From positions 1 to 64,000 of the forward strand of contig CAIZFE010000034.1 of NCBI GenBank assembly GCA_903932145.1: a stretch of DNA of 64,000 nt, read 5' to 3'. How positions within the stretch are numbered: position 1 is the first letter of the stretch; each line of letters opens with the position of its first letter. Shown piece by piece: positions 1 to 64,000 of the stretch. Below the pieces are notes generated by a model, which worked only from the letters and a program-made list of their open reading frames with translations, was not told where the DNA came from and made no database searches. The position numbers and the translations under genes are program-made. This DNA comes from an uncultured Rhodopila sp. (lineage in GTDB: Bacteria; Pseudomonadota; Alphaproteobacteria; Acetobacterales; Acetobacteraceae).

Positions 1-1576
1 ACTCCCACTCAATCGTCCCCGGTGGCTTGCTGGTGATGTCATAAGTCACCCGGTTCACCCCCCGAACCTCATTCACGATCCGCCCGGCAACGCGCGTCAG
101 AAACGCCATCTCGAAGGGATATACGTCCGCCGTCATTCCGTCCGTGCTGGTCACAGCCCGCAGCGCGCACGCCATATCGTACGTGCGGCCATCGCCCATC
201 ACGCCCACCGTCCGCACCGGCAGCAGCACCGCGAACGCCTGCCAGATGGCGTCATACAATCCGGCCGACCGGATTTCCTCGAGGTAGATCGCGTCCACCT
301 TGCGCAGGATGTCGGCTTTCTCGCGTGAGATCGGTCCCGGAATGCGGATCGACAATCCCGGCCCCGGGAACGGATGCCGCCCGACGATCGTTTCCGGGAT
401 ACCTAGTTCGCGCCCCAGCTTACGAACCTCGTCCTTGAACAGTTCCCGCAACGGCTCCACCAGTTGCATCCGCATCCGTTCCGGCAAGCCACCGACGTTG
501 TGGTGAGACTTGATCATAACGGACGGGCCGCCGGTAAAGCTGACGCTTTCGATCACGTCGGGGTACAACGTGCCCTGGGCCAGGAAGTCGGCGCCACCAA
601 TCTTGGCGGCCTCTTCCTCGAACACTTCAATAAACAAGCGGCCAATGGTCTTGCGCTTCAGTTCCGGGTCGGTAACGCCCTCCAACTGGCCCAGAAACAG
701 ATCGGACGCATCGCGATGCACCAGTTTGATATTGAACCGATCGCGGAATGTCTCCAGCACCTCATCCGCTTCGTTCATGCGCAGCAGCCCATGATCGACA
801 AAGATGCAGGTCAACTGGTCGCCGATCGCCTCATGGATCAGCACCGCCGCGACCGAGGAATCCACGCCGCCCGACAAGCCGCAGATCACCCGCCCCGTCC
901 CGACCTGTGCCCGTATCCGAGCAATCTCCGTCGCTCGGAATCCGGCCATGGTCCAGGACCCGGTCATGCCACAAACGTCATGCGTGAAGTTACGCAACAA
1001 TTGCGCGCCGTGCGGAGTGTGGACGACCTCCGGGTGAAACTGCACGCCGTAGAAGTGCCGCGCGTCGTCCGCGATGGCGGCAAACGGTGCGCCCTCGCTG
1101 GTTGCAACCACGCGGAACCCCGGCGGCAATAGGGTCACACGGTCGCCGTGGCTCATCCACACCTGTTCGCGGCCGCCCTTGGCCCACACGCCCTGAAACA
1201 GCGCGCAGTCGGCGGCGATATCGACGTAGGCGCGGCCGAACTCCCGGTGGTCCGACGGTTCGACGGCGCCACCCAGCAGATGGCACAGAAGCTGTTCGCC
1301 GTAGCAGATGCCCAGGACGGGAACGCCGAGTTCGAACACGATCGGTGACGGGGCCGGTGACACCGCCTCGTGGACGGACGCAGGCCCGCCGGACAGGATG
1401 ATACCGCGTGGTTCCCAGGCGGTGATGCGGCCGGGATCGGCGTTGAACGGCCAGATTTCGCAGTACACTCCGGACTCGCGCAGACGGCGGCCGATCAACT
1501 GAGTGACCTGACTGCCAAAATCCAAAATCAGGATGCGTTCGGGCGTATCGGCGGGATCAGGCAAGGAATCGGTCAT
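1..1576 (-). CDS. guaA: GMP synthase (glutamine-hydrolysing)
   Basis: Converts XMP to GMP using glutamine and ATP, the last step of cytosolic guanine nucleotide synthesis. The 525-residue protein is the usual length. The N-terminal class I amidotransferase domain has the nucleophile-cysteine motif LGICYGEQ. It is followed by the ATP-pyrophosphatase P-loop SGGVDSS and the C-terminal dimerisation domain, ending in the family-typical GTIEWE. The ATG is at 1574-1576. The reading frame runs to base 1, which is the first base of the stop codon, so only two bases lie outside the window. It stands alone; the next gene upstream starts 70 bases further on. Confidence 0.97.
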
Positions 1577-1646
1577 GGGAGTATGTCACCAGCGCTTGAT
1601 CCCGCGCCTTGGACCAGAAGGCCCGCCGCATTGCAAGCCGGCCGTA

Positions 1647-2399
1647 CTATCCCAGGAACGCGCCGCCGTTCACATGCAATGTCTGACCTGTGATGTAGCG
1701 GCCATCCGGCCCGGCCAGAAACCGCACAGCGGCGGAGATTTCCTCCATCGCCGCCTTGCGGCCGAGCGGGATGCCTCCGTCAGCCAGGGTTTTCGGCATC
1801 ACCCCGGCCGATGCGCCGCGCACCGTATCCACGGCGCCGGGTGCCACGTTGTTGCAGGTGATGTGGTGCGGTGCCAGTTCGACGGCCAACGAGCGCATCA
1901 GCCCCTCCAACCCGGCTTTGGAGGCAGAAACGTGGCAGCGGTTCGGCGTTCCGACATGGGTGGAGATGCCCGACAGCGCGACGATCGCGCCGCTGCCTCG
2001 GCCGAGCATATGGGGGACCGCGGCGCGGGCCAGGATGAAAGCGCCATCCAGGGCGACGGACAGGATTTCACGCCATTCGGCCAGCGACATTTCAAGGAAT
2101 GGAGTCTGGCGGCGCAGGCCGGCGTTGCTGACCAGGATGTCCAATCCGCCGAACGCGGCGACCGTATCGGAGATCATCGACTCGACCGCCACCGGGTCGG
2201 CCACGTCAGCCAGACAGCCGATTGCCTGACCTCCCCCGGCGTTGATCTCCGCCACCACGGCATCCACCGCCGCTCGGTCGCTGCGGCCGTTAATCACTAC
2301 AGACGCCCCACGGGCCGCGAGATCCAAGGCGATGGTGCGGCCGATGTTCTTGCCCGCGCCGGTGACCAGCGCGACCTTGCCGAAAAATGTCTGTTCCAT
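1647..2399 (-). CDS. SDR family protein lacking the canonical Ser and Tyr
   Basis: A 250-residue classical-type short-chain dehydrogenase fold. The cofactor motif TGAGKNIG is near residue 14, and SNAG corresponds to the NNAG structural motif. The C-terminal end has the usual NVAPG and ITGQTLHVNGG blocks. Aligned without gaps to FabG-type enzymes, the catalytic Ser position is Gly (VALSGIS) and the catalytic Tyr position is Val (CHVSASKAG), while the Lys is kept. It may therefore not be a normal carbonyl reductase; dienoyl-CoA reductase-like SDRs also depart from the Tyr motif. It lies 2 bases downstream of the GMC oxidoreductase, so the two are probably co-transcribed. Substrate unknown. Confidence 0.85.
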   Translation of the reverse strand: MEQTFFGKVALVTGAGKNIGRTIALDLAARGASVVINGRSDRAAVDAVVAEINAGGGQAIGCLADVADPVAVESMISDTVAAFGGLDILVSNAGLRRQTPFLEMSLAEWREILSVALDGAFILARAAVPHMLGRGSGAIVALSGISTHVGTPNRCHVSASKAGLEGLMRSLAVELAPHHITCNNVAPGAVDTVRGASAGVMPKTLADGGIPLGRKAAMEEISAAVRFLAGPDGRYITGQTLHVNGGAFLG

Positions 2400-2401
2400 G
2401 G

Positions 2402-4006
2402 TTATGCCCCGCGCAGGATCATATCCGCCCCCTTCTCCGCTATCATGATGACCGTGGCATTCGTGTTGCCCGAAACCACCGTCGGCATGATGGAGGCATC
2501 GATCACCCGCAGCCCCTGGATACCCTTCACGCGCAGATCGATATCCACGACCGACTTCGGCCCCGGCCCCATCATACAGGTGCTGGTCTGGTGAAACGTC
2601 GTGCCCGCGGTTTCGCGGACATGATTTAGCAGCTCGTCATCCGTGGCCGCCGCGGGTCCGGGGAAGATTTCTTCCTTGCAATAGCGCTGCATGCTGCTGG
2701 TGGCGAACACAGTCCGGATCACCCGCAGCGCCGCGACCATCGTGTCGCGATCCCCCTGCGTGGACAAGTAATTCGGTTGCATCGCCGGCGCCTTCGTCGG
2801 GTCAGGTGACTGAATACGCAACCAGCCCCGGCTCTCCGGCCGACACGGGATCGCGATCATCGTGCAGCCGGGGAATGTATGCATCGGCTCCCCGGTCTTC
2901 GGCGCGCTGCCAGCGAGGAACTGGTATTGCACATCGGGGCTTTCCAATTCCGGCCGCGTCTTCACAAACAGGCCGATCGGTCCGGCGCCGGTCATCAGCG
3001 GGCCTTTGCCGGCGACGATCCACTCGGCCCCGGCATAAAGACGGCGCAGCCAGTTGTGGTAGATTTCGTTCATCGTCACGGTGCCGTCCACGCACCGGTT
3101 GATGATCCGGCCGCCGATGTGGTCCTGCAGATTCTCGCCCACCCCCGGCAGATCGTGTTTGGTTTCGATGCCCAACGATTGCAGCAGCGCGCCCGGCCCG
3201 ATACCGGACAGTTGTAGGATTTGCGGGGAATTGATGGAGCCGCCACACAGCAGCACCTCTTTGGCGGCCTTCACCTGATGCAGCGTGCCATTCTGGCTGT
3301 ATTCTATGCCGACCGCTCTTTTGCCCTCCAGCAACACCCGGTGCGTCAGCGCGCGCACCTCGATCCGCAGGTTGGGGCGCGATTTGATGGGGTTTAAGTA
3401 GCCGACAGCGGCGGACGAGCGGCGGCGGCCCTTTACCGTCAACTGCAACGGTCCGACGCCTTCCTGTTTCGCGCCGTTGAAGTCGGGATTGAACGGATAC
3501 CCGGCCTCCTGAGCACCCGCGATGAACGCATCGTGCAACGGGTGATCGGTCCTCAGGTCGGACACGCCCAACGGACCACCCTCGCCGTGGAAATCGTTGG
3601 AACCGTGTTCCTGATCCTCAGCCTTGCGGAAATACGGCAGGACGTCGTCGTACGACCACCCGGCGTTGCCGAGCTGGCGCCACAAATCAAAATCCTGGCT
3701 TTGACCACGAATGTAGATCAGGCCGTTGATCGAGGACGATCCGCCCAGCACTTTGCCGCGCGGCCAGGATATCCGCCGGTTGTGTAACTCCGGCACAGGC
3801 TCGGTTTCGAAATACCAGGCCACCTTGGGATTGTAGATGTTGCGGTAGAAACCGGCCGGGATATGGATCCACGGATCGGTGTCCTTACCGCCCGCCTCCA
3901 ACAGCAGGACCCGGTTATTCGGATCCGCGCTCAGCCGGTTGGCCAGCACACAGCCGGCCGACCCGGCCCCCACGATGATATAGTCGTATTCTTGCACCGA
4001 AGCCAT
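2402..4006 (-). CDS. GMC family FAD-dependent oxidoreductase (choline/alcohol dehydrogenase-like)
   Basis: A 534-residue glucose-methanol-choline oxidoreductase that would oxidise an alcohol group with FAD. The dinucleotide-binding motif GAGSAG is at residues 13-18. The first GMC signature is seen around WPRGKVLGGSSSINGL. The active-site pair is His472 (in FHQTSTC) and an Asn in the NTN motif near 514-516. No signal peptide is visible. The closest named family is choline dehydrogenase/alcohol dehydrogenase AlkJ, but sequence alone does not fix the substrate. It is the first gene of a pair with the downstream SDR-like gene. Confidence 0.92.
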   Translation of the reverse strand: MASVQEYDYIIVGAGSAGCVLANRLSADPNNRVLLLEAGGKDTDPWIHIPAGFYRNIYNPKVAWYFETEPVPELHNRRISWPRGKVLGGSSSINGLIYIRGQSQDFDLWRQLGNAGWSYDDVLPYFRKAEDQEHGSNDFHGEGGPLGVSDLRTDHPLHDAFIAGAQEAGYPFNPDFNGAKQEGVGPLQLTVKGRRRSSAAVGYLNPIKSRPNLRIEVRALTHRVLLEGKRAVGIEYSQNGTLHQVKAAKEVLLCGGSINSPQILQLSGIGPGALLQSLGIETKHDLPGVGENLQDHIGGRIINRCVDGTVTMNEIYHNWLRRLYAGAEWIVAGKGPLMTGAGPIGLFVKTRPELESPDVQYQFLAGSAPKTGEPMHTFPGCTMIAIPCRPESRGWLRIQSPDPTKAPAMQPNYLSTQGDRDTMVAALRVIRTVFATSSMQRYCKEEIFPGPAAATDDELLNHVRETAGTTFHQTSTCMMGPGPKSVVDIDLRVKGIQGLRVIDASIMPTVVSGNTNATVIMIAEKGADMILRGA

Positions 4007-4068
4007 GGCGCGGTTCCCCCATTCTTATGCGGGGTATTGAACCGGAACCGCGCCAGCTTGACCAGACG

Positions 4069-5121
4069 TCAGGTCACCACACGCAGCGCCGGACGCGACT
4101 TCAGAGCCATGTGGCGGTATAAATCCAGATAGTCTTCGGCCATCCGCCGAGCGGTAAATCGTTGTTCGAAGCGGGCTCGGATGGCGATGGGGGACAGCCG
4201 GTCCAGGTGAGCCAAAGCGGCGACAGCGGCGGCCTCATCGGGCACGACGTAGCCGGTCACGCCATCATCAATGACTTCCGGCACGGAACCGGCGGGAAAC
4301 GCGATGGTGGGCGTGCCGCAGGCCATCGCCTCGATCATCACCAGACCGAACGGTTCCGGCCAATCGATCGGCAGCAGCATGGCCTTGGCGCCATCCAGAA
4401 AGGCCGGCTTTTCCGCGTCACCGATCTCGCCGATCATTTCAATCTGGTCACCATCGATCATCGGCCGGATTTTAGTTTCGAAATAGTCACGATCAACCCG
4501 ATCGATTTTGGCCGCGATCTTCAGCTTCATCCCGGCCGCCCTGGCAATGCGGATGGCGCGATCCGGCGATTTTTCCGGGCAGATGCGGCCCAGGAACGCC
4601 AGATAATCACGCCGCATCGATCGCGGCGTCAGCAGATTCGGCGGCAAACCGTGATGCACGGTAGCGACGAAGTTACCACGCGGCAGCGGCCGGCGCTGTG
4701 CGTCGGAGATCGACACCAGCGGCGTATCCGCGAAGCAATCATAGACGTCGGTCAATTCCGGCAGGTCCAGACGGCCATGCAGCGTCGTCAGGAACGGTGT
4801 CGGCTGACGGCTTAGCAACGAAAACGGCCAGTAATCCAGATGTCCATGCAGCACATCGAATTCGTGGGCGTGCTGATAGACTTTTTCCATCTGCAACATC
4901 GGCGGCGCCATGGCATCGCGCAAATTCTGATCGAAGCGCAGGGCTTGTGGCCAGCCGGCGACAAGCCGGGCGGTCGTTACGGAATCGCCGCTGGCGAACA
5001 AGGTCACGTCGTGCCCCATCGCCATGAGTTCTTCGGTGAGGTAAGAGACAACTCGCTCTGTCCCGCCATAGGTGCGCGGTGGAACGGACTCGGTCAATGG
5101 TGCGATCTGGGCTATACGCAT
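4069..5121 (-). CDS. Glycosyltransferase family 4 protein
   Basis: A GT-B fold glycosyltransferase of about 350 residues that transfers a sugar from a nucleotide-sugar donor in the cytoplasm. It shows YGGTERVV near the N-terminus and the GT4 donor-site block EPFGLVMIEAMACGTP, which carries the two conserved glutamates seven residues apart. I chose the ATG at 5121 (MRIAQIAPL), which has GGGAG about 12 bases upstream; the frame stays open 13 codons further. It is divergent from otsA, 210 bases away, so a role near trehalose or glycan metabolism is possible but is inference. Acceptor unknown. Confidence 0.9.
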   Translation of the reverse strand: MRIAQIAPLTESVPPRTYGGTERVVSYLTEELMAMGHDVTLFASGDSVTTARLVAGWPQALRFDQNLRDAMAPPMLQMEKVYQHAHEFDVLHGHLDYWPFSLLSRQPTPFLTTLHGRLDLPELTDVYDCFADTPLVSISDAQRRPLPRGNFVATVHHGLPPNLLTPRSMRRDYLAFLGRICPEKSPDRAIRIARAAGMKLKIAAKIDRVDRDYFETKIRPMIDGDQIEMIGEIGDAEKPAFLDGAKAMLLPIDWPEPFGLVMIEAMACGTPTIAFPAGSVPEVIDDGVTGYVVPDEAAAVAALAHLDRLSPIAIRARFEQRFTARRMAEDYLDLYRHMALKSRPALRVVT

Positions 5122-5331
5122 GTTGAAAATAACTCCCGGCGTTTGTCTTCGAACCAGCACATGATGGGGAGATCAGGTTTTTTTTGGGGCAGATGCCTGC
5201 ACAATCAGGCCATAGACTGTCTTATCACGACTATGTGAACTTCGGTAAGCGACTTTGCCCCCCCATTTGCGTTTAGGAGTTATCGATGCCTCCGCTTATC
5301 CCGAGCCCAATGAACAGGGAGATGCCGACCC

Positions 5332-6741
5332 ATGCCACGACTGGTTGTCGTTTCGAATAGAGTACCACTTCCATCCGAACGCGGCGCGAAGGCAGGTGGT
5401 CTTGCGGTTGCTCTCACGGATGCATTGCAGCCAGGATCATTATGGTTTGGCTGGAGCGGGCGCAGATCCGCGCGTGGCTCTGCCACCACGCATATGCAGC
5501 GGTCGGAGGGCGTTACTTACGCGACGATCGATTTGACCGAGAGTGATTATCAATCGTTTTATGTCAATTTCTCTAATGGCGCGCTGTGGCCCTTATTGCA
5601 CTTCCGTTTGGGCCTGCTCGACTTTAAATCCGAGGATTATGACGGCTACCGGTCCGTCAACCGGCAGTTCGCCGCAGCGCTGCAGCCGTTGTTGCGTCCG
5701 GATGACCTAATCTGGGTGCATGACTACCATCTTATCCCGCTGGCCTCAGAGCTTCGTGCCTTAGGTGTAACTAACCGTATCGGTTTCTTTCTGCACACCC
5801 CGTTTGTTCCGCCTGCGATTTTCAACGCATTGCCCCGTTCGGCGGAGCTTTTGGCAAATCTGTGCACTTATGACATCGTCGGTTTTCACACCCGGTCCTA
5901 TCACGCGGCATTCCTCGACTGCGTGGCGGAAAATCTGGGCATTCATCCCGATCCTGACGACGGTCGTTTCGTCGTTCGTGGCCATGCGGTGCGCGCCATC
6001 GTCGATCCGATCGGGATCGACGCGGACGGTTTCGCCCAACGCGCCATTATCGCCGCCAACGGCACGGACGCAGGCATGCTGCGGGATAGCCTCGGCAAGG
6101 GCGGCTTGGCCATCGGCGTGGACCGGCTGGATTATTCTAAGGGCCTGATCAACCGGTTTGAGGCGATCGGCCGGTTTTTCGCTAATTATCCGCAGCACCG
6201 GCGCGAGGTCAGTTTCCTGCAGATCGCCGCTCGCTCACGCGAGGAGCAAGGCGCTTATCAGCGACTGAGGCGTGAACTGGACCGCATCGTCGGCGACACG
6301 AACGGTCGTTATTCCGAATTCGATTGGACACCGTTGCGCTATATGACCCGCGCGGTGAAACGGGACACGCTGGCCGGATTCTTCCGGCTATCTCGTCTTG
6401 CTGTCGTAACGCCTTTGCGGGACGGCATGAATTTGGTGGCCAAAGAATACGTCGCGGCGCAGGACCCGGACAACCCTGGTGTCCTGATTCTGTCCCGTTT
6501 CGCTGGCGCGGCCGAGGAACTCACCGAGGCGCTGATCGTCAATCCTTACGATTCCGACGAAATCGCCGAGGCCATGCATATCGGCCTTGCGATGGAGCTG
6601 GAGGAACGCAAAGAACGCTGGGAGTCCCTTCACACAAAAGTCGCCGCCAACACCGCTCGGCGGTTCTCAACGGTTTTCCTGAATCATCTCGGGCGTGCCG
6701 ACATGCAACCGGAACGGCCGCATTTGCGCGCCATCTCCTGA
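5332..6741 (+). CDS. otsA: Alpha,alpha-trehalose-phosphate synthase (UDP/GDP-glucose)
   Basis: Family GT20 enzyme of 469 residues that makes trehalose 6-phosphate from glucose 6-phosphate and a nucleotide glucose. Recognisable blocks: SNRVPLP at the N-terminus, AGGLAVAL for substrate binding, WVHDYHLIPLA, GVDRLDYSKGL, PLRDGMNLVAKEY and LILSRFAGAAEEL. GGGAG stands 10-11 bases before the ATG. No trehalose-6-phosphate phosphatase (otsB) is in this window, so the product must be dephosphorylated by an enzyme encoded elsewhere or be used as such. Trehalose usually serves osmotic and desiccation tolerance. Confidence 0.96.
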   Translation: MPRLVVVSNRVPLPSERGAKAGGLAVALTDALQPGSLWFGWSGRRSARGSATTHMQRSEGVTYATIDLTESDYQSFYVNFSNGALWPLLHFRLGLLDFKSEDYDGYRSVNRQFAAALQPLLRPDDLIWVHDYHLIPLASELRALGVTNRIGFFLHTPFVPPAIFNALPRSAELLANLCTYDIVGFHTRSYHAAFLDCVAENLGIHPDPDDGRFVVRGHAVRAIVDPIGIDADGFAQRAIIAANGTDAGMLRDSLGKGGLAIGVDRLDYSKGLINRFEAIGRFFANYPQHRREVSFLQIAARSREEQGAYQRLRRELDRIVGDTNGRYSEFDWTPLRYMTRAVKRDTLAGFFRLSRLAVVTPLRDGMNLVAKEYVAAQDPDNPGVLILSRFAGAAEELTEALIVNPYDSDEIAEAMHIGLAMELEERKERWESLHTKVAANTARRFSTVFLNHLGRADMQPERPHLRAIS

Positions 6742-6747
6742 AACCCG

Positions 6748-7626
6748 CTATTGATCCGCGAACAGACTGACGGCGACGCCGGTCGCCGGGGCTTTGGCGC
6801 GGAACAGGCCACCCAGAGTTGGGAATTCGGACAGGACGGATGCTGATTTACCCTCGCGCAGTGACGTTACATAAATAAACTCATCGGCAAAGCACGGCAT
6901 TGTCGGTCCGGGCACCGGAAACGCCCACTTGCGCAGCAGGGCCCCGCTTGGATTGAAACAATTGATGCATCCGGCCGATGGACCGGCAGACCAGTAATTG
7001 CCGTCCATGTCGGTCGCGGCCCCGTCCGGACGGCCGTCGTCGTTGGTCAGCGTCGCTAAAATTCGGTGCCCCGACCGGCCTCCCGTCGCGGTATCGAAAT
7101 CCCAGGCTTCGATGGTGCCGGCGGTCGAATCGGAGTGGTACATGACGCGCCCGTCGGGCGACCACGCCAGACCGTTGGAGACCGCGTACCCTTCGGCTTC
7201 CCTGGTGATCCTGCCGTCGGCCGTCACCCGGTACAGGGCGCCGATTTTCTGGCGAGGTGAGTTTTCGTCCATGCTGCCGACCCAGAAAGCGCCGTCCGGC
7301 CCGACCTTGCCGTCATTCAACCGGTTGGTCGGCGGCTCGTCGATCTTCGGGGTCAGATCGGTCAACACCCCCGACCGCGGATCGAACAGCACGACGTGGT
7401 GGCGCTGGGCAACCACGAGACGGCCGGAGCGGCAGAGGCCAAAACTGCCCACTACCTCGGGGAAATCCCAGGTTTCGCGAGCGCCGGTATCGACCGAAAG
7501 CGCATTGATCCGCTTGCCGTTGATATCGCAGAACAGCACGCGTCGGGCTGCCGCATCCCACACCGGCGATTCCGCGACACCGCAGCGCGAATCCCAGACC
7601 AATTCAAAATCGCTCATGTTTTTCAT
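6748..7626 (-). CDS. SMP-30/gluconolactonase/LRE family protein
   Basis: A 292-residue six-bladed propeller hydrolase of the SMP-30/gluconolactonase family, which opens sugar lactones with a divalent metal. Seen: an N-terminal glutamate in GVAESPVWD, the block NRLNDGKVGPDGAFWVGSM and SNGLAWSPDGR, all typical metal-site loops. An alternative start three codons in (MSDFELVW) is equally possible. It converges on otsA with 6 bases between the stops. Likely a sugar-lactone step in aldose oxidation; the exact lactone cannot be told. Confidence 0.92.
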   Translation of the reverse strand: MKNMSDFELVWDSRCGVAESPVWDAAARRVLFCDINGKRINALSVDTGARETWDFPEVVGSFGLCRSGRLVVAQRHHVVLFDPRSGVLTDLTPKIDEPPTNRLNDGKVGPDGAFWVGSMDENSPRQKIGALYRVTADGRITREAEGYAVSNGLAWSPDGRVMYHSDSTAGTIEAWDFDTATGGRSGHRILATLTNDDGRPDGAATDMDGNYWSAGPSAGCINCFNPSGALLRKWAFPVPGPTMPCFADEFIYVTSLREGKSASVLSEFPTLGGLFRAKAPATGVAVSLFADQ

Positions 7627-7745
7627 CCCCGTCCTGCCAGATCACATTCCATACCATCGCACACCTGTCGAACATCCAGGTCAAACTCGCCAGACCGGCG
7701 CGGGTTCGGCATGGTGGGTGCGAACGGGCTTGGTCAGGGACACAG

Positions 7746-8414
7746 ATGGATTCGACAGACGTGGTTTTCGGCGACCAGGCGGCGCTGGCGGGACACTTGC
7801 TGGCCATCCTCGGCCCACCCGGGACCGACGGTTCGCATGACCGGTCGCATTTATTGCGGGTTTTTCGGAATGCGGTCTCGATTGCCGACCAGGAACCGGG
7901 ATGCGACCGCGCCGTCCTGACGGCCGCCGTGATCCTGCACGATTGCGTGGCCGTGGAAAAAGATTCACCGCTTCGGTCTCAGGCCTCGCGGCTGGCTGCC
8001 GCCCGAGCCCGATCCGTTCTGGCGGAACTGGGTTGGGACAAGGCGGCGATCGAGCAAACCGCGCACGCCATCGAGGCGCATAGCTTTTCCGCCGGCATCG
8101 CCCCGGAAACGCGCGAGGCCCGCATTCTTCAGGATGCCGACCGGCTCGACGCGATCGGCGCGATCGGAATCGCGCGCTGCTTCTACGTGGCCGGCCGGAT
8201 GGGTTCCCGTTTGTACAATCCCGTGGATCCCTCGGCCTCCAACCGCGACCTTGACGACCGAAACTTTGCGTTGGACCATTTTGGCGCAAAACTGTTCAAA
8301 ATCGCCGGAAATTTTCAGACCGCATCCGGCCAGGCACTGGCGGACGCAAGAACGCGAACGATGCAGGACTTCGTGGGGGCGTTGTTAGGCGAAATAGCAG
8401 GAGACCGCCCATGA
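7746..8414 (+). CDS. HD domain-containing phosphohydrolase
   Basis: A 222-residue soluble HD-superfamily protein, similar in layout to YedJ-type metal-dependent phosphohydrolases. The metal-binding histidines and aspartates are visible in order: SHDRSHL, ILHDC, a downstream AIEAHSFS and ILQDADRLDAIGAIG. AGGGA lies 7 bases before the ATG. Its last four bases overlap the start of the Gfo/Idh gene (ATGA), so the two are translationally coupled. Substrate unknown. Confidence 0.9.
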   Translation: MDSTDVVFGDQAALAGHLLAILGPPGTDGSHDRSHLLRVFRNAVSIADQEPGCDRAVLTAAVILHDCVAVEKDSPLRSQASRLAAARARSVLAELGWDKAAIEQTAHAIEAHSFSAGIAPETREARILQDADRLDAIGAIGIARCFYVAGRMGSRLYNPVDPSASNRDLDDRNFALDHFGAKLFKIAGNFQTASGQALADARTRTMQDFVGALLGEIAGDRP

Positions 8415-9406
8415 TCCGCGCGGCCATCGTTGGACTCGGCCGCTGGGGCCAAAACCTCGTCACCAGCGTGCGCGACAGCGAGACCATGCGGTTCACCGCC
8501 GCGCACACAAGAACTCGGGAATCCGCGGCCGCGTTTTGTGCCACGTCCGGCTTACGGTGGGTCGAGTCGCTGGACACAATCCTGAACGATGCGACGATCG
8601 ACGCCGTGGTGTTCGCGACGCCTCACACGCAGCACACGCAACAGGTGATCCGCGCCGCGGCGGCCGGGAAGCATGTGTTCATGGAAAAGCCGTTCAGCCT
8701 TTCGGTCGCGGACGCCGAACGGGCGCGAGATGCCGCCGACCGGGCCGGCATCGTACTGGCGGTTGGATTCAACCGCCGATTTCATCCCTCCATGGGATAC
8801 TTACGCCAAGCAGTGATCGATGGCCGGCTAGGAACGCTGGTAACTATTAGCGCCGAACAGACCGCGCTGCACGGAATCACCATGAGCCCGGGCGCCTGGC
8901 GCGCCCGCCCCGACGAAGCCCCGGCCGGCGCGATGACGGCCATCGGCGTGCATCTGGTCGATGGCATGATCGATCTGTTCGGCCCGGTCAGCCAGGTTTA
9001 CGCGCAGGTCTCGCGCCGAGCGGCGCCGCTGGCGGACGATACCACCGACGTGATGCTGCGATTCGCTAATGGTGCGTCCGGACACATCTTCTGCTCCACC
9101 GCCGCCACCCCGCACTACCGCATGGCGGTCTATGGCACCGGCGGATTCGCCGAAGTACTGGGCCATTCCATGACGACGTTCCGGCTGGTGCCGGCCATCG
9201 ACGGTGCCGCCTTTGGCACGGGCCCGGCGGAGGTTATTGAATCAGCCGGTTTCAACATGTTGACCGCGGAACTGCACGCATTCGCCGCCAGTATCGAATG
9301 CGGGCGCCTGTTTCCAACGCCTCTGGAGCAAATCATCCACGGCGTTGCAGTGTTTGAGGCGGTGGCAAAATCTGCGTTGCAGAACGAACCCATCACGATC
9401 GGCTGA
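8411..9406 (+). CDS. Gfo/Idh/MocA family oxidoreductase
   Basis: A 331-residue NAD(P)-dependent dehydrogenase, typically acting on sugars, inositols or sugar derivatives. The N-terminal Rossmann motif is GLGRWGQN, and the family signature EKP occurs in FMEKPFSLS, followed by VGFNRRFHPS. The C-terminal half is the alpha/beta domain. It overlaps the HD gene by 4 bases. The neighbouring SMP-30 lactonase makes a small carbohydrate-oxidation locus plausible, but that is inference. Confidence 0.93.
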   Translation: MIRAAIVGLGRWGQNLVTSVRDSETMRFTAAHTRTRESAAAFCATSGLRWVESLDTILNDATIDAVVFATPHTQHTQQVIRAAAAGKHVFMEKPFSLSVADAERARDAADRAGIVLAVGFNRRFHPSMGYLRQAVIDGRLGTLVTISAEQTALHGITMSPGAWRARPDEAPAGAMTAIGVHLVDGMIDLFGPVSQVYAQVSRRAAPLADDTTDVMLRFANGASGHIFCSTAATPHYRMAVYGTGGFAEVLGHSMTTFRLVPAIDGAAFGTGPAEVIESAGFNMLTAELHAFAASIECGRLFPTPLEQIIHGVAVFEAVAKSALQNEPITIG

Positions 9407-9483
9407 GCGCGGCTTGCATTGCACCATCGCATCGGCAGCGCCGGCTGTGCTATGGCCGGATCACCGTTGATGTTTCCGAATGG

Positions 9484-10485
9484 ATGTGCATGTCTTTGCG
9501 AACCCTATGGCGCCTGCCGGCGCAGCTTCTGATAATGCTTGGGCTCGTCGTGGCCGGTTCGGCTCACGCGCAAGTGCAAACACCACAGGCCCAAGATGCC
9601 TCCCCGTTCGCACCGGGCGATTTGAAGCGGCCGGTCTTTGACACGCAAACGCCCAGCTATAATGTTGACGGAGCGCAGGCCAAGAGTGCCAGCACGCTCG
9701 TGGCGGAAGTCGATGGCCGAGCGGTGACTTTGGGCGATGTCGGGGATGCTATCGCGGAACTGCCCTCGACCGTTCGCGATCTACCGTTTTCCGACATCTT
9801 CCCCAGCATTCGGGCACAGTTGATCGGCCAGCAGGCGCTGGTGATCAGGGCACAGCGTCAGGGATTGGACGAGGATCCGGTCGTACGGCGCAAGATCAAG
9901 GCGACATCCGACCGCGTCCTGGCCAATGCCCTGTTGGAGCAGGAAATTTCCCGCTCCATCACCGAAGCCGCGCTGCTGGATCGCTACAATAAGGATTACG
10001 CCGGGAAACCCGGCCCCGAAGAGGTGCATGTCCGTGTCATCATGACTCCGACCGAACAGGAATCGGCCGATATCATCGCTGAACTGCGCGCCGGGGCGGA
10101 TTTCGCCACCCTGGCAAAGCGGTCGAGCAAAGACGCCACGGCATCCGCGGGCGGCGACGCCGGGTTCGTGACACTCGATGGACTGACGCCCGAGGTGGGC
10201 GCGGTTGTGTTCGCCATGCCGACAGGACAGTTCACCCCGTTTCCCGTACGCAGTGTCGGCTCCTGGTTCGTCTTGAAAGCCGAGGAACGGCGGCGTCAGC
10301 CGATTCGAGGCTTTAGTGTGGTGCGCGACAGCTTGCGGCAGAGCATGCTGCGCGAGGGGGCGGCGGACGTGCTTCGCGCCGCTATGAAGGACGTCGCGGT
10401 ACGGGAATATGATGTGAACGGCAAGGAAACCGAAGGTTCGTTGGCCTCGAACGGCGTCAGGCGCGCCCAGGATTCGTCTAAATAA
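9484..10485 (+). CDS. Parvulin-type peptidylprolyl isomerase, exported
   Basis: A 333-residue PpiC/SurA-type foldase. The N-terminal signal peptide (hydrophobic LLIMLGLVVAG then SAHAQ) points to export to the periplasm. A SurA-like N-terminal helical region covers roughly residues 60-165. The rotamase domain is at roughly 175-280 (VRVIMTPTEQES, then FATLAKRSSKDATASAGGD). The C-terminal tail after about 290 is low in conservation. A second ATG two codons in (9490) is an alternative start. Probable job: folding of outer-membrane or secreted proteins. Confidence 0.92.
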   Translation: MCMSLRTLWRLPAQLLIMLGLVVAGSAHAQVQTPQAQDASPFAPGDLKRPVFDTQTPSYNVDGAQAKSASTLVAEVDGRAVTLGDVGDAIAELPSTVRDLPFSDIFPSIRAQLIGQQALVIRAQRQGLDEDPVVRRKIKATSDRVLANALLEQEISRSITEAALLDRYNKDYAGKPGPEEVHVRVIMTPTEQESADIIAELRAGADFATLAKRSSKDATASAGGDAGFVTLDGLTPEVGAVVFAMPTGQFTPFPVRSVGSWFVLKAEERRRQPIRGFSVVRDSLRQSMLREGAADVLRAAMKDVAVREYDVNGKETEGSLASNGVRRAQDSSK

Positions 10486-10625
10486 TAATATATATGTAAT
10501 TTAATATTTTCATCACGCGCAAATTGCGTGTATTTGTAGTTTACATCCGTAACTAGTTCGGCTAAATGGTCGCTATGGTGAAGGTCGATCTAAACGCTTG
10601 GCATCGACGCCGCCGAGGAGATTTC
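10486..10625 (+). promoter_or_regulatory. AT-rich intergenic region before the PEP-CTERM gene
   Basis: This 140-base gap is strikingly AT-rich at 10486-10520 compared with its GC-rich surroundings. It also holds a small inverted repeat (CACGC, 7 bases, GCGTG at 10514-10530). It probably contains the terminator of the isomerase gene and the promoter of the PEP-CTERM gene. No clear -35/-10 pair was assigned. Confidence 0.4.
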
Positions 10626-11318
10626 ATGAGGGTTTGGTTGCGGTTCGCAGCTCTGGTTTTCGTCGTGTGTGCCTTGACGGGTGCGGCAGGATCGGCGCGC
10701 GCCCAGACCCTGGCCACGCTCAATTCTGGCGGCACCACCACCTTCACCTACGGTAATCAGCAATTTACAATCACCGGCTGCGTGTTCGACGGCGCGACCT
10801 GTTCCAGTTCGGATAATGCCAAGATTATCGGGGTAACCACCCTCGGCGGTAAGACCGAGATTGAAGTCACACGCTCCACCGGCAGTTACATTTACTCCGG
10901 CACCGGAACTTACTCGCTTGCTTTCAACCTCAACGTCGCCACCGTGACCGGCACCCCCAGCATCAACCAAATCTCCCAGATCCTCTCTGCTACCGACACC
11001 AGTTCGGCCGGCAACAGCGATGTGTATTCCGCGATTACCGGCACCAGTCCAACCACGTTCGGGCAGATCAAATCGATCATCGGAACCGCGACATCGGCAA
11101 CCTTCACGCCGACAACATCCGCAAATTTCTCGATCAGTATGGGCACGATGGCGACCGCTGGTCAGACGTTGAAATTGGCCGACGTTGTCTTCGTTATCAA
11201 CCCGGCGTTAGCAGCACCGGAGCCGGCGTCGATCCTGCTGTTTGGAACTGGTGTAGCTGGGCTCGCCGCTATCCGCCGCCGGTTTGGACAACGCATGAAG
11301 GCTCAGCGCCCCGCATAA
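10626..11318 (+). CDS. PEP-CTERM sorting domain protein
   Basis: A secreted or surface protein of 230 residues. It has an N-terminal signal peptide (LVFVVCALTGAAGSARAQ) and a Thr/Ser/Gly-rich middle. The C-terminus has the PEP-CTERM arrangement: APEPAS, a hydrophobic stretch (ILLFGTGVAGLAAI) and the basic tail RRRFGQR. This signal is recognised by an exosortase, which is not encoded in this window. I chose the ATG at 10626, with GAGGAG 6 bases upstream; the frame is open 20 codons further. The middle region is not recognised. Confidence 0.9.
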   Translation: MRVWLRFAALVFVVCALTGAAGSARAQTLATLNSGGTTTFTYGNQQFTITGCVFDGATCSSSDNAKIIGVTTLGGKTEIEVTRSTGSYIYSGTGTYSLAFNLNVATVTGTPSINQISQILSATDTSSAGNSDVYSAITGTSPTTFGQIKSIIGTATSATFTPTTSANFSISMGTMATAGQTLKLADVVFVINPALAAPEPASILLFGTGVAGLAAIRRRFGQRMKAQRPA

Positions 11319-11376
11319 TCTCGAGGGTGGGTTTGTGCGACACGGGTCGGAAAGAGGATGCCCGCCCGTTCCGCGT

Positions 11377-12228
11377 TCAGATCTTGGAATAGCCTGATCC
11401 ACTTGTGGTGACGCCGCGCCCGTTGGCGTCCTCGATCCAGCCGAACTCTTTCAGGATTTTCTGGCTGTAGGTCACCCGACCGTTCACTTTGGCCGCCGGT
11501 TCACTCGCCAGCAGCAGGGCCGCCTGAGCCATGAGGATGGGGGCCTCGCCTTTGGGGTCGTCGATGCCAGTGACCAGTTTGTGGTGGATGGTTCCGGGGG
11601 TTGGCACCACCTGCGACGGGGACACTGCCGCGACACTGATCCCATTGTACTGCGAGACTTCCTGGGCGAGGCCCTGGGTGAACCGCTCCAGCGCCGCCTT
11701 GCTCGCGCCATACATCACGCCACCCCGGACGGTTTGGTCGTCGTATGGCCCCCGGCCCGGCCCGATCGCCGAACCGGAGCTGATATTGATGATGGCGCCC
11801 GTCCGTCGTGCCGTCATGTCGGTCAGCACCGCTTTCGCCAGGATGAACGGCGCATGCACATTGATCGCGAAACAGCGCACCCAGCGATTGGTCGGATAGG
11901 TTTCCGTGGGCAGGTAGTAGTTCAGGGCCGCGTTGTTCACCAGGATATCGATCGGTCCGTAGGCAGTACGGGCGGCCTCCACCAGCGCGAGACATTCCGA
12001 TTCGTGCGACACGTCGGCGGTAACCGCGATTGCTTCGCCGCCGTGGTCGCGGATCAGGCCGACGGTGCGGGATAAAGAACCCTCCAGCAACCGGTGCTCA
12101 CCTTCGTTCAGGATGCGAGCGGCGCAGACTACCCTGGCACCCTCCGCGGCGAACAGTTCGGCGATCTGCTGACCGATGCCGCGGCTGGCACCGGTCACGA
12201 TCGCGACTTTACCTGTGAGCTTGCCCAT
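11377..12228 (-). CDS. SDR family oxidoreductase
   Basis: A 283-residue classical SDR with all canonical elements: cofactor motif TGASRGIG, NNAA, serine in INISSGSAIG and the catalytic YGASK. The insertion around GRGPYDDQTVRGGVMY before the Tyr is longer than in FabG-type enzymes. Its ATG overlaps the stop of the FAH-family gene (TGATG), so the pair is translationally coupled. Together they suggest catabolism of a hydroxylated or keto acid, but the substrate is not readable. Confidence 0.9.
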   Translation of the reverse strand: MGKLTGKVAIVTGASRGIGQQIAELFAAEGARVVCAARILNEGEHRLLEGSLSRTVGLIRDHGGEAIAVTADVSHESECLALVEAARTAYGPIDILVNNAALNYYLPTETYPTNRWVRCFAINVHAPFILAKAVLTDMTARRTGAIINISSGSAIGPGRGPYDDQTVRGGVMYGASKAALERFTQGLAQEVSQYNGISVAAVSPSQVVPTPGTIHHKLVTGIDDPKGEAPILMAQAALLLASEPAAKVNGRVTYSQKILKEFGWIEDANGRGVTTSGSGYSKI

Positions 12229-13013
12229 CAGACCTTCTCGCGCACGAACGGATTGCGCAGGACGCCGATGCCGGTCAGTTCGACCTCGACCACGTCGCCA
12301 TCGACCAGATCGGGAGACGTTCCATCGGTGCCCATCCAGATCACGTCACCGGGATACAGCGTCAGATTCTGCGTCATCACCGAAATGTAGTGGGCGATGC
12401 CGAAGATCATGTCGTTGGTTTTGAAGCGTAGATCCTCCTTACCATTGACCCGGATGGTGGTTTCCATCGCATCGAGATCGACGTCGGTTTCGATCCACGG
12501 CCCCATCGGCTTGAACGTGTCGGTGTTCTTGCCGCGCCAGAAGGTGCGGTCGCCGCGCTGCCATGTGCGTTCGCTGACGTCGTTGCCGATCGTGTAACCG
12601 AAGATGCACGACATCGCGTCGGCCTCGCTCAGGTGTTTGACCTTTTTGCCGATCACAACGACCAGTTCGCCCTCATAGTTGATCTTGGGCGGAGCGTTGT
12701 GCGGAATGACCACGTTTTCGTTGTGGGCGATCAGAGCGTTGTTGGCGCGATAGCCGATGTCGGCTTTCTCCGGGAAAACCGGTTCGACGCCGCGCTTTTG
12801 CGCCATTTCCCGGATATGGGCGGCGTAGTTGATGCCAGCGGCATAGAACGTGCGGGGGATGACCGGCAGCTCCAATTTGACGTCGGACAGGACGAATGTT
12901 CGACCGGTCGGCGTGGCATCACCCCACGGCTCGCCACGCACTTCCGTGATCCGCTCACCGTTCAGCGAGCCATAGGACACGGTGTCGTCTTTGCTAAAGC
13001 GTACCCAGCGCAT
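12228..13013 (-). CDS. Fumarylacetoacetate hydrolase family protein
   Basis: A 261-residue member of the FAH superfamily, which covers C-C bond hydrolases, hydratases and decarboxylases of catabolic pathways. The metal-site glutamates are visible in INYEGELVVVIG, and a conserved GYTIGNDVSER block follows. The C-terminus has the usual GDVIWMGTDG turn and closing GVLRNPF. It is the first gene of a coupled pair with an SDR. Likely acts late in aromatic or sugar-acid breakdown; exact reaction unknown. Confidence 0.9.
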   Translation of the reverse strand: MRWVRFSKDDTVSYGSLNGERITEVRGEPWGDATPTGRTFVLSDVKLELPVIPRTFYAAGINYAAHIREMAQKRGVEPVFPEKADIGYRANNALIAHNENVVIPHNAPPKINYEGELVVVIGKKVKHLSEADAMSCIFGYTIGNDVSERTWQRGDRTFWRGKNTDTFKPMGPWIETDVDLDAMETTIRVNGKEDLRFKTNDMIFGIAHYISVMTQNLTLYPGDVIWMGTDGTSPDLVDGDVVEVELTGIGVLRNPFVREKV

Positions 13014-13073
13014 GGTCGGATCCCCCGTTTATTGATCCGCCATGATCGCTCTTACCCGGGGGCTCTGGCAAGT

Positions 13074-13814
13074 TCAGGCGATTCGACGTTCCTCCACGAC
13101 GACCGTTTCGATCAGAGTATCCTGTTCGTACATCCAGCGTGTCAGTGCGCCGGCCACCATCGCGCCGACGATCGGCGCTACCCAGAACAGCCAGAGTTGT
13201 CCGATATATTCGGTGCCGGCGAACAAGGCCGGCCCCGTGCTGCGAGCGGGATTGACCGAGGTATTGGTGACCGGGATCGACACGAGGTGGATCAGCGTCA
13301 AAGCCAGACCAATCGGGATGCCGGCGAACCCCGCCGCCGCGCCTTTTGACGTCGTGCCGATGATAATGAACAGAAAGAAGAACGTCATGACCAGTTCGGT
13401 GATCAGGCAAGCGGTCAAGCCATATTTGCCGGGACTAAGCTCGCCATAGCCGTTGGCGGCGAACCCGGCCGGAACCCAACCCGGTTTACCCGATGCGATC
13501 AACCACAATATGCCGGCCGCGACGACGGCGCCGATAACCTGGGCGATGATGTAGGGCAGCACATGCTTGCTGGCGCACCGGTTGGCTGCCCATAGCCCCA
13601 GCGTTACCGCTGGATTGAAGTGTCCGCCGGAAATGTGACCCACGGCATAGGCCATGGTCAGCACGGTCAATCCAAAGGCGAACGCGACGCCCAGCAGGCC
13701 GATCCCAACGGCCGGAAAGGCGGCGGACAACACCGCCGCGCCGCACCCACCGAGCGTTAACCAGAAGGTACCGAAGAACTCCGCCGATATGCGGCGGGCC
13801 ATGTCGTCTTGCAT
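13074..13814 (-). CDS. aqpZ: Aquaporin Z-like water channel
   Basis: A 246-residue MIP-family channel with six membrane helices and two NPA boxes, at residues 67-69 (GHFNPAVT) and 188-190 (SVNPARS). The residues that form the aromatic/arginine filter in AqpZ are present at the matching spacings: Phe47, His176, Thr185 and Arg191. This indicates a water-selective channel rather than a glycerol facilitator. The C-terminal tail is short and charged. It stands alone, with gaps of 60 and 102 bases on its two sides. Confidence 0.94.
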
Positions 13815-13916
13815 GCATAGTCTCCCCGACCGTTTTATTGCCCTAACAACAGCGTCTCGGGGACAGTTGATATCGATTTAATCTGAACGTTTGGTCACGA
13901 GTGGTTGAAACTCGCA

Positions 13917-14828
13917 CTATACGTTCGCCGCCGCCAAAGCGGGACGAAGGAAGTCCGGATCGAAGATCTTCGTCGCCATGACCTGACAGCGGCGCATCAG
14001 GCGGATTTCGTCCGAGGCGTAGTCGGCGATGGCACGATGGATCGTGCCGACATGATCCCAGATCAAAAGATCGTTCTCATTCCAGTCATGCTTATACCGG
14101 AAGCGCATTTCAAGTTGATGCCGGAACAAGTAGTCCAGCATCTCGTCGCTTTCCGCTTGCGGTAGCTCGTTGATGCGGACAGCATAGCCTTCGTTGCAAT
14201 ACAGCACTTTCTTGCCGGTGATGGGATGCGTCAGGAACAGCGGATGCACCACCGGAGGGCGGCGTTTGCGCTGTTCATCCGTCATCGCCGGGCGCCCACT
14301 GGCTTTGTCGCGGCGCATGTGTTCCCAGAATTTTTCGAAATCGTGGGTCGCGGTCATGCCGTCCAGTCGGGTCTTTATCCCATTCGGCAATGCTTCATAC
14401 GCCGCCTGCGTGTTGGCGAATTCGGTGCCACCGAGCGGAACGCCGTGACGGCGGGGGATGCGGATGCCATAGAGGACGTTGACGAAGCCAATCGTCTCCC
14501 GATACGACATGTCGGTGTGCCAGTCCTGCCCGGCATCAGGGCTACCGATATAAGCGCCGTTTTCCCTGATGTTGGACAGAATACCAACCTCGGGGAACGC
14601 TCGGTTCGGATCGACCGCACTGATTGGATTGCCCTGTATCTCGCCGAACAGTTCGGAGAAACGTTTGACGTCCCCGACGTCCAGCTTTTGATCAGGAAAC
14701 CGCAGCACCCCGTGTTCGCCGAGCGCCAACAGGATGCGTCCGAAGTCCGGGTTGGACAAAGACTCTGCGAGATCGATGCCTCGAACGGTGGCGCCGAGTA
14801 TCTCGTCGGTCGGTTCTATGCTGAGCAT
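13917..14828 (-). CDS. TauD/TfdA family Fe(II)/2-oxoglutarate dioxygenase
   Basis: A 303-residue non-haem iron dioxygenase. The HxD iron ligands lie in DWHTDMSY. The distal histidine lies in TIHRAIADY, and the 2-oxoglutarate-binding arginine in the following EIRLMRRCQV. The family covers taurine, alkylsulfate, 2,4-D and related substrates; nothing here picks one. It is monocistronic, with about 265 non-coding bases upstream. Confidence 0.91.
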   Translation of the reverse strand: MLSIEPTDEILGATVRGIDLAESLSNPDFGRILLALGEHGVLRFPDQKLDVGDVKRFSELFGEIQGNPISAVDPNRAFPEVGILSNIRENGAYIGSPDAGQDWHTDMSYRETIGFVNVLYGIRIPRRHGVPLGGTEFANTQAAYEALPNGIKTRLDGMTATHDFEKFWEHMRRDKASGRPAMTDEQRKRRPPVVHPLFLTHPITGKKVLYCNEGYAVRINELPQAESDEMLDYLFRHQLEMRFRYKHDWNENDLLIWDHVGTIHRAIADYASDEIRLMRRCQVMATKIFDPDFLRPALAAANV

Positions 14829-15093
14829 GGCTTACCCCCTTCATTGTCAACGGTGCACCGGCGACCGCGATACCGGAGCCATGCACGATACGCTCTTCGG
14901 TCGTCTGGCTTGGTTGGTCAGACTGCCATTGTGCGAAGAAAGACGTTAGAGCACTTTGTCCGGGACTGAAAAGAGTGCGACCACCCGTCGCCATAGCTCG
15001 GCGTGTCCGGACTACCTGCGCCCTGATGATGCCGCGACGGGTGGCCCGTTTGGAAACAAACTGTTCATTAAAGTGCCGCCTAAACCGGACCCG
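14829..15093. repeat. Intergenic region with a 10-bp inverted repeat
   Basis: No gene was seen in these 265 bases, which lie upstream of the dioxygenase and downstream of the ATPase gene. They contain perfect 10-base inverted arms, CCACCCGTCG at 14981-14990 and CGACGGGTGG at 15035-15044, separated by 44 bases. This could be a recombination remnant or a long-loop structure. Confidence 0.5.
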
Positions 15094-16443
15094 TCAATGA
15101 GCGATCGACAACCGCTGGATGAGATCCGCGGCCCGGGTATCGCCCAGCACAACTGCTTTTTTATACCACTCTATCGCCATAGCCGGATCCGGCTTGCTGC
15201 CTGGCGGGATGAAATTCTTATCGTAGGTCTTGCCAAGCGATACCGCCGCCTCGGCGCTACCGGCCTCCGCCGCGCGTTGAAATAACAGGCGGGCAACGGC
15301 AACGTCGCCTAAGGCCAACGATTGCCCCCCGCGCTTCAATAGAGCGGCCATCAACGCCGGCGACAGCGTATCGGCCGGCCTGGCGGTTTGTGGCGGTTGC
15401 GGTAGTGGAGCCACAATCACAGGCGCCACCGGGGTTACCGGTTGCGAATGCTGATTTCGCTCACCGGTTGCTTTGTAAAGAAAAACCGAAGCTCCAACCG
15501 CAAGAAAACCGGCGGCCGTAATCTGCACGACACGTTCCACGATGGTGACACCCGGGTCGTCTCGATATTTTGGCTTCGCGGGAGCGATCGATCCCATGGC
15601 GGCGGTGACGGTTCGCGCTGTAATCTTTGCGTCAGAGCGGGCAAAGCCTGTTGTGAAAACCGCCTCCATATGACGGTCTATAAGTCCGGGCACGCCTCCA
15701 GATCGGGTCACAATCAGCTTCATTGCGTCAGGGGCAATGAGCCGGCGGGCCGTTCCCCCCGCTATCCATAAAAACCGTTCGATAAACTGGAGGCTTTCCG
15801 CGGGTGCAAGTCGGGGGAGACGAATTGTTTGACGGGCGGGAGTCGTGAGTGGTGTCAGTTCAGGCCGGACCGTCTCGGAAGCAAGGATCGCCGTGCAACT
15901 GAGCACGATCGCTGGACTCGATGAATCGGCAGGTATCGCCTGAACAAGACCGAGCAGGAGGTCAAGGCAGTCATCGGAAAGTAAATCAACGTCGTCTATT
16001 ATCAACGATTGGCATGGCGTATCCAGGAACTTTTCAATCACACGCTCGGGCACCCACTCGCCGGCATTGGGATGATTGAGAAGTGCGGCAACAAGCTGCG
16101 CCAGTGTCAGGTGGCCGGTTGCTGTTCGGGATACCAGGATGGTTTTCTGTCCTGACCCGGCAGAGATGGACGCCGCGGCGCGCAGTGTCTCGGACTTGCC
16201 GATTCCCTCCTCACCCACAAGCATCATTACACCGGTGCCGTGCGCAAGATGTTCGGTGAGAAGGTCGAAAGCTTTTTGTTGAGACTTGAAATGGATGTAA
16301 CCACCATTGTCCCGGCCTTCGCCGAAGGGCGGCTTCAAAAGACCATAGAGATCAAGGTAGCCCCGCGACGATGGAACCTCGGCCGGGGCTTCCCTCGGTT
16401 GGGACGGTGGCCCGAGGCTAATGGAATTCAAAGGCCGGCGCAT
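15094..16443 (-). CDS. ExeA-like AAA ATPase with membrane anchor and Sel1-like tail
   Basis: An ATPase of about 449 residues. The N-terminal part resembles ExeA/GspA-type ATPases: YLDLYGLLKPPFGEG, Walker A GEEGIGKS and Walker B SLIIDDVDLL. A single hydrophobic segment (TAAGFLAVGASVFLY) follows, then a Pro-rich linker. The C-terminus has a tetratricopeptide/Sel1-like pair (LFQRAAEAGSAEAAVSLG, then IEWYKKAVVLGD). This suggests an inner-membrane ATPase whose periplasmic side binds protein or peptidoglycan, as in secretion or cell-envelope assembly. The start is uncertain: the frame is open to 16617, and ATGs at 16542 and 16443 both lack a clear ribosome site. The 300 bases between 16443 and hyuA hold no separate gene. 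Confidence 0.78.
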   Translation of the reverse strand: MRRPLNSISLGPPSQPREAPAEVPSSRGYLDLYGLLKPPFGEGRDNGGYIHFKSQQKAFDLLTEHLAHGTGVMMLVGEEGIGKSETLRAAASISAGSGQKTILVSRTATGHLTLAQLVAALLNHPNAGEWVPERVIEKFLDTPCQSLIIDDVDLLSDDCLDLLLGLVQAIPADSSSPAIVLSCTAILASETVRPELTPLTTPARQTIRLPRLAPAESLQFIERFLWIAGGTARRLIAPDAMKLIVTRSGGVPGLIDRHMEAVFTTGFARSDAKITARTVTAAMGSIAPAKPKYRDDPGVTIVERVVQITAAGFLAVGASVFLYKATGERNQHSQPVTPVAPVIVAPLPQPPQTARPADTLSPALMAALLKRGGQSLALGDVAVARLLFQRAAEAGSAEAAVSLGKTYDKNFIPPGSKPDPAMAIEWYKKAVVLGDTRAADLIQRLSIAH

Positions 16444-16743
16444 GGGGCGATCCAGGAGTGTGACATTGGAATGCACCGGAAATTGGTGTAACCGCCAGCG
16501 GCTTTTGGTCTCGATCACCGTGACGTGACACCATTCCCGCATCGATCTTATATGAGCCGGCTCCCGGGCTGACCGTTTGGGCATAGTCGCGCGTTGCAAC
16601 CGAGCGGATGCGCTCAAGTGCGGCGATTACCATCCGAACGGCAAGCCGGTCGCGTATAGGAGAGCGACGGGAATAGCCCTAGGGTTGGCCAGACCAAACG
16701 CCAAACAGCCACGCGCCCCACGCTAACCATATCGAGGACCCGG

Positions 16744-18822
16744 ATGCAGCTTGCCCGTCTTGCCATCGATATCGGCGGCACGTTTACCGATCTTGCCCTC
16801 GAACAGGGCGGCAGGCGCACCACCGTGAAGGTTCTGACCACCCCGGCGGACCCGGAACGGGGCGTCATGGACGGCTTCCGGACCATCATTCAGGCAGCCG
16901 GAGTGTCGCCCGCCGACATCGAACTGATCATCCACGGTACCACGCTGGCAACCAACGCCATCATTGAGCGTAAGGGCGCCCGCACCGCTTTAATCACGAC
17001 CGAGGGTTTCCGGGATGTCATCGCGATGGGCAACGAAAGCCGATACGATCAATACGATTTAAATATTGTGCTGCCGGAACCTCTGGTGCCGCGGTACCTG
17101 CGCCTGCCGGTGCCAGAGCGGCTCGACAATACCGGAAAGATCTTGCGCCCGTTGGATGAGGCCGCGGTGCTGGCCCTGATCCCGGTGCTGCGGAAAGAAA
17201 ACGTCGAAAGTATTGCGGTCGGTCTGCTGCACGCGTTCGTCAATCCTGTGCATGAGCGCCGTATCCAGACATTGCTGCGAGAGGCACTCCCCGACATCCC
17301 CGTGTCGCTGTCCTCGGATGTGTCGCCGGAGATGCGGGAATGGGAACGTTTCTCCACCACGGTCGCCAACGCCTATGTGCAGCCGATGATGGCGCGATAT
17401 CTGCGCCGGTTGGAGGCCGATCTGCACGCGGCCGGCGCTGTCGCCCCGCTGTTCCTGATGATGTCGGGTGGTGGGCTGACGACAATCGAAACCGCCTGCC
17501 GTTTCCCGATCCGGCTGGTCGAAAGCGGGCCGGCCGGCGGTGCGATCTTCTCGGCCTTCATCGCGCGGGAGTGCGGCCTGGACAGTGTCTTGTCGTTCGA
17601 CATGGGCGGAACGACCGCTAAAATTTGCCTGATTGACGATTTCAAGCCGCAGACAGCGCGGACCTTCGAGGTTGCCCGGGTTGGGCGATTTCGAAAAGGA
17701 TCGGGTCTGCCGCTGCGGATTCCGGTGATTGAGATGGTGGAGATCGGCGCCGGCGGTGGATCGATCGCGCATGTCGATACGATGGGACGCATCGGCGTGG
17801 GGCCGGAAAGCGCGGGCGCCGACCCTGGACCGGCGTGTTATGGGCGTGGCGGGATTCATCCGGCGGTTACCGACGCCAACCTTTCGCTTGGTCGTTACGA
17901 TCCCGCCAGGTTTGCCGGCGGATCGATGGCATTGGATGCCGGCGCGGCACACACAGCTCTATTAGCCGATGTCGGAGCACCGTTGGGCCTGACGGCGGAA
18001 CTCGCGGCGCTGGGTGTCGTCGAAATGGTCGATGAGAACATGGCCAATGCCGCCCGCGTGCACGCGATCGAATCCGGCAAAACCTACGAAGGCCGCACGC
18101 TGATCGCTTTCGGCGGCGGCGGTCCGGTGCATGCCTGCCGGGTGGCGGAGAAAGTCGGCATCAACCGCGTGTTGGTGCCCTCCGGCGCCGGTGTCGGCAG
18201 CGCCATCGGCTTCCTGCGGGCGCCGGTCGGATATGAGGTTGTGCGCAGTCTGTATCAGCGGTTCTCGACGTTCGACGTGAGCGCGGTCAACGACCTGCTG
18301 GACGACATGCGACAGGAAGCCGAGGCCGCTGTCGCCAAGGGCAGTTTCGGAGCGCAGATTGTCGAAACCCGCACCGCGTATATGCGCTACGTCGGGCAGG
18401 GCCACGAAATCCCGGTGCCACTGCCGGATTATGCACTGGGGCCAGAGGATGTCGCCCTGATCCGGGACCGCTACGACCAGGAGTATGCTCGGTTTTTCGA
18501 CCGGCCGGTCCCCGGATCGGACGTCGAAATCATGAGCTATGCGGTCGTGGTGACCACCGTTACCCCTGATGTCGTCGTGCCGGCGCGGGAAGACAGCCTG
18601 TTCATCACCGAAGCGGCGCCGATCCGCACTCAGCTTGTGCGCGACACGACGACCGGGGCGGTGTCGGAGTGGGCGATCTATGACCGAGCCAGCCTGGTAC
18701 CCTGGATGACCATCACGGGTCCGGCGATCGTGGCGGAGGACGAGACCTCAACGCTGGTTGGGCCGGGATGGTCGGCGACGGTTAACGGTCTGGGGTATAT
18801 CGAGATGGTGCGGGGCGGTTGA
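16744..18822 (+). CDS. Hydantoinase/oxoprolinase family protein, subunit A
   Basis: A 692-residue protein of the HyuA/acetone-carboxylase-beta type with an actin-like ATPase fold. It would use ATP to open a cyclic amide such as a hydantoin or 5-oxoproline, together with a HyuB-type partner. Seen: the phosphate-binding motif DIGGTFTDLAL, HGTTLATNAIIERKGA, the second phosphate loop DMGGTTAKICLI and the C-terminal block FGGGGPVHACRVAEK. GAGG lies 7-10 bases before the ATG. Its partner hyuB is 2.7 kb downstream on the same strand, separated by minus-strand genes. Its stop directly abuts the stop of the PIN toxin. Confidence 0.93.
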   Translation: MQLARLAIDIGGTFTDLALEQGGRRTTVKVLTTPADPERGVMDGFRTIIQAAGVSPADIELIIHGTTLATNAIIERKGARTALITTEGFRDVIAMGNESRYDQYDLNIVLPEPLVPRYLRLPVPERLDNTGKILRPLDEAAVLALIPVLRKENVESIAVGLLHAFVNPVHERRIQTLLREALPDIPVSLSSDVSPEMREWERFSTTVANAYVQPMMARYLRRLEADLHAAGAVAPLFLMMSGGGLTTIETACRFPIRLVESGPAGGAIFSAFIARECGLDSVLSFDMGGTTAKICLIDDFKPQTARTFEVARVGRFRKGSGLPLRIPVIEMVEIGAGGGSIAHVDTMGRIGVGPESAGADPGPACYGRGGIHPAVTDANLSLGRYDPARFAGGSMALDAGAAHTALLADVGAPLGLTAELAALGVVEMVDENMANAARVHAIESGKTYEGRTLIAFGGGGPVHACRVAEKVGINRVLVPSGAGVGSAIGFLRAPVGYEVVRSLYQRFSTFDVSAVNDLLDDMRQEAEAAVAKGSFGAQIVETRTAYMRYVGQGHEIPVPLPDYALGPEDVALIRDRYDQEYARFFDRPVPGSDVEIMSYAVVVTTVTPDVVVPAREDSLFITEAAPIRTQLVRDTTTGAVSEWAIYDRASLVPWMTITGPAIVAEDETSTLVGPGWSATVNGLGYIEMVRGG

Positions 18823-19374
18823 TCAATCGTCCCGGCGCCGATCGTAGAACAACACCTCCAGGCCGGGGATAAGCTGAGACAACAGGTCGAAATCCGCATC
18901 CTCCGTGATCACTGTGAAACCGGCCTTGGCCGCCACAATCGCGGTCAGCGCGTCGCTGATCAGTTCGACACGGTCGAACGCCGTCGCGATCTCGCCGCCG
19001 CCCCCGGCAACTGTGCGGGCGGCGTGACCCGCCAACTCACCCGCCTGTAGCCAGTCGGCGTCGGTTGGAACCAGCACTTTTGCCGGGTCGATCCGCGATA
19101 AAACAGCCGCGTAGGTCGCCAGGACGCGATGCGTCCCGGGATGATCCGGGTCCAAACGACCACGCACCCAAGCCAATTCCGCTCTGGTCGGCGCGGCAAC
19201 AAACATGCGCGGTAGAGCGTTAAGCAACGCGCGCAGGACCGGAGGACCTCTTCCGGCCAAGGCGTTGATGAAGACGTTGGTGTCCAGCAGAACCGGGCCA
19301 TGCGGGACCAAATCGCCCAACTTTGGCAAAGACGCACGATCCCGTCGCAATCTCTCTTTCGTCGGCGACGGCAT
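18823..19374 (-). CDS. PIN domain toxin (VapC-like)
   Basis: A 183-residue PIN-domain ribonuclease. The acidic metal-binding residues are visible: Asp in LLDTNVFINAL, Glu in TRAELAWV, Asp in ELISDALTAI and the pair in ITEDADFDLL. It is longer than typical VapC (about 130-140), mainly from an N-terminal extension of about 25 residues. It lies 9 bases downstream of a small gene that fits an antitoxin. The pair sits on the opposite strand between hyuA and an MFS gene, so it looks like an inserted module. Predicted to cleave RNA when free of its antitoxin. Confidence 0.85.
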   Translation of the reverse strand: MPSPTKERLRRDRASLPKLGDLVPHGPVLLDTNVFINALAGRGPPVLRALLNALPRMFVAAPTRAELAWVRGRLDPDHPGTHRVLATYAAVLSRIDPAKVLVPTDADWLQAGELAGHAARTVAGGGGEIATAFDRVELISDALTAIVAAKAGFTVITEDADFDLLSQLIPGLEVLFYDRRRDD

Positions 19375-19383
19375 CGGATCGGC

Positions 19384-19716
19384 TTACAGGTCGATCTGCT
19401 CCAGTATCTCTGACGGTGTGTCGGCTAGCGTTCCCCAATTCGCCGCAAGCCAGGGTCCAAGCTCGTCCTCTGTGGCGAGTGCCGCCAGTGCGGCATTGAT
19501 TATGGCTGCCGGTGAGGTTGTACCAAGCCGCTTAGCGGCGGCTTCGAAGAGTTTCGGAGAGACTTTAGCGTTGAAATGCTTCGTTTTCGGTCCAGAAAGT
19601 AGTCCCATGCCATCGGCTATACGAAGCGCGGCAGTGCGTGGTTCCGATGTGTTGGTGGCCGGCGGCGATCGGTGGTGTTGCCCCGTCTTGTTGGGTTGGC
19701 TCCGAACTACGGGCAT
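19384..19716 (-). CDS. Putative antitoxin of the PIN toxin
   Basis: A 110-residue protein directly upstream of the PIN toxin. The first 35 residues are polar and low in conservation. The rest (FNAKVSPKLFEAAAKRLG, then SPAAIINAALAALA) looks like a ribbon-helix-helix or short helical DNA-binding unit, and a C-terminal acidic helix could bind the toxin. No named family was recognised. Palindromes immediately upstream would suit autoregulation. The antitoxin role is inferred from gene order and size. Confidence 0.7.
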   Translation of the reverse strand: MPVVRSQPNKTGQHHRSPPATNTSEPRTAALRIADGMGLLSGPKTKHFNAKVSPKLFEAAAKRLGTTSPAAIINAALAALATEDELGPWLAANWGTLADTPSEILEQIDL

Positions 19717-19732
19717 GCTGTAAATTCCAAAT

Positions 19733-19774
19733 TGGTATTACCATATTGCGCATAACGTAACACCAATGTGGTGT
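19733..19774 (-). promoter_or_regulatory. Candidate operator region of the toxin-antitoxin pair
   Basis: Two palindromes lie 17-58 bases upstream of the antitoxin ATG. TGGTATTACCA (19733-19743) has 5-base arms and a one-base centre. ACACCAATGTGGTGT (19760-19774) has perfect 6-base arms around three bases. CCAAATTGG (19727-19735) overlaps the first. Their position suits autoregulation by the antitoxin, but no binding data exist here. Confidence 0.45.
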
Positions 19775-19903
19775 CCCGCCAGTCTTTTCATCCGGTCTCG
19801 CTATCAACGTTGGCTGCGGAGAACTCGGCCGCCCCGCAGCCAGACGCGATCACCGATCGACAGCGTTCCAAACGAACCAGGGCAGACAGTTGATGGTCGG
19901 GTA

Positions 19904-21298
19904 TTATGCCGCCAACCCGACCTCCTCGGACGAAACAGTCTCCAACTGGCCCACCGTCTCGCGCCCGAACAGTAGTGGCACAAACGCGCCTACCCCAACC
20001 ACGCACAGCAATGTGCCGAAGAACACCACCGGCGAGGCTGTGAAGCGCTCCAGGAACAACGGAAACAGCACCCCCGAGAACATGCGCGCCGTCGATTCCC
20101 CAAAGAAATGGCCCCTGCCCCGCAATTCCGTTGGAAACTGTTCGGACAGGTAAACCCGGGTGCAGGGAAACGCCGACAACACAGTGAAACCCGTGATTAG
20201 CCCACCGGCGATAAACACCACCGTGGCGGCTGGTCCCGTCCAATGCGCGGCCGCCATCAGGGCAATCCCTGGCAGTGATCCGGCCAGTGAATACGTCATC
20301 GTCCAGCGGCGCCCGATGATCTCCATCAGGTATCCGGTGAACAGTTTCCCGGGAATACTGGCCATGAACAGAACGGAGCTGACGCCAAAACCCAACGCAA
20401 CCGCGCCGCCCTGGTCCACCAGCGCCTTGGGCAGCAAAATCGCGCACGTGTAATAGGCCGTGCTGGCACTGACGCCCGTCAGGATGCCGACCACGGTCCA
20501 CCGAAGCTGACCCGCCCGGAATAACGCCACAAAGGGCGGCAGTGCCTCACGACCCAATGTCAGGCTGGGTCCCAGTCCGGCGACCGTCAGCAGAGGCACG
20601 CGATTGCCGCAGCGTTTGATGATCCGGTTCACCGCATCGACCGCCGCCTGAGGCTTGCCGTGACGCAGATACCAACGGGGACTGTCCGGAATGGCAAATT
20701 GCACCAACAGCGGCACCACACCCAATGCGAGTCCGCCCGGTAGCGCGATCAGACGAAAACCGAGCGGATTGCCAGCCAACAGGAAGGCGATGAACGGCAG
20801 CAGGGTGAAGGCGCTGGCGAGCATGACCTCATAAATCGCGCCGTAGGTGCGCCGATGCTGCGCCGGCATCAGTTCAGCGGCGATCGGGAATGGTGCCGGG
20901 ATCGCGAACCCGAGGCCTATGCCGGTTAGCAGCCGTAGGACGATTAACTGGTCAGCGGATTGCGCCAGCGGGATCATCAGGGTGAACAGCGTGCTGACGA
21001 TCACGCCGATTTGCATGACGACTTTGCGGCTCAACCGGTCGGAGAGCCCGGAAGCGGTGAAACCGCCGATCACCACACAGAATGTCGGGGCGGCGACCAG
21101 CCATCGGATGTCGCTTTGGGTCAGGCCCAGCGGTTCCCTCGCCAGCACGATCAGCGATCCGCCGAGGGCCAGATCGTAGCCTTCGACGAAGCCGACCGTG
21201 CCCAGAACAACGATCAGCAGCAAGTGGTAACCAGAGAAAGGAATGCTATCCAGTTTCCGCCCAAGTATATAACCGGCGGTTTCGCGTTGAATTGCCAT
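19904..21298 (-). CDS. MFS transporter (aromatic acid/sugar-type)
   Basis: A 464-residue major facilitator with about 12 membrane helices. It shows GFVEGYDLALGG in helix 1, the loop 2-3 motif GLSDRLSRKVVMQ and RLLTGIGLGFAIP in helix 4, which suit the acid:H+ symporter or sugar-porter-like groups. The loop after helix 6 has PDSPRWYLRHG. It lies between hyuA and hyuB on the other strand and may import the substrate of that enzyme, but this is inference from position. The upstream 226 bases hold no gene. Confidence 0.88.
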   Translation of the reverse strand: MAIQRETAGYILGRKLDSIPFSGYHLLLIVVLGTVGFVEGYDLALGGSLIVLAREPLGLTQSDIRWLVAAPTFCVVIGGFTASGLSDRLSRKVVMQIGVIVSTLFTLMIPLAQSADQLIVLRLLTGIGLGFAIPAPFPIAAELMPAQHRRTYGAIYEVMLASAFTLLPFIAFLLAGNPLGFRLIALPGGLALGVVPLLVQFAIPDSPRWYLRHGKPQAAVDAVNRIIKRCGNRVPLLTVAGLGPSLTLGREALPPFVALFRAGQLRWTVVGILTGVSASTAYYTCAILLPKALVDQGGAVALGFGVSSVLFMASIPGKLFTGYLMEIIGRRWTMTYSLAGSLPGIALMAAAHWTGPAATVVFIAGGLITGFTVLSAFPCTRVYLSEQFPTELRGRGHFFGESTARMFSGVLFPLFLERFTASPVVFFGTLLCVVGVGAFVPLLFGRETVGQLETVSSEEVGLAA

Positions 21299-21524
21299 GG
21301 CGCCCTCCCAGTTTGAATTGGCGCGGACGGTGGTGCGAAGGTGCGGATCGGTCTAGTTTCGATATCGGATCATAAGACGCACGATTCCGCGTTGCCGCAC
21401 CGTGAAGTGCCGCCGGCCAAACGTGTTGCTCTCCCTAGCCCGGGGGCGGTTTTTCACCCCTCTTATCGGCTGCTATGTTGAGGGTGGGTTGCACATTGTT
21501 AACCCCCGCCAGGGGAAATAAATC

Positions 21525-23318
21525 GTGCGGCCTCGCCGACGGCTGCGCACCGTGCCAGAGTGGTGTTCCGCACCAACAGGCTTGCACCCGATGTCGAACG
21601 AAACCAACGCGCTTGCGCAGATTCATCGCCAGATCATGTGGAACCGCCTGATCGCGGTGGTGGAGGAACAGGCGCAGATCATGATCCGGACTGCGTTCTC
21701 GACGACCGTGCGGGAGGCAGGGGATTTGTCCGCCGGGATATTCGACCTGCACGGGCGGATGATGGCCCAGGCGGTGACCGGCACGCCGGGACACGTCAAT
21801 TCCATGGCGGAGAGCGTCGGACATTTCCTGCAGAAATTTCCCGCCGCGACCATGCGCCCCGGCGACCACTATATCACCAACGATCCCTGGCTCGGAACCG
21901 GCCATCTGCACGACCTGACCGTCGTTACACCGGCGTTCCATAACGGGGGGATTGTCGGCCTGTTCGCCAACACGGCGCATGTGATCGATATCGGCGGGCT
22001 CGGGATGGGGCCGGAGGGGCGATCGGTCTTCGAAGAGGGCATGTATATCCCGATCGTCAAATGCTTCGACCAGGGCCAACCGAACGAAACGTTCTTCGAC
22101 TTCATGCGCGCCGGGTCGCGCTTGCCGGTCGAATTGGAGGGCGACATCTACTCGCTCTGTGCCTGTAACGATGCCGGCGCCAAGCGGCTTGTCGAGATGA
22201 TGGACGAATTCGATATGACCAGCCTGGATCCTTTGGCTGTGTTCATTTTTGACAGTTCGCATCGGGCGACTTTGGCCGAGATCGCCCGCATTCCTCGCGG
22301 GACGTTCACGGCGGAGATTTACTCCGACGGGTATGAGGAACCGGTGCGGCTGGCAGCGTCGATGGAAATTCTGGAAGACGCCATCGAGGTGGATTTCGCC
22401 GGCACCTCGGGCCTGTCAGGACGCGGCATTAACGTTCCGCCCGCGTATTGCCGAGCTTACTCCTGTTTTGGGTTGAAATGCGTGGTGGCGCCGGAGATAC
22501 CGAATAATTGGGCCTCTTTGGCGCCGTTTCGGATGAAAATACCCGAGGGCTGCATTTTGAACGCGCCCCGCCCCTACCCGGTTTCAGTGCGGCATGTGAT
22601 CGGCCATTTGCTGCCTGACCTGATGATGGGCTGCCTGCATCAGGTGGTGCCTGAACGGGTGACCGCCGAAGGTGCGTCGTCACTGTGGAATCCGCCGTTG
22701 CGCGGGGGTGGCGCGATTTCCGGTCAGGCGCGCGGCAACAAGCCGGTGATTGCCGATTTTGAGATTATTACGTTCAACTCCGGCGGCACCGGGGCGCGAC
22801 CGACCCGGGACGGTTTGAACGCGACCGCCTTCCCGTCCGGCGTGCGCACCATGCCGGTGGAGGCGACTGAGAACGTGGCCCCGGTGATTTTGTGGCGCAA
22901 GGAACTGAAGGCGGATTCCGGCGGCGCGGGGCGCACCCGTGGCGGGGTCGGTCAGATCATGGAGATCGCGACCAAAGGCGACCTGGAATTCGCCGTCAAT
23001 GCCAGCTTTGATCGTATCGCCCATGCCCCGAAAGGCCGGGAGGGTGGACTGGACGGCGCGGCTGGCAGGGTCGCGGAAAAGGGTGGGACGCTGTTGCGGA
23101 CGAAGGGGTTTCAGATCATCCCCGATGGCGAACGGCTGATTCTGGAGCTGCCGGGCGGCGCCGGGATGGGTGATCCGGCGGCACGGGACCCTGTTCTGGT
23201 GGCTCGGGACGTTCGCGACGGGTTGGTCTCCGTCGCCAATGCCCGGGCGCTGTACCGGGTGGCGGTTGCCGAGGATGGAACGGTGGACGAACCCGGGACA
23301 CGGGCACTTCGCGGCTAG
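21525..23318 (+). CDS. Hydantoinase B/oxoprolinase family protein
   Basis: A HyuB-type subunit of up to 597 residues that pairs with HyuA in ATP-dependent cyclic amide hydrolysis. Family blocks: IRTAFSTTVREAGDLSAGIFD, TGTPGHVNSM, GDHYITNDPWLGTGHLHD and the C-terminal LELPGGAGMGDP. Two starts are possible. A GTG at 21525 has AGGGG nine bases upstream; an ATG at 21591 (MSNETNALAQIHRQ) fits the family's usual N-terminus better but has no good ribosome site. It lies on the same strand as hyuA but 2.7 kb away. Confidence 0.92.
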   Translation: MRPRRRLRTVPEWCSAPTGLHPMSNETNALAQIHRQIMWNRLIAVVEEQAQIMIRTAFSTTVREAGDLSAGIFDLHGRMMAQAVTGTPGHVNSMAESVGHFLQKFPAATMRPGDHYITNDPWLGTGHLHDLTVVTPAFHNGGIVGLFANTAHVIDIGGLGMGPEGRSVFEEGMYIPIVKCFDQGQPNETFFDFMRAGSRLPVELEGDIYSLCACNDAGAKRLVEMMDEFDMTSLDPLAVFIFDSSHRATLAEIARIPRGTFTAEIYSDGYEEPVRLAASMEILEDAIEVDFAGTSGLSGRGINVPPAYCRAYSCFGLKCVVAPEIPNNWASLAPFRMKIPEGCILNAPRPYPVSVRHVIGHLLPDLMMGCLHQVVPERVTAEGASSLWNPPLRGGGAISGQARGNKPVIADFEIITFNSGGTGARPTRDGLNATAFPSGVRTMPVEATENVAPVILWRKELKADSGGAGRTRGGVGQIMEIATKGDLEFAVNASFDRIAHAPKGREGGLDGAAGRVAEKGGTLLRTKGFQIIPDGERLILELPGGAGMGDPAARDPVLVARDVRDGLVSVANARALYRVAVAEDGTVDEPGTRALRG

Positions 23319-23368
23319 ACCTGTGCTGGCGACCAGGATCCTCCTGTCATGTCGACGAAGGTCGGCAT

Positions 23369-23421
23369 CCACGTCTTTTATCATTGAAAACAAAGACGTG
23401 GGTGGTGCGCCTTCGCGCACC
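23369..23421. terminator. Two hairpins between convergent genes
   Basis: Between the stops of hyuB and the ABC ATPase gene there is a perfect 10-bp stem, CCACGTCTTT at 23369-23378 with AAAGACGTGG at 23392-23401. It is followed by a perfect 7-bp stem GGTGCGC-CTTC-GCGCACC at 23404-23421. The first stem has a T run on its plus-strand left arm and A run on its right. Placement between convergent genes suits a bidirectional terminator. Confidence 0.6.
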
Positions 23422-23471
23422 ATGACGATATGAGGACGATCCGCGTAAATCAGTATCAAAGCCGATTGATA

Positions 23472-24785
23472 TTACTCGATATCTTCCAAACTGAACTGCT
23501 CGGCTTCCTCATCGTAGGCGAACAGCTCGGCATACCGGCCCCAGCCGATCACCGTCCGCAGCGTGTCCGCAGCGTAGTCGGCCGACATGTGGTCTTCCAG
23601 TTCGTCGCGGAAGCGCACGGCCGAGGCGCGATGGTTCCACCGCTCGTCCAGCACCTGCCGGATCATGTTCACCAACGGCACATGCGCCCGCAAGCCTTCG
23701 GCGAAGATCTGCTTGCGTTCGTCCGTGTCGCCCTCGACGAACTTGCGTCCGAGGTCGGTCAGCAGGATATCGCCTTCCTCCAGCACCGCGAAACGGAACA
23801 GTTGCAGCGTTTCGCCCAGTGGCAGCAGGTCATCGACCTCGTATTGCAGCGACGCGGCCAGGGCCGGCAAGTCGGCGCGTCCGGCGTAGGGTTCGGCCGC
23901 CAATGTCTCCATCAGACCGGACATGATGTTGGTGCCGACCCGTTGCAGCGGCATCGCCAGCGGCGAGACCGGAGCAGCCAGTGCCGCCTTCGGACTGGCG
24001 GTCGGACGCCGCGTCATGATGCCGTAGATGTCGTCCACCAACTGGCGGAAATCCGGGTCCAGACGGTTGCGGGGATGCGGGAACGGCACCTTCAGCTCGT
24101 TCGCCACGCGGCCGGGATTGGACGAGAACACCAGGATGCGGTCGCACATCAGCACCGCTTCCTCGATGTTGTGGGTCACCATCAGCACCGACTTGACCGG
24201 CAGCTTGCCGTCCATCCACAGGTCGATCAAATCGGTGCGCAGCGTTTCCGCGGTCAGCACGTCCAAAGCACTGAACGGTTCATCCATCAGCAGCAAATCG
24301 GGATGTACCACCAACGCCCGCGCCAGTCCGACACGTTGGCGCATGCCACCGGAGAGTTCCTTCGGATACGCGTTCTCGAACCCGCCCAACCCGATCATAT
24401 CGATCGCGGTTTCCGCGCGGGCTTCCCGCTCGGCGCGAGGCACGCGGCGCGCCTCCAGCCCAATCTCGACGTTCTCTTGCACGGTCAGCCAGGGGAACAG
24501 GGCGAAGCTTTGGAACACCATTGCCACGCCATCGGTCGGGCCGGTGATCTGGGTGCCGCGCCACTTGACGCTGCCGGATGTCGGCTTCAGCAACCCTGAC
24601 ACAATCCGCAGCAGGGTCGATTTGCCCGACCCCGAACGGCCCAGCAGAGCGACGATCTCGCCTTCGCGAAGGGTCAGATTAACGTCGTCCAACACCACCA
24701 GATCGGCGTTGGCTTCTTTGTGATAGGCTTGCCGGCACCCGGTCACTTCGATCAGGCAAGGGCGAACATCGACCACTGCGTCCAT
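23472..24785 (-). CDS. ABC transporter ATP-binding protein, nitrate/taurine type with C-terminal extension
   Basis: A 437-residue ATPase. It has Walker A GRSGSGKST, Q-loop VFQSFALFPW, signature LSGGMRQR, Walker B LLLMDEP and the H-loop VTHNIEEAV. About 160 extra residues follow, matching the AAA-associated C-terminal domain found on some NitT/TauT-family ATPases (from MPLQRVGTNIMSGLMETL to the acidic end). I chose the ATG at 24785, with GAGGA upstream and 10 bases after the permease stop. It forms an operon with the fused permease. No substrate-binding protein is nearby, so the cargo is unknown. Confidence 0.92.
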   Translation of the reverse strand: MDAVVDVRPCLIEVTGCRQAYHKEANADLVVLDDVNLTLREGEIVALLGRSGSGKSTLLRIVSGLLKPTSGSVKWRGTQITGPTDGVAMVFQSFALFPWLTVQENVEIGLEARRVPRAEREARAETAIDMIGLGGFENAYPKELSGGMRQRVGLARALVVHPDLLLMDEPFSALDVLTAETLRTDLIDLWMDGKLPVKSVLMVTHNIEEAVLMCDRILVFSSNPGRVANELKVPFPHPRNRLDPDFRQLVDDIYGIMTRRPTASPKAALAAPVSPLAMPLQRVGTNIMSGLMETLAAEPYAGRADLPALAASLQYEVDDLLPLGETLQLFRFAVLEEGDILLTDLGRKFVEGDTDERKQIFAEGLRAHVPLVNMIRQVLDERWNHRASAVRFRDELEDHMSADYAADTLRTVIGWGRYAELFAYDEEAEQFSLEDIE

Positions 24786-24795
24786 GATTGTATCC

Positions 24796-26523
24796 TCAGG
24801 CCAGGGTAAGACGGCGTTGCGCATAGGCATACATCGGACGCCACAGCAAACGGTTAAACAGAACGACGAAGACGGACATCACCACCACGCCCAACACGAC
24901 GCGAGCCATATCGCCCTTGTCCGTCGCGTCGGCGATATAGGCGCCCAGACCATGCGCCTGTAGCTTGGTGTCACCCCAGGACGCCACTTCAGCCACGATC
25001 GCGGCGTTCCACGATCCGCCGGAGGCGGTGATCGCGCCGGTCACGTAGTAGGGGAAAATCCCGGGGATGATGACCTTGCGCCACCACAACCAGCCACTGA
25101 TGCGGAAGTTGGCCGAGGCTTCCTTCAGGTCGCCCGGGAAGGCGGCGGCGCCGGCGACAACGTTAAACAGGATATACCATTGGGTGCCCAGGATCATCAG
25201 CGGCGTGAGCCAGATGTCCGGGCTGAGATGGAAATACACAATAAACAGCACGAACGGGGGGAACAGCAGGTTGGCCGGAAACGCCGCCAGGAACTGGGCG
25301 ATCGGTTGAGCCCGCCGCGCCCATTCCGGACGCAAACCGAGCCAAACGCCGATCGGGACCCAAAATAGCGTCGCGAGGATCATCAGCACGACGACGCGAA
25401 CCAGCGTGATCAGGCCCAGGCCCACAGCTTCGCCAATGTCGCTCCAAACCAGGGCCTGGGATGCGAAGATCACCACACGCCAAACCGCCAGGGCCACAAC
25501 CACCAGCAAAAACGCACTCCAGAGGAAATCGACCGTGCGTGATGGCTGTTTGGAGGTCTCGGCAACGGGCCGGGACCGAAAGGACAGCCGCAATCCGCCG
25601 ACATAGGCGGCCGCATTGCCCACCATCTCGCCGATGAACTTCATCAGCCGGGTGCGGCGCATCACGCGCAGCATCCAAGGGTCGGACGCCGTGCTGCCGG
25701 CCGTCGTTTCAAAACGGAACTTTGCCGACCACGCTACCAGCGGCCGGAACAGCAACTGGTCGTAGGCCAGGATTACCACCAACATGGCCAGGATCGCCCA
25801 GGCCACGGCGAGGATGTCCTTCTGCTCCAATGCCAACGCGACATACGATCCGATGCCGGGCAGCTTCCAGGTGTTGTCGCCGACGGACACGGCTTCGGAG
25901 GCCACCACGAAGAACCAGCCGCCGGACATCGACATCATGGTGTTCCACACCAGGCCTGGGGTGGCGAACGGAACCTCCAGCTTCCAGAATTTCTGCCAGC
26001 CTGAGAGGTGGAAAGACACCGAAGCCTCGGCCAAATCGGCAGGCACCGTCTTCAGCGACTGATACATGCTGAAGGCCATGTTCCAGGCCTGGCTGGTGAA
26101 AATCGCGAAGATCGACGCGAGTTCCAGTCCCAGCACCTGACCGGGGAACAGGTTCATGAAGAACACGACGGTGAAGGTCAGAAACCCCAGGATCGGCACC
26201 GATTGCAGCACGTCCAGCACCGGCACCAGCACCAGCGCGGCGCGCCGGCTTTTCGCCGCGGCGGTGCCGTAGGTGAAGGTGAACAGCAGCGAGGCCGCCA
26301 GCGCCGCGAACATCCGCATCGTGGTGCGCAATGCATACTCCGGCAGGTTCCAGGGATCGAGCGTGATCTCGGTGGCGCCGGGTGCGTCGATGGGAACCAT
26401 CGTGCCCTGGGCGACGTGGCCGACCGCGACCAACGCACCGATGACGCAAACGAACGCCGCGACGTCCCAGATGTTCGGCATGCGCCAACCGGCGGCCATG
26501 AAGGGGATTTTCGTGGCTGACAT
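24796..26523 (-). CDS. ABC transporter permease, fused double domain
   Basis: A 575-residue inner-membrane protein with two binding-protein-dependent permease domains in tandem, joined at about residues 265-330. Each half has an EAA-type ATPase-contact loop: DLAEASVSFHLSGWQKFW in the first and DLKEASANFRISGWLWWR in the second. A single chain can therefore supply both halves of the channel. It is 10 bases upstream of its ATPase. The family (nitrate, sulfonate or related anions) is inferred from the ATPase. Confidence 0.9.
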   Translation of the reverse strand: MSATKIPFMAAGWRMPNIWDVAAFVCVIGALVAVGHVAQGTMVPIDAPGATEITLDPWNLPEYALRTTMRMFAALAASLLFTFTYGTAAAKSRRAALVLVPVLDVLQSVPILGFLTFTVVFFMNLFPGQVLGLELASIFAIFTSQAWNMAFSMYQSLKTVPADLAEASVSFHLSGWQKFWKLEVPFATPGLVWNTMMSMSGGWFFVVASEAVSVGDNTWKLPGIGSYVALALEQKDILAVAWAILAMLVVILAYDQLLFRPLVAWSAKFRFETTAGSTASDPWMLRVMRRTRLMKFIGEMVGNAAAYVGGLRLSFRSRPVAETSKQPSRTVDFLWSAFLLVVVALAVWRVVIFASQALVWSDIGEAVGLGLITLVRVVVLMILATLFWVPIGVWLGLRPEWARRAQPIAQFLAAFPANLLFPPFVLFIVYFHLSPDIWLTPLMILGTQWYILFNVVAGAAAFPGDLKEASANFRISGWLWWRKVIIPGIFPYYVTGAITASGGSWNAAIVAEVASWGDTKLQAHGLGAYIADATDKGDMARVVLGVVVMSVFVVLFNRLLWRPMYAYAQRRLTLA

Positions 26524-26623
26524 GATGTTAAGCTATCGATTTCCGCCGCGGTATTGCGTGCCGGTGCTGTTAGCTGCCTGCACCGATACTGTCACGCCCG
26601 AATGACGTGGCAATTCGATGACA

Positions 26624-28078
26624 TCACGCTCGGTTACGGGTGACCAGCCGGCCGGCTCTCGCAGCGGTCGCGCCATTGCCGAAGACATAGGCGGACTGGC
26701 CGTTGATCCAGGTTTCCAGAATGCCCTCGGACACCCGGGTCGGGGCGTCGTAGGTGGCGGCGTCACGCACCGTGGCCGGATCGAACAGTACCAGATCGGC
26801 ATAGGCGCCCTCGCGGATCACGCCACGATCGACCATGCCGAACACCGACGCGGTGTGGCCGGTCATTTTGCGGATCGCTTCTTCCAGGCTGAACAGCCCG
26901 AGGTCGCGAGCGTAGTGACCGAGCACGCGGGGAAAGGTCCCCCACAGGCGGGGATGCGGGTAAGAGTCGTGCGGCAACCCGTCGCTTCCGATCATCGCCA
27001 ACCGGTGCGCCATGATGCGTTGCACGTCCGGTTCGTCCATTTGGAAGTAGATCGCTCCGGCCGGGACCAGCCGTTCGGCGGCCACCTTCTCGTCCAGGTC
27101 CCACTCCCGCGCAATGTCGGCCAGCATGCGCCCGGCGAGCTCCGGATGCGGCACCGACCACGTGATCTGCACCGGCACGTCCTTGCGCAGCCGGTGCGGC
27201 ATCAGCACGGTCGATCCGGCGGCATAGGGGTAGATGTCGAAATCGACTTTCTGGCCGGCGGCCGCCTTGTCGATTAGCGGCAGGGTTTCGACGCTGCGGC
27301 CGAAATTCTCCGGCATCGAGCATTTATGGTGACTGATCACCACCGGCACATTCACGGCGCGGCCGATCTTGAGGGTTTCCTCGATCGACAGCAGGACGTC
27401 GTTTGCCTCGTCGCGCATGTGGGTGACATACAGCCCGCCGGTCGCGCGCAACGCTTCGGCGACGGCGATCACCTCGTCGGTCGGGGCCATCATGTTGGGT
27501 GGGTAATACAGGCCGGTGGAAAACCCCGAGGCCCCCTCGGCCAGCGCCTGCCGCAACCGCGCCTGCATGTGGGCGGCTTCCTTGTCGCTGGCGGCCCGCT
27601 GGGTGTCGCCGTTCATCGCCTCCACCCGCAGCGACATGTGGCCGATCAGGGCGTAGGTGTTCACCGGCGAGGGATCGCGCGCCAACCGGTCAGCATATTC
27701 GGCGAAACTGTCGAAGGCGAACCAGGTTTCGTCGCCAAGCAGGTCCAGGGGCGGTACCGGACGCGCCTTCATGCGTACCGGCGACAGCGAAATCCCGCAG
27801 TTGCCGACGACGACGGTGGTGACGCCCTGAGACATTTTGCAGAGCATGCACGCCGGCCCGCACAGCACTGCCCTGTCATCGTGGGTGTGGGCGTCAATAA
27901 ACCCCGGCGCCAGGGCCAACCCGTCGGCATCCACATCCCGATCCGCTTCCCAAGCACCCAGGTCGCCCATGGCGACGATCCGGTCGCCGGTCACCCCGAC
28001 ATCGGTCTGCACGCGCGGACTGCCCAACCCATCGAATACGGCGGCATCGCGGATGATCAAATCGCAGCGCAGGGACAT
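26624..28078 (-). CDS. N-acyl-D-amino-acid deacylase (D-aminoacylase, amidohydrolase family)
   Basis: A 484-residue amidohydrolase. Metal ligands and family motifs are present: GFIDAHTHDD, the metal-bridging cysteine in VVGNCGISLSP, SFSTGLYYPP, THMRDEAND and ISHHKC. The C-terminus returns to the beta-sandwich typical of urease-like amidohydrolases (GAYADLVLFDP). It hydrolyses N-acyl-D-amino acids to free D-amino acids in characterised relatives. It lies 100 bases upstream of the ABC permease on the same strand, so the transporter might bring in its substrate; this is inference. Confidence 0.92.
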   Translation of the reverse strand: MSLRCDLIIRDAAVFDGLGSPRVQTDVGVTGDRIVAMGDLGAWEADRDVDADGLALAPGFIDAHTHDDRAVLCGPACMLCKMSQGVTTVVVGNCGISLSPVRMKARPVPPLDLLGDETWFAFDSFAEYADRLARDPSPVNTYALIGHMSLRVEAMNGDTQRAASDKEAAHMQARLRQALAEGASGFSTGLYYPPNMMAPTDEVIAVAEALRATGGLYVTHMRDEANDVLLSIEETLKIGRAVNVPVVISHHKCSMPENFGRSVETLPLIDKAAAGQKVDFDIYPYAAGSTVLMPHRLRKDVPVQITWSVPHPELAGRMLADIAREWDLDEKVAAERLVPAGAIYFQMDEPDVQRIMAHRLAMIGSDGLPHDSYPHPRLWGTFPRVLGHYARDLGLFSLEEAIRKMTGHTASVFGMVDRGVIREGAYADLVLFDPATVRDAATYDAPTRVSEGILETWINGQSAYVFGNGATAARAGRLVTRNRA

Positions 28079-28140
28079 GGGGTGTTCCGTCCATCTCGTT
28101 CGTGGAATATTGCTGCCGATATTAAACGGAGTGCGCCGCC

Positions 28141-28530
28141 ATGACCATCGCCGAACTGTGTCTGTTGGGAGTCGTCATGGTGACGCTGCTGTCCATCATG
28201 CCCGCCAAGATCGACGGCAAGCGAGCCTACGACAACGCCAACCCGCGCGATCCGAACTTCTATACGCCGGGTTTGCGCGCGCGCGCCCAAGGCGCCCAAC
28301 TGAACGGCTTTGAAGCGTTTCCGTTCTTCGCCGCCGCCGTGCTTTTGGCTGAAATGCGGTCGGTGCCACAGGGAACCTTGAATGCATTGGCGTTGGGTTT
28401 TCTCGCGGTCCGTATCGCCTATGCGCTGTTTTACCTGACCGATCGCCCCTCGTTGCGGTCAACGGTCTGGGCGATCGGCGTTGCCTGCAATCTGGCGATC
28501 TTTTTCTCGCCGGCCTGGGCGGGACGCTGA
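28141..28530 (+). CDS. MAPEG family membrane protein
   Basis: A 129-residue protein with four membrane helices. The MAPEG hallmark is visible: a loop with ARAQGAQLNGFEAFPFFAAA followed by a helix containing RIAYALFYL. Members include glutathione-linked microsomal enzymes, but bacterial ones are mostly uncharacterised. It is divergent from the deacylase gene, 62 bases away, and appears monocistronic. Confidence 0.9.
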   Translation: MTIAELCLLGVVMVTLLSIMPAKIDGKRAYDNANPRDPNFYTPGLRARAQGAQLNGFEAFPFFAAAVLLAEMRSVPQGTLNALALGFLAVRIAYALFYLTDRPSLRSTVWAIGVACNLAIFFSPAWAGR

Positions 28531-28580
28531 CGCATTTATCCGGGACCGAGGCGAAGTTCGCCGCCCGGTGCGAGCGGTCA

Positions 28581-28794
28581 CCGCTGAAGCCGCGAACTAT
28601 CCCCCGCCAGTGAAAAATCGCTCGGTCCCATCAACGACCGAGCGATAGAAGTTGGCGGTAGAATCGCTGTTGTACCAACGGTCCTAAGTGACGGCTCCTC
28701 GTCGTCATGGCGGGCCTTCGCCTGTCATGACGGGTTTGGGCCGACCGGTCGAAACTTAAGCGGTTGGTATTAACGATGGATTTGTACAGGCATC
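28581..28794. repeat. Second copy of an MFS 5' region, interrupted by a palindromic element
   Basis: Bases 28581-28670 align without gaps to 36124-36213, the start codon and upstream region of the intact MFS gene, at roughly 80% identity. After a 102-base insertion, bases 28773-28794 continue the match at 36216-36237. The first part includes a relic of the MFS start codons read on the minus strand. A perfect 11-bp hairpin (28617-28627 with 28636-28646, 8-base loop) is kept as a hairpin in the other copy. The stretch 28531-28792 carries no gene. Confidence 0.8.
28671..28772. repeat. Palindromic dispersed element, copy 1 (filled site)
   Basis: About 102 bases with imperfect inverted ends (TGTACCAACGGTCCTAAG at the left; the right end reads TAATACCAACCGCTTAAG on the other strand). 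It interrupts a sequence that is uninterrupted at 36124-36237. A shorter copy is at 40712-40795 and shares AGTGACG, CGTCATGGCGG and CCGGTCGAAACT. No coding capacity; it resembles a small non-autonomous (MITE-like) or REP-type element. Confidence 0.75.
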
Positions 28795-28912
28795 AGTCGG
28801 CCAGCGCGCCGGCGGGCACGGCCCGCTTGGCCACATCCTCGATGTTCAGGGTGAAAGCGCAGATGACCGCGGCGCCCAGACACAACATCGCCAGACCATA
28901 CAGACCACCAGC

Positions 28913-30103
28913 TTAGCTGCCCGTCATGTCCTTCATAACACCGACATACCAGGGGCCGAAGAACCCGCCGAGGTTGCCGATCGAGTTGATCCAGGCGATC
29001 GAGGCCGCCGCTGCCGTTCCGGTCAGGAACATCGGCGGCATCGCCCAGAACGGCCCCTTGGAGCCATAGAAGCCCATCGCCGCGATGGACATACCGACCA
29101 GCGACCACCAGGTTCCCATCATGTACCCGGCGATGATGAGCCCGAGAGCCGACACCAGACAGGTTCCCAGCAGATTCCACCGCCGTTCCTGCATACGATC
29201 GGAGATACGTCCCCAGACCACCAGTGAAATGCCACCACAGACGTAAGGGATCATCGTCAACCAACCCGCCATCATGTTGCTGGTCGAGCCAATCGACTTG
29301 ATGATCTGCGGAATGAAAATCAGCATGCCCAGGCTGGCCACGACGATGCCAAAATAGTTTAACGCCAGCAGCAGCACCTTCGGATCGAACATCGCCTGCC
29401 ACAGGGTGAATGTCTTCACTGCCTCTTTCGCTTTGCGTTCGGCCAGCAACTTCGACGCCAGCCAGGTCTTTTCCTCCTGCGTGAGGAAGGTCGCCTGCTC
29501 CGGCCGGTCGGTCATCACGAACAGTGTCACGACACCGATCAGCACGGTCGGTATCGCTTCGGCGATATACATCCACTGCCAACCGCGCAGGCCCATGAGA
29601 CCGTCGAGAGTCAGGATCGCAGTGGAAATCGGCGCACCGGCCGCCACCGCGATAGGCAGGCCGATCAGAAACCCGGAAACAATCCGAGCGTGATGGTAGC
29701 TGGGAAACCAGTAGGTAAAGTACAGGATGATACCCGGGAAGAAACCGGCCTCGGCTGCACCCAGAAAAAAGCGAACGAGGGCGAAACTGTTCGAACCGAC
29801 CACCAACGCGGTCAATCCGGCACATATCCCCCAGGTGATCATGATGCGAGCGATCCATAGTCGAGCGCCGACTTTTTCCATCACGATGTTGCTGGGTACC
29901 TCGAAAATGAAGTAGCCCCAATAGAAAGTGCCGGCGGCGAAACCGAACGCGGTGGCCGACATATGCAGATTGCCTTGCATCGTCAGGCCGGCAAAACTGA
30001 CGTTGATACGATCGATATAGGCAAGAAAGTAGGTAAATATGGCAAAAGGCAATAGTCGCAAATAGATTTTGCGCATTGCGGATTTTTCGATGACGTCGTC
30101 CAC
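28913..30103 (-). CDS. MFS transporter, truncated by a nonsense codon
   Basis: An anion:cation symporter-type MFS protein closely similar to the intact gene at 34799-36136. The frame ends at a TAA at 28913-28915, where the paralogue has Tyr (MTGS-stop versus TTGSYAGGLYGL). Reading on in the same frame gives 39 more residues that still match the paralogue's last helix (AGGLYGLAMLCLGAAVICAF) and end at 28793. The gene therefore has a premature stop that removes the last membrane helix, leaving 396 of about 436 residues. I chose the GTG at 30103, with GGGAG just upstream, exactly as in the paralogue. Probably inactive unless the stop is read through. Confidence 0.85.
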   Translation of the reverse strand: MDDVIEKSAMRKIYLRLLPFAIFTYFLAYIDRINVSFAGLTMQGNLHMSATAFGFAAGTFYWGYFIFEVPSNIVMEKVGARLWIARIMITWGICAGLTALVVGSNSFALVRFFLGAAEAGFFPGIILYFTYWFPSYHHARIVSGFLIGLPIAVAAGAPISTAILTLDGLMGLRGWQWMYIAEAIPTVLIGVVTLFVMTDRPEQATFLTQEEKTWLASKLLAERKAKEAVKTFTLWQAMFDPKVLLLALNYFGIVVASLGMLIFIPQIIKSIGSTSNMMAGWLTMIPYVCGGISLVVWGRISDRMQERRWNLLGTCLVSALGLIIAGYMMGTWWSLVGMSIAAMGFYGSKGPFWAMPPMFLTGTAAAASIAWINSIGNLGGFFGPWYVGVMKDMTGS

Positions 30104-30198
30104 TTTTATCTCCCTGGCCGGTCCTGGCCAGCTTGGTGCCAGCGCTTGAGATCCCGATGAAGTTACCGTATGATACACAGGTATCAGCGAGCAACCGC

Positions 30199-30248
30199 TA
30201 ATACCAATCGCCGCTGACGTGTGTCACTGTCAACGGCGATTGATATCA
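30199..30248. repeat. Short palindromic element over a stop codon
   Basis: A perfect 8-bp stem AATCGCCG (30206-30213) and CGGCGATT (30234-30241) lies inside wider near-inverted ends (TAATACCAATCG and CGATTGATATCA). The ends resemble those of the 102-base element. It overlaps the stop codon of the permease/TAXI fusion gene and could act as its terminator. Confidence 0.6.
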
Positions 30249-32192
30249 GACCTTATCCGCTGACTCCGATGCCGGCGCCGGCGCTTCCGTGGCCGTCCGG
30301 TGGCTCAGGATGCGTTCCAGCACCCGGCGGCAATCGTTGGACCGATCCGGCTTGTCCAGTGATGCCCGGATCAGTCGAACCGTCGCCAGGTCGCTGCCCG
30401 CGAGCGGCCGCCCCTCGGCCAGCCCGGTTTCGATGTCTTTTAAGGTACGCAACCAGATCGTCGAGCGCAGCCAACCAAGGACTTCCGGTCCTTGCGGTAA
30501 CGCCAGCCAGTTATAAATTGGCATAAGAACGAAGAGCGGAACGATCAGGACCGTATAATAGCCGACCACGCTCGCCAGCCAAATCGGCAGATTTTGAAAT
30601 ATCCATGGTACGCCCGAATGATAGTAGGTCTTAGCCTGCTCGTTGGCTGGCAATCCGGTGGATCTCAAAGCGGGAAATTCAGACTCCTGTGAAACGATCG
30701 TCGCGGCATGATGGACCTCCTCCATCGCCTCCAGCAACAGAAAGGCAATCGCGGGATGCAGGTCTTTTTTCACCAGTACCTGATCCGTCGCCGCGAGCAC
30801 ATGCAGCGGGGTGGCGGGAATGCTGTCCTGAATGTCATACGTCGCCGCCGGCAGGACGACGTCGCGCAGGTAACCCAGCCGTTGCGAAATGGCCCGGGCC
30901 TGCGGGAAATCCAGCATCTGCAAGTCGTTATTCCGAGCCAGCAGAGTAATGAGCGGATTATCCGCGGACTGCATGACAAAACCGACATCGATCGTGCCCG
31001 CGGTCAACGCGGCAATTTCCTCGTTCAGTGGCATGAAATTAAACCGGCTGTTCTCCGCGGTCAGTCCCAGCGTCCGCAAAACGTCAAGCGCCGCGGATGC
31101 CGTCACGCTCGCGCGTGGCGGAAATCCAATGCGCAGACCACTCAGCCGCGACAGATCCGGAGACGGTCCCAGCGACTTGCGCGCGAAGGCGAACAACGGC
31201 TCATAGCCGGTGCTACCCAGTGTCGTGACATTCGGGATCAGCTTCGGACTGGTTTTATTGGCGACAAACCCGACATCGACACCGGCCGCCGGGTCGTTCA
31301 CGTCAAAAACGATAGAAGCGGTGTCAGCCCGCGATCTCAACTCGACATGAATACCTCGGGATTCAAGGAAATCCCGATACTGGGCAGCGTTGCGATACCA
31401 CGATCCATCGATCGCTCCGGCTTCGATCGTGACGTTCGTCGGAGGAAACGGCGCGGCAATGCCGGCCACCGCGACCACGGCGATCAACGCGGCTGTCGTC
31501 CAGCCATGCCGGCCGCGGCCAAACACAAATGACCCCATCTCTTGCGTAAAGCGTGCAGTCTTTTTTTCATCGTCACGACGTCCCTGCCGTGCGCTCAAAG
31601 ACCGGGTCAATTGCACGGTGGCCCACTGCGCGATCTGCATGACGGCGGCAAAGAACAGAATGGCAGCAACGATCAGCCAAATACGGCCACTGACCGACGT
31701 GAGCCGGTCAGTCTGCCGCAGGGTGATCGTAACGGCTTCCTCGACGCCAATCGCGGCGCCCACGGATGATGCCATGACCAGGACGCTGAAGGCCCGCAGC
31801 ATGTTCGGAATGAACAGCAACGCACCGCTCATGGAGCCGGCCTGCAGGTGCCGGAAAGTATCCAGTAAATTGTCGGACACGTAAGCGGCGGCATAAATCG
31901 ACAGCGCGAACACCAGGATCGCGCCCCCCGGGACCGGAATCACCAACCCGAACAGGACGATTTCGGATGGAAGCATGTTCAGCAAGAAAAACATGACAAC
32001 AAAGGTTGGCGACGCCCGCAGCAAACCGGTCAGTGCAGCCGCCGCATGACCGAGCAATCCGGCACCATGCCGCAATTTGGCAAGCGGCGCACCCATCGCG
32101 GTGCCCAGAGCCAGGGACGCCGCCGCGACCCAAATATTCGTCACGAAACCGGTCAGAAACGCAAAGATGAACGAGTCGGGGGCCTGCGTCAT
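30246..32192 (-). CDS. Chimeric membrane protein: ABC-type permease fused to a TAXI-family solute-binding domain
   Basis: A 648-residue protein of unusual build. Residues 1-205 have about five membrane segments laid out like an amino-acid ABC permease, but the ATPase-contact loop (about 105-135, SDNLLDTFRHLQAGS) lacks a clear EAA consensus. A further helix is at 231-250. Residues 253-530 resemble the TAXI family of TRAP solute-binding proteins (IEAGAIDGSWYRNA, VDVGFVANKTSP, AALTAGTIDVGFVMQS). The end (about 530-600) has the TAXI-type final helix (LASVVGYYTVLIVPLFVLMP) and a charged tail. Its ATG overlaps the upstream gene by 4 bases. No ABC ATPase or TRAP permease is nearby. Function unknown; transport or ligand sensing are both possible. 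Confidence 0.8.
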   Translation of the reverse strand: MTQAPDSFIFAFLTGFVTNIWVAAASLALGTAMGAPLAKLRHGAGLLGHAAAALTGLLRASPTFVVMFFLLNMLPSEIVLFGLVIPVPGGAILVFALSIYAAAYVSDNLLDTFRHLQAGSMSGALLFIPNMLRAFSVLVMASSVGAAIGVEEAVTITLRQTDRLTSVSGRIWLIVAAILFFAAVMQIAQWATVQLTRSLSARQGRRDDEKKTARFTQEMGSFVFGRGRHGWTTAALIAVVAVAGIAAPFPPTNVTIEAGAIDGSWYRNAAQYRDFLESRGIHVELRSRADTASIVFDVNDPAAGVDVGFVANKTSPKLIPNVTTLGSTGYEPLFAFARKSLGPSPDLSRLSGLRIGFPPRASVTASAALDVLRTLGLTAENSRFNFMPLNEEIAALTAGTIDVGFVMQSADNPLITLLARNNDLQMLDFPQARAISQRLGYLRDVVLPAATYDIQDSIPATPLHVLAATDQVLVKKDLHPAIAFLLLEAMEEVHHAATIVSQESEFPALRSTGLPANEQAKTYYHSGVPWIFQNLPIWLASVVGYYTVLIVPLFVLMPIYNWLALPQGPEVLGWLRSTIWLRTLKDIETGLAEGRPLAGSDLATVRLIRASLDKPDRSNDCRRVLERILSHRTATEAPAPASESADKV

Positions 32193-33850
32193 GCGATTGC
32201 TTCCCTGGCGCCAATGCGTCGGGCCACAATGCCGCTTACAAAAACCACGATCATGACGATGGACACATAAACAACCAGCAAAATCCCGTATGTCGTACGT
32301 CGCTCTGTTGTTACGGAAGCGATATCAGTCAACACATTCAGAAGTTCCGGGGTGCCAATAAAGCTGGCGCCGGCACTCGCGCGCGCCGCGTTCACCACGA
32401 AACTGGTTATTTGCGTGGCCGAACGGCGGATGATGGCGGACAACGGCGGTTGCGTCGAACCCGTCTCGATCACGAACGTCCGTGCCGCGTCGCTCATGGC
32501 CGAACCCGCGAATGCGCCGTTCGGCAGTCCGATGACAACGATGGAGGTACACAACGCCACAACCGGGCTGTACGACAACACTGCGGTGACGATGAAGTAA
32601 CCGAGGATAAAGAGCAGCACGATCGGGCTGGACTGCAGCAATCGGGTTGACCAGCGGACCGGAAACGAAACCCACCACCGCGGATCGCGCAGCCCGATCT
32701 GGATCAGGTGGGCGAACAGCAGGGTGGCACAGATCGCACCCGCAACCAGTATCAGGGTATTGACGATGCCTTGCTTGAACAGTGCCAGCGAGTCACGCCC
32801 CTTCAGCATCGGAAACGTGACGGTCACATCAAATCGCTCGTGCAGCCAGGTTTCCACCGCGACAACATACGGAGTCATTTCGGTCGGCTCTTCAATGTCT
32901 CGGATCGGCTCCAACATGCAGGCCGGCGCCGGATCGCCGCTACTGAGAATACACTGTGGATCCAACCAACGCGCTTGCTGCTGTATCAGGAAAGAGTCGG
33001 CCGTTTGATTGTGGTGCGCAATGTCGATCAGGACGCCGGAGCGATGAAAATCCGTTATCATGAGAGACAGCAGACGCCGCGTCCGGCTGGTGGAGCGGCG
33101 GCTGAGGCCGATCCCCCAGGGCAACGGTGCCAGGGTCAGTTTTTGCTCGAATCTGGCCGCGAATGCACTGTCGAGCATGCTTTCGGTGAAGAAAATATCA
33201 TCATGCGCCACCAATGAGCAGCGATTGAACAGCAACGCGTCCAAGAGATGGCGCGGCTGGTCGAAGATCATCAGGCGGGCGCCTTGCTCCGCCAGCATGG
33301 TGTTTGACGCGGACCCCTGTGGCACGCAGACGGTACGGCCGGCGAGCGCGTCGGCCTTCGGCACCGATAGCGCGCGCAAGCCGACCACGGCGGTGCTGGA
33401 AGCGAAATAATGCGGCCGGACAAAGTTGATCTGGCTGTCCCGGGTCATGGAATGGCCCATGGTTGCGATCACCGCATCCACGCTGTCATCCGCCAGCGAC
33501 GCGATGCGGTTGGCCGGTGTCACGACCACCGGTTCCATCCTCACATTCAGCCGTTGCGCGATTCGGGTCGCAACATCGATGTCAAAGCCGCGAAACAGAA
33601 CGCCTTCCTGGACCCCGAATCCGGGGTAATTATTGCGTACGCCAACGCGTATGACGCGATCGCACAAGATCCGATGCAGCGAGTCTGTCCGATCCGAGCA
33701 ACCCTCGCTCGCGGCTTCGGCCAGGATCGCGTCGATCGCCGCCCTGGTGGGATCGGCGGCAACGGCGTCAGCACGCGCCCGTCCGGACAGAACAGCCGCC
33801 ATCAGCATCAGGGTCAGCCCCAACCACCGGGGCATTTGCCAGTTTTTCAT
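32189..33850 (-). CDS. Chimeric protein: amino-acid-type solute-binding domain fused to ABC-type permease
   Basis: A 553-residue protein. Residues 1-27 form a signal or anchor sequence. Residues 66-275 match the SBP_bac_3 fold of polar amino-acid binding proteins (RVIRVGVRNNYPGFGV, FRGFDIDVATRIAQRL, then AGRTVCVPQGSASNTML). Residues 352-553 form an amino-acid ABC permease-like membrane domain (KQGIVNTLILVAGA, PIVLLFILGYFIVTAVL, ASFIGTPELLNVL). The domain order is opposite to that of the next gene. Its start codon immediately follows the stop of the methyltransferase (TGAATG), and its end overlaps the next gene by 4 bases, so all three are coupled. Ligand unknown. Confidence 0.82.
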   Translation of the reverse strand: MKNWQMPRWLGLTLMLMAAVLSGRARADAVAADPTRAAIDAILAEAASEGCSDRTDSLHRILCDRVIRVGVRNNYPGFGVQEGVLFRGFDIDVATRIAQRLNVRMEPVVVTPANRIASLADDSVDAVIATMGHSMTRDSQINFVRPHYFASSTAVVGLRALSVPKADALAGRTVCVPQGSASNTMLAEQGARLMIFDQPRHLLDALLFNRCSLVAHDDIFFTESMLDSAFAARFEQKLTLAPLPWGIGLSRRSTSRTRRLLSLMITDFHRSGVLIDIAHHNQTADSFLIQQQARWLDPQCILSSGDPAPACMLEPIRDIEEPTEMTPYVVAVETWLHERFDVTVTFPMLKGRDSLALFKQGIVNTLILVAGAICATLLFAHLIQIGLRDPRWWVSFPVRWSTRLLQSSPIVLLFILGYFIVTAVLSYSPVVALCTSIVVIGLPNGAFAGSAMSDAARTFVIETGSTQPPLSAIIRRSATQITSFVVNAARASAGASFIGTPELLNVLTDIASVTTERRTTYGILLVVYVSIVMIVVFVSGIVARRIGAREAIA

Positions 33851-34696
33851 TCAGACAGTCCCGGTATGAGAGGATTTGCTACCGAATTGGAGACCCGCCG
33901 ATGCGGGGGATGACGTGGCCACCGGGTCGCCGGCGCGGCGAATTTCCAACACGTGGGAATCCACGAAGTGATAGCCGGCAATGCACCGAAGCGAACGCGG
34001 CCGTTCGGCCGCGATGACCGCGGGCGATAATGCGGCGACCCGGTCTCCGGGCTCGTAGACCGTCCAGGTGAGGACGACTTCGGCGACAAGGCCATGCCGG
34101 GTCAGCATTGCCTTTGAAACGTCCAGACCGGCCAGCGCGTGATGCGTGATCCAGGCGACGCCGCCGGGCGCCAGATGGCCGGCGAGGCCATCGAGAAATT
34201 CATCCAACAGGCGGCGTCCGCCGCCGCTCCAGCTTGGGTTACGCCCTGGCGACAACGGCACTTCGGCGGGATAATGCGGCAAATTTGCAACGACTGCATC
34301 GAAGCGCAGCGCCGGCACGTCGTTCCACAAATGGCTGTTCAGCAATGTGATCGGCACGCCCGGCGCTTCTGATGCCAGCAACGCCCCGGCCAGGCTCAAT
34401 GCATCCGGGTCAACGTCCACGCCCCATAAGTCGGTGGCGCCAGAATGCGCCAGTGCGGCCAGCAGAACACCGCTGCCGGTTCCAATGTCGATGGTTCGAC
34501 GGATCGACAGCGCGGGCGACCGTTGTTCGATCACCCGCAACAAGGCGGCGGTGTATTCGCTTGGGCGCATCCGAACAGAGAGCGCGGCATAGTCAGGCGC
34601 CGGTTGGGGCGCCTTTGAGCCGGATAGAAAAAAATGCCCGGCCGACCCGGGGTCCGACGACACCAGCGCACCCGGTTCGGTTAACGTTGCAGTCAT
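33851..34696 (-). CDS. Class I SAM-dependent methyltransferase (HemK/RsmC-like)
   Basis: A 281-residue methyltransferase. Motif I is IDIGTGSGVLLAAL, the acidic residue after strand 2 lies in VDVDPDAL, and motif IV is VVANLPHYP. The last resembles the NPPY of HemK/PrmC-type N-methyltransferases with the first Pro replaced by Leu and the second by His. Length and layout suit PrmC/RsmC-like enzymes. It is the first gene of a three-gene operon with two chimeric transporter proteins, an unusual pairing for a housekeeping methyltransferase. Target unknown. Confidence 0.85.
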   Translation of the reverse strand: MTATLTEPGALVSSDPGSAGHFFLSGSKAPQPAPDYAALSVRMRPSEYTAALLRVIEQRSPALSIRRTIDIGTGSGVLLAALAHSGATDLWGVDVDPDALSLAGALLASEAPGVPITLLNSHLWNDVPALRFDAVVANLPHYPAEVPLSPGRNPSWSGGGRRLLDEFLDGLAGHLAPGGVAWITHHALAGLDVSKAMLTRHGLVAEVVLTWTVYEPGDRVAALSPAVIAAERPRSLRCIAGYHFVDSHVLEIRRAGDPVATSSPASAGLQFGSKSSHTGTV

Positions 34697-34798
34697 CTCG
34701 ACGCCTCCGGGGCCGCGTTTCAGCCTTCTGTGACGATATACTCCTAATTATCGGTATGCAATGGATTTGATCGGACCGGGGCGATCTCGTTGGAAACA

Positions 34799-36136
34799 TT
34801 AGGAAATAAGTGTGAGAGCCGGACGGATTGCCGCTTTCTTTTGACCGGACGTTGCAGCCGCGGCGGCGTTGGGAATACGCAACCCGAACGCCGCAACCGC
34901 AGCCGCGACGAACGCCAACAGCGCCAGCCCATACAGTCCCCCGGCGTAACTACCGGTCGTATCCTTGATAAACCCGACATACCAAGGCCCGAAGAAGCCG
35001 CCGAGATTGCCGATCGAACTGATCCAGGCAATCGCCGCCGCCGCCGTTGATCCGCTGAGGAACATCGACGGCGTCGCCCAAAACGGCCCCTTGGAGCCAT
35101 AGAACCCGCACGCGGCGATGGTCATGCCGAACAGCGCCCACCAAGTCCCCATCGTCATGCCGGCGATCACCAGTCCCACGGTCGAAACCACACACGCCCA
35201 GAACAGGTTCCAGCGCCGTTCCTTCATCCGATCCGATACCGCGCCCCAGGCGATCAGCGAGATCGTTCCGGCGATATAGGGGATCATCGTCAGCCAGCCC
35301 ACGGTCATGTTGCTGGTAACACCGATCGACTTGATGATCTGCGGAATGAAAATCAGCATCCCCAGGCTGGCGGTGATAATCCCGAAGTAGTTCAGCGACA
35401 GCAGCAACACGCGCGGGTCATAGAACGACTTCCAGACACTCAGGATCTCCACAGCATCCTTGGCCTTGCGTTCCGACGCCAACTGCCCGGCGAGCCAGCT
35501 CCGTTCCTCAACCGTCAGGAACTTCGCTTGATCGGGCTTATCCGTCAGCACGAACAGGACAACGATTCCGCACAGGATTGTCGGTATCGCCTCCAGAATA
35601 TACATGTACTGCCAACCATGCAGGCCGTACAGCCCGTCCAGTGACAGCATCGCGGTGGAGACCGGCGCCCCGATGGCGACCGCGACCGGCAGTCCGATCA
35701 GGAATCCGGACATGATCCGGGCATGATGGTAGTGCGGGAACCAGTAGGTGAAATACAGGATGATGCCCGGGAAGAAGCCGGCCTCGGCCAGGCCCAGCAG
35801 AAAGCGCACGGTCGCGAAACTGTTCACGCCGGTGGCAAACGCGGTGGCGCCGGCCATCAGACCCCAGGTGATCATGATGCGCGCGATCCACATGCGCGCA
35901 CCGACCTTTTCCATGATGATGTTGCTGGGGACCTCGAACAGGAAATACCCCCAGAAGAAGATGCCGGAGGCGAAACCGAACTGCGTGGCGTTCATATGCA
36001 GGTCACCACGCATGGTCAGCGCGGCGAACCCGACATTGATCCGGTCGATGTAGGCGAGAAGATAGGTGAAAACCAGAAATGGCAGCAGCCGCCAATAGAT
36101 TTTCCGCATAGCCGACCGCTCAACCGCTGAAGCCAC
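34799..36136 (-). CDS. MFS transporter (anion:cation symporter family)
   Basis: A 445-residue transporter with 12 predicted membrane helices, of the ACS type that imports organic anions such as tartrate or phthalate. It shows LAYIDRINVGFAAL in helix 1, RFLLGLAEAGFFPGIILYFTYW in helices 4-5 and a second-half loop WGAVSDRMKERRWN. The start is a GTG at 36136 with GGGAG just upstream. It is the intact paralogue of the truncated gene at 28913-30103, and its 5' region is duplicated at 28581-28794. It is divergent from an SDR gene. Confidence 0.92.
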   Translation of the reverse strand: MASAVERSAMRKIYWRLLPFLVFTYLLAYIDRINVGFAALTMRGDLHMNATQFGFASGIFFWGYFLFEVPSNIIMEKVGARMWIARIMITWGLMAGATAFATGVNSFATVRFLLGLAEAGFFPGIILYFTYWFPHYHHARIMSGFLIGLPVAVAIGAPVSTAMLSLDGLYGLHGWQYMYILEAIPTILCGIVVLFVLTDKPDQAKFLTVEERSWLAGQLASERKAKDAVEILSVWKSFYDPRVLLLSLNYFGIITASLGMLIFIPQIIKSIGVTSNMTVGWLTMIPYIAGTISLIAWGAVSDRMKERRWNLFWACVVSTVGLVIAGMTMGTWWALFGMTIAACGFYGSKGPFWATPSMFLSGSTAAAAIAWISSIGNLGGFFGPWYVGFIKDTTGSYAGGLYGLALLAFVAAAVAAFGLRIPNAAAAATSGQKKAAIRPALTLIS

Positions 36137-36237
36137 GAATTATCTCCCTTTTATCAAAAATCGTTCGGTCGCATCAACGACCGGGCGATTGAAGTTGGTG
36201 GCAGAATCACAGTTCGTGATGGATTTGTAAAGGCATC
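36124..36237. repeat. MFS 5' region, uninterrupted copy
   Basis: The 114 bases around the MFS start and the divergent intergenic region match 28581-28670 plus 28773-28794, but without the 102-base palindromic insertion; only two bases (TC at 36214-36215) stand in its place. A 12-bp hairpin at about 36159-36190 pairs fully if read as plus-strand RNA (two G-U pairs). Confidence 0.8.
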
Positions 36238-36313
36238 GGTGCCCGCGACCGACAGCCTCCGATTTGGCATCCCGCCCGGTTCGCCGCACACTCGCGGGCG
36301 GGAGGAACCAACA

Positions 36314-37114
36314 ATGCCAACATCCAGACAAACAGCCATCGTCACAGGCGCCGCGAGCGGCATGGGACGCGCCATGGCCATCAGCCTGTCCGAAGCCGGC
36401 TTCGATGTCGTCGCGGTGGACCGCAACGTCGAGGCGTTGAGCACCCTGCCCGCCCCGATCAAACCCGTCGCCGCCGATCTGGCGCAGGCTGACTCGTTCG
36501 ATCGGATCGTTGCGGAAACGCTCAGCGCGTTCGGCCGCATCGACGTGCTGATCAACAACGCCGGCATCGGTCAGGCCGCGATCCGCGACGACCAGCGGCG
36601 CAACCCGATCCGCTTTTGGGAGGTCACCCCCGAACAGTGGAACCGCTTCCTGACCGTCAACGCGACGGCCCCGATCATGATGTCGCGGGCGGTGCTGCCG
36701 CACATGCTGAAGGCGAACCGCGGCCGGATCATTACTGTCACGACCAGCCTGGGGACGATGGTGCGCGAGGGTTATTTGCTGTACGGCTCCAGCAAGGCCG
36801 CCGCGGAATCGTCGATGGCCGTGCTGGCGGCGGATCTGGCCGGCACCGGTGTCACCGCGAACGTGCTGGTGCCGGGCGGTGTCACCGACACGCCGCTGGT
36901 GGGCGATGCCGGCGACCGCTCGAAAATGTTGCGGCCGGAGATCATGCTGCCGCCGCTGCTGTGGCTGGTCTCGGAGGAGGCCGGGACCGTTAGCGGCCGG
37001 CGGTTCATCGCGGCGGACTGGGACGTTGCGGTACCGGCAGCCAAGGCAGCCGACGGCGCGGGCGCGCCCGTTGCGTGGCTCAGCATCGCCCGGATGCCGA
37101 TCGAACCGGGGTGA
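36314..37114 (+). CDS. SDR family oxidoreductase
   Basis: A 266-residue classical SDR with TGAASGMG, NNAG, a serine in TVTTSLGTMV and the catalytic YGSSK. The C-terminus VSGRRFIAADWD differs from the common GQ-VDGG ending and resembles gluconate or polyol dehydrogenase-like SDRs. I chose the ATG at 36314 with GGGAGGA upstream; an earlier in-frame start at 36239 lies in repeat-derived DNA. It is divergent from the intact MFS transporter, so it may act on the imported compound. Its stop directly abuts the MarR stop. Confidence 0.9.
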   Translation: MPTSRQTAIVTGAASGMGRAMAISLSEAGFDVVAVDRNVEALSTLPAPIKPVAADLAQADSFDRIVAETLSAFGRIDVLINNAGIGQAAIRDDQRRNPIRFWEVTPEQWNRFLTVNATAPIMMSRAVLPHMLKANRGRIITVTTSLGTMVREGYLLYGSSKAAAESSMAVLAADLAGTGVTANVLVPGGVTDTPLVGDAGDRSKMLRPEIMLPPLLWLVSEEAGTVSGRRFIAADWDVAVPAAKAADGAGAPVAWLSIARMPIEPG

Positions 37115-37606
37115 TCAGTCGCCGGCAATTCTTGCCAGTCCGGTTTTGAGCCTGTCCAACAGGCGGAACAACTGGACGACGTCCTCGGTTGGGAAATCGG
37201 CCAGGGCGGTGTCGTAATAGGTGCGGATGCTGTCCTGCATGGCCCGCCATGTGTCCACGCCCTGCGATGTCAGGCGGATGTGACGCAGGCGGCCGTCTCC
37301 GGCGATGCGGGTGCGTTCGACCAGTCCGGCGGTTTCCAGGCGATCTAGCACCGCAGTCAGGTTTTGCCGGCTGACCATCAGGAACGCCAGCAATTCCTTA
37401 ACCGTCAGGCCGTGATCTCGGGCGGCCGGACGGGACAGGGCACCGAGCACGGCCCATTGCTGGGTGGTGGCGCCGTAGTGGCTGACAGCTTTGGTGCCGG
37501 TTTTGTGAAGCAGGTTGGACGCCTGGTATAGCCGCAGAAACAGCCGGTTGGCGGTGTCAAACCGGGCTGCGTCGGTCGCCGAAGGGAGCGTGTCGATCAT
37601 ATCCAT
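37115..37606 (-). CDS. MarR family transcriptional regulator
   Basis: A winged-helix regulator of about 163 residues. The DNA-binding part is visible as LTVKELLAFLMVSRQNLTAVLDRLETAGLVER, then the wing GDGRLRHIRLT. MarR proteins usually repress neighbouring catabolic genes and are released by aromatic or CoA-linked ligands. It is divergent from the acyl-CoA dehydrogenase/ligase genes, an arrangement like badR with the alicyclic-acid genes of Rhodopseudomonas; regulation of those genes is inference. Start codons at 37606 and 37600 are both possible. Confidence 0.88.
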   Translation of the reverse strand: MDMIDTLPSATDAARFDTANRLFLRLYQASNLLHKTGTKAVSHYGATTQQWAVLGALSRPAARDHGLTVKELLAFLMVSRQNLTAVLDRLETAGLVERTRIAGDGRLRHIRLTSQGVDTWRAMQDSIRTYYDTALADFPTEDVVQLFRLLDRLKTGLARIAGD

Positions 37607-37645
37607 CAATAGATTGCCATATCCTGCTTGTCAGCCAGCGATGGA

Positions 37646-37654
37646 TATGACATA
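37646..37654. promoter_or_regulatory. Candidate MarR operator
   Basis: TATGACATA is a 9-base palindrome in the gap between the divergent MarR and acyl-CoA dehydrogenase genes. Nearby CATATCC (37618-37624) and GGATATG (37643-37649) form a second inverted pair. Position suits a MarR-type site; weak evidence. Confidence 0.3.
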
Positions 37655-37696
37655 CCATTGCTACATCTAAGTTGGCCAGCGATAAAGGGGGAATAT

Positions 37697-37798
37697 ATGC
37701 GCGGTCTGAAGGAGAAGGTCGCGATCGGCAGCGGCGAGGGTATAGTCCGTGAAGGCGTCAATGCCTGCAACGAACCCGATTTCCGGCGGTATCAGTGA
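37697..37798 (+). pseudogene. 33-codon reading frame, probable relic of an SDR gene
   Basis: An ATG with AGGGGGA upstream opens a 33-residue frame beginning MRGLKEKVAIGSGEGI, which resembles the N-terminus of an SDR (normally KVAIVTGxxxGIG) with the glycine motif damaged, then ends. Its TGA overlaps the GTG start of the acyl-CoA dehydrogenase (GTGA). It may be what is left of a badH-like dehydrogenase gene after a deletion, now serving as a translated leader. It could also be a chance short ORF. Confidence 0.4.
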
Positions 37799-38955
37799 TT
37801 TTCTCGGAAGAGCAGCGCGCCTTCCAGGAGGTCGCGCGTCGTTTTGCGGCTGACCGGATCGCGCCGGACTTCATGCGGCGTGAAAGCGCGGGACAGATCG
37901 ACCGCGTCCTGGTTCGAGAGATGGGTGCGCTGGGTTTGATCGGCGTCGATCTGCCGGAGCGTTTCGGCGGCCTGGGCGCGCCAAGTGTCACCGCCGGCAT
38001 CGTCATGGAGGCCATTGCTTACGCCGACCTGAACGTTGCTTATGTGCCGCTGCTGGCCTCGCTGAACGGCCAGATCATCGCCCGGCACGCGTCCGAAGCG
38101 CTGGCGGCAACGTGGTTGCCTCGCATTGTCTCGGGTGAAGCACTGTCCGCCCTCGCACTGACAGAACCGCGCGGCGGGTCGGATGCGGCGAATTTGATCT
38201 TGTCAGCGCGGCGGGATGGCGATTGTTATGTGCTGAACGGCGAGAAATCCTCGATCAGCATGGCCGATCAGGCCGACGTCGCGATCGTTTTCGCCCGCAC
38301 CGGTGCACCGGATAGTGGGGCGCGAGGCGTCTCGGCCTTTCTGGTGCCGATGGACACGCCGGGCATTGCCACATCGCGCTTTAACGACCTGGGCAGCAAA
38401 GCCGTCGGTCGCGGCTCGATCTTCTTCGACGACGTTCGTGTCCCGGCTTCCCATATGCTGGCGGCCGAAGGACTTGGTTTCGTGCAAGTCATGCAAGGTT
38501 TTGACTACAGCCGAGCGCTGATTGGATTGCAATGTATTGCTTCGGCGCAGGCGTCATTGGATGAAAGCTGGACGTACGTAACGGAACGACCGGCGTTCGG
38601 TGCCCCGCTGGCGCAATATCAGGGCGTCAGTTTCCCACTGGCCGAGGGCGAGGGCATGATCGCGGCCGTTCGGCAGCTTTGTTATCACACACTCAGTTTG
38701 CGCGATGCGGGCGAGGCGCACACGGCAGACGCCGCGATGTGCAAGTGGCTGGGACCGAAAACCGCTGTCGATGTCATCCATCAATGCTTGCTGACACATG
38801 GCCATTACGGCTGGTCGATGGACCTGCCGCATCAGCAACGACTGCGCGATGTGATGGGGTTGGAGATCGGCGACGGCACCGCGCAGATCATGAAGCTGAT
38901 CGTTGCTCGGGAAAAAGCCGGCAAGATTGCCGTGCAACATTTGAATCGCAACTAA
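37795..38955 (+). CDS. Acyl-CoA dehydrogenase with Asp as predicted catalytic base
   Basis: A 386-residue flavin acyl-CoA dehydrogenase. It has the FAD/substrate blocks LTEPRGGSDAANL and FDDVRVPASHML and a closing helix AQIMKLIVAREKAGK. The position of the usual catalytic Glu (IYEGTAQI in MCAD) is Asp360 (IGDGTAQI). Asp at this place is reported for cyclohexanecarboxyl-CoA and cyclohexenecarboxyl-CoA dehydrogenases, so an AliB/BadJ-like role in alicyclic acid degradation is likely. The start is GTG, overlapping a 33-codon frame. It lies 20 bases upstream of an acyl-CoA ligase gene. Confidence 0.9.
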   Translation: MIFSEEQRAFQEVARRFAADRIAPDFMRRESAGQIDRVLVREMGALGLIGVDLPERFGGLGAPSVTAGIVMEAIAYADLNVAYVPLLASLNGQIIARHASEALAATWLPRIVSGEALSALALTEPRGGSDAANLILSARRDGDCYVLNGEKSSISMADQADVAIVFARTGAPDSGARGVSAFLVPMDTPGIATSRFNDLGSKAVGRGSIFFDDVRVPASHMLAAEGLGFVQVMQGFDYSRALIGLQCIASAQASLDESWTYVTERPAFGAPLAQYQGVSFPLAEGEGMIAAVRQLCYHTLSLRDAGEAHTADAAMCKWLGPKTAVDVIHQCLLTHGHYGWSMDLPHQQRLRDVMGLEIGDGTAQIMKLIVAREKAGKIAVQHLNRN

Positions 38956-38975
38956 AAACAAGAAACGAGGACGAA

Positions 38976-40595
38976 ATGCAATACGATCGAGACAGGCTGC
39001 TGGCGAGGCGAGCGCTGATGGTTGCGCGCGGAGATTGGCGGGATCAGACGCTGCTTGATCACCTGGCCAGGGCGGTCGCGGCGACTCCCGATAAGACGGC
39101 CGTCGTGGCGATCCGATCGGATGGAACGGCCGCGGAACGGCGGATCAGTTACCGTGAACTCGACCTTCTGTCCGATTCCATCGCCGGCAATCTGCGAGCC
39201 CGCGGCATTAATCCCGGCGATACGGTTTCGTTCCAGTTACCTAACTGGTGGGAATTTACGGTCCTGCATCTCGGGTGTTTGAAGGCCGGCGCGGTCAGCA
39301 ACCCGCTGATGGCGATTTTTCGCGAACGTGAACTCGGTTTTATGCTGGCACTGGCTGAAACGAAAGTCATGGTCGTTCCGGCCCGGTTCCGCGGCTTCGA
39401 CTATGCCGCCATGGTCGCCGGCATGCGGGATCGGTTGCCGGCATTACAGCATGTCTTCGCCGCCGGCGGTGAGACGCCTGACGCGGAGCCGTTCGATGCG
39501 CTGCTGGTGCCGGCCGCACGCCCCGCGAGCACGTTAGGCCCCGATGACGTCATGCAGCTTCTGTACACCAGCGGCACCACCGGCGAGCCGAAGGGCGTAC
39601 TGCATACGTCGAACACATTGTTGTCGCATCTCGTGCCCTTTGCCGAACGCCTGCGCCTGGGTGCGGATGACGTGATCCACATGCCCTCGCCCATGGCGCA
39701 TCAACTTGGTTTCTTGTACGGGCTGATGTTACCGGTTATGCTGGGCTGCACCGCCGTTCTGCAAGACGTGTTCGCGCCCCCCGAAATGGCTCGCCAGATC
39801 GTGCAGGAACGGGCAACCGTTACACTGGGTGCAACGCCGTTCCTGAACGATTTGACTGACTACGTTGAACAGACCGGAACGGTGATCGACAGTCTGCGGG
39901 TTTTCGCATCCGCCGGCGCCCCCATCCCGCGGGCGCTGGTGGCCAAAGCGCGTCAAACGCTCGGTGCCGCTATCATTTCGGCCTGGGGTATGTCGGAAAA
40001 TGGCGCGGTGACGACAACAAGGCTGGATGATCCTGAAGAAAAAGCAATCTCCACCGACGGCTGTCCGCTGCCCGGCGTGGAGCTGCGCGTGGTCGATCCA
40101 GACGGCGCCATCGTGCCGGCCGGCGAACTCGGGCAGCTCCAGGTGCGCTGCTGCTCCAATTTCGCCGGCTATTTGAAGCGGCCGGAACTGGACAATACCA
40201 ATGCCGAGGGCTGGTTCGATACGGGCGACCTCGCGCGGATGGAGGACGGCTACATCCGGATTGCCGGGCGATCCAAGGACATCATTATCCGGGGCGGCGA
40301 AAATATCCCGGTGGTGGAGGTGGAAAATCTGCTGTTCCGCCATCCGGCGGTCGCGGAAGTGGCCGTGGTGGGATTCCCGGATGCGCGTTTGGGTGAACGC
40401 GCCTGCGCGTTCGTCAAAACACGAGATGGCTCGACTTTATCCTTCGCCGAAATGAGCGCATATCTCAACGCGCAAAGCATGGCCCGGCAATACATCCCCG
40501 AGCGGCTGGAAATTGTTGCGGACATGCCGCGCACCCCGAGTGGAAAGATACAGAAATTCCGGTTGCGGGAGATGGCGCGCCAGCAGCATGGGTAA
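38976..40595 (+). CDS. Acyl-CoA synthetase, AliA-like (AMP-forming)
   Basis: A 539-residue ANL-family ligase that activates a carboxylic acid with ATP and CoA. The P-loop-like motif is LLYTSGTTGEPKG; the A8 region is GWFDTGDLARMEDGYIRI and the catalytic-lysine motif PRTPSGKIQKFRLRE. GAGGA lies 7 bases before the ATG at 38976; the frame is open about 100 codons further inside the upstream gene, which I treat as shadow. With the Asp-type acyl-CoA dehydrogenase and MarR gene it fits cyclohexanecarboxylate activation, but the substrate is inferred. Confidence 0.91.
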   Translation: MQYDRDRLLARRALMVARGDWRDQTLLDHLARAVAATPDKTAVVAIRSDGTAAERRISYRELDLLSDSIAGNLRARGINPGDTVSFQLPNWWEFTVLHLGCLKAGAVSNPLMAIFRERELGFMLALAETKVMVVPARFRGFDYAAMVAGMRDRLPALQHVFAAGGETPDAEPFDALLVPAARPASTLGPDDVMQLLYTSGTTGEPKGVLHTSNTLLSHLVPFAERLRLGADDVIHMPSPMAHQLGFLYGLMLPVMLGCTAVLQDVFAPPEMARQIVQERATVTLGATPFLNDLTDYVEQTGTVIDSLRVFASAGAPIPRALVAKARQTLGAAIISAWGMSENGAVTTTRLDDPEEKAISTDGCPLPGVELRVVDPDGAIVPAGELGQLQVRCCSNFAGYLKRPELDNTNAEGWFDTGDLARMEDGYIRIAGRSKDIIIRGGENIPVVEVENLLFRHPAVAEVAVVGFPDARLGERACAFVKTRDGSTLSFAEMSAYLNAQSMARQYIPERLEIVADMPRTPSGKIQKFRLREMARQQHG

Positions 40596-40711
40596 AGCCC
40601 GGCGCCGAACCGTGTACCGGGCGCATCAGACCGCTGCTCGAACCGGTTCCGCTGCTTCCCCGTGCCGACCCGATGAAGCCCGTCGGCACAAGTCGTTATC
40701 GCGCGCGCCGT

Positions 40712-40795
40712 GTTATACTAACGGGCCTCAGTGACGCCTCCTCGCGTCATGGCGGTCTGGGCCGGCCGGTCGAAACTGAGAGCCGCTGGTATAAT
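40712..40795. repeat. Palindromic dispersed element, copy 2 (short form)
   Basis: An 84-base copy of the element at 28671-28772. The ends TTATACTAACGGGCCTCAGT and, on the other strand, TTATACCAGCGGCTCTCAGT are inverted with 15 of 20 matches. It lacks about 20 bases of the middle of copy 1. It lies between the ligase gene and an unrecognised gene. Confidence 0.7.
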
Positions 40796-40841
40796 GCATT
40801 CCAGTGTTGACATATTATAACGTTTATGTTAGTCCACAAAC

Positions 40842-41675
40842 ATGGAGCATACGGCGCCAACCATGACCCGGCCTGCCTCGCCCGATCCCGAACAGGACCG
40901 GACCGGCCGCACTATGCCGGAGCGCCTCGCCGCCCTGCTGCATGTCGTCCGCGTTCTGCTCGGTCACGGCCGCCGCCTCATTGAGACGGTGCCAGAGCGC
41001 GCCGCCAATTTGGAATTTTCCGCCCTGGCCGGGGTTTGCGGTACTTATGCCCTACCGACCATCCTTGCCCGGCTCCAGCGCGGTATCCTGCGCGCGATGG
41101 CATTGGAGCGTTACCTGCTGGCCCGCGCCGCAAAGGGCCGCGAGATCGGGTTCGTGTATGCGCGCGAGCGCCCGCCGGCCAAGCCGCCAGCGGAACCGCA
41201 AAAAGGGGCGTCGAATTCGGGAGAGACGGCCAATGATGGCCCCGGTGATCGAGCCGAACCGGGCCAGCCCGGCGGTGACGAAAAAGCGCCCGGGCGCCCC
41301 GCGTTCGATCCTGACGATCTCCGCATCCCCGGGCCGGAGGAACTCGACGCCGAGGTGCGCCGACGGCCGCTCGGCCGCACCGTCCTCGCGATCTGCATGG
41401 ACCTCGCCATCATTCCGAGTTTCTGCACTGGCCCTTTCTGGAACCAGATATCCGACACGCTCATGAACTACGGTGGCAGTTTCACGACGCTGTTCAAGAT
41501 ACGGCAATACCGCGAGACATCGTTTCAAAAAGAGCGAGACAAGAAGCCTGACACCTGGGGCTTTGACTGGAAGTTCCCGCCTCCGGAGACGGTTCGCCAG
41601 GTGCTGGGGTACATGATCGGCGAGCTGCCCATTTCGGATCCGTTCGATCCGCTGCTGGCAACAGCCCCTCCCTGA
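40842..41675 (+). CDS. Protein of unknown function
   Basis: A 277-residue protein that I do not recognise. The N-terminal third has amphipathic helices (MPERLAALLHVVRVLLGHGRRL). A Pro/Gly/charged linker spans roughly 108-150 (PPAKPPAEPQKG). The C-terminal part looks folded and conserved, with a hydrophobic stretch (TVLAICMDLAIIPSFC) and a Trp/aromatic-rich end (KPDTWGFDWKFPPPE). No signal peptide. The ATG at 40842 lacks a clear ribosome site; a second ATG is at 40863. It directly follows a palindromic repeat. Confidence 0.7.
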   Translation: MEHTAPTMTRPASPDPEQDRTGRTMPERLAALLHVVRVLLGHGRRLIETVPERAANLEFSALAGVCGTYALPTILARLQRGILRAMALERYLLARAAKGREIGFVYARERPPAKPPAEPQKGASNSGETANDGPGDRAEPGQPGGDEKAPGRPAFDPDDLRIPGPEELDAEVRRRPLGRTVLAICMDLAIIPSFCTGPFWNQISDTLMNYGGSFTTLFKIRQYRETSFQKERDKKPDTWGFDWKFPPPETVRQVLGYMIGELPISDPFDPLLATAPP

Positions 41676-41913
41676 TTCCCATCCTCCCGGACATGCGTCC
41701 CACCCTCTGATTCCGGGGGCGCTTTTGCGCGCGCACCGGCCGGATGCAGGGTAAACGCCGCAACTGGGGCATCGCCGTTTCCCCGGCAGCGCCTGGTCCA
41801 GACGATGACGCAGCCACATTTAGCCCGTGACGAATTTTCGCACGTTCACCCGGTTGCCCTGCCATGTCATGCCGGACATGGCGCAGCCGGGCGAGTTTCT
41901 CTATATCCGCGCC

Positions 41914-42699
41914 ATGACCATCCCGTTCGTGAAGATGCATGGCTGCGGCAACGACTTCGTCATCCTGGACGGGCGGGCGAAATCGCTCGGCATGACGCCG
42001 GCGAAAGCTGCCGCGCTAGCTGATCGCCACACCGGGATCGGCTGCGACCAATTGATCGTTATCGAGCCCGGCGCCTTCATGCGGATCTACAATCCCGACG
42101 GATCGGAGGCCGGCGCCTGCGGCAACGCCACCCGCTGCGTTGCCGACATCCTGACCCGCGAGAGTGGCCAGGACGCCGTCACGATCCGCACCATATCCGG
42201 CGAACTGCCATCGCGGCGCCGAACCGACGGGTTGATCCAGGTCGATATGGGGCCTGCCCGGACCGATTGGGCGGACGTTCCGTTGGCCCGGCCGATGGAC
42301 ACGCTGCGGCTGAACCTTCCGGGCGAACCGGCGGCAGTCAGCATGGGCAACCCGCATACGACCTTCTTCGTCGCCGACCTGGATGCGGTGGCGGTGACCG
42401 AGCTTGGGCCGCGGTTCGAACACGACAAGCTGTTTCCTCAGCGCGTGAATGTCGGGTTTGCGCAGGTCGTCGATCGCGAGACGATCCGCCTGAAAGTGTG
42501 GGAACGCGGGGCGGGCCTGACGCTGGCCTGCGGGTCGGGCGCCTGCGCGACATTGGTGAACGCGGTGCGGCGCGGCCTGACCAACCGGCGCGCCCGTGTG
42601 ATCGTCGATGGCGGCGAACTGGAAATCGAGTGGCGCGATGACGGACACGTGCTGATGACGGGCCCCGTGGCTCTGTCGTTCTCCGGGATCGTGGCATGA
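41914..42699 (+). CDS. dapF: Diaminopimelate epimerase
   Basis: Converts LL- to meso-diaminopimelate for lysine and peptidoglycan synthesis. About 261 residues. The two catalytic cysteines are in ACGNATRC and LACGSGACA, and the start [20 protein letters not shown] is typical of DapF. The frame is open to a GTG at 41827, but the ATG at 41914 gives the family N-terminus. Its end overlaps mtaB by 4 bases (ATGA), and mtaB overlaps ftsY, forming a three-gene operon. Confidence 0.96.
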
Positions 42700-43925
42700 C
42701 CGTCGATATTCTCACCTTCGGTTGCCGCCTGAACGCCTACGAAAGCGAGGTCATGCGCGGGCTGTCCGCCACCGTGACGGATACCGTGATCGTCAACACC
42801 TGTGCCGTGACGGCGGAGGCCGAACGGCAGGCTCGGCAGGCGATCCGCAAGGTGGCGCGGGAACGGCCGGGCGTGCGGATCGTCGTGACCGGATGTGCGG
42901 CGCAAATCGATCCCGCATCCTGGGCGGCGATGCCGAACGTGGACCGCGTGCTGGGCAACGACGACAAGCTGAAGCCGGAAAGCTGGCTGCCCGGCGCCGG
43001 ATCTGCGGTGTCCGACATCATGGTCGCGCGCGAAACGGCGGCGCATTTGGTCACCGAATTTGCCAGCCGAGCACGGGCGTTCGTGCAGGTGCAGCAGGGC
43101 TGCGATCACCGGTGCACGTTCTGCATCATCCCGTTTGGGCGCGGACCGAACCGGTCGGTGCCGATCGGCGTTATCGCCGATCAGGTGCGGACACTGGTGG
43201 CCTCCGGTTATCAAGAGGTTGTGCTGACGGGCGTCGATGTCGCCTCCTACGGGCCGGATTTGCCCGGCGCGCCTTCGCTCGGGCAGATGATCCGGCGGGT
43301 GTTGTTGGCGGTGCCGGAACTGCCTCGATTGCGCCTGTCGTCGATCGATCCGGCAGCAATCGATGACGATCTTTGGCGGCTGATCGCCGAGGAGCCGCGT
43401 CTGATGCCGCATTTGCATCTGTCGCTACAGGCTGGCAGCGATCTCATTCTCAAGCGGATGCGGCGGCGGCATTTGCGGGCCGATGCGATGGCGGTTGTGC
43501 TGCGGGCGCGGGATTTGCGGCCGGGGATTGCGATTGGTGCCGATCTCATCGCCGGTTTTCCGACCGAGACTGACGCTTTGTTCGACGATACGTTACGCTT
43601 CGTGCAAGAGGCCGCCCTGCCCTATCTGCATGTGTTTCCATACTCCGAACGCCCCGGCACGCCAGCAGCGCGGATGCCCGCGGTGGCCAAGCCGGTGCGG
43701 AAAGCGCGGGCGGCGGCGTTGCGGGAGGCTGGCGCGGTCGCGGCCGGTCGTTTCTTTGCGGGTCAGGTTGGACAGGTGGTGTCGTTGCTGACAGAGTCGG
43801 ACGCATCCGGCCACACCGAACATTTCGCGCCGGTGCGATTGGCGCAACCGCTGGCCGCCGGCCGGCTGGTGCGCGCGATCGTGACCGGTTCCACTGAAGA
43901 CATGTTATTGGCGGAGGCCGCCTGA
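42696..43925 (+). CDS. mtaB: tRNA N6-threonylcarbamoyladenosine methylthiotransferase
   Basis: A 409-residue radical-SAM methylthiotransferase that makes ms2t6A37 in tRNA. The N-terminal domain carries three cysteines ([27 protein letters not shown]) for one 4Fe-4S cluster. The radical-SAM cluster motif is [15 protein letters not shown]. The C-terminal TRAM-like domain follows from about residue 345. The middle position in the dapF-mtaB-ftsY operon is as expected in this group. Overlaps ftsY by one base (TGATG). Confidence 0.94.
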
Positions 43926-44845
43926 TGGCGCTTGGTAGTTTTTTCTCGCGCCTGAAAGATGGGCTTTCGCGCAGCACTCAAAAACTGGCGGGCGGTATTA
44001 CCGCGGTCTTCAAGAAACGCCGCCTGGACGATGAGGCTTTAGAGGAACTGGAGGAATTACTGATTTCCGCCGACCTCGGGACCGAGGCGGCGCGCCGCGT
44101 CATCGCCTCGTTCCGGCGGTCCCGGTTCGGCAGCGAAGTGACCGACGAGGAGATCAAGCAGACGCTGGCGGAAGAGATTGCCGAGATCCTTAGGCCGGTC
44201 GCCATCCCCTTGGCGCTTGACCCGTTGCTCAAGCCGCATGTGGTGCTGGTCGTCGGGGTGAACGGCTCCGGCAAGACCACGACGATCGGCAAGATGGCGC
44301 TGGCGTTCCACGAGCAGGGCAAGCGCGTGATGATGGCGGCCGGCGACACATTCCGAGCGGCGGCGGTGGAGCAATTGCAGATTTGGGGCGAACGGACGGG
44401 GACGCCGGTGATCGCGGGGCCGCCGAATGGTGATTCGGCCGGGCTGGCGTTCGATGCGCTGACGAAAGCGACCGAGGCCGGTTGCGACGTGCTGCTGATC
44501 GATACGGCCGGGCGGCTGCATAACAAAGCCGCGCTGATGGATGAGCTGGCGAAGATGATCCGCGTGCTGCGCAAGCAGGATGTGACGGCGCCGCACTCGG
44601 TGTTGCTGGTGCTGGACGCAACAACCGGACAGAACGCGATGCAGCAGGTGAAGGTGTTCAAGGAGATGGTGGCGGTGACCGGGCTTGTCGTCACCAAGCT
44701 GGACGGCAGCGCTCGTGGCGGCATCGTGGTGGCGCTGGCGGAGACATACGGGCTGCCGGTTCACGCGGTTGGCGTGGGGGAGAAAGCCGGGGATTTGCGG
44801 CCATTCGTTGCGGAAGATTTCGCGCGGGGGTTGGTCGGGGCGTAG
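43925..44845 (+). CDS. ftsY: Signal recognition particle receptor FtsY
   Basis: GTPase that docks SRP-ribosome complexes at the membrane. The 306-residue protein is nearly all NG domain: G1 GVNGSGKTTTIGK, DTFRAAAVEQL, G3 DTAGRLHNK and G4 TKLDGSARGG. The acidic A domain found in E. coli is almost absent, as in many alphaproteobacteria. Last gene of the dapF operon; the accessory ATPase/PIN pair faces it 13 bases downstream. Confidence 0.97.
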   Translation: MALGSFFSRLKDGLSRSTQKLAGGITAVFKKRRLDDEALEELEELLISADLGTEAARRVIASFRRSRFGSEVTDEEIKQTLAEEIAEILRPVAIPLALDPLLKPHVVLVVGVNGSGKTTTIGKMALAFHEQGKRVMMAAGDTFRAAAVEQLQIWGERTGTPVIAGPPNGDSAGLAFDALTKATEAGCDVLLIDTAGRLHNKAALMDELAKMIRVLRKQDVTAPHSVLLVLDATTGQNAMQQVKVFKEMVAVTGLVVTKLDGSARGGIVVALAETYGLPVHAVGVGEKAGDLRPFVAEDFARGLVGA

Positions 44846-44858
44846 TGGTTTCGGGCCG

Positions 44859-45470
44859 CTAGCCGCCTTCGCCGGGGCGTTGGCGATGGCCACGCCTGGA
44901 AGGTTTCGGCCGGTTCGCGGGAATAATCAGCCATGCCGGATCGGCGGCGGCCGTCTCATGAAGCCATTCCTTCGTTAATTTGAAATTCGTAGTGGGATTG
45001 ATCCACGATAGGTCAACGAGACCCGGGTTTTGATCCGCGATCTTCCGGAGAATTCTATGTGTACGATCGTCCAGAGACATGATTATTTTGTCATAGGCAA
45101 TGGCCGCTTTGACTAGATGCATATCCTTTATCAATGCTTGTTGTTCGTTCTCAGAGAGTCCCCGGACTTGTAGAAAATTTTCTTCCAACCCGGCATCCGG
45201 TTCAGTTGGCACGGTGATGATTTTCCGGCGGGCATACATTGACCGCAACCAGGTTCGGCTGAACCGTGAGAGGTGACGCCTCCACTCTTCTCGCAATTCG
45301 TCGCTGATGCAGGCGCGATGACAGACCTCCAGAATCGTTTGAAGAAGATCACGACAGATGGCGGGCACCGGCTCGATCGCCTCCAATGACCCGGCAGCCC
45401 GGACAACCGATGCATCGACAACAAGGACACGGGACACTCGGGCCTTGCGCAGCGGTTTACTAGCCGGCAC
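44859..45470 (-). CDS. PIN-like nuclease, partner of the ABC-type ATPase
   Basis: A 203-residue protein with PIN-domain features: the strand VSRVLVVDASVVRAAG with an Asp, then REEWRRHL with acidic residues, KDMHLVKAAIAYDK and a late SLDDRTHRIL. These fit the four acidic positions of PIN ribonucleases, though divergently. Its ATG lies inside the end of the ATPase gene (11-base overlap), so the two are translationally coupled. Base composition is lower in GC than in neighbouring core genes. I infer an effector nuclease controlled by the ATPase; a generic toxin is the alternative. Confidence 0.65.
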   Translation of the reverse strand: MPASKPLRKARVSRVLVVDASVVRAAGSLEAIEPVPAICRDLLQTILEVCHRACISDELREEWRRHLSRFSRTWLRSMYARRKIITVPTEPDAGLEENFLQVRGLSENEQQALIKDMHLVKAAIAYDKIIMSLDDRTHRILRKIADQNPGLVDLSWINPTTNFKLTKEWLHETAAADPAWLIIPANRPKPSRRGHRQRPGEGG

Positions 45471-46782
45471 GCAGCCGGTCCACCAAGGTCATATAGCGAT
45501 CTTGTAGTTGCATTTCGATATTTTCAAAATCAACCGGCCAGTCGCCATAGCTGCCATCCAGGCCAAGCTCCGCTTCCGAAACCACGGTCTGCCCGCTTGC
45601 ATCGCGCGTAAACCAATTCATGGAGATGTGGTCGGGTGAGACACGTTGTTCGGCAATCGCTGCCTGCAAAGCCAATATCAACAGGCTGCTGTGTGTTTCC
45701 ACAACCAGCCTGACCCCTCGTTGCGACGCCTCGATGAGCAGGTCCGCCATGACCACCTGCGCACGAGGATGGAGGTGAATTTCTGGTTGCTCCACGAATA
45801 CAAGCTGATCGGGTGTTGCCGCCAGCAGAGCAACCAGCACCGGCAACGTTTGCGAAACACCGAAGCCGACATCCGCGATATTGACTGTATCGCGCGCGCC
45901 ACCCTGGGCCGGCCCCGGCAAACGACCAATTTTTATTTCAACTCTGGTATCGTCGATGGCCTGAGTCGTCACACGCCAGGTTAGGCCGAGACGTTTGAGT
46001 GATTTTTCGAGTTCCTTTAGACGTCCGTCTTTATCGATGTTCCAACGATGGATAATGCTTGCCACGTAATCATTGAAACTACCTGGATATTTTGGTCCCT
46101 TTGCACTTATCAGATAGGTCCGCTCAGGATTGCCGCGTAAACCTGGAAGATGAATCAGATTGCTTGCTTCGACGGAAATTGCCGCTGCCGGGTTGAAAAA
46201 TGGAAACCCTATACCTGAATTTTTACTCTCGCCGGCAACCCCAGCGGCAAATACTGAGCGAGTGAGGCCTACCGCCATGCCCCCCGGTTGCTTCAGCAAA
46301 TAACGCACGATATTAGCCAGCTCAGATTTCGCGAAAACTGAGCTGGCCAGATCCTTAACCTCTTCGTCGCTGAGTTTTTGACCATTCTTCCAGATATAAT
46401 CCCTTGCCTGATGGGAAAATGCCATGGTTTCGAGATCGACCCCGCTAACACGGGATCGTCCATAAAAAAAAGATACGTAATCCTCGTTATGGAAATAGGT
46501 CGCCTCGAACGAGGGCGAAGCCTGCTTCGACGGCCCATGTGAGAAAAACTGCTCCGCACTGGTGAACCGCACCAAAGGTCCGTCGATCGCCAAAGCGCCT
46601 GGATCGAAAGCCTTCTCAAGCGTCTGTTTGAGCAGCAGCAACGGCTGCATGATCGTGCTCTTGCCCGCGCTGTTCGCGCCGGCCAGGATCGTGATCCCTT
46701 TGAGATTGACTGTCACGGGCGCAATCGCCGATTTGAAGCCAGCAATCCGTATTGCGGTAATCCTATCCGACGATCCGATCAT
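45460..46782 (-). CDS. ABC-type AAA ATPase (AAA_21/DUF3696-like)
   Basis: A 440-residue ATPase of the RecF/OLD/SMC-like group. It has Walker A GANSAGKS at 35-42, a signature-like GFGVSQTLPVLVALL around 305-320, Walker B with LVFVEQPEIHLHPRAQ and the H-loop VVETHSSLLIL. The end (GSYGDWPVDF) resembles DUF3696 ATPases. It has no TOPRIM domain, unlike OLD nucleases. The downstream overlapping gene encodes a PIN-like nuclease. Such ATPase-nuclease pairs are common among phage-defence systems, and this one is inserted between ftsY and greB with lower GC. Defence is inferred. Confidence 0.82.
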   Translation of the reverse strand: MIGSSDRITAIRIAGFKSAIAPVTVNLKGITILAGANSAGKSTIMQPLLLLKQTLEKAFDPGALAIDGPLVRFTSAEQFFSHGPSKQASPSFEATYFHNEDYVSFFYGRSRVSGVDLETMAFSHQARDYIWKNGQKLSDEEVKDLASSVFAKSELANIVRYLLKQPGGMAVGLTRSVFAAGVAGESKNSGIGFPFFNPAAAISVEASNLIHLPGLRGNPERTYLISAKGPKYPGSFNDYVASIIHRWNIDKDGRLKELEKSLKRLGLTWRVTTQAIDDTRVEIKIGRLPGPAQGGARDTVNIADVGFGVSQTLPVLVALLAATPDQLVFVEQPEIHLHPRAQVVMADLLIEASQRGVRLVVETHSSLLILALQAAIAEQRVSPDHISMNWFTRDASGQTVVSEAELGLDGSYGDWPVDFENIEMQLQDRYMTLVDRLRAG

Positions 46783-46834
46783 TGTCTCACATCAACCATC
46801 TGAACACCCTTACCACTGCCCCAGGGTATCACAC

Positions 46835-47017
46835 TTAGCCATCGATGAATTGCCATAATCTCCGAACATCCGCCGGCCCGGGGTCTAACCGGAAGGCCGC
46901 AAAAACCGATCCATTCCGGGATTCCACTATGACCAGAGGCCGGTTGCCAGTTCGACCATAGGCGAAGCCATTTGTCGCTGAGGGGGCCAGCGCCCGGTTT
47001 GGCAGGAAACGTCTCAC
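46835..47017 (-). CDS. Possible small protein upstream of the ATPase
   Basis: A 60-residue frame starting at GTG with no good ribosome site. The C-terminal part (RPLVIVESRNGSVFAAFRLD, then PGPADVRRLWQFIDG) looks protein-like, but no family was recognised. It lies 52 bases upstream of the ATPase gene on the same strand. It may be a real small gene, a gene fragment or chance. Confidence 0.3.
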   Translation of the reverse strand: MRRFLPNRALAPSATNGFAYGRTGNRPLVIVESRNGSVFAAFRLDPGPADVRRLWQFIDG

Positions 47018-47036
47018 CGATCCGCGCGGTTGTCGA

Positions 47037-47564
47037 TCACGGGGCGGCTCGCCGATCCGGATAGCGGATATTCACGATCTCCAGCATTTCCGGTCCCCGC
47101 GGCGTCCGGACTGACACTTCGTCGCCGCGCCGCGCCCGCAACAACGCCAGCGCGACCGGCGAGCCGATGCTGATCTTCCCTGCCCCCATGTCGGCCTCGT
47201 CGACGCCCACAATGCTGACGGTGACTTCCTCGTCGCGTTCGGTGACATAGGTCACGGTCGCCCCAAAGAACACGCGGTCGCGCTGGGCCTGTTCGGCCGG
47301 ATCGACGATTTCGGCATGCGCGATGCGGTTCATCAGGAAGCGCAGCCGCCCGTCGATCTGGCGCAGCCGGCGCTTGCCTTCCTTGTAATCGGCGTTCTCG
47401 CTGCGGTCGCCATTGCTGGCGGCCCAGGCAACGATCTCCACCACCCGGTGCCGTTCGGTGCGCTGAGCGGCCAGTTCCGCTTTGAGGCGACCGTGACCCT
47501 CCGGCGTCATGTAGAATTTGCCGCCTGGCAGTTTGGGCGGCCCTTCGTCATCGTCATCTTCCAT
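47037..47564 (-). CDS. greB: Transcription elongation factor GreB
   Basis: Rescues backtracked RNA polymerase by promoting transcript cleavage. About 175 residues. The N-terminal coiled coil has FYMTPEGHGRLKAELA and the tip acidic residues in SNGDRSENADYKEGKRRLR. The C-terminal FKBP-like domain ends in SIGSPVALALLRARRGDEV. The longer KEGKRRLRQIDGRLRFL stretch favours GreB over GreA. I chose the ATG at 47564; the frame is open to 47717, across the mazG start. Divergent from mazG, 64 bases away. Confidence 0.9.
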   Translation of the reverse strand: MEDDDDEGPPKLPGGKFYMTPEGHGRLKAELAAQRTERHRVVEIVAWAASNGDRSENADYKEGKRRLRQIDGRLRFLMNRIAHAEIVDPAEQAQRDRVFFGATVTYVTERDEEVTVSIVGVDEADMGAGKISIGSPVALALLRARRGDEVSVRTPRGPEMLEIVNIRYPDRRAAP

Positions 47565-47628
47565 CCAACCTCGATACCACGCCCGCAAACGCCTTGCATC
47601 CGGCTGGCCGGTCCCGTATCCGCGAGCG

Positions 47629-48426
47629 ATGACCCAAACCGCCGAAACCGAACTCCGCCGCCTGCTCGACATCATGGCCGCGTTGCGCGACCCGGACACC
47701 GGCTGTCCCTGGGACAAGCTGCAAACCTTCGAGACAATCGCGCCCTACACGATCGAGGAAGCCTACGAGGTCGCCGACGCCATCGCCCAACGCGATTTTT
47801 CAGCGCTGCCCGACGAGCTTGGCGATCTGCTGTTCCAGGTCGTCTATCACGCCCGCATGGCCGAGGAAGCCGGGCAGTTCGCCTTCGCCGACATCGCGAA
47901 ATGCATCACCGACAAGATGATCCGCCGGCATCCTCATGTTTTCGGGGACGCGGCGGCGCGGGATGCCGCCGCCCAGACCGCGGCCTGGGAAGTGCAAAAA
48001 TCGGCGGAACGGGCCGCCCGCAAGCAATCCGGTACGTTGGCCGGGGTCCCGGTCGGCCTCCCTGCCCTGACCCGAGCGCTGAAGCTGACAAACCGAGCGG
48101 CTCGGGTTGGGTTCGACTGGCCGGATGCGGAACAGGTTCTGGCCAAATTGGACGAGGAAATTCAGGAGCTGAAGGCCGAACTCTCGGATGCCGATCCGGT
48201 GCGGCTGACCGATGAGGTCGGCGATATGCTGTTCGTCCTGGCCAATCTGGCGCGCAAGCTGAACCTGGACCCGGAGACGTGCCTGCGTCACGCGAACGAG
48301 AAATTCTCCCGCCGATTCAATGCCATGGAACGTGCCTTCGAAGCGGACGCCAAGAGCATGCGGGATTTGTCACTGGACGAACTGGAGGCCGGCTGGCAGC
48401 GCGTTAAGGCGGCGGAGCGCGAGTAG
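47629..48426 (+). CDS. mazG: Nucleoside triphosphate pyrophosphohydrolase MazG
   Basis: Hydrolyses NTPs and dNTPs to monophosphates, a house-cleaning enzyme. 265 residues with two MazG domains. The first has CPWDKLQTFETI, the EEAYEV glutamates and DELGDLLFQVVYHARMAEE. The second has the matching EEIQELKAEL and DEVGDMLFVLANLARK. I chose the ATG at 47629 (MTQTAETELRRL), which starts at the family N-terminus; the frame is open upstream over greB. Confidence 0.94.
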   Translation: MTQTAETELRRLLDIMAALRDPDTGCPWDKLQTFETIAPYTIEEAYEVADAIAQRDFSALPDELGDLLFQVVYHARMAEEAGQFAFADIAKCITDKMIRRHPHVFGDAAARDAAAQTAAWEVQKSAERAARKQSGTLAGVPVGLPALTRALKLTNRAARVGFDWPDAEQVLAKLDEEIQELKAELSDADPVRLTDEVGDMLFVLANLARKLNLDPETCLRHANEKFSRRFNAMERAFEADAKSMRDLSLDELEAGWQRVKAAERE

Positions 48427-48474
48427 CGCACCGATCCCAACGGCCAGGATCGGCGCATCACAGCCCTGGTTGCC

Positions 48475-48975
48475 TTATTGGTGGACGAACGGGATCAGCC
48501 CTTTCGCGACCGCGGCTTCCTGCATCTCGACCGGCAGCCCCCTCGCGTCAACGACCAAGCCATCAACCCGAATCAGCCACACCGTCGGACTGGTGCCCAG
48601 ACGGCTCGGCAGGGTCCAGGTATGATCGAACTGGCCGATGCCCAACGCGTCTCGCACCAGCTTGGCCTTGTTGCCGCCGGTGCTGGCGCCGATCCCGAAA
48701 TGTCCGCACAGTTCGGCCATCGCCATATATGGCTTCGACGCTTTGTCATGCAGGAAATTGACCTGGCCAAGGGCGTACAGAACCGCACAGGCCCATGTGC
48801 GCGGATTGCCGCTGGTGAGAGGGCTGGGCCGCTTGCGGCACAGACCGGCAATCGCAAAACGGGCCAGTTCGCCATATTCCGCGTTCAGATGCTCCGTGCA
48901 AAACGTGTCGGTCAGCGCGGCCAGCGTGGCGAAGGAGTCTTCCGACCCCTTCGGCACTTTCATCGATTTCGCCAT
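48475..48975 (-). CDS. DUF6398 domain protein
   Basis: A protein of about 166 residues matching the DUF6398 pattern: LAALTDTFCTEHLNAEYGEL, the block KRPSPLTSGNPRTWACAVLYALGQVNFL, then GHFGIGASTGGNKAK and a WTLPSRLG end. The family has no known function and often occurs beside SEC-C-motif proteins. I chose the ATG at 48975; GGAAGG lies about 13 bases upstream. It is 35 bases downstream of a SEC-C/DUF1186 gene, probably one operon. Confidence 0.8.
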   Translation of the reverse strand: MAKSMKVPKGSEDSFATLAALTDTFCTEHLNAEYGELARFAIAGLCRKRPSPLTSGNPRTWACAVLYALGQVNFLHDKASKPYMAMAELCGHFGIGASTGGNKAKLVRDALGIGQFDHTWTLPSRLGTSPTVWLIRVDGLVVDARGLPVEMQEAAVAKGLIPFVHQ

Positions 48976-49010
48976 CGTCGTGACAACCTTCCGATTCAGG
49001 GCTTTGGTTT

Positions 49011-49850
49011 TTACAGGCAACACTTCTTGTATTTCTTGCCGCTGCCGCACGGACAAGGGTCGTTGCGTCCAACCTCCTGGCGTTTCTGTAATAAACGGAT
49101 ATCCCCCTCCCAATGACTGTCCGCCGAACGCCCGAGCCGGCCGCCATCAGCGCGTGAATCGCGGGAGGCCTTGTTCGGGCGGGGCTCCCTCAATCCCAGT
49201 TCAATTTCGACAACTTCCAAGGTGCCATGAAAGAGGCTCTCGACAGCGCCTCGACGGAAGGCCGCGCGAATCGCATCAATCGCCTCGACGGCCCGGAGTT
49301 CGACCAATCTCGATACGGCCGCACCGATGACAACTTTGCTTTCGTTCCGGCGCTGTGGCAGCATTTTGGCCACGATCTCGATGCCGATGTCGCGATACTC
49401 CGGATGTCGTTCCACGATCGCGGCGACCCCTGACATGGCCGCGACCATCGACCATTCCAAATGCGACCGATCCGCCAGGTAAGCGGCGAGTGGCGCCATC
49501 GCGGCCGGCCCGATCATGCCGAACACCTCGGGGACTTCGATAATGCAATCATCGTCGATCGTGGACGGATCGAAGAGTGCCAACAGCGGTTCGATCGCTG
49601 CCTCGGCGCGCAACTGTCCCAGGGCGCGCCAAGCATGAAGGGGCGCCCAGACTTCGATAGCCTCGCGATCGAGTGCGCTTAATTGCGCGTCACAGGCCAT
49701 GCGGATCAACGCGTCGGAATGTTCAGGGCCAAACCCGAACCGCGTAACGTAGTCGGGCCATTTTTTGTGATTAAACTCTGTAGATTCGCCGAAGGTCAGC
49801 AACTGGCGGACCGGGTCCACATAGTCGGCGGTGATGGCTGCGATATCCAT
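49011..49850 (-). CDS. DUF1186/HEAT-like protein with C-terminal SEC-C zinc motif
   Basis: A protein of about 279 residues. The body is helical with repeat-like blocks (ALGQLRAEAAIEPLLALFDP, MIGPAAMAPLAAYLAD), as in DUF1186 proteins. The C-terminus is a SEC-C zinc-binding motif, GRNDPCPCGSGKKYKKCCL. The motif also occurs at the end of SecA, where it binds SecB, and appears in many unrelated proteins. I chose the ATG at 49850 (MDIAAITADYVDP); the frame is open much further, but over the opposite MBL gene. Function unknown. Confidence 0.85.
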   Translation of the reverse strand: MDIAAITADYVDPVRQLLTFGESTEFNHKKWPDYVTRFGFGPEHSDALIRMACDAQLSALDREAIEVWAPLHAWRALGQLRAEAAIEPLLALFDPSTIDDDCIIEVPEVFGMIGPAAMAPLAAYLADRSHLEWSMVAAMSGVAAIVERHPEYRDIGIEIVAKMLPQRRNESKVVIGAAVSRLVELRAVEAIDAIRAAFRRGAVESLFHGTLEVVEIELGLREPRPNKASRDSRADGGRLGRSADSHWEGDIRLLQKRQEVGRNDPCPCGSGKKYKKCCL

Positions 49851-50051
49851 CAGTCTGTATCCGTTTTCCAGTGATTGAGGCCACATTGACGATCGCGTCT
49901 GCGAAGGTCCGTCGGACCGGATGCTTCGAGTCGATCGGCTGGATTGTCTCAGCAACGCCAGCCCGAGACAACCACCAGGATAGCGGCGGTTGCCGGCCCG
50001 TCCGATCCGCGATATCGGCTGGACTAACGCGATGGGGTGGGGAAAACGAAC

Positions 50052-50801
50052 ATGCAAGATTATCAGCTCGACATTCTGGTTCAGGGCTATCCGGGGAAAT
50101 CCGTCTGCCATGGCGGCCTGGGCTGGAGCACGATCGTCCTGCTGCGGGGCAACGGCAGGGTCGCGCTGATCGATTGCGGCACGTTCAGCCATCGCGCCAA
50201 CCTGATCGCCGGTTTGCAGCGGCACGGGCTGACTCCGGCCGACGTGACGGACGTGGTGCTGACCCACTCGCATCATGATCACTCGATCAACTGGGTGCTG
50301 TTTCCGGAGGCAACCATCTGGATCGGCGGCGAGGAACTGGACTGGTCGGTGAAGGAACCCTGGGGCAGCACGCCGGTGCCGGAGCTTTATGTGCGTGAAC
50401 TGGCCGGGTCGCCTCAGTTGAAGCGGATCAGGCATGGCGACACCGTGCTGCCGGGGATGCTGGCGTATGACGCACCGGGGCATACGCCGGGGCATCTGAT
50501 TTTCATGCTGTCCGGTAATGACCGGGATATTCTGTTCACCGGCGATGCCGCCAAGAACCGGATCGAGTTGCTGACCCGGGCGGCGGACATGACCTACGAT
50601 CCCGCCGTCACCGCTGCCTCGATCGACACCATGTGGACGCTGTGGCGGCAGCGCCCGGGCACACTGCTGGTGCCGGGCCATGATATGCCGATGGTGCTGG
50701 AGGACGGCGTGCCGGTGTTCGTCGGCAAGCGTGAGGCGGCGATCGTGTCGTGGTTCGAAGGATCGCTGGAACAGATGACGCGGTTTGAGTTGGTGCTGTA
50801 A
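50052..50801 (+). CDS. MBL-fold metallo-hydrolase
   Basis: A metallo-beta-lactamase-fold hydrolase of 249 residues. Zinc ligands are in LTHSHHDHSINW (the HxHxDH motif), a later His in DAPGHTPGHL, Asp in LFTGDAAKN and His in VPGHDMP. The broad fold covers lactonases, glyoxalases and others. I chose the ATG at 50052 with a GGTGGGG run upstream. Divergent from the SEC-C gene, about 200 bases away. Substrate unknown. Confidence 0.9.
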   Translation: MQDYQLDILVQGYPGKSVCHGGLGWSTIVLLRGNGRVALIDCGTFSHRANLIAGLQRHGLTPADVTDVVLTHSHHDHSINWVLFPEATIWIGGEELDWSVKEPWGSTPVPELYVRELAGSPQLKRIRHGDTVLPGMLAYDAPGHTPGHLIFMLSGNDRDILFTGDAAKNRIELLTRAADMTYDPAVTAASIDTMWTLWRQRPGTLLVPGHDMPMVLEDGVPVFVGKREAAIVSWFEGSLEQMTRFELVL

Positions 50802-50810
50802 CGGGCGCGA

Positions 50811-51010
50811 TCAACCTTCCTCGCGCAACAATCCCGCCAGTGCCGTCAGCCCGATGGCCTGGACATCGTTGTCCAACGGCACAGGATCGTCCCCACCGTA
50901 AACCACGAAGCGCCGCGCGGTGTAGATTGAGCGCGTCGTTTCCCCGATCGCCCGCGCGAGGCTGGTCTTGCGACCTGACGCCGACCGAGCAACGCGACGG
51001 CGGGGGACGT
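50811..51010 (-). other. Open reading fragment without a start
   Basis: From a TGA just upstream, a frame without a usable start runs to a TGA at 50811-50813. It ends NDVQAIGLTALAGLLREEG, which looks protein-like. No family was recognised. It may be the 3' remnant of a lost gene. The wider gap 50802-51506 holds only this, an inverted repeat at 51053-51093 and nothing else I can support. Confidence 0.3.
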
Positions 51011-51052
51011 GACGAGCTCAGAAGTGGTCCGGCTTGGACGCGACGGGTCAGC

Positions 51053-51093
51053 ATCCTTGCAAATTGAACGTCAGGTTTTCGATTTGCAAGGAT
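51053..51093. repeat. Perfect 12-bp inverted repeat
   Basis: ATCCTTGCAAAT (51053-51064) and ATTTGCAAGGAT (51082-51093) are perfect inverted arms around 17 bases, in a 700-base gap without genes. Could be an operator, a structure-forming site or the end of a lost element. Confidence 0.7.
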
Positions 51094-51506
51094 AAGTCCT
51101 GAGATACGCGGGATTGATTTGCAACGGATCGCCGGATTCCACCGAGAGGACGCGAGGACTCGCGCGGCCCGAATCCCTGTATTGTTCGATCCCGTTAAGC
51201 ATTTATTTACTTTTATCGGATAAGCTGCGTCCGCGACGATGGAAGCAGGCCCAACATGAGTCATGACGTACCTCCCGATCGGGCGTTGCACGCTTCGGGG
51301 GGCAGTCCGGACGTTCCGTGGTGCTGATCCTTGCCGGTGACCGCGCCGGGGCTGCGGCACTTCAGTTAGGAGTTGAACTGACGCCGCACCTGTGCCGTTC
51401 GAGAAACCGGCGTTCCGCGGCATCGGCGCGGCGGTTTCCCGGTTCCGGCCTGACCGCGATCCAACGGGACCGGTGTGAGGTCAGATCGCGATTACATGCA
51501 GTTTCG

Positions 51507-52232
51507 TTAGCCCTGATTATCCAACTCCGCCACGCCGCTGTTGCGATCAGCATAAGCCGACTGGAAGCCAGGCCGAAGCTGCCAGCGCCGCCAGAACGCA
51601 TCCAGATGCTCAAACCGCTCGTCCAGCGGGGTGGCGTTGACGGGAAACTTGGAAAACGCGATCGCGGTTGCCAGCGTGATATCCGAGAAAGTCGGCGCGT
51701 CGCCGCCGAGCATCCAGTCGCGTCCGTCCGACAGATGCTGGTTGACCAGGCCGGCATGCGCCAGCGCCTCTTTGCGGCAATGCTCGCCCCAAGCCGTGTT
51801 GGTGGTCAGTTCCAGCTTCGGACCGAGGCCGTTATGCTGAACGTGAAACATCGTGGTGATCCGGTAAAGGATATGCACCCAGATGCGGTTGTCCCACATG
51901 GTGTCGAGACCCTGCTGCAACGGCGTCTCGCCCATGATCTTCCGCCCGGGGTAGGACTGGTCGAGATAGCGGACGATGGCGGCGGTTTCGGCCAAAAAAC
52001 TGCCATCCGCCAACTGGAGAGTCGGGGTCTCACCCCACGGGTTCATCCTCAGATGCGGCCATTGCCGCTGCTCGCCCACCGGCGCCATGTTGTAAACGCG
52101 CTCTTCGAACTGATCGGCGATCCCCTTCTCGTGCATGAACAGGCGCAGGCGCTGCGGGTTGGGGAACGCGGAGGGCGAGGTGAAGATGCGGAGACCCGGC
52201 GAACCGGCGGACTGGATATTTGCGGTGTTCAC
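51507..52232 (-). CDS. Glutathione S-transferase family protein
   Basis: A 241-residue GST. The thioredoxin-like N-terminal domain has SPSAFPNPQRLRLFMHEKG, the cis-Pro block NPWGETPTLQL and the glutathione-binding DGSFLAETAAIVRYLD. The all-helical C-terminal domain includes PTFSDITLATAIAF. It is divergent from a TetR regulator with two operator-like palindromes between them, so it is probably induced by a TetR ligand. Likely detoxification of an electrophile; substrate unknown. Confidence 0.92.
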   Translation of the reverse strand: MNTANIQSAGSPGLRIFTSPSAFPNPQRLRLFMHEKGIADQFEERVYNMAPVGEQRQWPHLRMNPWGETPTLQLADGSFLAETAAIVRYLDQSYPGRKIMGETPLQQGLDTMWDNRIWVHILYRITTMFHVQHNGLGPKLELTTNTAWGEHCRKEALAHAGLVNQHLSDGRDWMLGGDAPTFSDITLATAIAFSKFPVNATPLDERFEHLDAFWRRWQLRPGFQSAYADRNSGVAELDNQG

Positions 52233-52242
52233 GATGACTGTC

Positions 52243-52262
52243 CCTACCTGTCAATTGGTAGG
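52243..52262. promoter_or_regulatory. Candidate TetR operator 1
   Basis: CCTACC, 8 bases, GGTAGG: a 20-bp site with perfect 6-base inverted arms, 11 bases upstream of the GST start codon. A second site of the same spacing is at 52297-52316. Confidence 0.65.
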
Positions 52263-52296
52263 GAGCGGTTATGGCTTTAACTTAGAACCGTCAAGC

Positions 52297-52316
52297 CCTA
52301 TCTTCCACTTGGTAGG
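52297..52316. promoter_or_regulatory. Candidate TetR operator 2
   Basis: CCTATC, 8 bases, GGTAGG: the same architecture as the site at 52243 with one arm mismatch, 14 bases upstream of the TetR start codon. The pair fits autoregulation plus control of the GST gene. Confidence 0.6.
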
Positions 52317-52330
52317 TTGAGGGCAGCCCA

Positions 52331-52894
52331 GTGAGTACGAGTTCCAAAGAGGCGATTCTGGCGGCGGCCAAGCGGACCGCCATGGCGCATGGCTACAGCG
52401 GCCTGAATTTCCGCACGCTCGCGGATGAGGTGGGTATCAAGGCCGCGAGCATATACCATTATTTCCCGAGCAAGGCCGATCTCGGGGCGGCGGTGGCGAA
52501 GCGCTATTGGGAGGATATCGTTGACGACCTTGAAGCGATCTCCGCCGAGTCACCCGATCCGATCCGCTGCCTGCATCGGTATCCCGGCATTTTCCGCACG
52601 TCGCTCGAGAACGGCAATCGCATGTGCCTGTGCAGCTTCATGGCCGCCGAATATGACGATCTGCCGGACGCGGTGAAGACCGAGGTCCAGGCCTTCGCCG
52701 ACGTCAACGTGGCGTGGCTCGGCCGGGTTTTGATCGAGGCGGGCGTGGTCGGTTCGGTGGAAAGCGAGAATCGGGCTCGCGCCATCTTCGCCGCCATAGC
52801 CGGCGCCCAACTGATGGCGCGGAGCCGGGCGGATATCGCGCTGTATGACGGGTTGATCGATAGCTATCGGCTGGCTGGGCTGCTGCCGAGGTAA
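52331..52894 (+). CDS. TetR/AcrR family transcriptional regulator
   Basis: A 187-residue repressor. The N-terminal helix-turn-helix reads FRTLADEVGIKAASIYHYFPSK, classical for the family. The C-terminal half is the ligand-binding helical domain; GNRMCLCSFMAAE contains two cysteines that might make it redox- or electrophile-sensitive. GTG start with GAGGGC upstream. Divergent from the GST gene, which it probably regulates through the two palindromes between them. Confidence 0.92.
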   Translation: MSTSSKEAILAAAKRTAMAHGYSGLNFRTLADEVGIKAASIYHYFPSKADLGAAVAKRYWEDIVDDLEAISAESPDPIRCLHRYPGIFRTSLENGNRMCLCSFMAAEYDDLPDAVKTEVQAFADVNVAWLGRVLIEAGVVGSVESENRARAIFAAIAGAQLMARSRADIALYDGLIDSYRLAGLLPR

Positions 52895-53028
52895 GGGGTG
52901 CGGGCCGCCTCCGTCTGTGCGGCGTGTTAACCGGCCGTTAAGGTTTTTCTGTCACTCTTGATCCTTGTCTGCTTTGGCTTTTCCCGCGGCCCCATCCGAA
53001 TGCCCCCGACCTCAGAACCCGAGCACCC

Positions 53029-53250
53029 ATGCCATTGCCGTGTAACCGGCCTTACGCCCGCACTCGCTTGGATCGTGCCTATATCGCTATTCAGTTGGAC
53101 CTGAGCGAGTATGAGGTCAAAGCGCGATTGCATGCGTTGAAGCGTGCCGCTGGACTGCGCGGAGACGAGTCCGTCGTGATTTGTCTCGATGACGGCGAGG
53201 ATTATGATAGTCTTTCCGAGGAAGCGATTGGGAACCTGTATGATCCGTGA
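53029..53250 (+). CDS. Small protein of unknown function
   Basis: A 73-residue frame. The central helix YEVKARLHALKRAAGLRGDE and acidic end DDGEDYDSLSEEAIGNLYDP look protein-like. No ribosome site is clear and no family was recognised. It ends 18 bases before the DUF4279 gene, so it may share its transcript. Confidence 0.4.
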   Translation: MPLPCNRPYARTRLDRAYIAIQLDLSEYEVKARLHALKRAAGLRGDESVVICLDDGEDYDSLSEEAIGNLYDP

Positions 53251-53268
53251 AAGGACTGCTTAGCCGCT

Positions 53269-53772
53269 ATGCCGCACATACCCTTGGCAACGCTCAGGAT
53301 TTTCGCCGACGACCTCCGGGTTGATGTTGTTGGGTCTATGATCGGCGAAGTGCCGACGAAGGCGGCGAACAAGGGCGAGATCCTGTCGGTCAGTTCGACG
53401 GGGCGCCCGGTTATTGCCAGGACCGGAACGTGGTTCATCACCACGAAAGGGCGCCCGTTGGGCGATGATCCCGCAACGCACCTGGCATGGGTGGTCGGAC
53501 TGGTGAAGCAACATTTGGCTGCCATCAGGGGGCAATTTCCGGCGGTCAGGGCTGATCTGTCGTTATTGGTTCAGGACGCCGATTTTGCCCCCTCCGATCT
53601 GCCGAACGAGCTGCTGAAACAGGCGGTGGAGATCGGTGAACTGGAAATCGAAAATCCGGATAATGGCCTGGATCTGTTTCTGAACGCAGACAGTCTGGCC
53701 TGCGACGTGCGGCCTTGTCTCGACCGAGAGCCTATAGAAGCGTCTGGTCGAGGCAATCAACATGGTGCTTGA
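53269..53772 (+). CDS. DUF4279 domain protein
   Basis: A 167-residue protein whose first 140 residues fit DUF4279: TLRIFADDLRVDVVGSMIGE, then the Lys-Gly turn TKAANKGE and ARTGTWFITT. The function of the family is unknown. The last 25 residues (from about SLACDVRPC) have no family counterpart and may come from readthrough into decayed DNA. AGGA lies about 13 bases before the ATG. It belongs to a run of small, partly broken genes up to 54314. Confidence 0.75.
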   Translation: MPHIPLATLRIFADDLRVDVVGSMIGEVPTKAANKGEILSVSSTGRPVIARTGTWFITTKGRPLGDDPATHLAWVVGLVKQHLAAIRGQFPAVRADLSLLVQDADFAPSDLPNELLKQAVEIGELEIENPDNGLDLFLNADSLACDVRPCLDREPIEASGRGNQHGA

Positions 53773-53834
53773 GCGCCGTGGCAAGCCAAACGGCATCGAG
53801 GTCATTGCCGGCGTGCGAAAGCGGACTACATGAT

Positions 53835-54058
53835 ATGCCGACCGTTCTCCGTGCTGATGGGTATCGGTTTTTCTTCTACAGCGACGAGGGCAACCCGCGC
53901 GAGCCGCCACACATCCACGTGGTTTCTGGAGAAAAGGCCGCGTGGGATTGGCTAATGGCAAGCGCCGATCGGCACCGGAGATCATTGCCCTGCATCGGCT
54001 TGTGACCAGACATAGAGACGCGTTCCTGGAGGCGTGGCATGCTCACTTTAACCCTTGA
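53835..54058 (+). pseudogene. DUF4160 gene with a frameshift
   Basis: The start MPTVLRADGYRFFFYSDEGN followed by PPHIHVVSG is typical of DUF4160. The frame then ends early at 54003-54005. The missing second half is in another frame: APEIIALHRLVTRHRDAF then LEAWHAHFNP, ending at 54056-54058. The break lies between about 53940 and 53980. DUF4160 genes usually precede DUF2442 genes, as here, and the pair is predicted to be toxin-antitoxin-like. This copy is probably inactive, unless there is a sequencing error. Confidence 0.75.
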
Positions 54059-54314
54059 GTCCGAACCCCTGGCTAGCAGCGTTTCCTTTTCGGACGACGC
54101 CTTCCGTGTGGTGCTCGACGATGGGCGCGAACTTTCAGTGCCACTGGCCTGGTTTCCTCGCTTGTTGCACGGCACGCCTGCGCAGCGGCAGCATTGGGAA
54201 CTGATCGGGCTTGGGCAAGGCATCCACTGGCCGGAATTGGATGAGGATATGTCGGTCGAGGGCATTTTGGCGGGCAGGCGCGATCAGACCAGAGATCGCG
54301 ACGCTGCCGCGTAG
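54039..54314 (+). CDS. DUF2442 domain protein
   Basis: A 91-residue protein matching DUF2442: VSFSDDAFRVVLDDGRELSV, PLAWFPRLLHGTPAQRQ and WPELDEDMSVEGILAG. It starts 20 bases before the end of the frameshifted DUF4160 frame, the usual overlap. The pair is predicted to be a toxin-antitoxin-like unit with DUF2442 as the small partner; here it is left without an intact neighbour. Confidence 0.85.
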   Translation: MLTLTLESEPLASSVSFSDDAFRVVLDDGRELSVPLAWFPRLLHGTPAQRQHWELIGLGQGIHWPELDEDMSVEGILAGRRDQTRDRDAAA

Positions 54315-54398
54315 TGGTTCGAGGAACCACAATACGCGCGATGATCGGCTCCATCGCCGATAGGTCGGCCCGGGCCAAAATCGCGCCATTTCGAAGAA

Positions 54399-54539
54399 CC
54401 TCTGTGCCTCGGTGCCTTGTGTCTCTGTGGTGCAACATCTTTGCACCCCCACAAACCGGCCCGCACTTCCAAACCCGAATTGCTCCTTACAAAACCACAA
54501 CAACCGGCGGTATATATTCACCACAGAGAGGCACCGAGG
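54399..54539. repeat. Inverted pair of a dispersed GC-purine/pyrimidine repeat
   Basis: A 34-base block at 54399-54432 (CTCTGTGCCTCGGTGCC then TTGTGTCTCTGTGGTG) occurs again inverted and shortened at 54519-54539 (CACCACAGAGAGGCACCGAG). Sequences of this CACCACAGAGACACAGAGG type are widespread in bacteria, often around GxxExxY genes. The pair could form a long hairpin. No gene lies between. Confidence 0.65.
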
Positions 54540-54546
54540 GAACTCA

Positions 54547-54594
54547 ATGAAGCAGGATAGTGAGTTGACCCGGCGCGTGATCGTATCGATGTAG
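54547..54594 (+). pseudogene. 15-codon relic, possibly of a GxxExxY gene
   Basis: An ATG just after the dispersed repeat opens MKQDSELTRRVIVSM then stops. ELTRRVIG is a common start of GxxExxY proteins, which are often next to this repeat. The rest of the gene is absent. The stretch 54595-55011 holds no gene that I can support. Confidence 0.3.
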
Positions 54595-55011
54595 CTGGAA
54601 GATAGAAGTCGGCGCACGCAATTTGCGTTTTGATCACAAATCGCTTCAATCAGATCGAGGCCCGACCTTGCCAATCTGGACCGCGGCAGGACATGGCGCA
54701 CATCGGTCAGGCTGGACCCGATCGGTCGGTCAGCCTGCGTCAGAAACCTGGTATGACTGGCCTCAGTCCTCAGTCAGACACCTGGTAAACTGCCATTGTT
54801 CGGTTTTTCTTATGATTTTGAGCTCGGGCGAAGCACGCCGTGCCGATCCCGCGTTGGTTTTCGGGGAATAACATCCGGGCGGCTTGAACACAGTTATCGT
54901 CACTCGGCGGATGGATACTTGCTACCCGACGAGACCCTCGGATACGTTGCTCAGAAGATTATCCGGACAGGCCGGTATCTGATAAATGTCGAATGAGAGA
55001 GGGTTTCAATA

Positions 55012-55218
55012 ATGACACGTCTGACCGTCGCGGTGCTCTCGTTGCTCGCATTCATGAACGCAGCCAACACGGCTTCTGCCCAGGTGAACACCCCCAAACC
55101 CAATCCACCCCCCGCACCGGTCACAAAACCCCTTCCAGTGCAAACCCCTGCTCAACCACCCCAAAAAGTGCAAACTCCTGTAGCGGCGGCGGCTCCGTGG
55201 TGCCCCCATTGCAAATAA
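55012..55218 (+). CDS. Small secreted proline-rich peptide with C-terminal CxxC
   Basis: A 68-residue protein with GAGAGGG upstream of the ATG. A signal peptide (RLTVAVLSLLAFMNAANTASAQ) is followed by a Pro/Val/Gln/Lys-rich chain (VNTPKPNPPPAPVTKP) and the closing WCPHCK. WCPHC resembles the thioredoxin/DsbA active-site type motif but without the fold, so it may bind metal or form a disulfide. No family recognised. Its 3' neighbour, 55219-55581, is a 360-base gap in which I see no gene. Confidence 0.65.
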   Translation: MTRLTVAVLSLLAFMNAANTASAQVNTPKPNPPPAPVTKPLPVQTPAQPPQKVQTPVAAAAPWCPHCK

Positions 55219-55581
55219 ATACGTGAAAGTCACGGATCGACACAAAAAATCCATCGAAAGTAATATAAAAGAGCCATGTTCTTGGCTATCAACACGTTTG
55301 AAACAGTGGCCATCGGCTGAGCCCGCTCAGCCTGACCATTCCCGGGTCGCAGCGCCTTGTCTCGATACCCGGCGATACCCTGGCGAGCCCCCCTCGCCCG
55401 GGCCCGCACTACGGGCGCATCAATCTTGGATTGATGGCCGACCGAGTGGTCGCGGCTTAATTCCGGGTTGCAAATGCCGCCACATGCGAAACAGGATTTA
55501 TGACCCGTAATGCGAGTGTTCATAAAGCCGCTTATGCAATTTTGTGACTCTGTTCCGCCGGGCTTGGCCCGGTAACCTTCC

Positions 55582-56334
55582 TCAATACGTCAATATCTTC
55601 GACAGAAACTGCCGCGCCCGAGGGCTTTGTGCGCCCTCGAAGAACACCGTCGTCGGCGAGTCCTCCACCACCTCGCCCTGGTCCATGAACACCACCCGAT
55701 GCGCCACTTTCCGCGCAAACCCCATCTCGTGCGTCACCACCATCATGGTCATGCCCGATCGCGCCAGTTCGACCATGACATCCAGCACCTCGGACACCAT
55801 CTCCGGGTCCAGCGCCGAAGTCGCCTCATCGAACAGCATCACCACCGGGTCCATCGCCAGTGCCCGAGCAATCGCGACACGCTGCTGCTGGCCGCCGGAC
55901 AATTGGCCGGGGTGTTTCCCGGCGAACGCCTTCAACCCCACACGATCCAGTAACGCCTCTGACCGGGATTCCGCTTCTTGACGGGAACGGCCCAGCACCT
56001 TGCACTGCGCCAGGCACAGATTATCCAACACCCGCATATGCGGGAACAGTTCGAAATGCTGGAACACCATGCCGACGCGGGCGCGCAGGCGCGGCAGGTT
56101 GACGCCCTTGCCGCCGACTTGCTCGCCATCGACGGTGATGCGGCCTTGCTGGATCGGCTCCAGCGCGTTCACGCATTTGATCAGCGTGCTTTTGCCCGAC
56201 CCCGATGGGCCGCACACCACCACGACCTCACCGCGCGCGACCGTTAAAGAAACATCCCGCAGCACCGGCATCCCCGACGTGTACGACTTGGTGACGTGTT
56301 CGATCCGGATCACGGGTTCGGCGGTGGAGGACAT
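55582..56334 (-). CDS. Polar amino-acid ABC transporter ATP-binding protein
   Basis: A 250-residue ATPase (GltL/GlnQ type). Walker A is CGPSGSGKST, the Q-loop VFQHFELFPHM, the signature LSGGQQQR, Walker B VVMLFDEATSALDP and the H-loop VVTHEMGFA. I chose the ATG at 56334 (MSSTAEP); the frame is open into the permease gene. Last gene of the operon binding protein, permease, permease, ATPase, with 13 bases to the permease stop. Confidence 0.94.
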   Translation of the reverse strand: MSSTAEPVIRIEHVTKSYTSGMPVLRDVSLTVARGEVVVVCGPSGSGKSTLIKCVNALEPIQQGRITVDGEQVGGKGVNLPRLRARVGMVFQHFELFPHMRVLDNLCLAQCKVLGRSRQEAESRSEALLDRVGLKAFAGKHPGQLSGGQQQRVAIARALAMDPVVMLFDEATSALDPEMVSEVLDVMVELARSGMTMMVVTHEMGFARKVAHRVVFMDQGEVVEDSPTTVFFEGAQSPRARQFLSKILTY

Positions 56335-56347
56335 CAAAAACCCCTGA

Positions 56348-57037
56348 TCAGCGCGGCACGGCGATGAGCGCCCGCAGGCGTTGCACGCCACGGGAGGCCG
56401 CGAAAGACACGATGAAATACACCAGCGCGGCGAACGAGTACATCTCCACCAGACGCCCGTCGCGCTGCGCGATCTTGCTGGCCGCACCCAGGAAATCGGT
56501 GATCGACAGCACGTACACCAGCGACGTGTCCTGGAACAGCACGATCGTTTGCGTCAGCAGCACCGGCAGCATGATGCGGAACACCTGCGGCAGAATCACG
56601 TAACGCATGCTCTGCAGTGGCGTCAGTCCGAGCGCCAGCCCCGCCGCGGCCTGACCGCGTGGGATGGACGCGATGCCGGCGCGCATGATTTCCGAGAAAT
56701 ACGCTGCCTCAAACACAATGAAGGTGATCAGGGCGGAGGCGAAACCACCGACATGGATCGGCCGGGAACTACCGGTCAACCATTGCCCGAGATACGGGAC
56801 CAGGAAGTAAAACCAGAATATCACCAGAACCAGCGGCAGCGCGCGTACCAGATTGACATAACCGGCCGCGACCGCTGACAGAACCCGGCCGCCGGACAGG
56901 CGGATGATCGCCAAACCGGTCCCCAGAATGACGCCGCCAATCGCCGCCAGGAATGTCAGCGTCAGCGTAAACCGCATGCCCTCGAAGAACAGGTATCCCA
57001 GGCTGCGGCCGATGATCTCGAAGTCGAAATTGCTCAT
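56348..57037 (-). CDS. Polar amino-acid ABC transporter permease (GltK-like)
   Basis: A 229-residue inner-membrane permease with about five helices. The ATPase-contact loop reads GQAAAGLALGLTPLQSMRYV followed by ILPQVFRIMLP, the typical amino-acid permease form, and RALPLVLVIFWFYF is the conserved early helix. Its start overlaps the preceding permease by 4 bases, so the two halves of the channel are made together. Confidence 0.94.
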   Translation of the reverse strand: MSNFDFEIIGRSLGYLFFEGMRFTLTLTFLAAIGGVILGTGLAIIRLSGGRVLSAVAAGYVNLVRALPLVLVIFWFYFLVPYLGQWLTGSSRPIHVGGFASALITFIVFEAAYFSEIMRAGIASIPRGQAAAGLALGLTPLQSMRYVILPQVFRIMLPVLLTQTIVLFQDTSLVYVLSITDFLGAASKIAQRDGRLVEMYSFAALVYFIVSFAASRGVQRLRALIAVPR

Positions 57038-57786
57038 GCCTTGCCGTAGCCCGGCACCCGGACCCTGGATTCCAGCCAGCGCGCCGCCAACGTCGCGATC
57101 AGGTTGATCGCCAGGTAGGCCAACGTCGCCGCCGTGAACGCCTCGAACACCTGGAACGAGAATTCCTGCACCGCACGTGCCCGCGCCGTCAGTTCGGCCA
57201 GCCCGATGGTCAGCGCGACCGAGGTGTTCTTGATGGTGTTCAGCAGTTCGGAGGTCAACGGCGGCAGGATGATGCGAAAGGCCATCGGCAACAGGACGTA
57301 GCGATACGTTTGCGCCGAGGTCAGTCCCAGCGCCGTCGCGGCGGCACGCTGACCGAGCGGCAGGGCTTCGATGCCGGAGGAGATTTGGACAGCCACGCGG
57401 GCGGACATGAAGAAGCCGATGCCGATCACGGCCGTGACGAACGAGGCATTGGGAAGCTGCTTCAGCCAGATCGCCCAGGGGGTCGGCAGCAGATCGGGAA
57501 AGACAAAATACCAGAGGAAAAGCTGCACCAGCAGCGGCATGTTCCGGAACAGCTCGATCCAGGCGCTGGCGAGCAGCGGTGCCGTGCGTCCGGGCAGGGT
57601 GCGGAGCACACCGACGGCGGAGCCGACGACAAGGGCGATGATCCAGGCCAGGGCAGCGGTCAGCAGGGTCGTTCCGAGGCCTTGGACCAGCATGTCCAGG
57701 TAAGTGCCGTTGCCCTCGGGCGACTGCTCCCAGAATATGCCCCAGTTCCAGTTATAGCCCACGGCGCGGCCCTGGTGACGGTGCAT
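57034..57786 (-). CDS. Polar amino-acid ABC transporter permease (GltJ-like)
   Basis: A 250-residue partner permease. It has ELFRNMPLLVQLFLWYF, then the contact loop GQRAAATALGLTSAQTYRYV with LLPMAFRIILPPL, and SELLNTIKNTSVALTIG. The N-terminal NWNWGIFWE stretch is typical of GltJ. The gap of 168 bases to the binding-protein gene holds a REP-like hairpin at 57875-57893, which may stabilise the more abundant binding-protein message. Confidence 0.94.
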   Translation of the reverse strand: MHRHQGRAVGYNWNWGIFWEQSPEGNGTYLDMLVQGLGTTLLTAALAWIIALVVGSAVGVLRTLPGRTAPLLASAWIELFRNMPLLVQLFLWYFVFPDLLPTPWAIWLKQLPNASFVTAVIGIGFFMSARVAVQISSGIEALPLGQRAAATALGLTSAQTYRYVLLPMAFRIILPPLTSELLNTIKNTSVALTIGLAELTARARAVQEFSFQVFEAFTAATLAYLAINLIATLAARWLESRVRVPGYGKA

Positions 57787-57874
57787 GACGGTCTGAGCCG
57801 CGGCGCGATCCGGTTACCGGCAGGCATTTCCTGGCCATCGTGGGCCGGACGTGCATCACCGCCATGGCAGAGGT

Positions 57875-57893
57875 GGCCCGGACAAGCCGGGCC
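57875..57893. repeat. REP-like hairpin
   Basis: GGCCCGG, 5 bases, CCGGGCC: a perfect 7-bp stem, followed by ATGACGG. It lies between the binding-protein and permease genes of the amino-acid importer, where REP-type hairpins often protect the upstream transcript. Confidence 0.6.
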
Positions 57894-57954
57894 ATGACGG
57901 ATGGGGGGCGGACACGTCGCGTCCGGAACGAGATGAGAGCATGCGTTTGGGGCG

Positions 57955-58860
57955 TTACTCGACGTAGCTCTCCGGGTCGGGGTTATCCGACGGGTGCGCA
58001 TACGCATGCACCATACCCTTGGACATCGGCGTGTTCAGGTTCAGGCCCTTTGGCGGGATCGGCGCCTGGAACCACTTCGCGTAGATCGCCTTGCCCTCAG
58101 GGCTGAGATACAGATCGGACGTCGCTTTATCGGCCAATGCCTTGAACGGGACATCATCCTTCCGCAGCATGATCCCGTAGGGTTCGGCCAGCGAGAATGC
58201 TTCGTCGCCCAATGCATACGCCGACGGGTCCTTCGCGGATGCGATAAACGACGCCAGGATGATATCGTCCATCACGAACGCCGCTGCTCGGTCGGTTTCG
58301 ACCATCAGGAACGCCTCGGCATGATCCTTGGCGGCCAAAACGGTAATGCCCAGCTTGCGCGTGGCATTGGCCTGATTGAGCTGCACGATGTTCGTACTGC
58401 CCGCCGTCGAGACAACGGTCTTGCCGGCCAGCGACTCAATGGTGGTCAGATGGGACGCCTTCTTGGCGACGAACATGCTCGCCGTGAGATAGTGGGTGTT
58501 GGTGAAGGCGACCTGCTTCTGGCGATCGACATTATTGGTGGTCGATCCGCATTCCAGATCGATCGTGCCATTCGCCATCAGCGGAATACGGTTGGACGAC
58601 AGCACCGAAACCGTCTGCACCTTCAGGTCGGGCAGTTTCAGCTCCTGCTTCACCGCATCGACGATCTTATAACAGATGTCGATGGCATACCCGACCGGCT
58701 TCTGCTGGTCATCAAGGTAGCTGAACGGGATCGAACTGTCCCGTACACCCAGCGTGATCGTGCCGGTTTCCTTGATTTTTTGCAGCGTGCCGGTCAGGTC
58801 CGCCGCCATCGCGGGCGCGGCCAACATCGTGGCGGCAAGCATGAGGGGCATTAGACGCAT
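57955..58860 (-). CDS. Polar amino-acid ABC transporter substrate-binding protein (GltI-like)
   Basis: A 301-residue periplasmic binding protein. A signal peptide (MRLMPLMLAATMLAAPAMA) is followed by the SBP_bac_3 fold: TITLGVRDSSIPFSYLD, VGYAIDICYKIVDAV and the ligand region DLECGSTTNNVDRQKQVAFT, as in glutamate/aspartate-binding proteins. I chose the ATG at 58860. It is the first gene of a complete importer operon; glutamate or aspartate is the likely ligand by similarity. Confidence 0.93.
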   Translation of the reverse strand: MRLMPLMLAATMLAAPAMAADLTGTLQKIKETGTITLGVRDSSIPFSYLDDQQKPVGYAIDICYKIVDAVKQELKLPDLKVQTVSVLSSNRIPLMANGTIDLECGSTTNNVDRQKQVAFTNTHYLTASMFVAKKASHLTTIESLAGKTVVSTAGSTNIVQLNQANATRKLGITVLAAKDHAEAFLMVETDRAAAFVMDDIILASFIASAKDPSAYALGDEAFSLAEPYGIMLRKDDVPFKALADKATSDLYLSPEGKAIYAKWFQAPIPPKGLNLNTPMSKGMVHAYAHPSDNPDPESYVE

Positions 58861-59050
58861 GGGCGACTCTCCTGGCGGGGTCCGTGATTCCGCTTCAGGA
58901 CGATACGTCACTTCAATCGCGAACGAAACAGGCTATCATACAGGAAAGAGTACGATACCGATCGGTCAACGCGCCGGTGACCAGAAGCCGCCCTGTCACC
59001 GAAGGCCCGAACAAGCCGAGCCTTGACGGTAACAAAATGGCCTCAGGCAC

Positions 59051-59629
59051 CTACCCCCGCGTGAGGACGACGTCGAAGGTGACCGCCTGCGCACCCGGCT
59101 CCTTGCCCTCAACCGGCGCCGGGTCGGTGATCAGCAGTTCCTTCCGGCTGGAGCTGTTCAGCCAGGCGTCGGATTCGTTGTATTGGTCGCCCTTGAAATA
59201 CATCTGAGTCACAAGCTGCTCATATTTCGCGGTCACCTGGAAATGGATATGCGCCGGGCGCCAGCGACCGGGAGCCGCCGGATATGCCGCCGGGCGCACG
59301 GTCTTGAACGCATACCCGCCCTGCCCGTCCGTGGTGGTCACCGCAAAACCCTGGAATTTTTCATCCAACGGCGCGGCGTAGTTGTCGTCGTTCGGGTGCG
59401 GATAGCGGCCTGCGGCGTTGGCCTGCCAGATCTCGACTTTGGCGCCCGCGACCGGCTCCCCTTTTTCGGTCAGGACACGGCCGGACAGATACAGCACCGT
59501 CCCCTTGGCCTGACCGCCGCTGGTCAGGTCGCCGCCCTCGGTTGGCGTCATCATGAAGGGATAGAATGGACCCAGGATCTGCGGCGGGGTCCGCAACAGA
59601 AGTTTGGTCGGTTCGGCGACGTCGGACAT
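59051..59629 (-). CDS. Intradiol ring-cleavage dioxygenase family protein
   Basis: A 192-residue protein of the protocatechuate 3,4-dioxygenase beta-like group, which cleaves catecholic rings with Fe(III). Candidate ligands are a Tyr in GRYPHP, a Tyr in AAYPAAPG and the two His in WRPAHIHFQV. The N-terminal ILGPFYP block is typical. It is shorter than PcaH and no alpha partner (PcaG) is present, so it may be a single-chain relative. I chose the ATG at 59629 (MSDVAEP). Divergent from a PPOX gene, 67 bases away. Confidence 0.88.
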   Translation of the reverse strand: MSDVAEPTKLLLRTPPQILGPFYPFMMTPTEGGDLTSGGQAKGTVLYLSGRVLTEKGEPVAGAKVEIWQANAAGRYPHPNDDNYAAPLDEKFQGFAVTTTDGQGGYAFKTVRPAAYPAAPGRWRPAHIHFQVTAKYEQLVTQMYFKGDQYNESDAWLNSSSRKELLITDPAPVEGKEPGAQAVTFDVVLTRG

Positions 59630-59696
59630 GTTTGTTCCTCCTGAGGCATGCCGATCCGCGGTCGCGCATCGGCGCATTGGGCGCTATGGTGCCGTC

Positions 59697-60128
59697 ATGC
59701 TGAACGATGTGCAACGGGGTTTCATCGACCAGGCCCGGGTCGGCCATCTGGCAACCGCCGACCGGACGGGCGCCCCACATCTCATCCCGGTGTGCTTCGC
59801 CTTGGACACGCTATCGCTTTACATCACCGTCGATGAAAAGCCGAAGCGCACCGACTGGCCGCTGAAGCGCATCCGCAACATCCAGCAGAACCCCGCCGTG
59901 GCTTTCACGGTGGACCGGTGGGATGAGGATTGGACGCGCCTCGGCTGGATCATGTTGCGCGGATCGGCCGATATCCTGAACGGTGGCGACGAGCATGCTC
60001 ATGCCCAGGACCAGCTCCGATCACGCTATCCCCAGTACAGGACGATGGATTTGGCCCCATTACCGGTGATCGCGGTCCGGATACAACGCGTCCTGTCGTG
60101 GGGCGCGCTGGATCAGCGCCCGATATAA
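59697..60128 (+). CDS. PPOX-class flavoprotein (pyridoxamine 5'-phosphate oxidase-like)
   Basis: A 143-residue split-barrel protein: FIDQARVGHLATADRTGAPH and LIPVCFAL at the start, then KRIRNIQQNPAVAFTVDRW. This is close to the TIGR03668 type, which binds F420 or FMN; the cofactor is not decided by sequence here. I chose the ATG at 59697. Its 3' end overlaps the convergent SDR gene by 16 bases. Confidence 0.85.
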   Translation: MLNDVQRGFIDQARVGHLATADRTGAPHLIPVCFALDTLSLYITVDEKPKRTDWPLKRIRNIQQNPAVAFTVDRWDEDWTRLGWIMLRGSADILNGGDEHAHAQDQLRSRYPQYRTMDLAPLPVIAVRIQRVLSWGALDQRPI

Positions 60129-60886
60129 TCCATCCGGCCGCCGTCCACCGCGAGTACCTGCGCCGTCACCCACCCGGCGTCCGGAGACGCAAAGAAAGCG
60201 ACCGCATTGGCGATGTCGTCAGGCTCTCCGGCCCGGCCAAGCATGGCGAGCGCGCCGATTTTCTGGGCGGTGGCTTTCCATGCCTGTTCATCCGCACCGC
60301 GATTCATCTCAGTTTGGATAAATCCGGGTGCGACGGCATTGACCGTTATCCCGAACGGCCCCAGTTCCATGGCGAACCGTACAGTCAAAATCTGTGCCTC
60401 AGCTTTACTGGCGGCATAGAAAGCATTGCCCGGCAACGTTGTACCCAGAGCGGCGATCGAAGTCATATTGACGATCCGGCCGTATTTTTGCCGGCGCATG
60501 TCAGTCATCACGGCACGCGTGGTGTGAATCACGCCGTTGGCGTTAACCTGCCGCATGTGATCCAGCTTGTCCGGATCGTAGCTCTCCAGGGTTGCCTTGT
60601 GCGACACCCCGGCGTTGTTCACCAGAATGGTGACTGGCCCGAACGCCGCGGCGACACGATCGACCATGCCCTCCACCGCCGCGTCATCCGCCACGTCCGC
60701 GGCCACGGCAATCGCTCGGCCTCCGTTACCGATGATATCCGCCACCAAAGATTCGGCGGCGTCGGCGCGTGAGAGGTAGTTGACACATACCGCCGCCCCT
60801 TCCTGCGCCAGACGTCGTGCGATGGCGCGTCCGATGCCGCGACCACCTCCTGTAACAAGCGCCACCTGATCGCGCCATGTCGCCAT
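60113..60886 (-). CDS. SDR family oxidoreductase (FabG-like)
   Basis: A 257-residue classical SDR with TGGGRGIG, NNAG, serine in IVNMTSIAAL and catalytic YAASK, ending GQVLAVDGGRMDYIGR. All catalytic residues are present. I chose the ATG at 60886 (MATWRDQVALVTGG); the frame is open to 60943. Likely a 3-oxoacyl or alcohol reductase. The gap to the efflux gene upstream holds a 26-bp palindrome. Confidence 0.92.
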   Translation of the reverse strand: MATWRDQVALVTGGGRGIGRAIARRLAQEGAAVCVNYLSRADAAESLVADIIGNGGRAIAVAADVADDAAVEGMVDRVAAAFGPVTILVNNAGVSHKATLESYDPDKLDHMRQVNANGVIHTTRAVMTDMRRQKYGRIVNMTSIAALGTTLPGNAFYAASKAEAQILTVRFAMELGPFGITVNAVAPGFIQTEMNRGADEQAWKATAQKIGALAMLGRAGEPDDIANAVAFFASPDAGWVTAQVLAVDGGRMDYIGR

Positions 60887-60986
60887 GCGAGCCTCCAAAC
60901 CACCAAAAAACTGTTCGCGGACCAACAGGTTACCAGAAGCCAACAGCCGAAGCGGTCACAACACCCGGACGAGCGCCGTTACACGC

Positions 60987-61012
60987 TACCAATTGACCGC
61001 GATCAAATGGTA
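60987..61012. promoter_or_regulatory. 26-bp palindrome before the DHA2 efflux gene
   Basis: TACCAATTGACCG and its partner arm CGATCAAATGGTA form an imperfect palindrome with 11 of 13 positions matched. It lies between the divergent SDR (start 60886) and efflux pump (start 61057) genes, 45 bases before the latter. It looks like a repressor operator (TetR or MarR size); no regulator gene is next to it. Confidence 0.6.
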
Positions 61013-61056
61013 CGGCCATCCTGTGAACACCGGAGACGTCAACCAGAAGTAGCAGC

Positions 61057-62616
61057 ATGGCCGACCAGGCCCGATCAACACCCGCCGCCATCACAGGGGG
61101 TCCCAACGCCGGCGTCGTTGCGCATCGCGCGATGATTACGGTGTCCGCGATCGGTGCAACCTTGTTGCAATCACTGGATCAAACGATCGCCAACGTAGCG
61201 ATGCCGTACATGCAAGGCAGTTTCTCTGCGAGCTTCGATGAGATCACATGGGTGCTCACATCCTACATCGTGGCGGCCGCGATCATGACGGCGCCGGTGG
61301 GCTGGGTTGCAGCGCGCTTCGGCCGCAAGCCTCTCTATATTGGCTGCATTTTCGGCTTCACGATCGCGTCGATGCTGTGTGGCGCGGCGCAATCGCTGGC
61401 ACAAATCGTTATTTTCCGCCTGGTGCAGGGCATGTTCAGCGCCGCGCTGGTGCCGCTGTCGCAAGCAACCCTGCTGGACATCTACCCGCACGAGCGGCGC
61501 GGCTTCGCCATGGCGATCTGGGGCATGGGCGTCATGATCGGCCCGATCATGGGTCCGACACTCGGCGGCTTCCTGACGGAACACTATAACTGGCGGTGGG
61601 TGTTCTACATCAACCTACCATTCGGCCTGCTGGCCGCGGCAGGCCTTTCACTGTTTCTGCCCAATGGGCGAGAACCCTCCGGCGGGCGGTTCGACTGGCT
61701 GGGCTTTGCCGTATTGTCCACCGGCATCGGTGCCCTGCAATTGATGCTGGATCGCGGCCAGGACCTGGACTGGTTCTCCTCGCGCGAAATCATGACCGAG
61801 GCTATCCTGTCCGGACTGGGCTTTTATTTATTTATCGTGCACCTGTTCTCCGCTCGGCAACCGCTGCTACGGCCCAGCTTGTTTCGCGACATCAATTTCC
61901 TGTCCGGATTGATCCTGATGTTCGCGGTCGGCACCTTGCTGGTGTCCAGCCTGGCGCTGATGACGCCCTGGCTACAGGTGATGTCCAACTACCCGGTCGA
62001 AACCGCCGGGCTGATCATGGCACCGCGCGGCCTGGGCAATTTCACCTCCATCATGATCAGCGGCCGGCTGGCGACCCGAGTCGACCCCCGCTACCTGGTG
62101 GCGACCGGTTTGGTGCTGCTGTGCTCGTCATTTTATATTATGACCAAATGGACGCCGGACGTCTCCCAACGCGAACTGGTCCTGACGATCATCCTGCAGG
62201 GGGCCGGACTGGGCCTTGTCTTCATGCCATTGCAGATCCTGGCCTTTGCCACCCTGGCCCCCGCTTTGCGAACCGAGGCGGCCTCGCTGTTCGCCTTGTT
62301 ACGTAACATCGGCGCCGCAATTGGCGTGTCAGTCACCTCGACCGTCCTGGCTCGGAACACGCAGTCGCTGCACGAGGTGATCGGTGCCAGCGCGACTCCC
62401 TTCAACCGAACGCTGTCGGCGATCGATGCCTATAATCCGTTGACACGGCACGGGGCGGCGCTGCTGGATCAGATCGTCAGTCAGCAGGCGGAGATCATCG
62501 CTTATATGGACGATTACGTGCTGCTGATATGCACCACGCTGCCTTCGATCTTGCTGCTGTTGCTGATGCGGAAACCGAGTCACGGGACAGCCGTGGAGGC
62601 GGAACCGGTGGAGTGA
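61057..62616 (+). CDS. DHA2 family MFS efflux pump (EmrB/QacA-like)
   Basis: A 519-residue, 14-helix drug:H+ antiporter. It has LLQSLDQTIANVAMPYMQG in helix 1, the loop WVAARFGRKPLY, the antiporter motif region WGMGVMIGPIMGPTLGGFL and NWRWVFYINLPFGLLA. No HlyD/EmrA membrane-fusion gene is adjacent, unlike typical emrAB pairs. A palindrome just upstream suggests ligand-controlled expression. Confidence 0.93.
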   Translation: MADQARSTPAAITGGPNAGVVAHRAMITVSAIGATLLQSLDQTIANVAMPYMQGSFSASFDEITWVLTSYIVAAAIMTAPVGWVAARFGRKPLYIGCIFGFTIASMLCGAAQSLAQIVIFRLVQGMFSAALVPLSQATLLDIYPHERRGFAMAIWGMGVMIGPIMGPTLGGFLTEHYNWRWVFYINLPFGLLAAAGLSLFLPNGREPSGGRFDWLGFAVLSTGIGALQLMLDRGQDLDWFSSREIMTEAILSGLGFYLFIVHLFSARQPLLRPSLFRDINFLSGLILMFAVGTLLVSSLALMTPWLQVMSNYPVETAGLIMAPRGLGNFTSIMISGRLATRVDPRYLVATGLVLLCSSFYIMTKWTPDVSQRELVLTIILQGAGLGLVFMPLQILAFATLAPALRTEAASLFALLRNIGAAIGVSVTSTVLARNTQSLHEVIGASATPFNRTLSAIDAYNPLTRHGAALLDQIVSQQAEIIAYMDDYVLLICTTLPSILLLLLMRKPSHGTAVEAEPVE

Positions 62617-62768
62617 GAAATGGACCCGATCCGCTCACGCTCGGACCCATTTTCCTAAGCGGCGGCCAAACAACCGATTGACAGTCCGCTAACCCTGCCG
62701 TTACCGGGTCGGTTTTTCCAGGAGACTGTCTTGCAGGCGGATCCGCGTCCTACCTCCCATTCTGCCCC

Positions 62769-63803
62769 GTGAGCGAGTCCGAAACCGGCTGGCCGCCCTA
62801 TAGGGGACCGGTCGCGGTGATCCAGCCGTTGCCAGGCATTGGAGACATGGTTTGGCACCTGCCGCACATCCGAGCGCTCGCCGAACATGCCGGGGAACCC
62901 GTGACGCTGTTCACCAAGCCACGCTCTTTGGCGGACCAGCTTCTGGCCGACGAACCCTCGGTTGCCGATATTCAGTGGCTGGATATCAATCCGGCCGGCC
63001 GGCGTGGCGCGCATGACGGGATTGGCGGTTTTCTTCGCCTCGTGCGCAAGTTGCGTGACGGAGACTTCGGAACCGTGATTCTGCTTCATCACAGCACGTT
63101 GCTCGCCGCCGCCGCGTGGCGGGCCGGCATCCCCGACCGGCGCGGCTATGGCTGGGGCCGGCAGCGTTGGTTCCTCAACACCGGGCCATTCCTGCCGCCT
63201 GATGTCAAGAAGATGCATCAGCATACTCGGGCGACCCGCTACCTCCAGGCGGCCGGCATTCCGATGCGGTCGGCGGAACCGGCCATCACGTTAACCCTGG
63301 AACGGTTATCGGAGGCGAAAACCCGCCTGGGCGACACCGCAGGTGGATACGTTGCGATCGGCATTGGCAGCAGCGAGGTGTTGCGGCAATGGGGAGCCAC
63401 ACGCTTCGCCGATCTGGCCCTGGCCTTGCTGCATGCCGGCTGGCCCACGCTTGTGCTGGTCGGAGGCCTTGAGGATCTGGCCTCAGCCACGATGATCGTC
63501 AATGCGCTGGGAGATCAGGGGAGTCGTTTGCGCCTCGCCCTGGGCTGGAATCTGGCCGACGTGGTTGGGGTGGTGTCGCGGGCGGATTTCTATGTTGGCA
63601 ACAACACCGGCGTGATGAACATCGCCGCCGCGACAGGCACCCGGACCTATGCGCTGTTCGGCACGACCCAACCGTTCGATCATGCCAGCCAGATCGTGCC
63701 GATCACCGCGCCCGACGCCGGGGTGCATGACGGGATGGGACGCGTAACGGTCGCTGCCGTGCTGAACGTGATCCAGGCTGACCGTGGAAGGCTGTCTCCC
63801 TGA
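62769..63803 (+). CDS. Glycosyltransferase family 9 protein (heptosyltransferase-like)
   Basis: A 344-residue GT-B transferase of the heptosyltransferase family, acting at the inner face of the membrane in LPS core or other glycan assembly. It has VIQPLPGIGDMVWHLP at the N-terminus, YVAIGIGSSEVLRQWGATRF and the donor-site region ADFYVGNNTGVMNIAAATG followed by TYALFGTTQPF. GTG start. No other LPS gene is adjacent, so the sugar and acceptor are unknown. Confidence 0.9.
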   Translation: MSESETGWPPYRGPVAVIQPLPGIGDMVWHLPHIRALAEHAGEPVTLFTKPRSLADQLLADEPSVADIQWLDINPAGRRGAHDGIGGFLRLVRKLRDGDFGTVILLHHSTLLAAAAWRAGIPDRRGYGWGRQRWFLNTGPFLPPDVKKMHQHTRATRYLQAAGIPMRSAEPAITLTLERLSEAKTRLGDTAGGYVAIGIGSSEVLRQWGATRFADLALALLHAGWPTLVLVGGLEDLASATMIVNALGDQGSRLRLALGWNLADVVGVVSRADFYVGNNTGVMNIAAATGTRTYALFGTTQPFDHASQIVPITAPDAGVHDGMGRVTVAAVLNVIQADRGRLSP

Positions 63804-63908
63804 CGGCTGAATCGGGGTGCTTGACAGGACATTTGCCCCACACGCAGGGTTGGATGACCAATCGATAGATGCCGGTCTCGCCGGCGACGCCCCGGCAGGG
63901 ATCGCATC

Positions 63909-64000
63909 ATGCCCCGGACATCCGATACCGACTGGCGGACACTGGAGACATTTGCGTTCGGTGACAGTCCCGATTTGGCGGACCGGCTGCTCGCCCTTGT
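63909..64000 (+). CDS. ASCH-like domain protein (partial, runs off the window)
   Basis: The first 30 residues of a gene that continues past the window end. FAFGDSPDLADRLLALV matches the start of ASCH/DUF984 proteins (FGD, then an LA-LV helix). AGGGA is about 11 bases before the ATG. Such domains bind RNA or nucleosides in known cases. Only the N-terminus can be judged. Confidence 0.6.
   Translation, partial: MPRTSDTDWRTLETFAFGDSPDLADRLLAL

Follow-up and report, generated by a model that had tools for sequence, protein, structure and literature searches.

A candidate receptor operon related to polar-amino-acid ABC importers but lacking their ATPase and its docking segment

Background

Transporter folds can be reused for sensing, and UhpC and CbrA are transporter-derived receptors of this kind. 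Their folds are of the MFS or SSS type, and neither corresponds to an ABC importer stripped of its ATPase, the part by which ABC importers are defined. Shared ATPases also exist, for example those of the MsiK type. The operon described here would resemble UhpC and CbrA in transporter-derived sensing and differ from them in fold. In a solved importer, the TMD-NBD interaction is reported to be mediated by the coupling helix/EAA motif (PMC12136057).

The closest described relatives of the operon are GlnPQ and the PAAT importers of the HisQM/ArtQN class. As in GlnP, whose fused layout is set out in PMC8025302, an SBP_bac_3 domain is joined to a permease; there are two coupled permease genes, and their products match the HEQRo permease family, below cut-off. 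Unlike these importers, the operon has no ATPase gene, both of its permeases have lost the EAA segment, and it carries a methyltransferase and usually a cyclase.

A second comparison is offered by the TAXI-TRAP transporters and the Bordetella pertussis TAXI-GltS system (PMC12344293), with which the operon shares a TAXI domain, a non-TRAP membrane partner and a gene fusion of TAXI to its partner. The partner here, however, is a motor-less ABC-type permease and not GltS or DctQM, and the TAXI domain lies between two predicted membrane helices. The same published pair weakens a premise of the original prediction, namely that TAXI proteins normally serve TRAP transporters. In GlnH-GlnX-PknG of Corynebacterium glutamicum the principle is alike: a periplasmic amino-acid SBP and a membrane protein control a cytoplasmic enzyme, not transport. 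GlnX differs in being a helical receptor fold with four membrane segments and not an ABC permease, and the output there is a kinase (PMC9769921). No paper on the present cassette was found in a search confined to the open-licence PMC literature.

Layout of the operon

The window is the whole stretch of DNA that was analysed, 64,000 nucleotides in length. Within it, MT, SBP3-PM2 and PM-TAXI form one tightly coupled operon on the minus strand, with TGAATG at the MT/SBP3-PM2 junction and a 4-base ATGA overlap between SBP3-PM2 and PM-TAXI. ORF coordinates and domain matches confirm the three gapless genes, and their domains, that the original prediction had described. The features are as follows.

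33851..34696, minus strand (read 34696 to 33851): MT, SAM-dependent methyltransferase, HemK/PrmA-like, 281 aa (from the ORF, domain matches and alignment)
32189..33850, minus strand (read 33850 to 32189): SBP3-PM2, 553 aa, with an N-terminal hydrophobic, signal-peptide-like helix, an SBP_bac_3 amino-acid binding domain and a permease domain
33011..33652, minus strand: SBP_bac_3 fold of SBP3-PM2, about residues 67-280
32423..32479, minus strand: unconserved loop of PM2, about residues 458-476, where the EAA/coupling segment has been lost
30246..32192, minus strand (read 32192 to 30246): PM-TAXI, 648 aa, a permease without the EAA segment joined to a TAXI binding domain
31578..32192, minus strand: PM permease domain, residues 1-205
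31455..31505, minus strand: predicted membrane anchor helix preceding the TAXI domain, residues 230-246
30603..31436, minus strand: TAXI (NMT1_3) binding domain, residues 253-530
30507..30584, minus strand: predicted C-terminal transmembrane helix of PM-TAXI, residues 537-562
30249..30491, minus strand: predicted helical C-terminal tail of PM-TAXI, residues 568-648, which would be cytoplasmic in the inferred topology

The binding domain of SBP3-PM2 matches SBP_bac_3 at E 5e-18, and the GlnP binding-domain construct 6h30 is among its PDB matches. R137, C175, C211 and D217 are identical in all 59 aligned sequences, as are three cysteines just beyond the SBP_bac_3 interval (C63, C300 and C311); a fourth, C51, is kept in 58 of the 59. 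In the ancestral Arg/Gln-binding protein 4zv1, the residues aligned with R137 and D217 are likewise an Arg and an Asp, and we take these counterparts to be amino-acid-contact residues. The two permease parts match HEQRo_perm_3TM (TIGR01726) at E 4e-4 and 1.2e-5, both below cut-off, and Pfam BPD_transp_1 matched neither of them. The 50 Foldseek matches listed for the SBP3-PM2 model are all binding-protein folds, some of them dehydratases or glutamate sensors that use this fold, so the relationship of PM2 to permeases is drawn from sequence. The amino-acid SBP and homologous permease domains of an ABC importer are present, with the permease models matching below their cut-offs.

The TAXI part of PM-TAXI matches NMT1_3 (E 1e-8) and TRAP_TAXI TIGR02122 (E 2e-10, below the curated cut-off). 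A PDB sequence search with the 648-aa protein, run to an E-value of 1, gave no match. The whole protein was modelled with AlphaFold2 (pLDDT 83, pTM 0.59), and the five best Foldseek matches of the model are 1us4, 9ibo, 8u79, 8s4j and 4ddd, with TM to target of 0.73-0.78 and identities of 15-18%. Structures 8u79 and 8s4j carry TAXI in their titles, and 1us4 and 4ddd are presumably TAXI proteins as well; 9ibo is VcGluP, named as a TAXI protein in PMC12344293. PM-TAXI has the TAXI (NMT1_3) binding fold of TAXI-TRAP systems, and the fold predicted for residues 253-530 was recovered.

MT matches methyltransferase families in Pfam (E 8e-8) and NCBIfam (E 2e-16, below cut-off), and the motifs GxGSG and N-[LMP]-P-[HQ]-[YF] both occur in 8/8 aligned homologues; a SAM fold is supported. 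It falls short of a HemK/PrmC-type protein methyltransferase: its best NCBIfam score is 60.3 against a 162-bit cut-off, and motif IV is N-[LMP]-P-[HQ]-[YF], not the N-P-P-Y that is the HemK hallmark.

Loss of the EAA segment

In PM, an exact deletion of 20 residues at the EAA segment is found in 82/82 rows (window position at about residues 125/126), leaving 12 residues compared to 32 in all five conventional permeases of the same genome. The corresponding stretch of PM2 is unconserved and spans 14-31 residues (median 23); the window copy has 19, again against 32 in conventional permeases. The EAAxxxG pattern is absent from all 81 PM2 sequences, and since it matches just three of the five control permeases, the length of the segment is more informative. 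A single change of EAA state suffices on a tree of 70 rows from which the EAA columns were left out, and the branch has an SH-aLRT of 97 by a quick method.

Neither the EAA coupling segment in both permeases nor an ATPase (NBD) subunit in the operon, both features of a type I ABC importer (PAAT), is found. Domain searches bear out the prediction that the operon contains no ATPase gene and no TRAP membrane gene, and a fused DctQM-type (TRAP) membrane protein was found in none of the three operon proteins and three neighbouring window ORFs. By these features the operon falls outside both the ABC importers and the TRAP transporters.

Conservation and gene neighbourhood

The core of MT, SBP3-PM2 and PM is found in 75 of 79 homologous loci, the other four being cut by contig ends. 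Other genomes keep its order in 74/79 loci, and in a further locus MT comes last, though many loci are close kin (25/79 from Reyranellaceae) and such counts are therefore not independent events. Because the three-part core recurs in this order, the operon is not a chance arrangement, and the conservation of gene order is upheld.

Directly upstream of MT, on the same strand, a dCache-class III cyclase is encoded in 61 of the 73 loci that have enough sequence (more than 150 nt upstream; the cyclase counted within 400 nt of the first cassette match). Its identity was assigned by Pfam on five proteins (PF00211 and dCache), and our own profile was used for the count. It occurs in Reyranellaceae, Paracoccaceae, Rhizobiaceae, Roseobacteraceae, Thalassobaculaceae, Rhodospirillaceae, Acetobacteraceae and Betaproteobacteria, and conserved motifs, which we take to be catalytic, are kept at 90% or more of 58 sequences. 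The remaining 12 of the 73 loci, including the closest relatives of the window, have no cyclase there, and none lies beside the window cassette. Two PF00211 proteins of the window genome, C41 and C76, were considered as lost partners and rejected, being only ~28-31% identical to the cassette cyclases over the catalytic part.

HAMP-SpoIIE, STAS or HATPase_c_2 genes are present in sister genomes and in two EAA-bearing outgroup genomes, some of which also have a methyltransferase of a different family. A signalling receptor would have a linked output enzyme; candidates are the cyclase in most loci and SpoIIE/STAS in the sister group, with none at the window locus. In the EAA-bearing outgroup L184/L185, the locus already contains SpoIIE/STAS genes together with an ATPase; therefore, the signalling link may predate the loss of the EAA segment. 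An ~800-aa SBP3 frame upstream of MT in L102, L130 and L150, judged from the L102 and L150 sequences, is apparently an ordinary soluble SBP gene with an out-of-gene extension.

A proposed receptor without a motor

With moderate confidence, we read the operon as a motor-less receptor that is derived from a polar-amino-acid ABC importer and feeds cyclase or partner-switching signalling, a role suggested by the gene neighbourhood. The original prediction had offered an undescribed transporter or a ligand sensor, possibly with a link to methylation; the sensor now looks likelier than the transporter. The EAA loss in both permeases and the cyclase beside most other cassettes lay outside what that prediction could draw on. 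PM2 and PM would form the usual permease heterodimer, onto which an amino acid would close the SBP domain. As no canonical ATPase can use this movement for transport, it would be relayed as a signal to a partner in the cytoplasm or the membrane, putatively the cyclase in most relatives and, in the sister group, partner switching through PP2C/STAS. The TAXI domain fused to PM in the window lineage could provide a second ligand input, and its C-terminal helix and tail could offer a second route across the membrane. MT may modify a protein that belongs to the complex or to its output. The fullest form of this proposal is speculative and, taken whole, unlikely: a new receptor class, born of a single loss of the EAA dock, in which an SBP-permease amino-acid receptor controls an adenylate cyclase (in the sister branch a partner-switching PP2C phosphatase), MT tunes it as in chemoreceptors, and TAXI is a second input in the window.

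Alternatives

The same permease pair could instead work as a facilitator or as an ion-coupled, binding-protein-dependent carrier, with the cyclase merely co-regulated. Such logic is comparable to that of TRAP or TAXI-GltS systems, and EAA loss is compatible with ATP-independent transport. Apart from the EAA segment the permease cores remain conserved, with 28 columns invariant across 9 PM sequences, and TAXI, a family serving secondary transporters, is attached as a second binding protein in the window lineage; its pairing with a non-TRAP secondary carrier is in print (PMC12344293). Against this, inspection of PM revealed no candidate ion-coupling site: E152, the sole acidic residue among the 28 invariant columns, lies in a segment common to conventional permeases. 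The recurrent methyltransferase and the cyclase/SpoIIE/STAS neighbours would also be left unexplained, and we regard ATP-independent transport as unlikely, if worth keeping in view.

More doubtful is a true ABC importer whose ATPase is encoded elsewhere or adjacent and docks via an altered coupling segment, given that this segment is missing in every PM row and unconserved in PM2. In its favour, shared ATPases of the MsiK type are known, and conventional amino-acid importers complete with ATPases are encoded in the window genome, one of them at 55582-58911 of the window. No ATPase gene lies inside any cassette of the 79 loci, and an ATPase-like match within 1.5 kb was found in only six. Those near L102 and L133 are of the ABC-F type, and L130 and L150 carry members of the same gene cluster as L102. 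The other two, L131 and L145, both from the genus of the window, do have importer-type ATPases, encoded divergently on the opposite strand at distances of 103 and 331 nt; the GlnQ, ProV and MlaF models all score them at 167-175 bits, far below cut-offs and hence without family assignment, compared to 292 bits for the window's own GlnQ-type ATPase. Among 29 PM-like loci of a class-wide set, an ABC ATPase lies within 1.5 kb in 15 of 19 EAA-bearing loci but in none of 10 EAA-less ones. Also in favour of this alternative, the EAA-bearing outgroup L187 has just weak ATPase matches in the region examined (72 and 94 bits, ~2 kb off). In the sister genome G182 (L180) an ATPase is found ~3 kb away.

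The original prediction of an undescribed transporter made of two reciprocal ABC/TRAP chimeras now seems very improbable. One chimera stands: the PM-TAXI fusion and its mixed parts are real, and a second genome (G006, locus L098) has the same layout at 48% identity. The other does not, as SBP3-PM2 is a GlnP-like layout, an amino-acid SBP joined to a permease of its own kind, and no cross-system chimera. Nor is the design reciprocal across the family. The PM and TAXI halves match as one protein in just two of 395 sampled genomes of the order, the window genome included (at most three candidates scored per genome), while other cassettes have PM without TAXI, or TAXI as a separate neighbouring gene. 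A third fusion suspected in G741 proved to be two separate ORFs. A plasmid collection gave 19 records, of which 18 align with the TAXI part and the last with the permease part, and none covers 80% of the query. Decay of an importer that has lost its ATPase and docking site is refuted by conservation and scarcely credible, with open frames, coupled starts and invariant residues kept across many loci in several families and the same partner genes joined repeatedly.

Implications

If the receptor reading is true, a conserved derivative without a motor, which retains the binding protein and the two permeases yet is found with cyclase, phosphatase and methyltransferase genes, would show a route from transporter to receptor, for which the EAA-bearing ABC importer of the same layout provides a living outgroup. 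The cassette also offers a direct test of whether closure of a binding protein on its permease can signal without ATP. Should the receptor reading hold, family members now annotated as amino-acid ABC permeases would not encode transporters.

Architecture of the operon

The original prediction placed a methyltransferase gene (MT) and two transporter chimeras in one operon at 30246-34696, joined first by TGAATG and then by a 4-base overlap, and the positions, lengths and junctions of all three reading frames, on the minus strand, agree with it. MT (281 aa) matches Methyltransf_25 (E 8e-8) and PrmA (1e-7), its best NCBIfam model being a putative HemK-like methyltransferase scoring below the cut-off. 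SBP3-PM2 (553 aa) joins an SBP_bac_3 domain (E 5e-18) to a permease part, PM2, that weakly matches an amino-acid permease; the top matches of its structural model (pLDDT 91, pTM 0.82) are amino-acid binding proteins. PM-TAXI (648 aa) begins with another weak amino-acid permease match (PM, a name also used for separate homologues) and has NMT1_3/TAXI as its second half. The TAXI fold foreseen there is borne out by an AlphaFold2 model from a 45-row alignment (pLDDT 83), whose top five PDB matches are TAXI-type binding proteins, two of them presumably so; the mutual placing of the halves is uncertain because the pTM is 0.59. Same-strand MFS genes at 28913-30178 (-) and 34799-36136 (-) bracket the operon with 73% mutual identity over 396 residues, as if a tandem duplication enclosed the cassette.

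Conservation of the cassette

Among 59 genomes including the window's own, compared with PM-TAXI and SBP3-PM2 as queries, the fused PM-TAXI layout recurs in one further genome of the genus (G006). In five more genomes of the genus (G013, G015, G025, G031, G032) MT and SBP3-PM2 are accompanied by a short separate PM of ~202-234 aa. G016, G031 and G032 have TAXI, with predicted membrane helices, as a gene of its own, and the order in G032 is PBP_like_2, TAXI, MT, SBP3-PM2, PM. G013 (L054 7661-13030, -) has two SBP3-PM2 and two PM genes around a single MT, and PM is doubled in G031 (L051 8445-12242, +).

A wide scan of one genome per species (84,980 species, PM alignment as query) provided 79 loci, drawn from the best 80 of 113 stretches encoding a relative. 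MT, SBP3-PM2 and PM, the cassette proper, are all present in 75/79 of these and follow that order in 74, MT standing last in L129; in the other four (L106, L142, L159, L173) a contig end truncates the locus. Seventy of the 79 are from Alphaproteobacteria, 5 from Betaproteobacteria and 4 have no stated class. The cassette is rare, with 5/398 genomes of a phylum sample at E 1e-18, a count that includes the window's own genome and two sister-type loci, G935 and G1054. Homologous loci share kinship and their counts are not independent events; reading frames in relatives rest on a simple length/GC3 rule or on stop-to-stop boundaries rather than on gene-finder calls, and several genomes seem to be represented in two or more collections (L098 = G006, L127 = G025, L131 = G013, L145 = G031, L157 = G703, L129 = G685, L150 = G615).

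Loss of the ATPase docking segment

In a solved importer, as an excerpt of PMC12136057 describes, each membrane subunit touches its ATPase through the coupling helix (EAA motif). The reference set consisted of five conventional amino-acid permeases from the window's own genome, and a complete conventional amino-acid ABC importer in the window supplied control permeases and a control ATPase:

55582-58911 (-), ATPase, two permeases and binding protein

Compared with this reference, the EAA/coupling-helix stretch is missing from PM as a deletion of exactly 20 residues in 82/82 rows, and the corresponding part of PM2 is 14-31 residues long (median 23), versus 32 in conventional permeases. The EAAxxxG pattern occurs in 0/81 PM2 rows, a weaker measure since only 3/5 control permeases fit it. 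A class-wide search of 385 genomes found 29 further PM-like loci, of which 10 lack the EAA stretch and 19 keep it; an ABC ATPase match (phmmer, E 1e-10) lies within 1.5 kb in 0/10 of the former versus 15/19 of the latter. On a 70-row PM tree with the EAA columns left out (quick method, eight long end branches, midpoint root), a single change of EAA state suffices. The nearest EAA-bearing relatives, L184, L185 and L187, share the SBP3-PM2 and PM layout with a 32-residue segment in both permeases; the ATPase gene is immediately behind PM in L185 and within the locus in L184, and L187 has weak matches only, ~2 kb away. We infer that a canonical ATPase would be unable to drive the SBP3-PM2/PM complex.

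The rival explanation is that the complex still uses an ATPase motor. Its best case is provided by importer-type ATPases on the opposite strand in two loci of the window's genus, 103 nt (L131) and 331 nt (L145) from the cassette:

G013, L054 13142-13921 (+), divergent importer-type ATPase, then a small secreted-looking protein
G031, L051 7347-8252 (-), divergent importer-type ATPase

NCBIfam assigns these to no family: its GlnQ, ProV and MlaF models give 167-175 bits, below cut-offs of 327-441; the window's own GlnQ-type ATPase reaches 292 bits. Across the 79 loci (best 80 of 113), phmmer at E 1e-15, stricter than the class-wide threshold, finds an ATPase-like match inside the cassette in none, within 1.5 kb in six (L102, L130, L131, L133, L145, L150) and anywhere in the stretch examined in 14. 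The neighbours in L102 and L133 are of ABC-F type, members of the L102 gene cluster are present in L130 and L150, and in L165 an ATPase gene of taurine/nitrate type, with a permease-like gene behind it, lies at a distance of 2.4 kb.

Signalling neighbours

A dCache and class III nucleotidyl cyclase gene lies upstream of the cassette, on the same strand and within 400 nt, in 61 of the 79 loci (best 80 of 113), or 61/73 once six of the 18 cyclase-less loci, with <150 nt upstream, are set aside. The 12 genuine absences comprise L171 (Alcaligenaceae), L150 (Alphaproteobacteria, the window's family) and ten from Acetobacteraceae, its genera, or Rhodospirillales (L098, L102, L126, L127, L129, L130, L131, L145, L157, L165). 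TAXI is found in 5/79 loci and in 0/61 with a cyclase, a mutual absence that may be a mere lineage effect. Across 58 cyclases the 90% consensus retains the presumed metal-binding and transition-state motifs.

SpoIIE phosphatases occur near the permeases in 4/4 EAA-less sister genomes (L179; L180; L181; L182 with L183) and in the EAA-bearing L184 and L185, assigned by Pfam, with HAMP, for L180, L181, L183 and L185 and by BLAST for L179 and L184; none was seen in the L187 stretch examined. STAS genes accompany L179 and L185 (Pfam) and L183 and L184 (BLAST), and L185 adds a HATPase_c_2 gene. L180, L184 and L185 encode methyltransferases of a family other than MT, so a methyltransferase beside a binding-protein/permease pair recurs with two enzyme families. 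L212, an EAA-less sister-type locus from another class, has the order TAXI, methyltransferase, SBP3-PM2, PM.

L185 (5768-13416, -) and L184 place an EAA-bearing SBP3-PM2/PM importer and ATPase within a SpoIIE/STAS locus with a methyltransferase, possibly a living intermediate. L206, a cassette without a cyclase match, has two other neighbours:

L206 2645-4123 (+), mechanosensitive channel with cNMP-binding domain, immediately upstream of MT
L206 8870-10345 (+), MHYT-HD signalling protein, immediately downstream of TAXI

Binding domains and ligand

C63, C175, C211, C300, C311, R137 and D217 are identical in 59/59 aligned SBP3-PM2 proteins and C51 in 58/59; three disulphides are possible. In the solved binding protein 4zv1, of Arg/Gln type, the counterparts of R137 and D217 are an Arg and an Asp that presumably hold the ligand's alpha-carboxylate and alpha-amino groups, and this alignment and their invariance make an amino acid the likely ligand of the SBP domain. 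The TAXI domain of PM-TAXI resembles glutamate-binding TAXI proteins in its fold, at an identity of just 15-18%, too low to suggest a ligand.

The gene set includes another, third type of binding protein, a secreted-looking PBP_like_2 protein preceding TAXI, whose C-terminal part has no confident Pfam family in the L050 and L052 copies. In two relatives a 674-aa EF-G-like GTPase paralogue precedes both genes, and in G015 a TAXI protein is divergent to the MT cassette:

L050 12405-13919 (-), PBP_like_2 protein (Pfam)
L052 5298-7208 (-), PBP_like_2 protein (Pfam)
L056 4090-5658 (+), PBP_like_2 protein
L050 14229-16253 (-), EF-G-like GTPase paralogue (Pfam)
L056 1663-3687 (+), EF-G-like GTPase paralogue
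L053 10680-12026 (+), TAXI (NMT1_3) protein with C-terminal SPOR domain

A probable receptor made from an importer

The cassette differs from an ABC importer in the two features tested, having neither an ATPase gene nor an EAA segment, and is not a TRAP transporter, DctQM being absent among six window proteins scanned. Pairing of TAXI with a non-TRAP carrier has been published (PMC12344293, in excerpt), and signalling driven by a binding protein is known from other folds (PMC9769921). Every part of the cassette is a member of a known family, and a search of open-licence PMC papers found none on the cassette. To our knowledge, a motor-less permease pair tied to a cyclase and a methyltransferase is undescribed.

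The cassette is conserved, has lost EAA segment and ATPase, and in most relatives has signalling genes beside it; it is best read as a receptor made from an importer without its motor. PM2 and PM would pair as a heterodimer, closure would be driven by ligand binding, and the output would pass to the cyclase or another partner, with MT acting by methylation. In the window's lineage, the TAXI fusion adds a second binding domain, flanked on either side by a predicted membrane helix, and the PM-TAXI tail, ~80 residues long, is predicted to be cytoplasmic.
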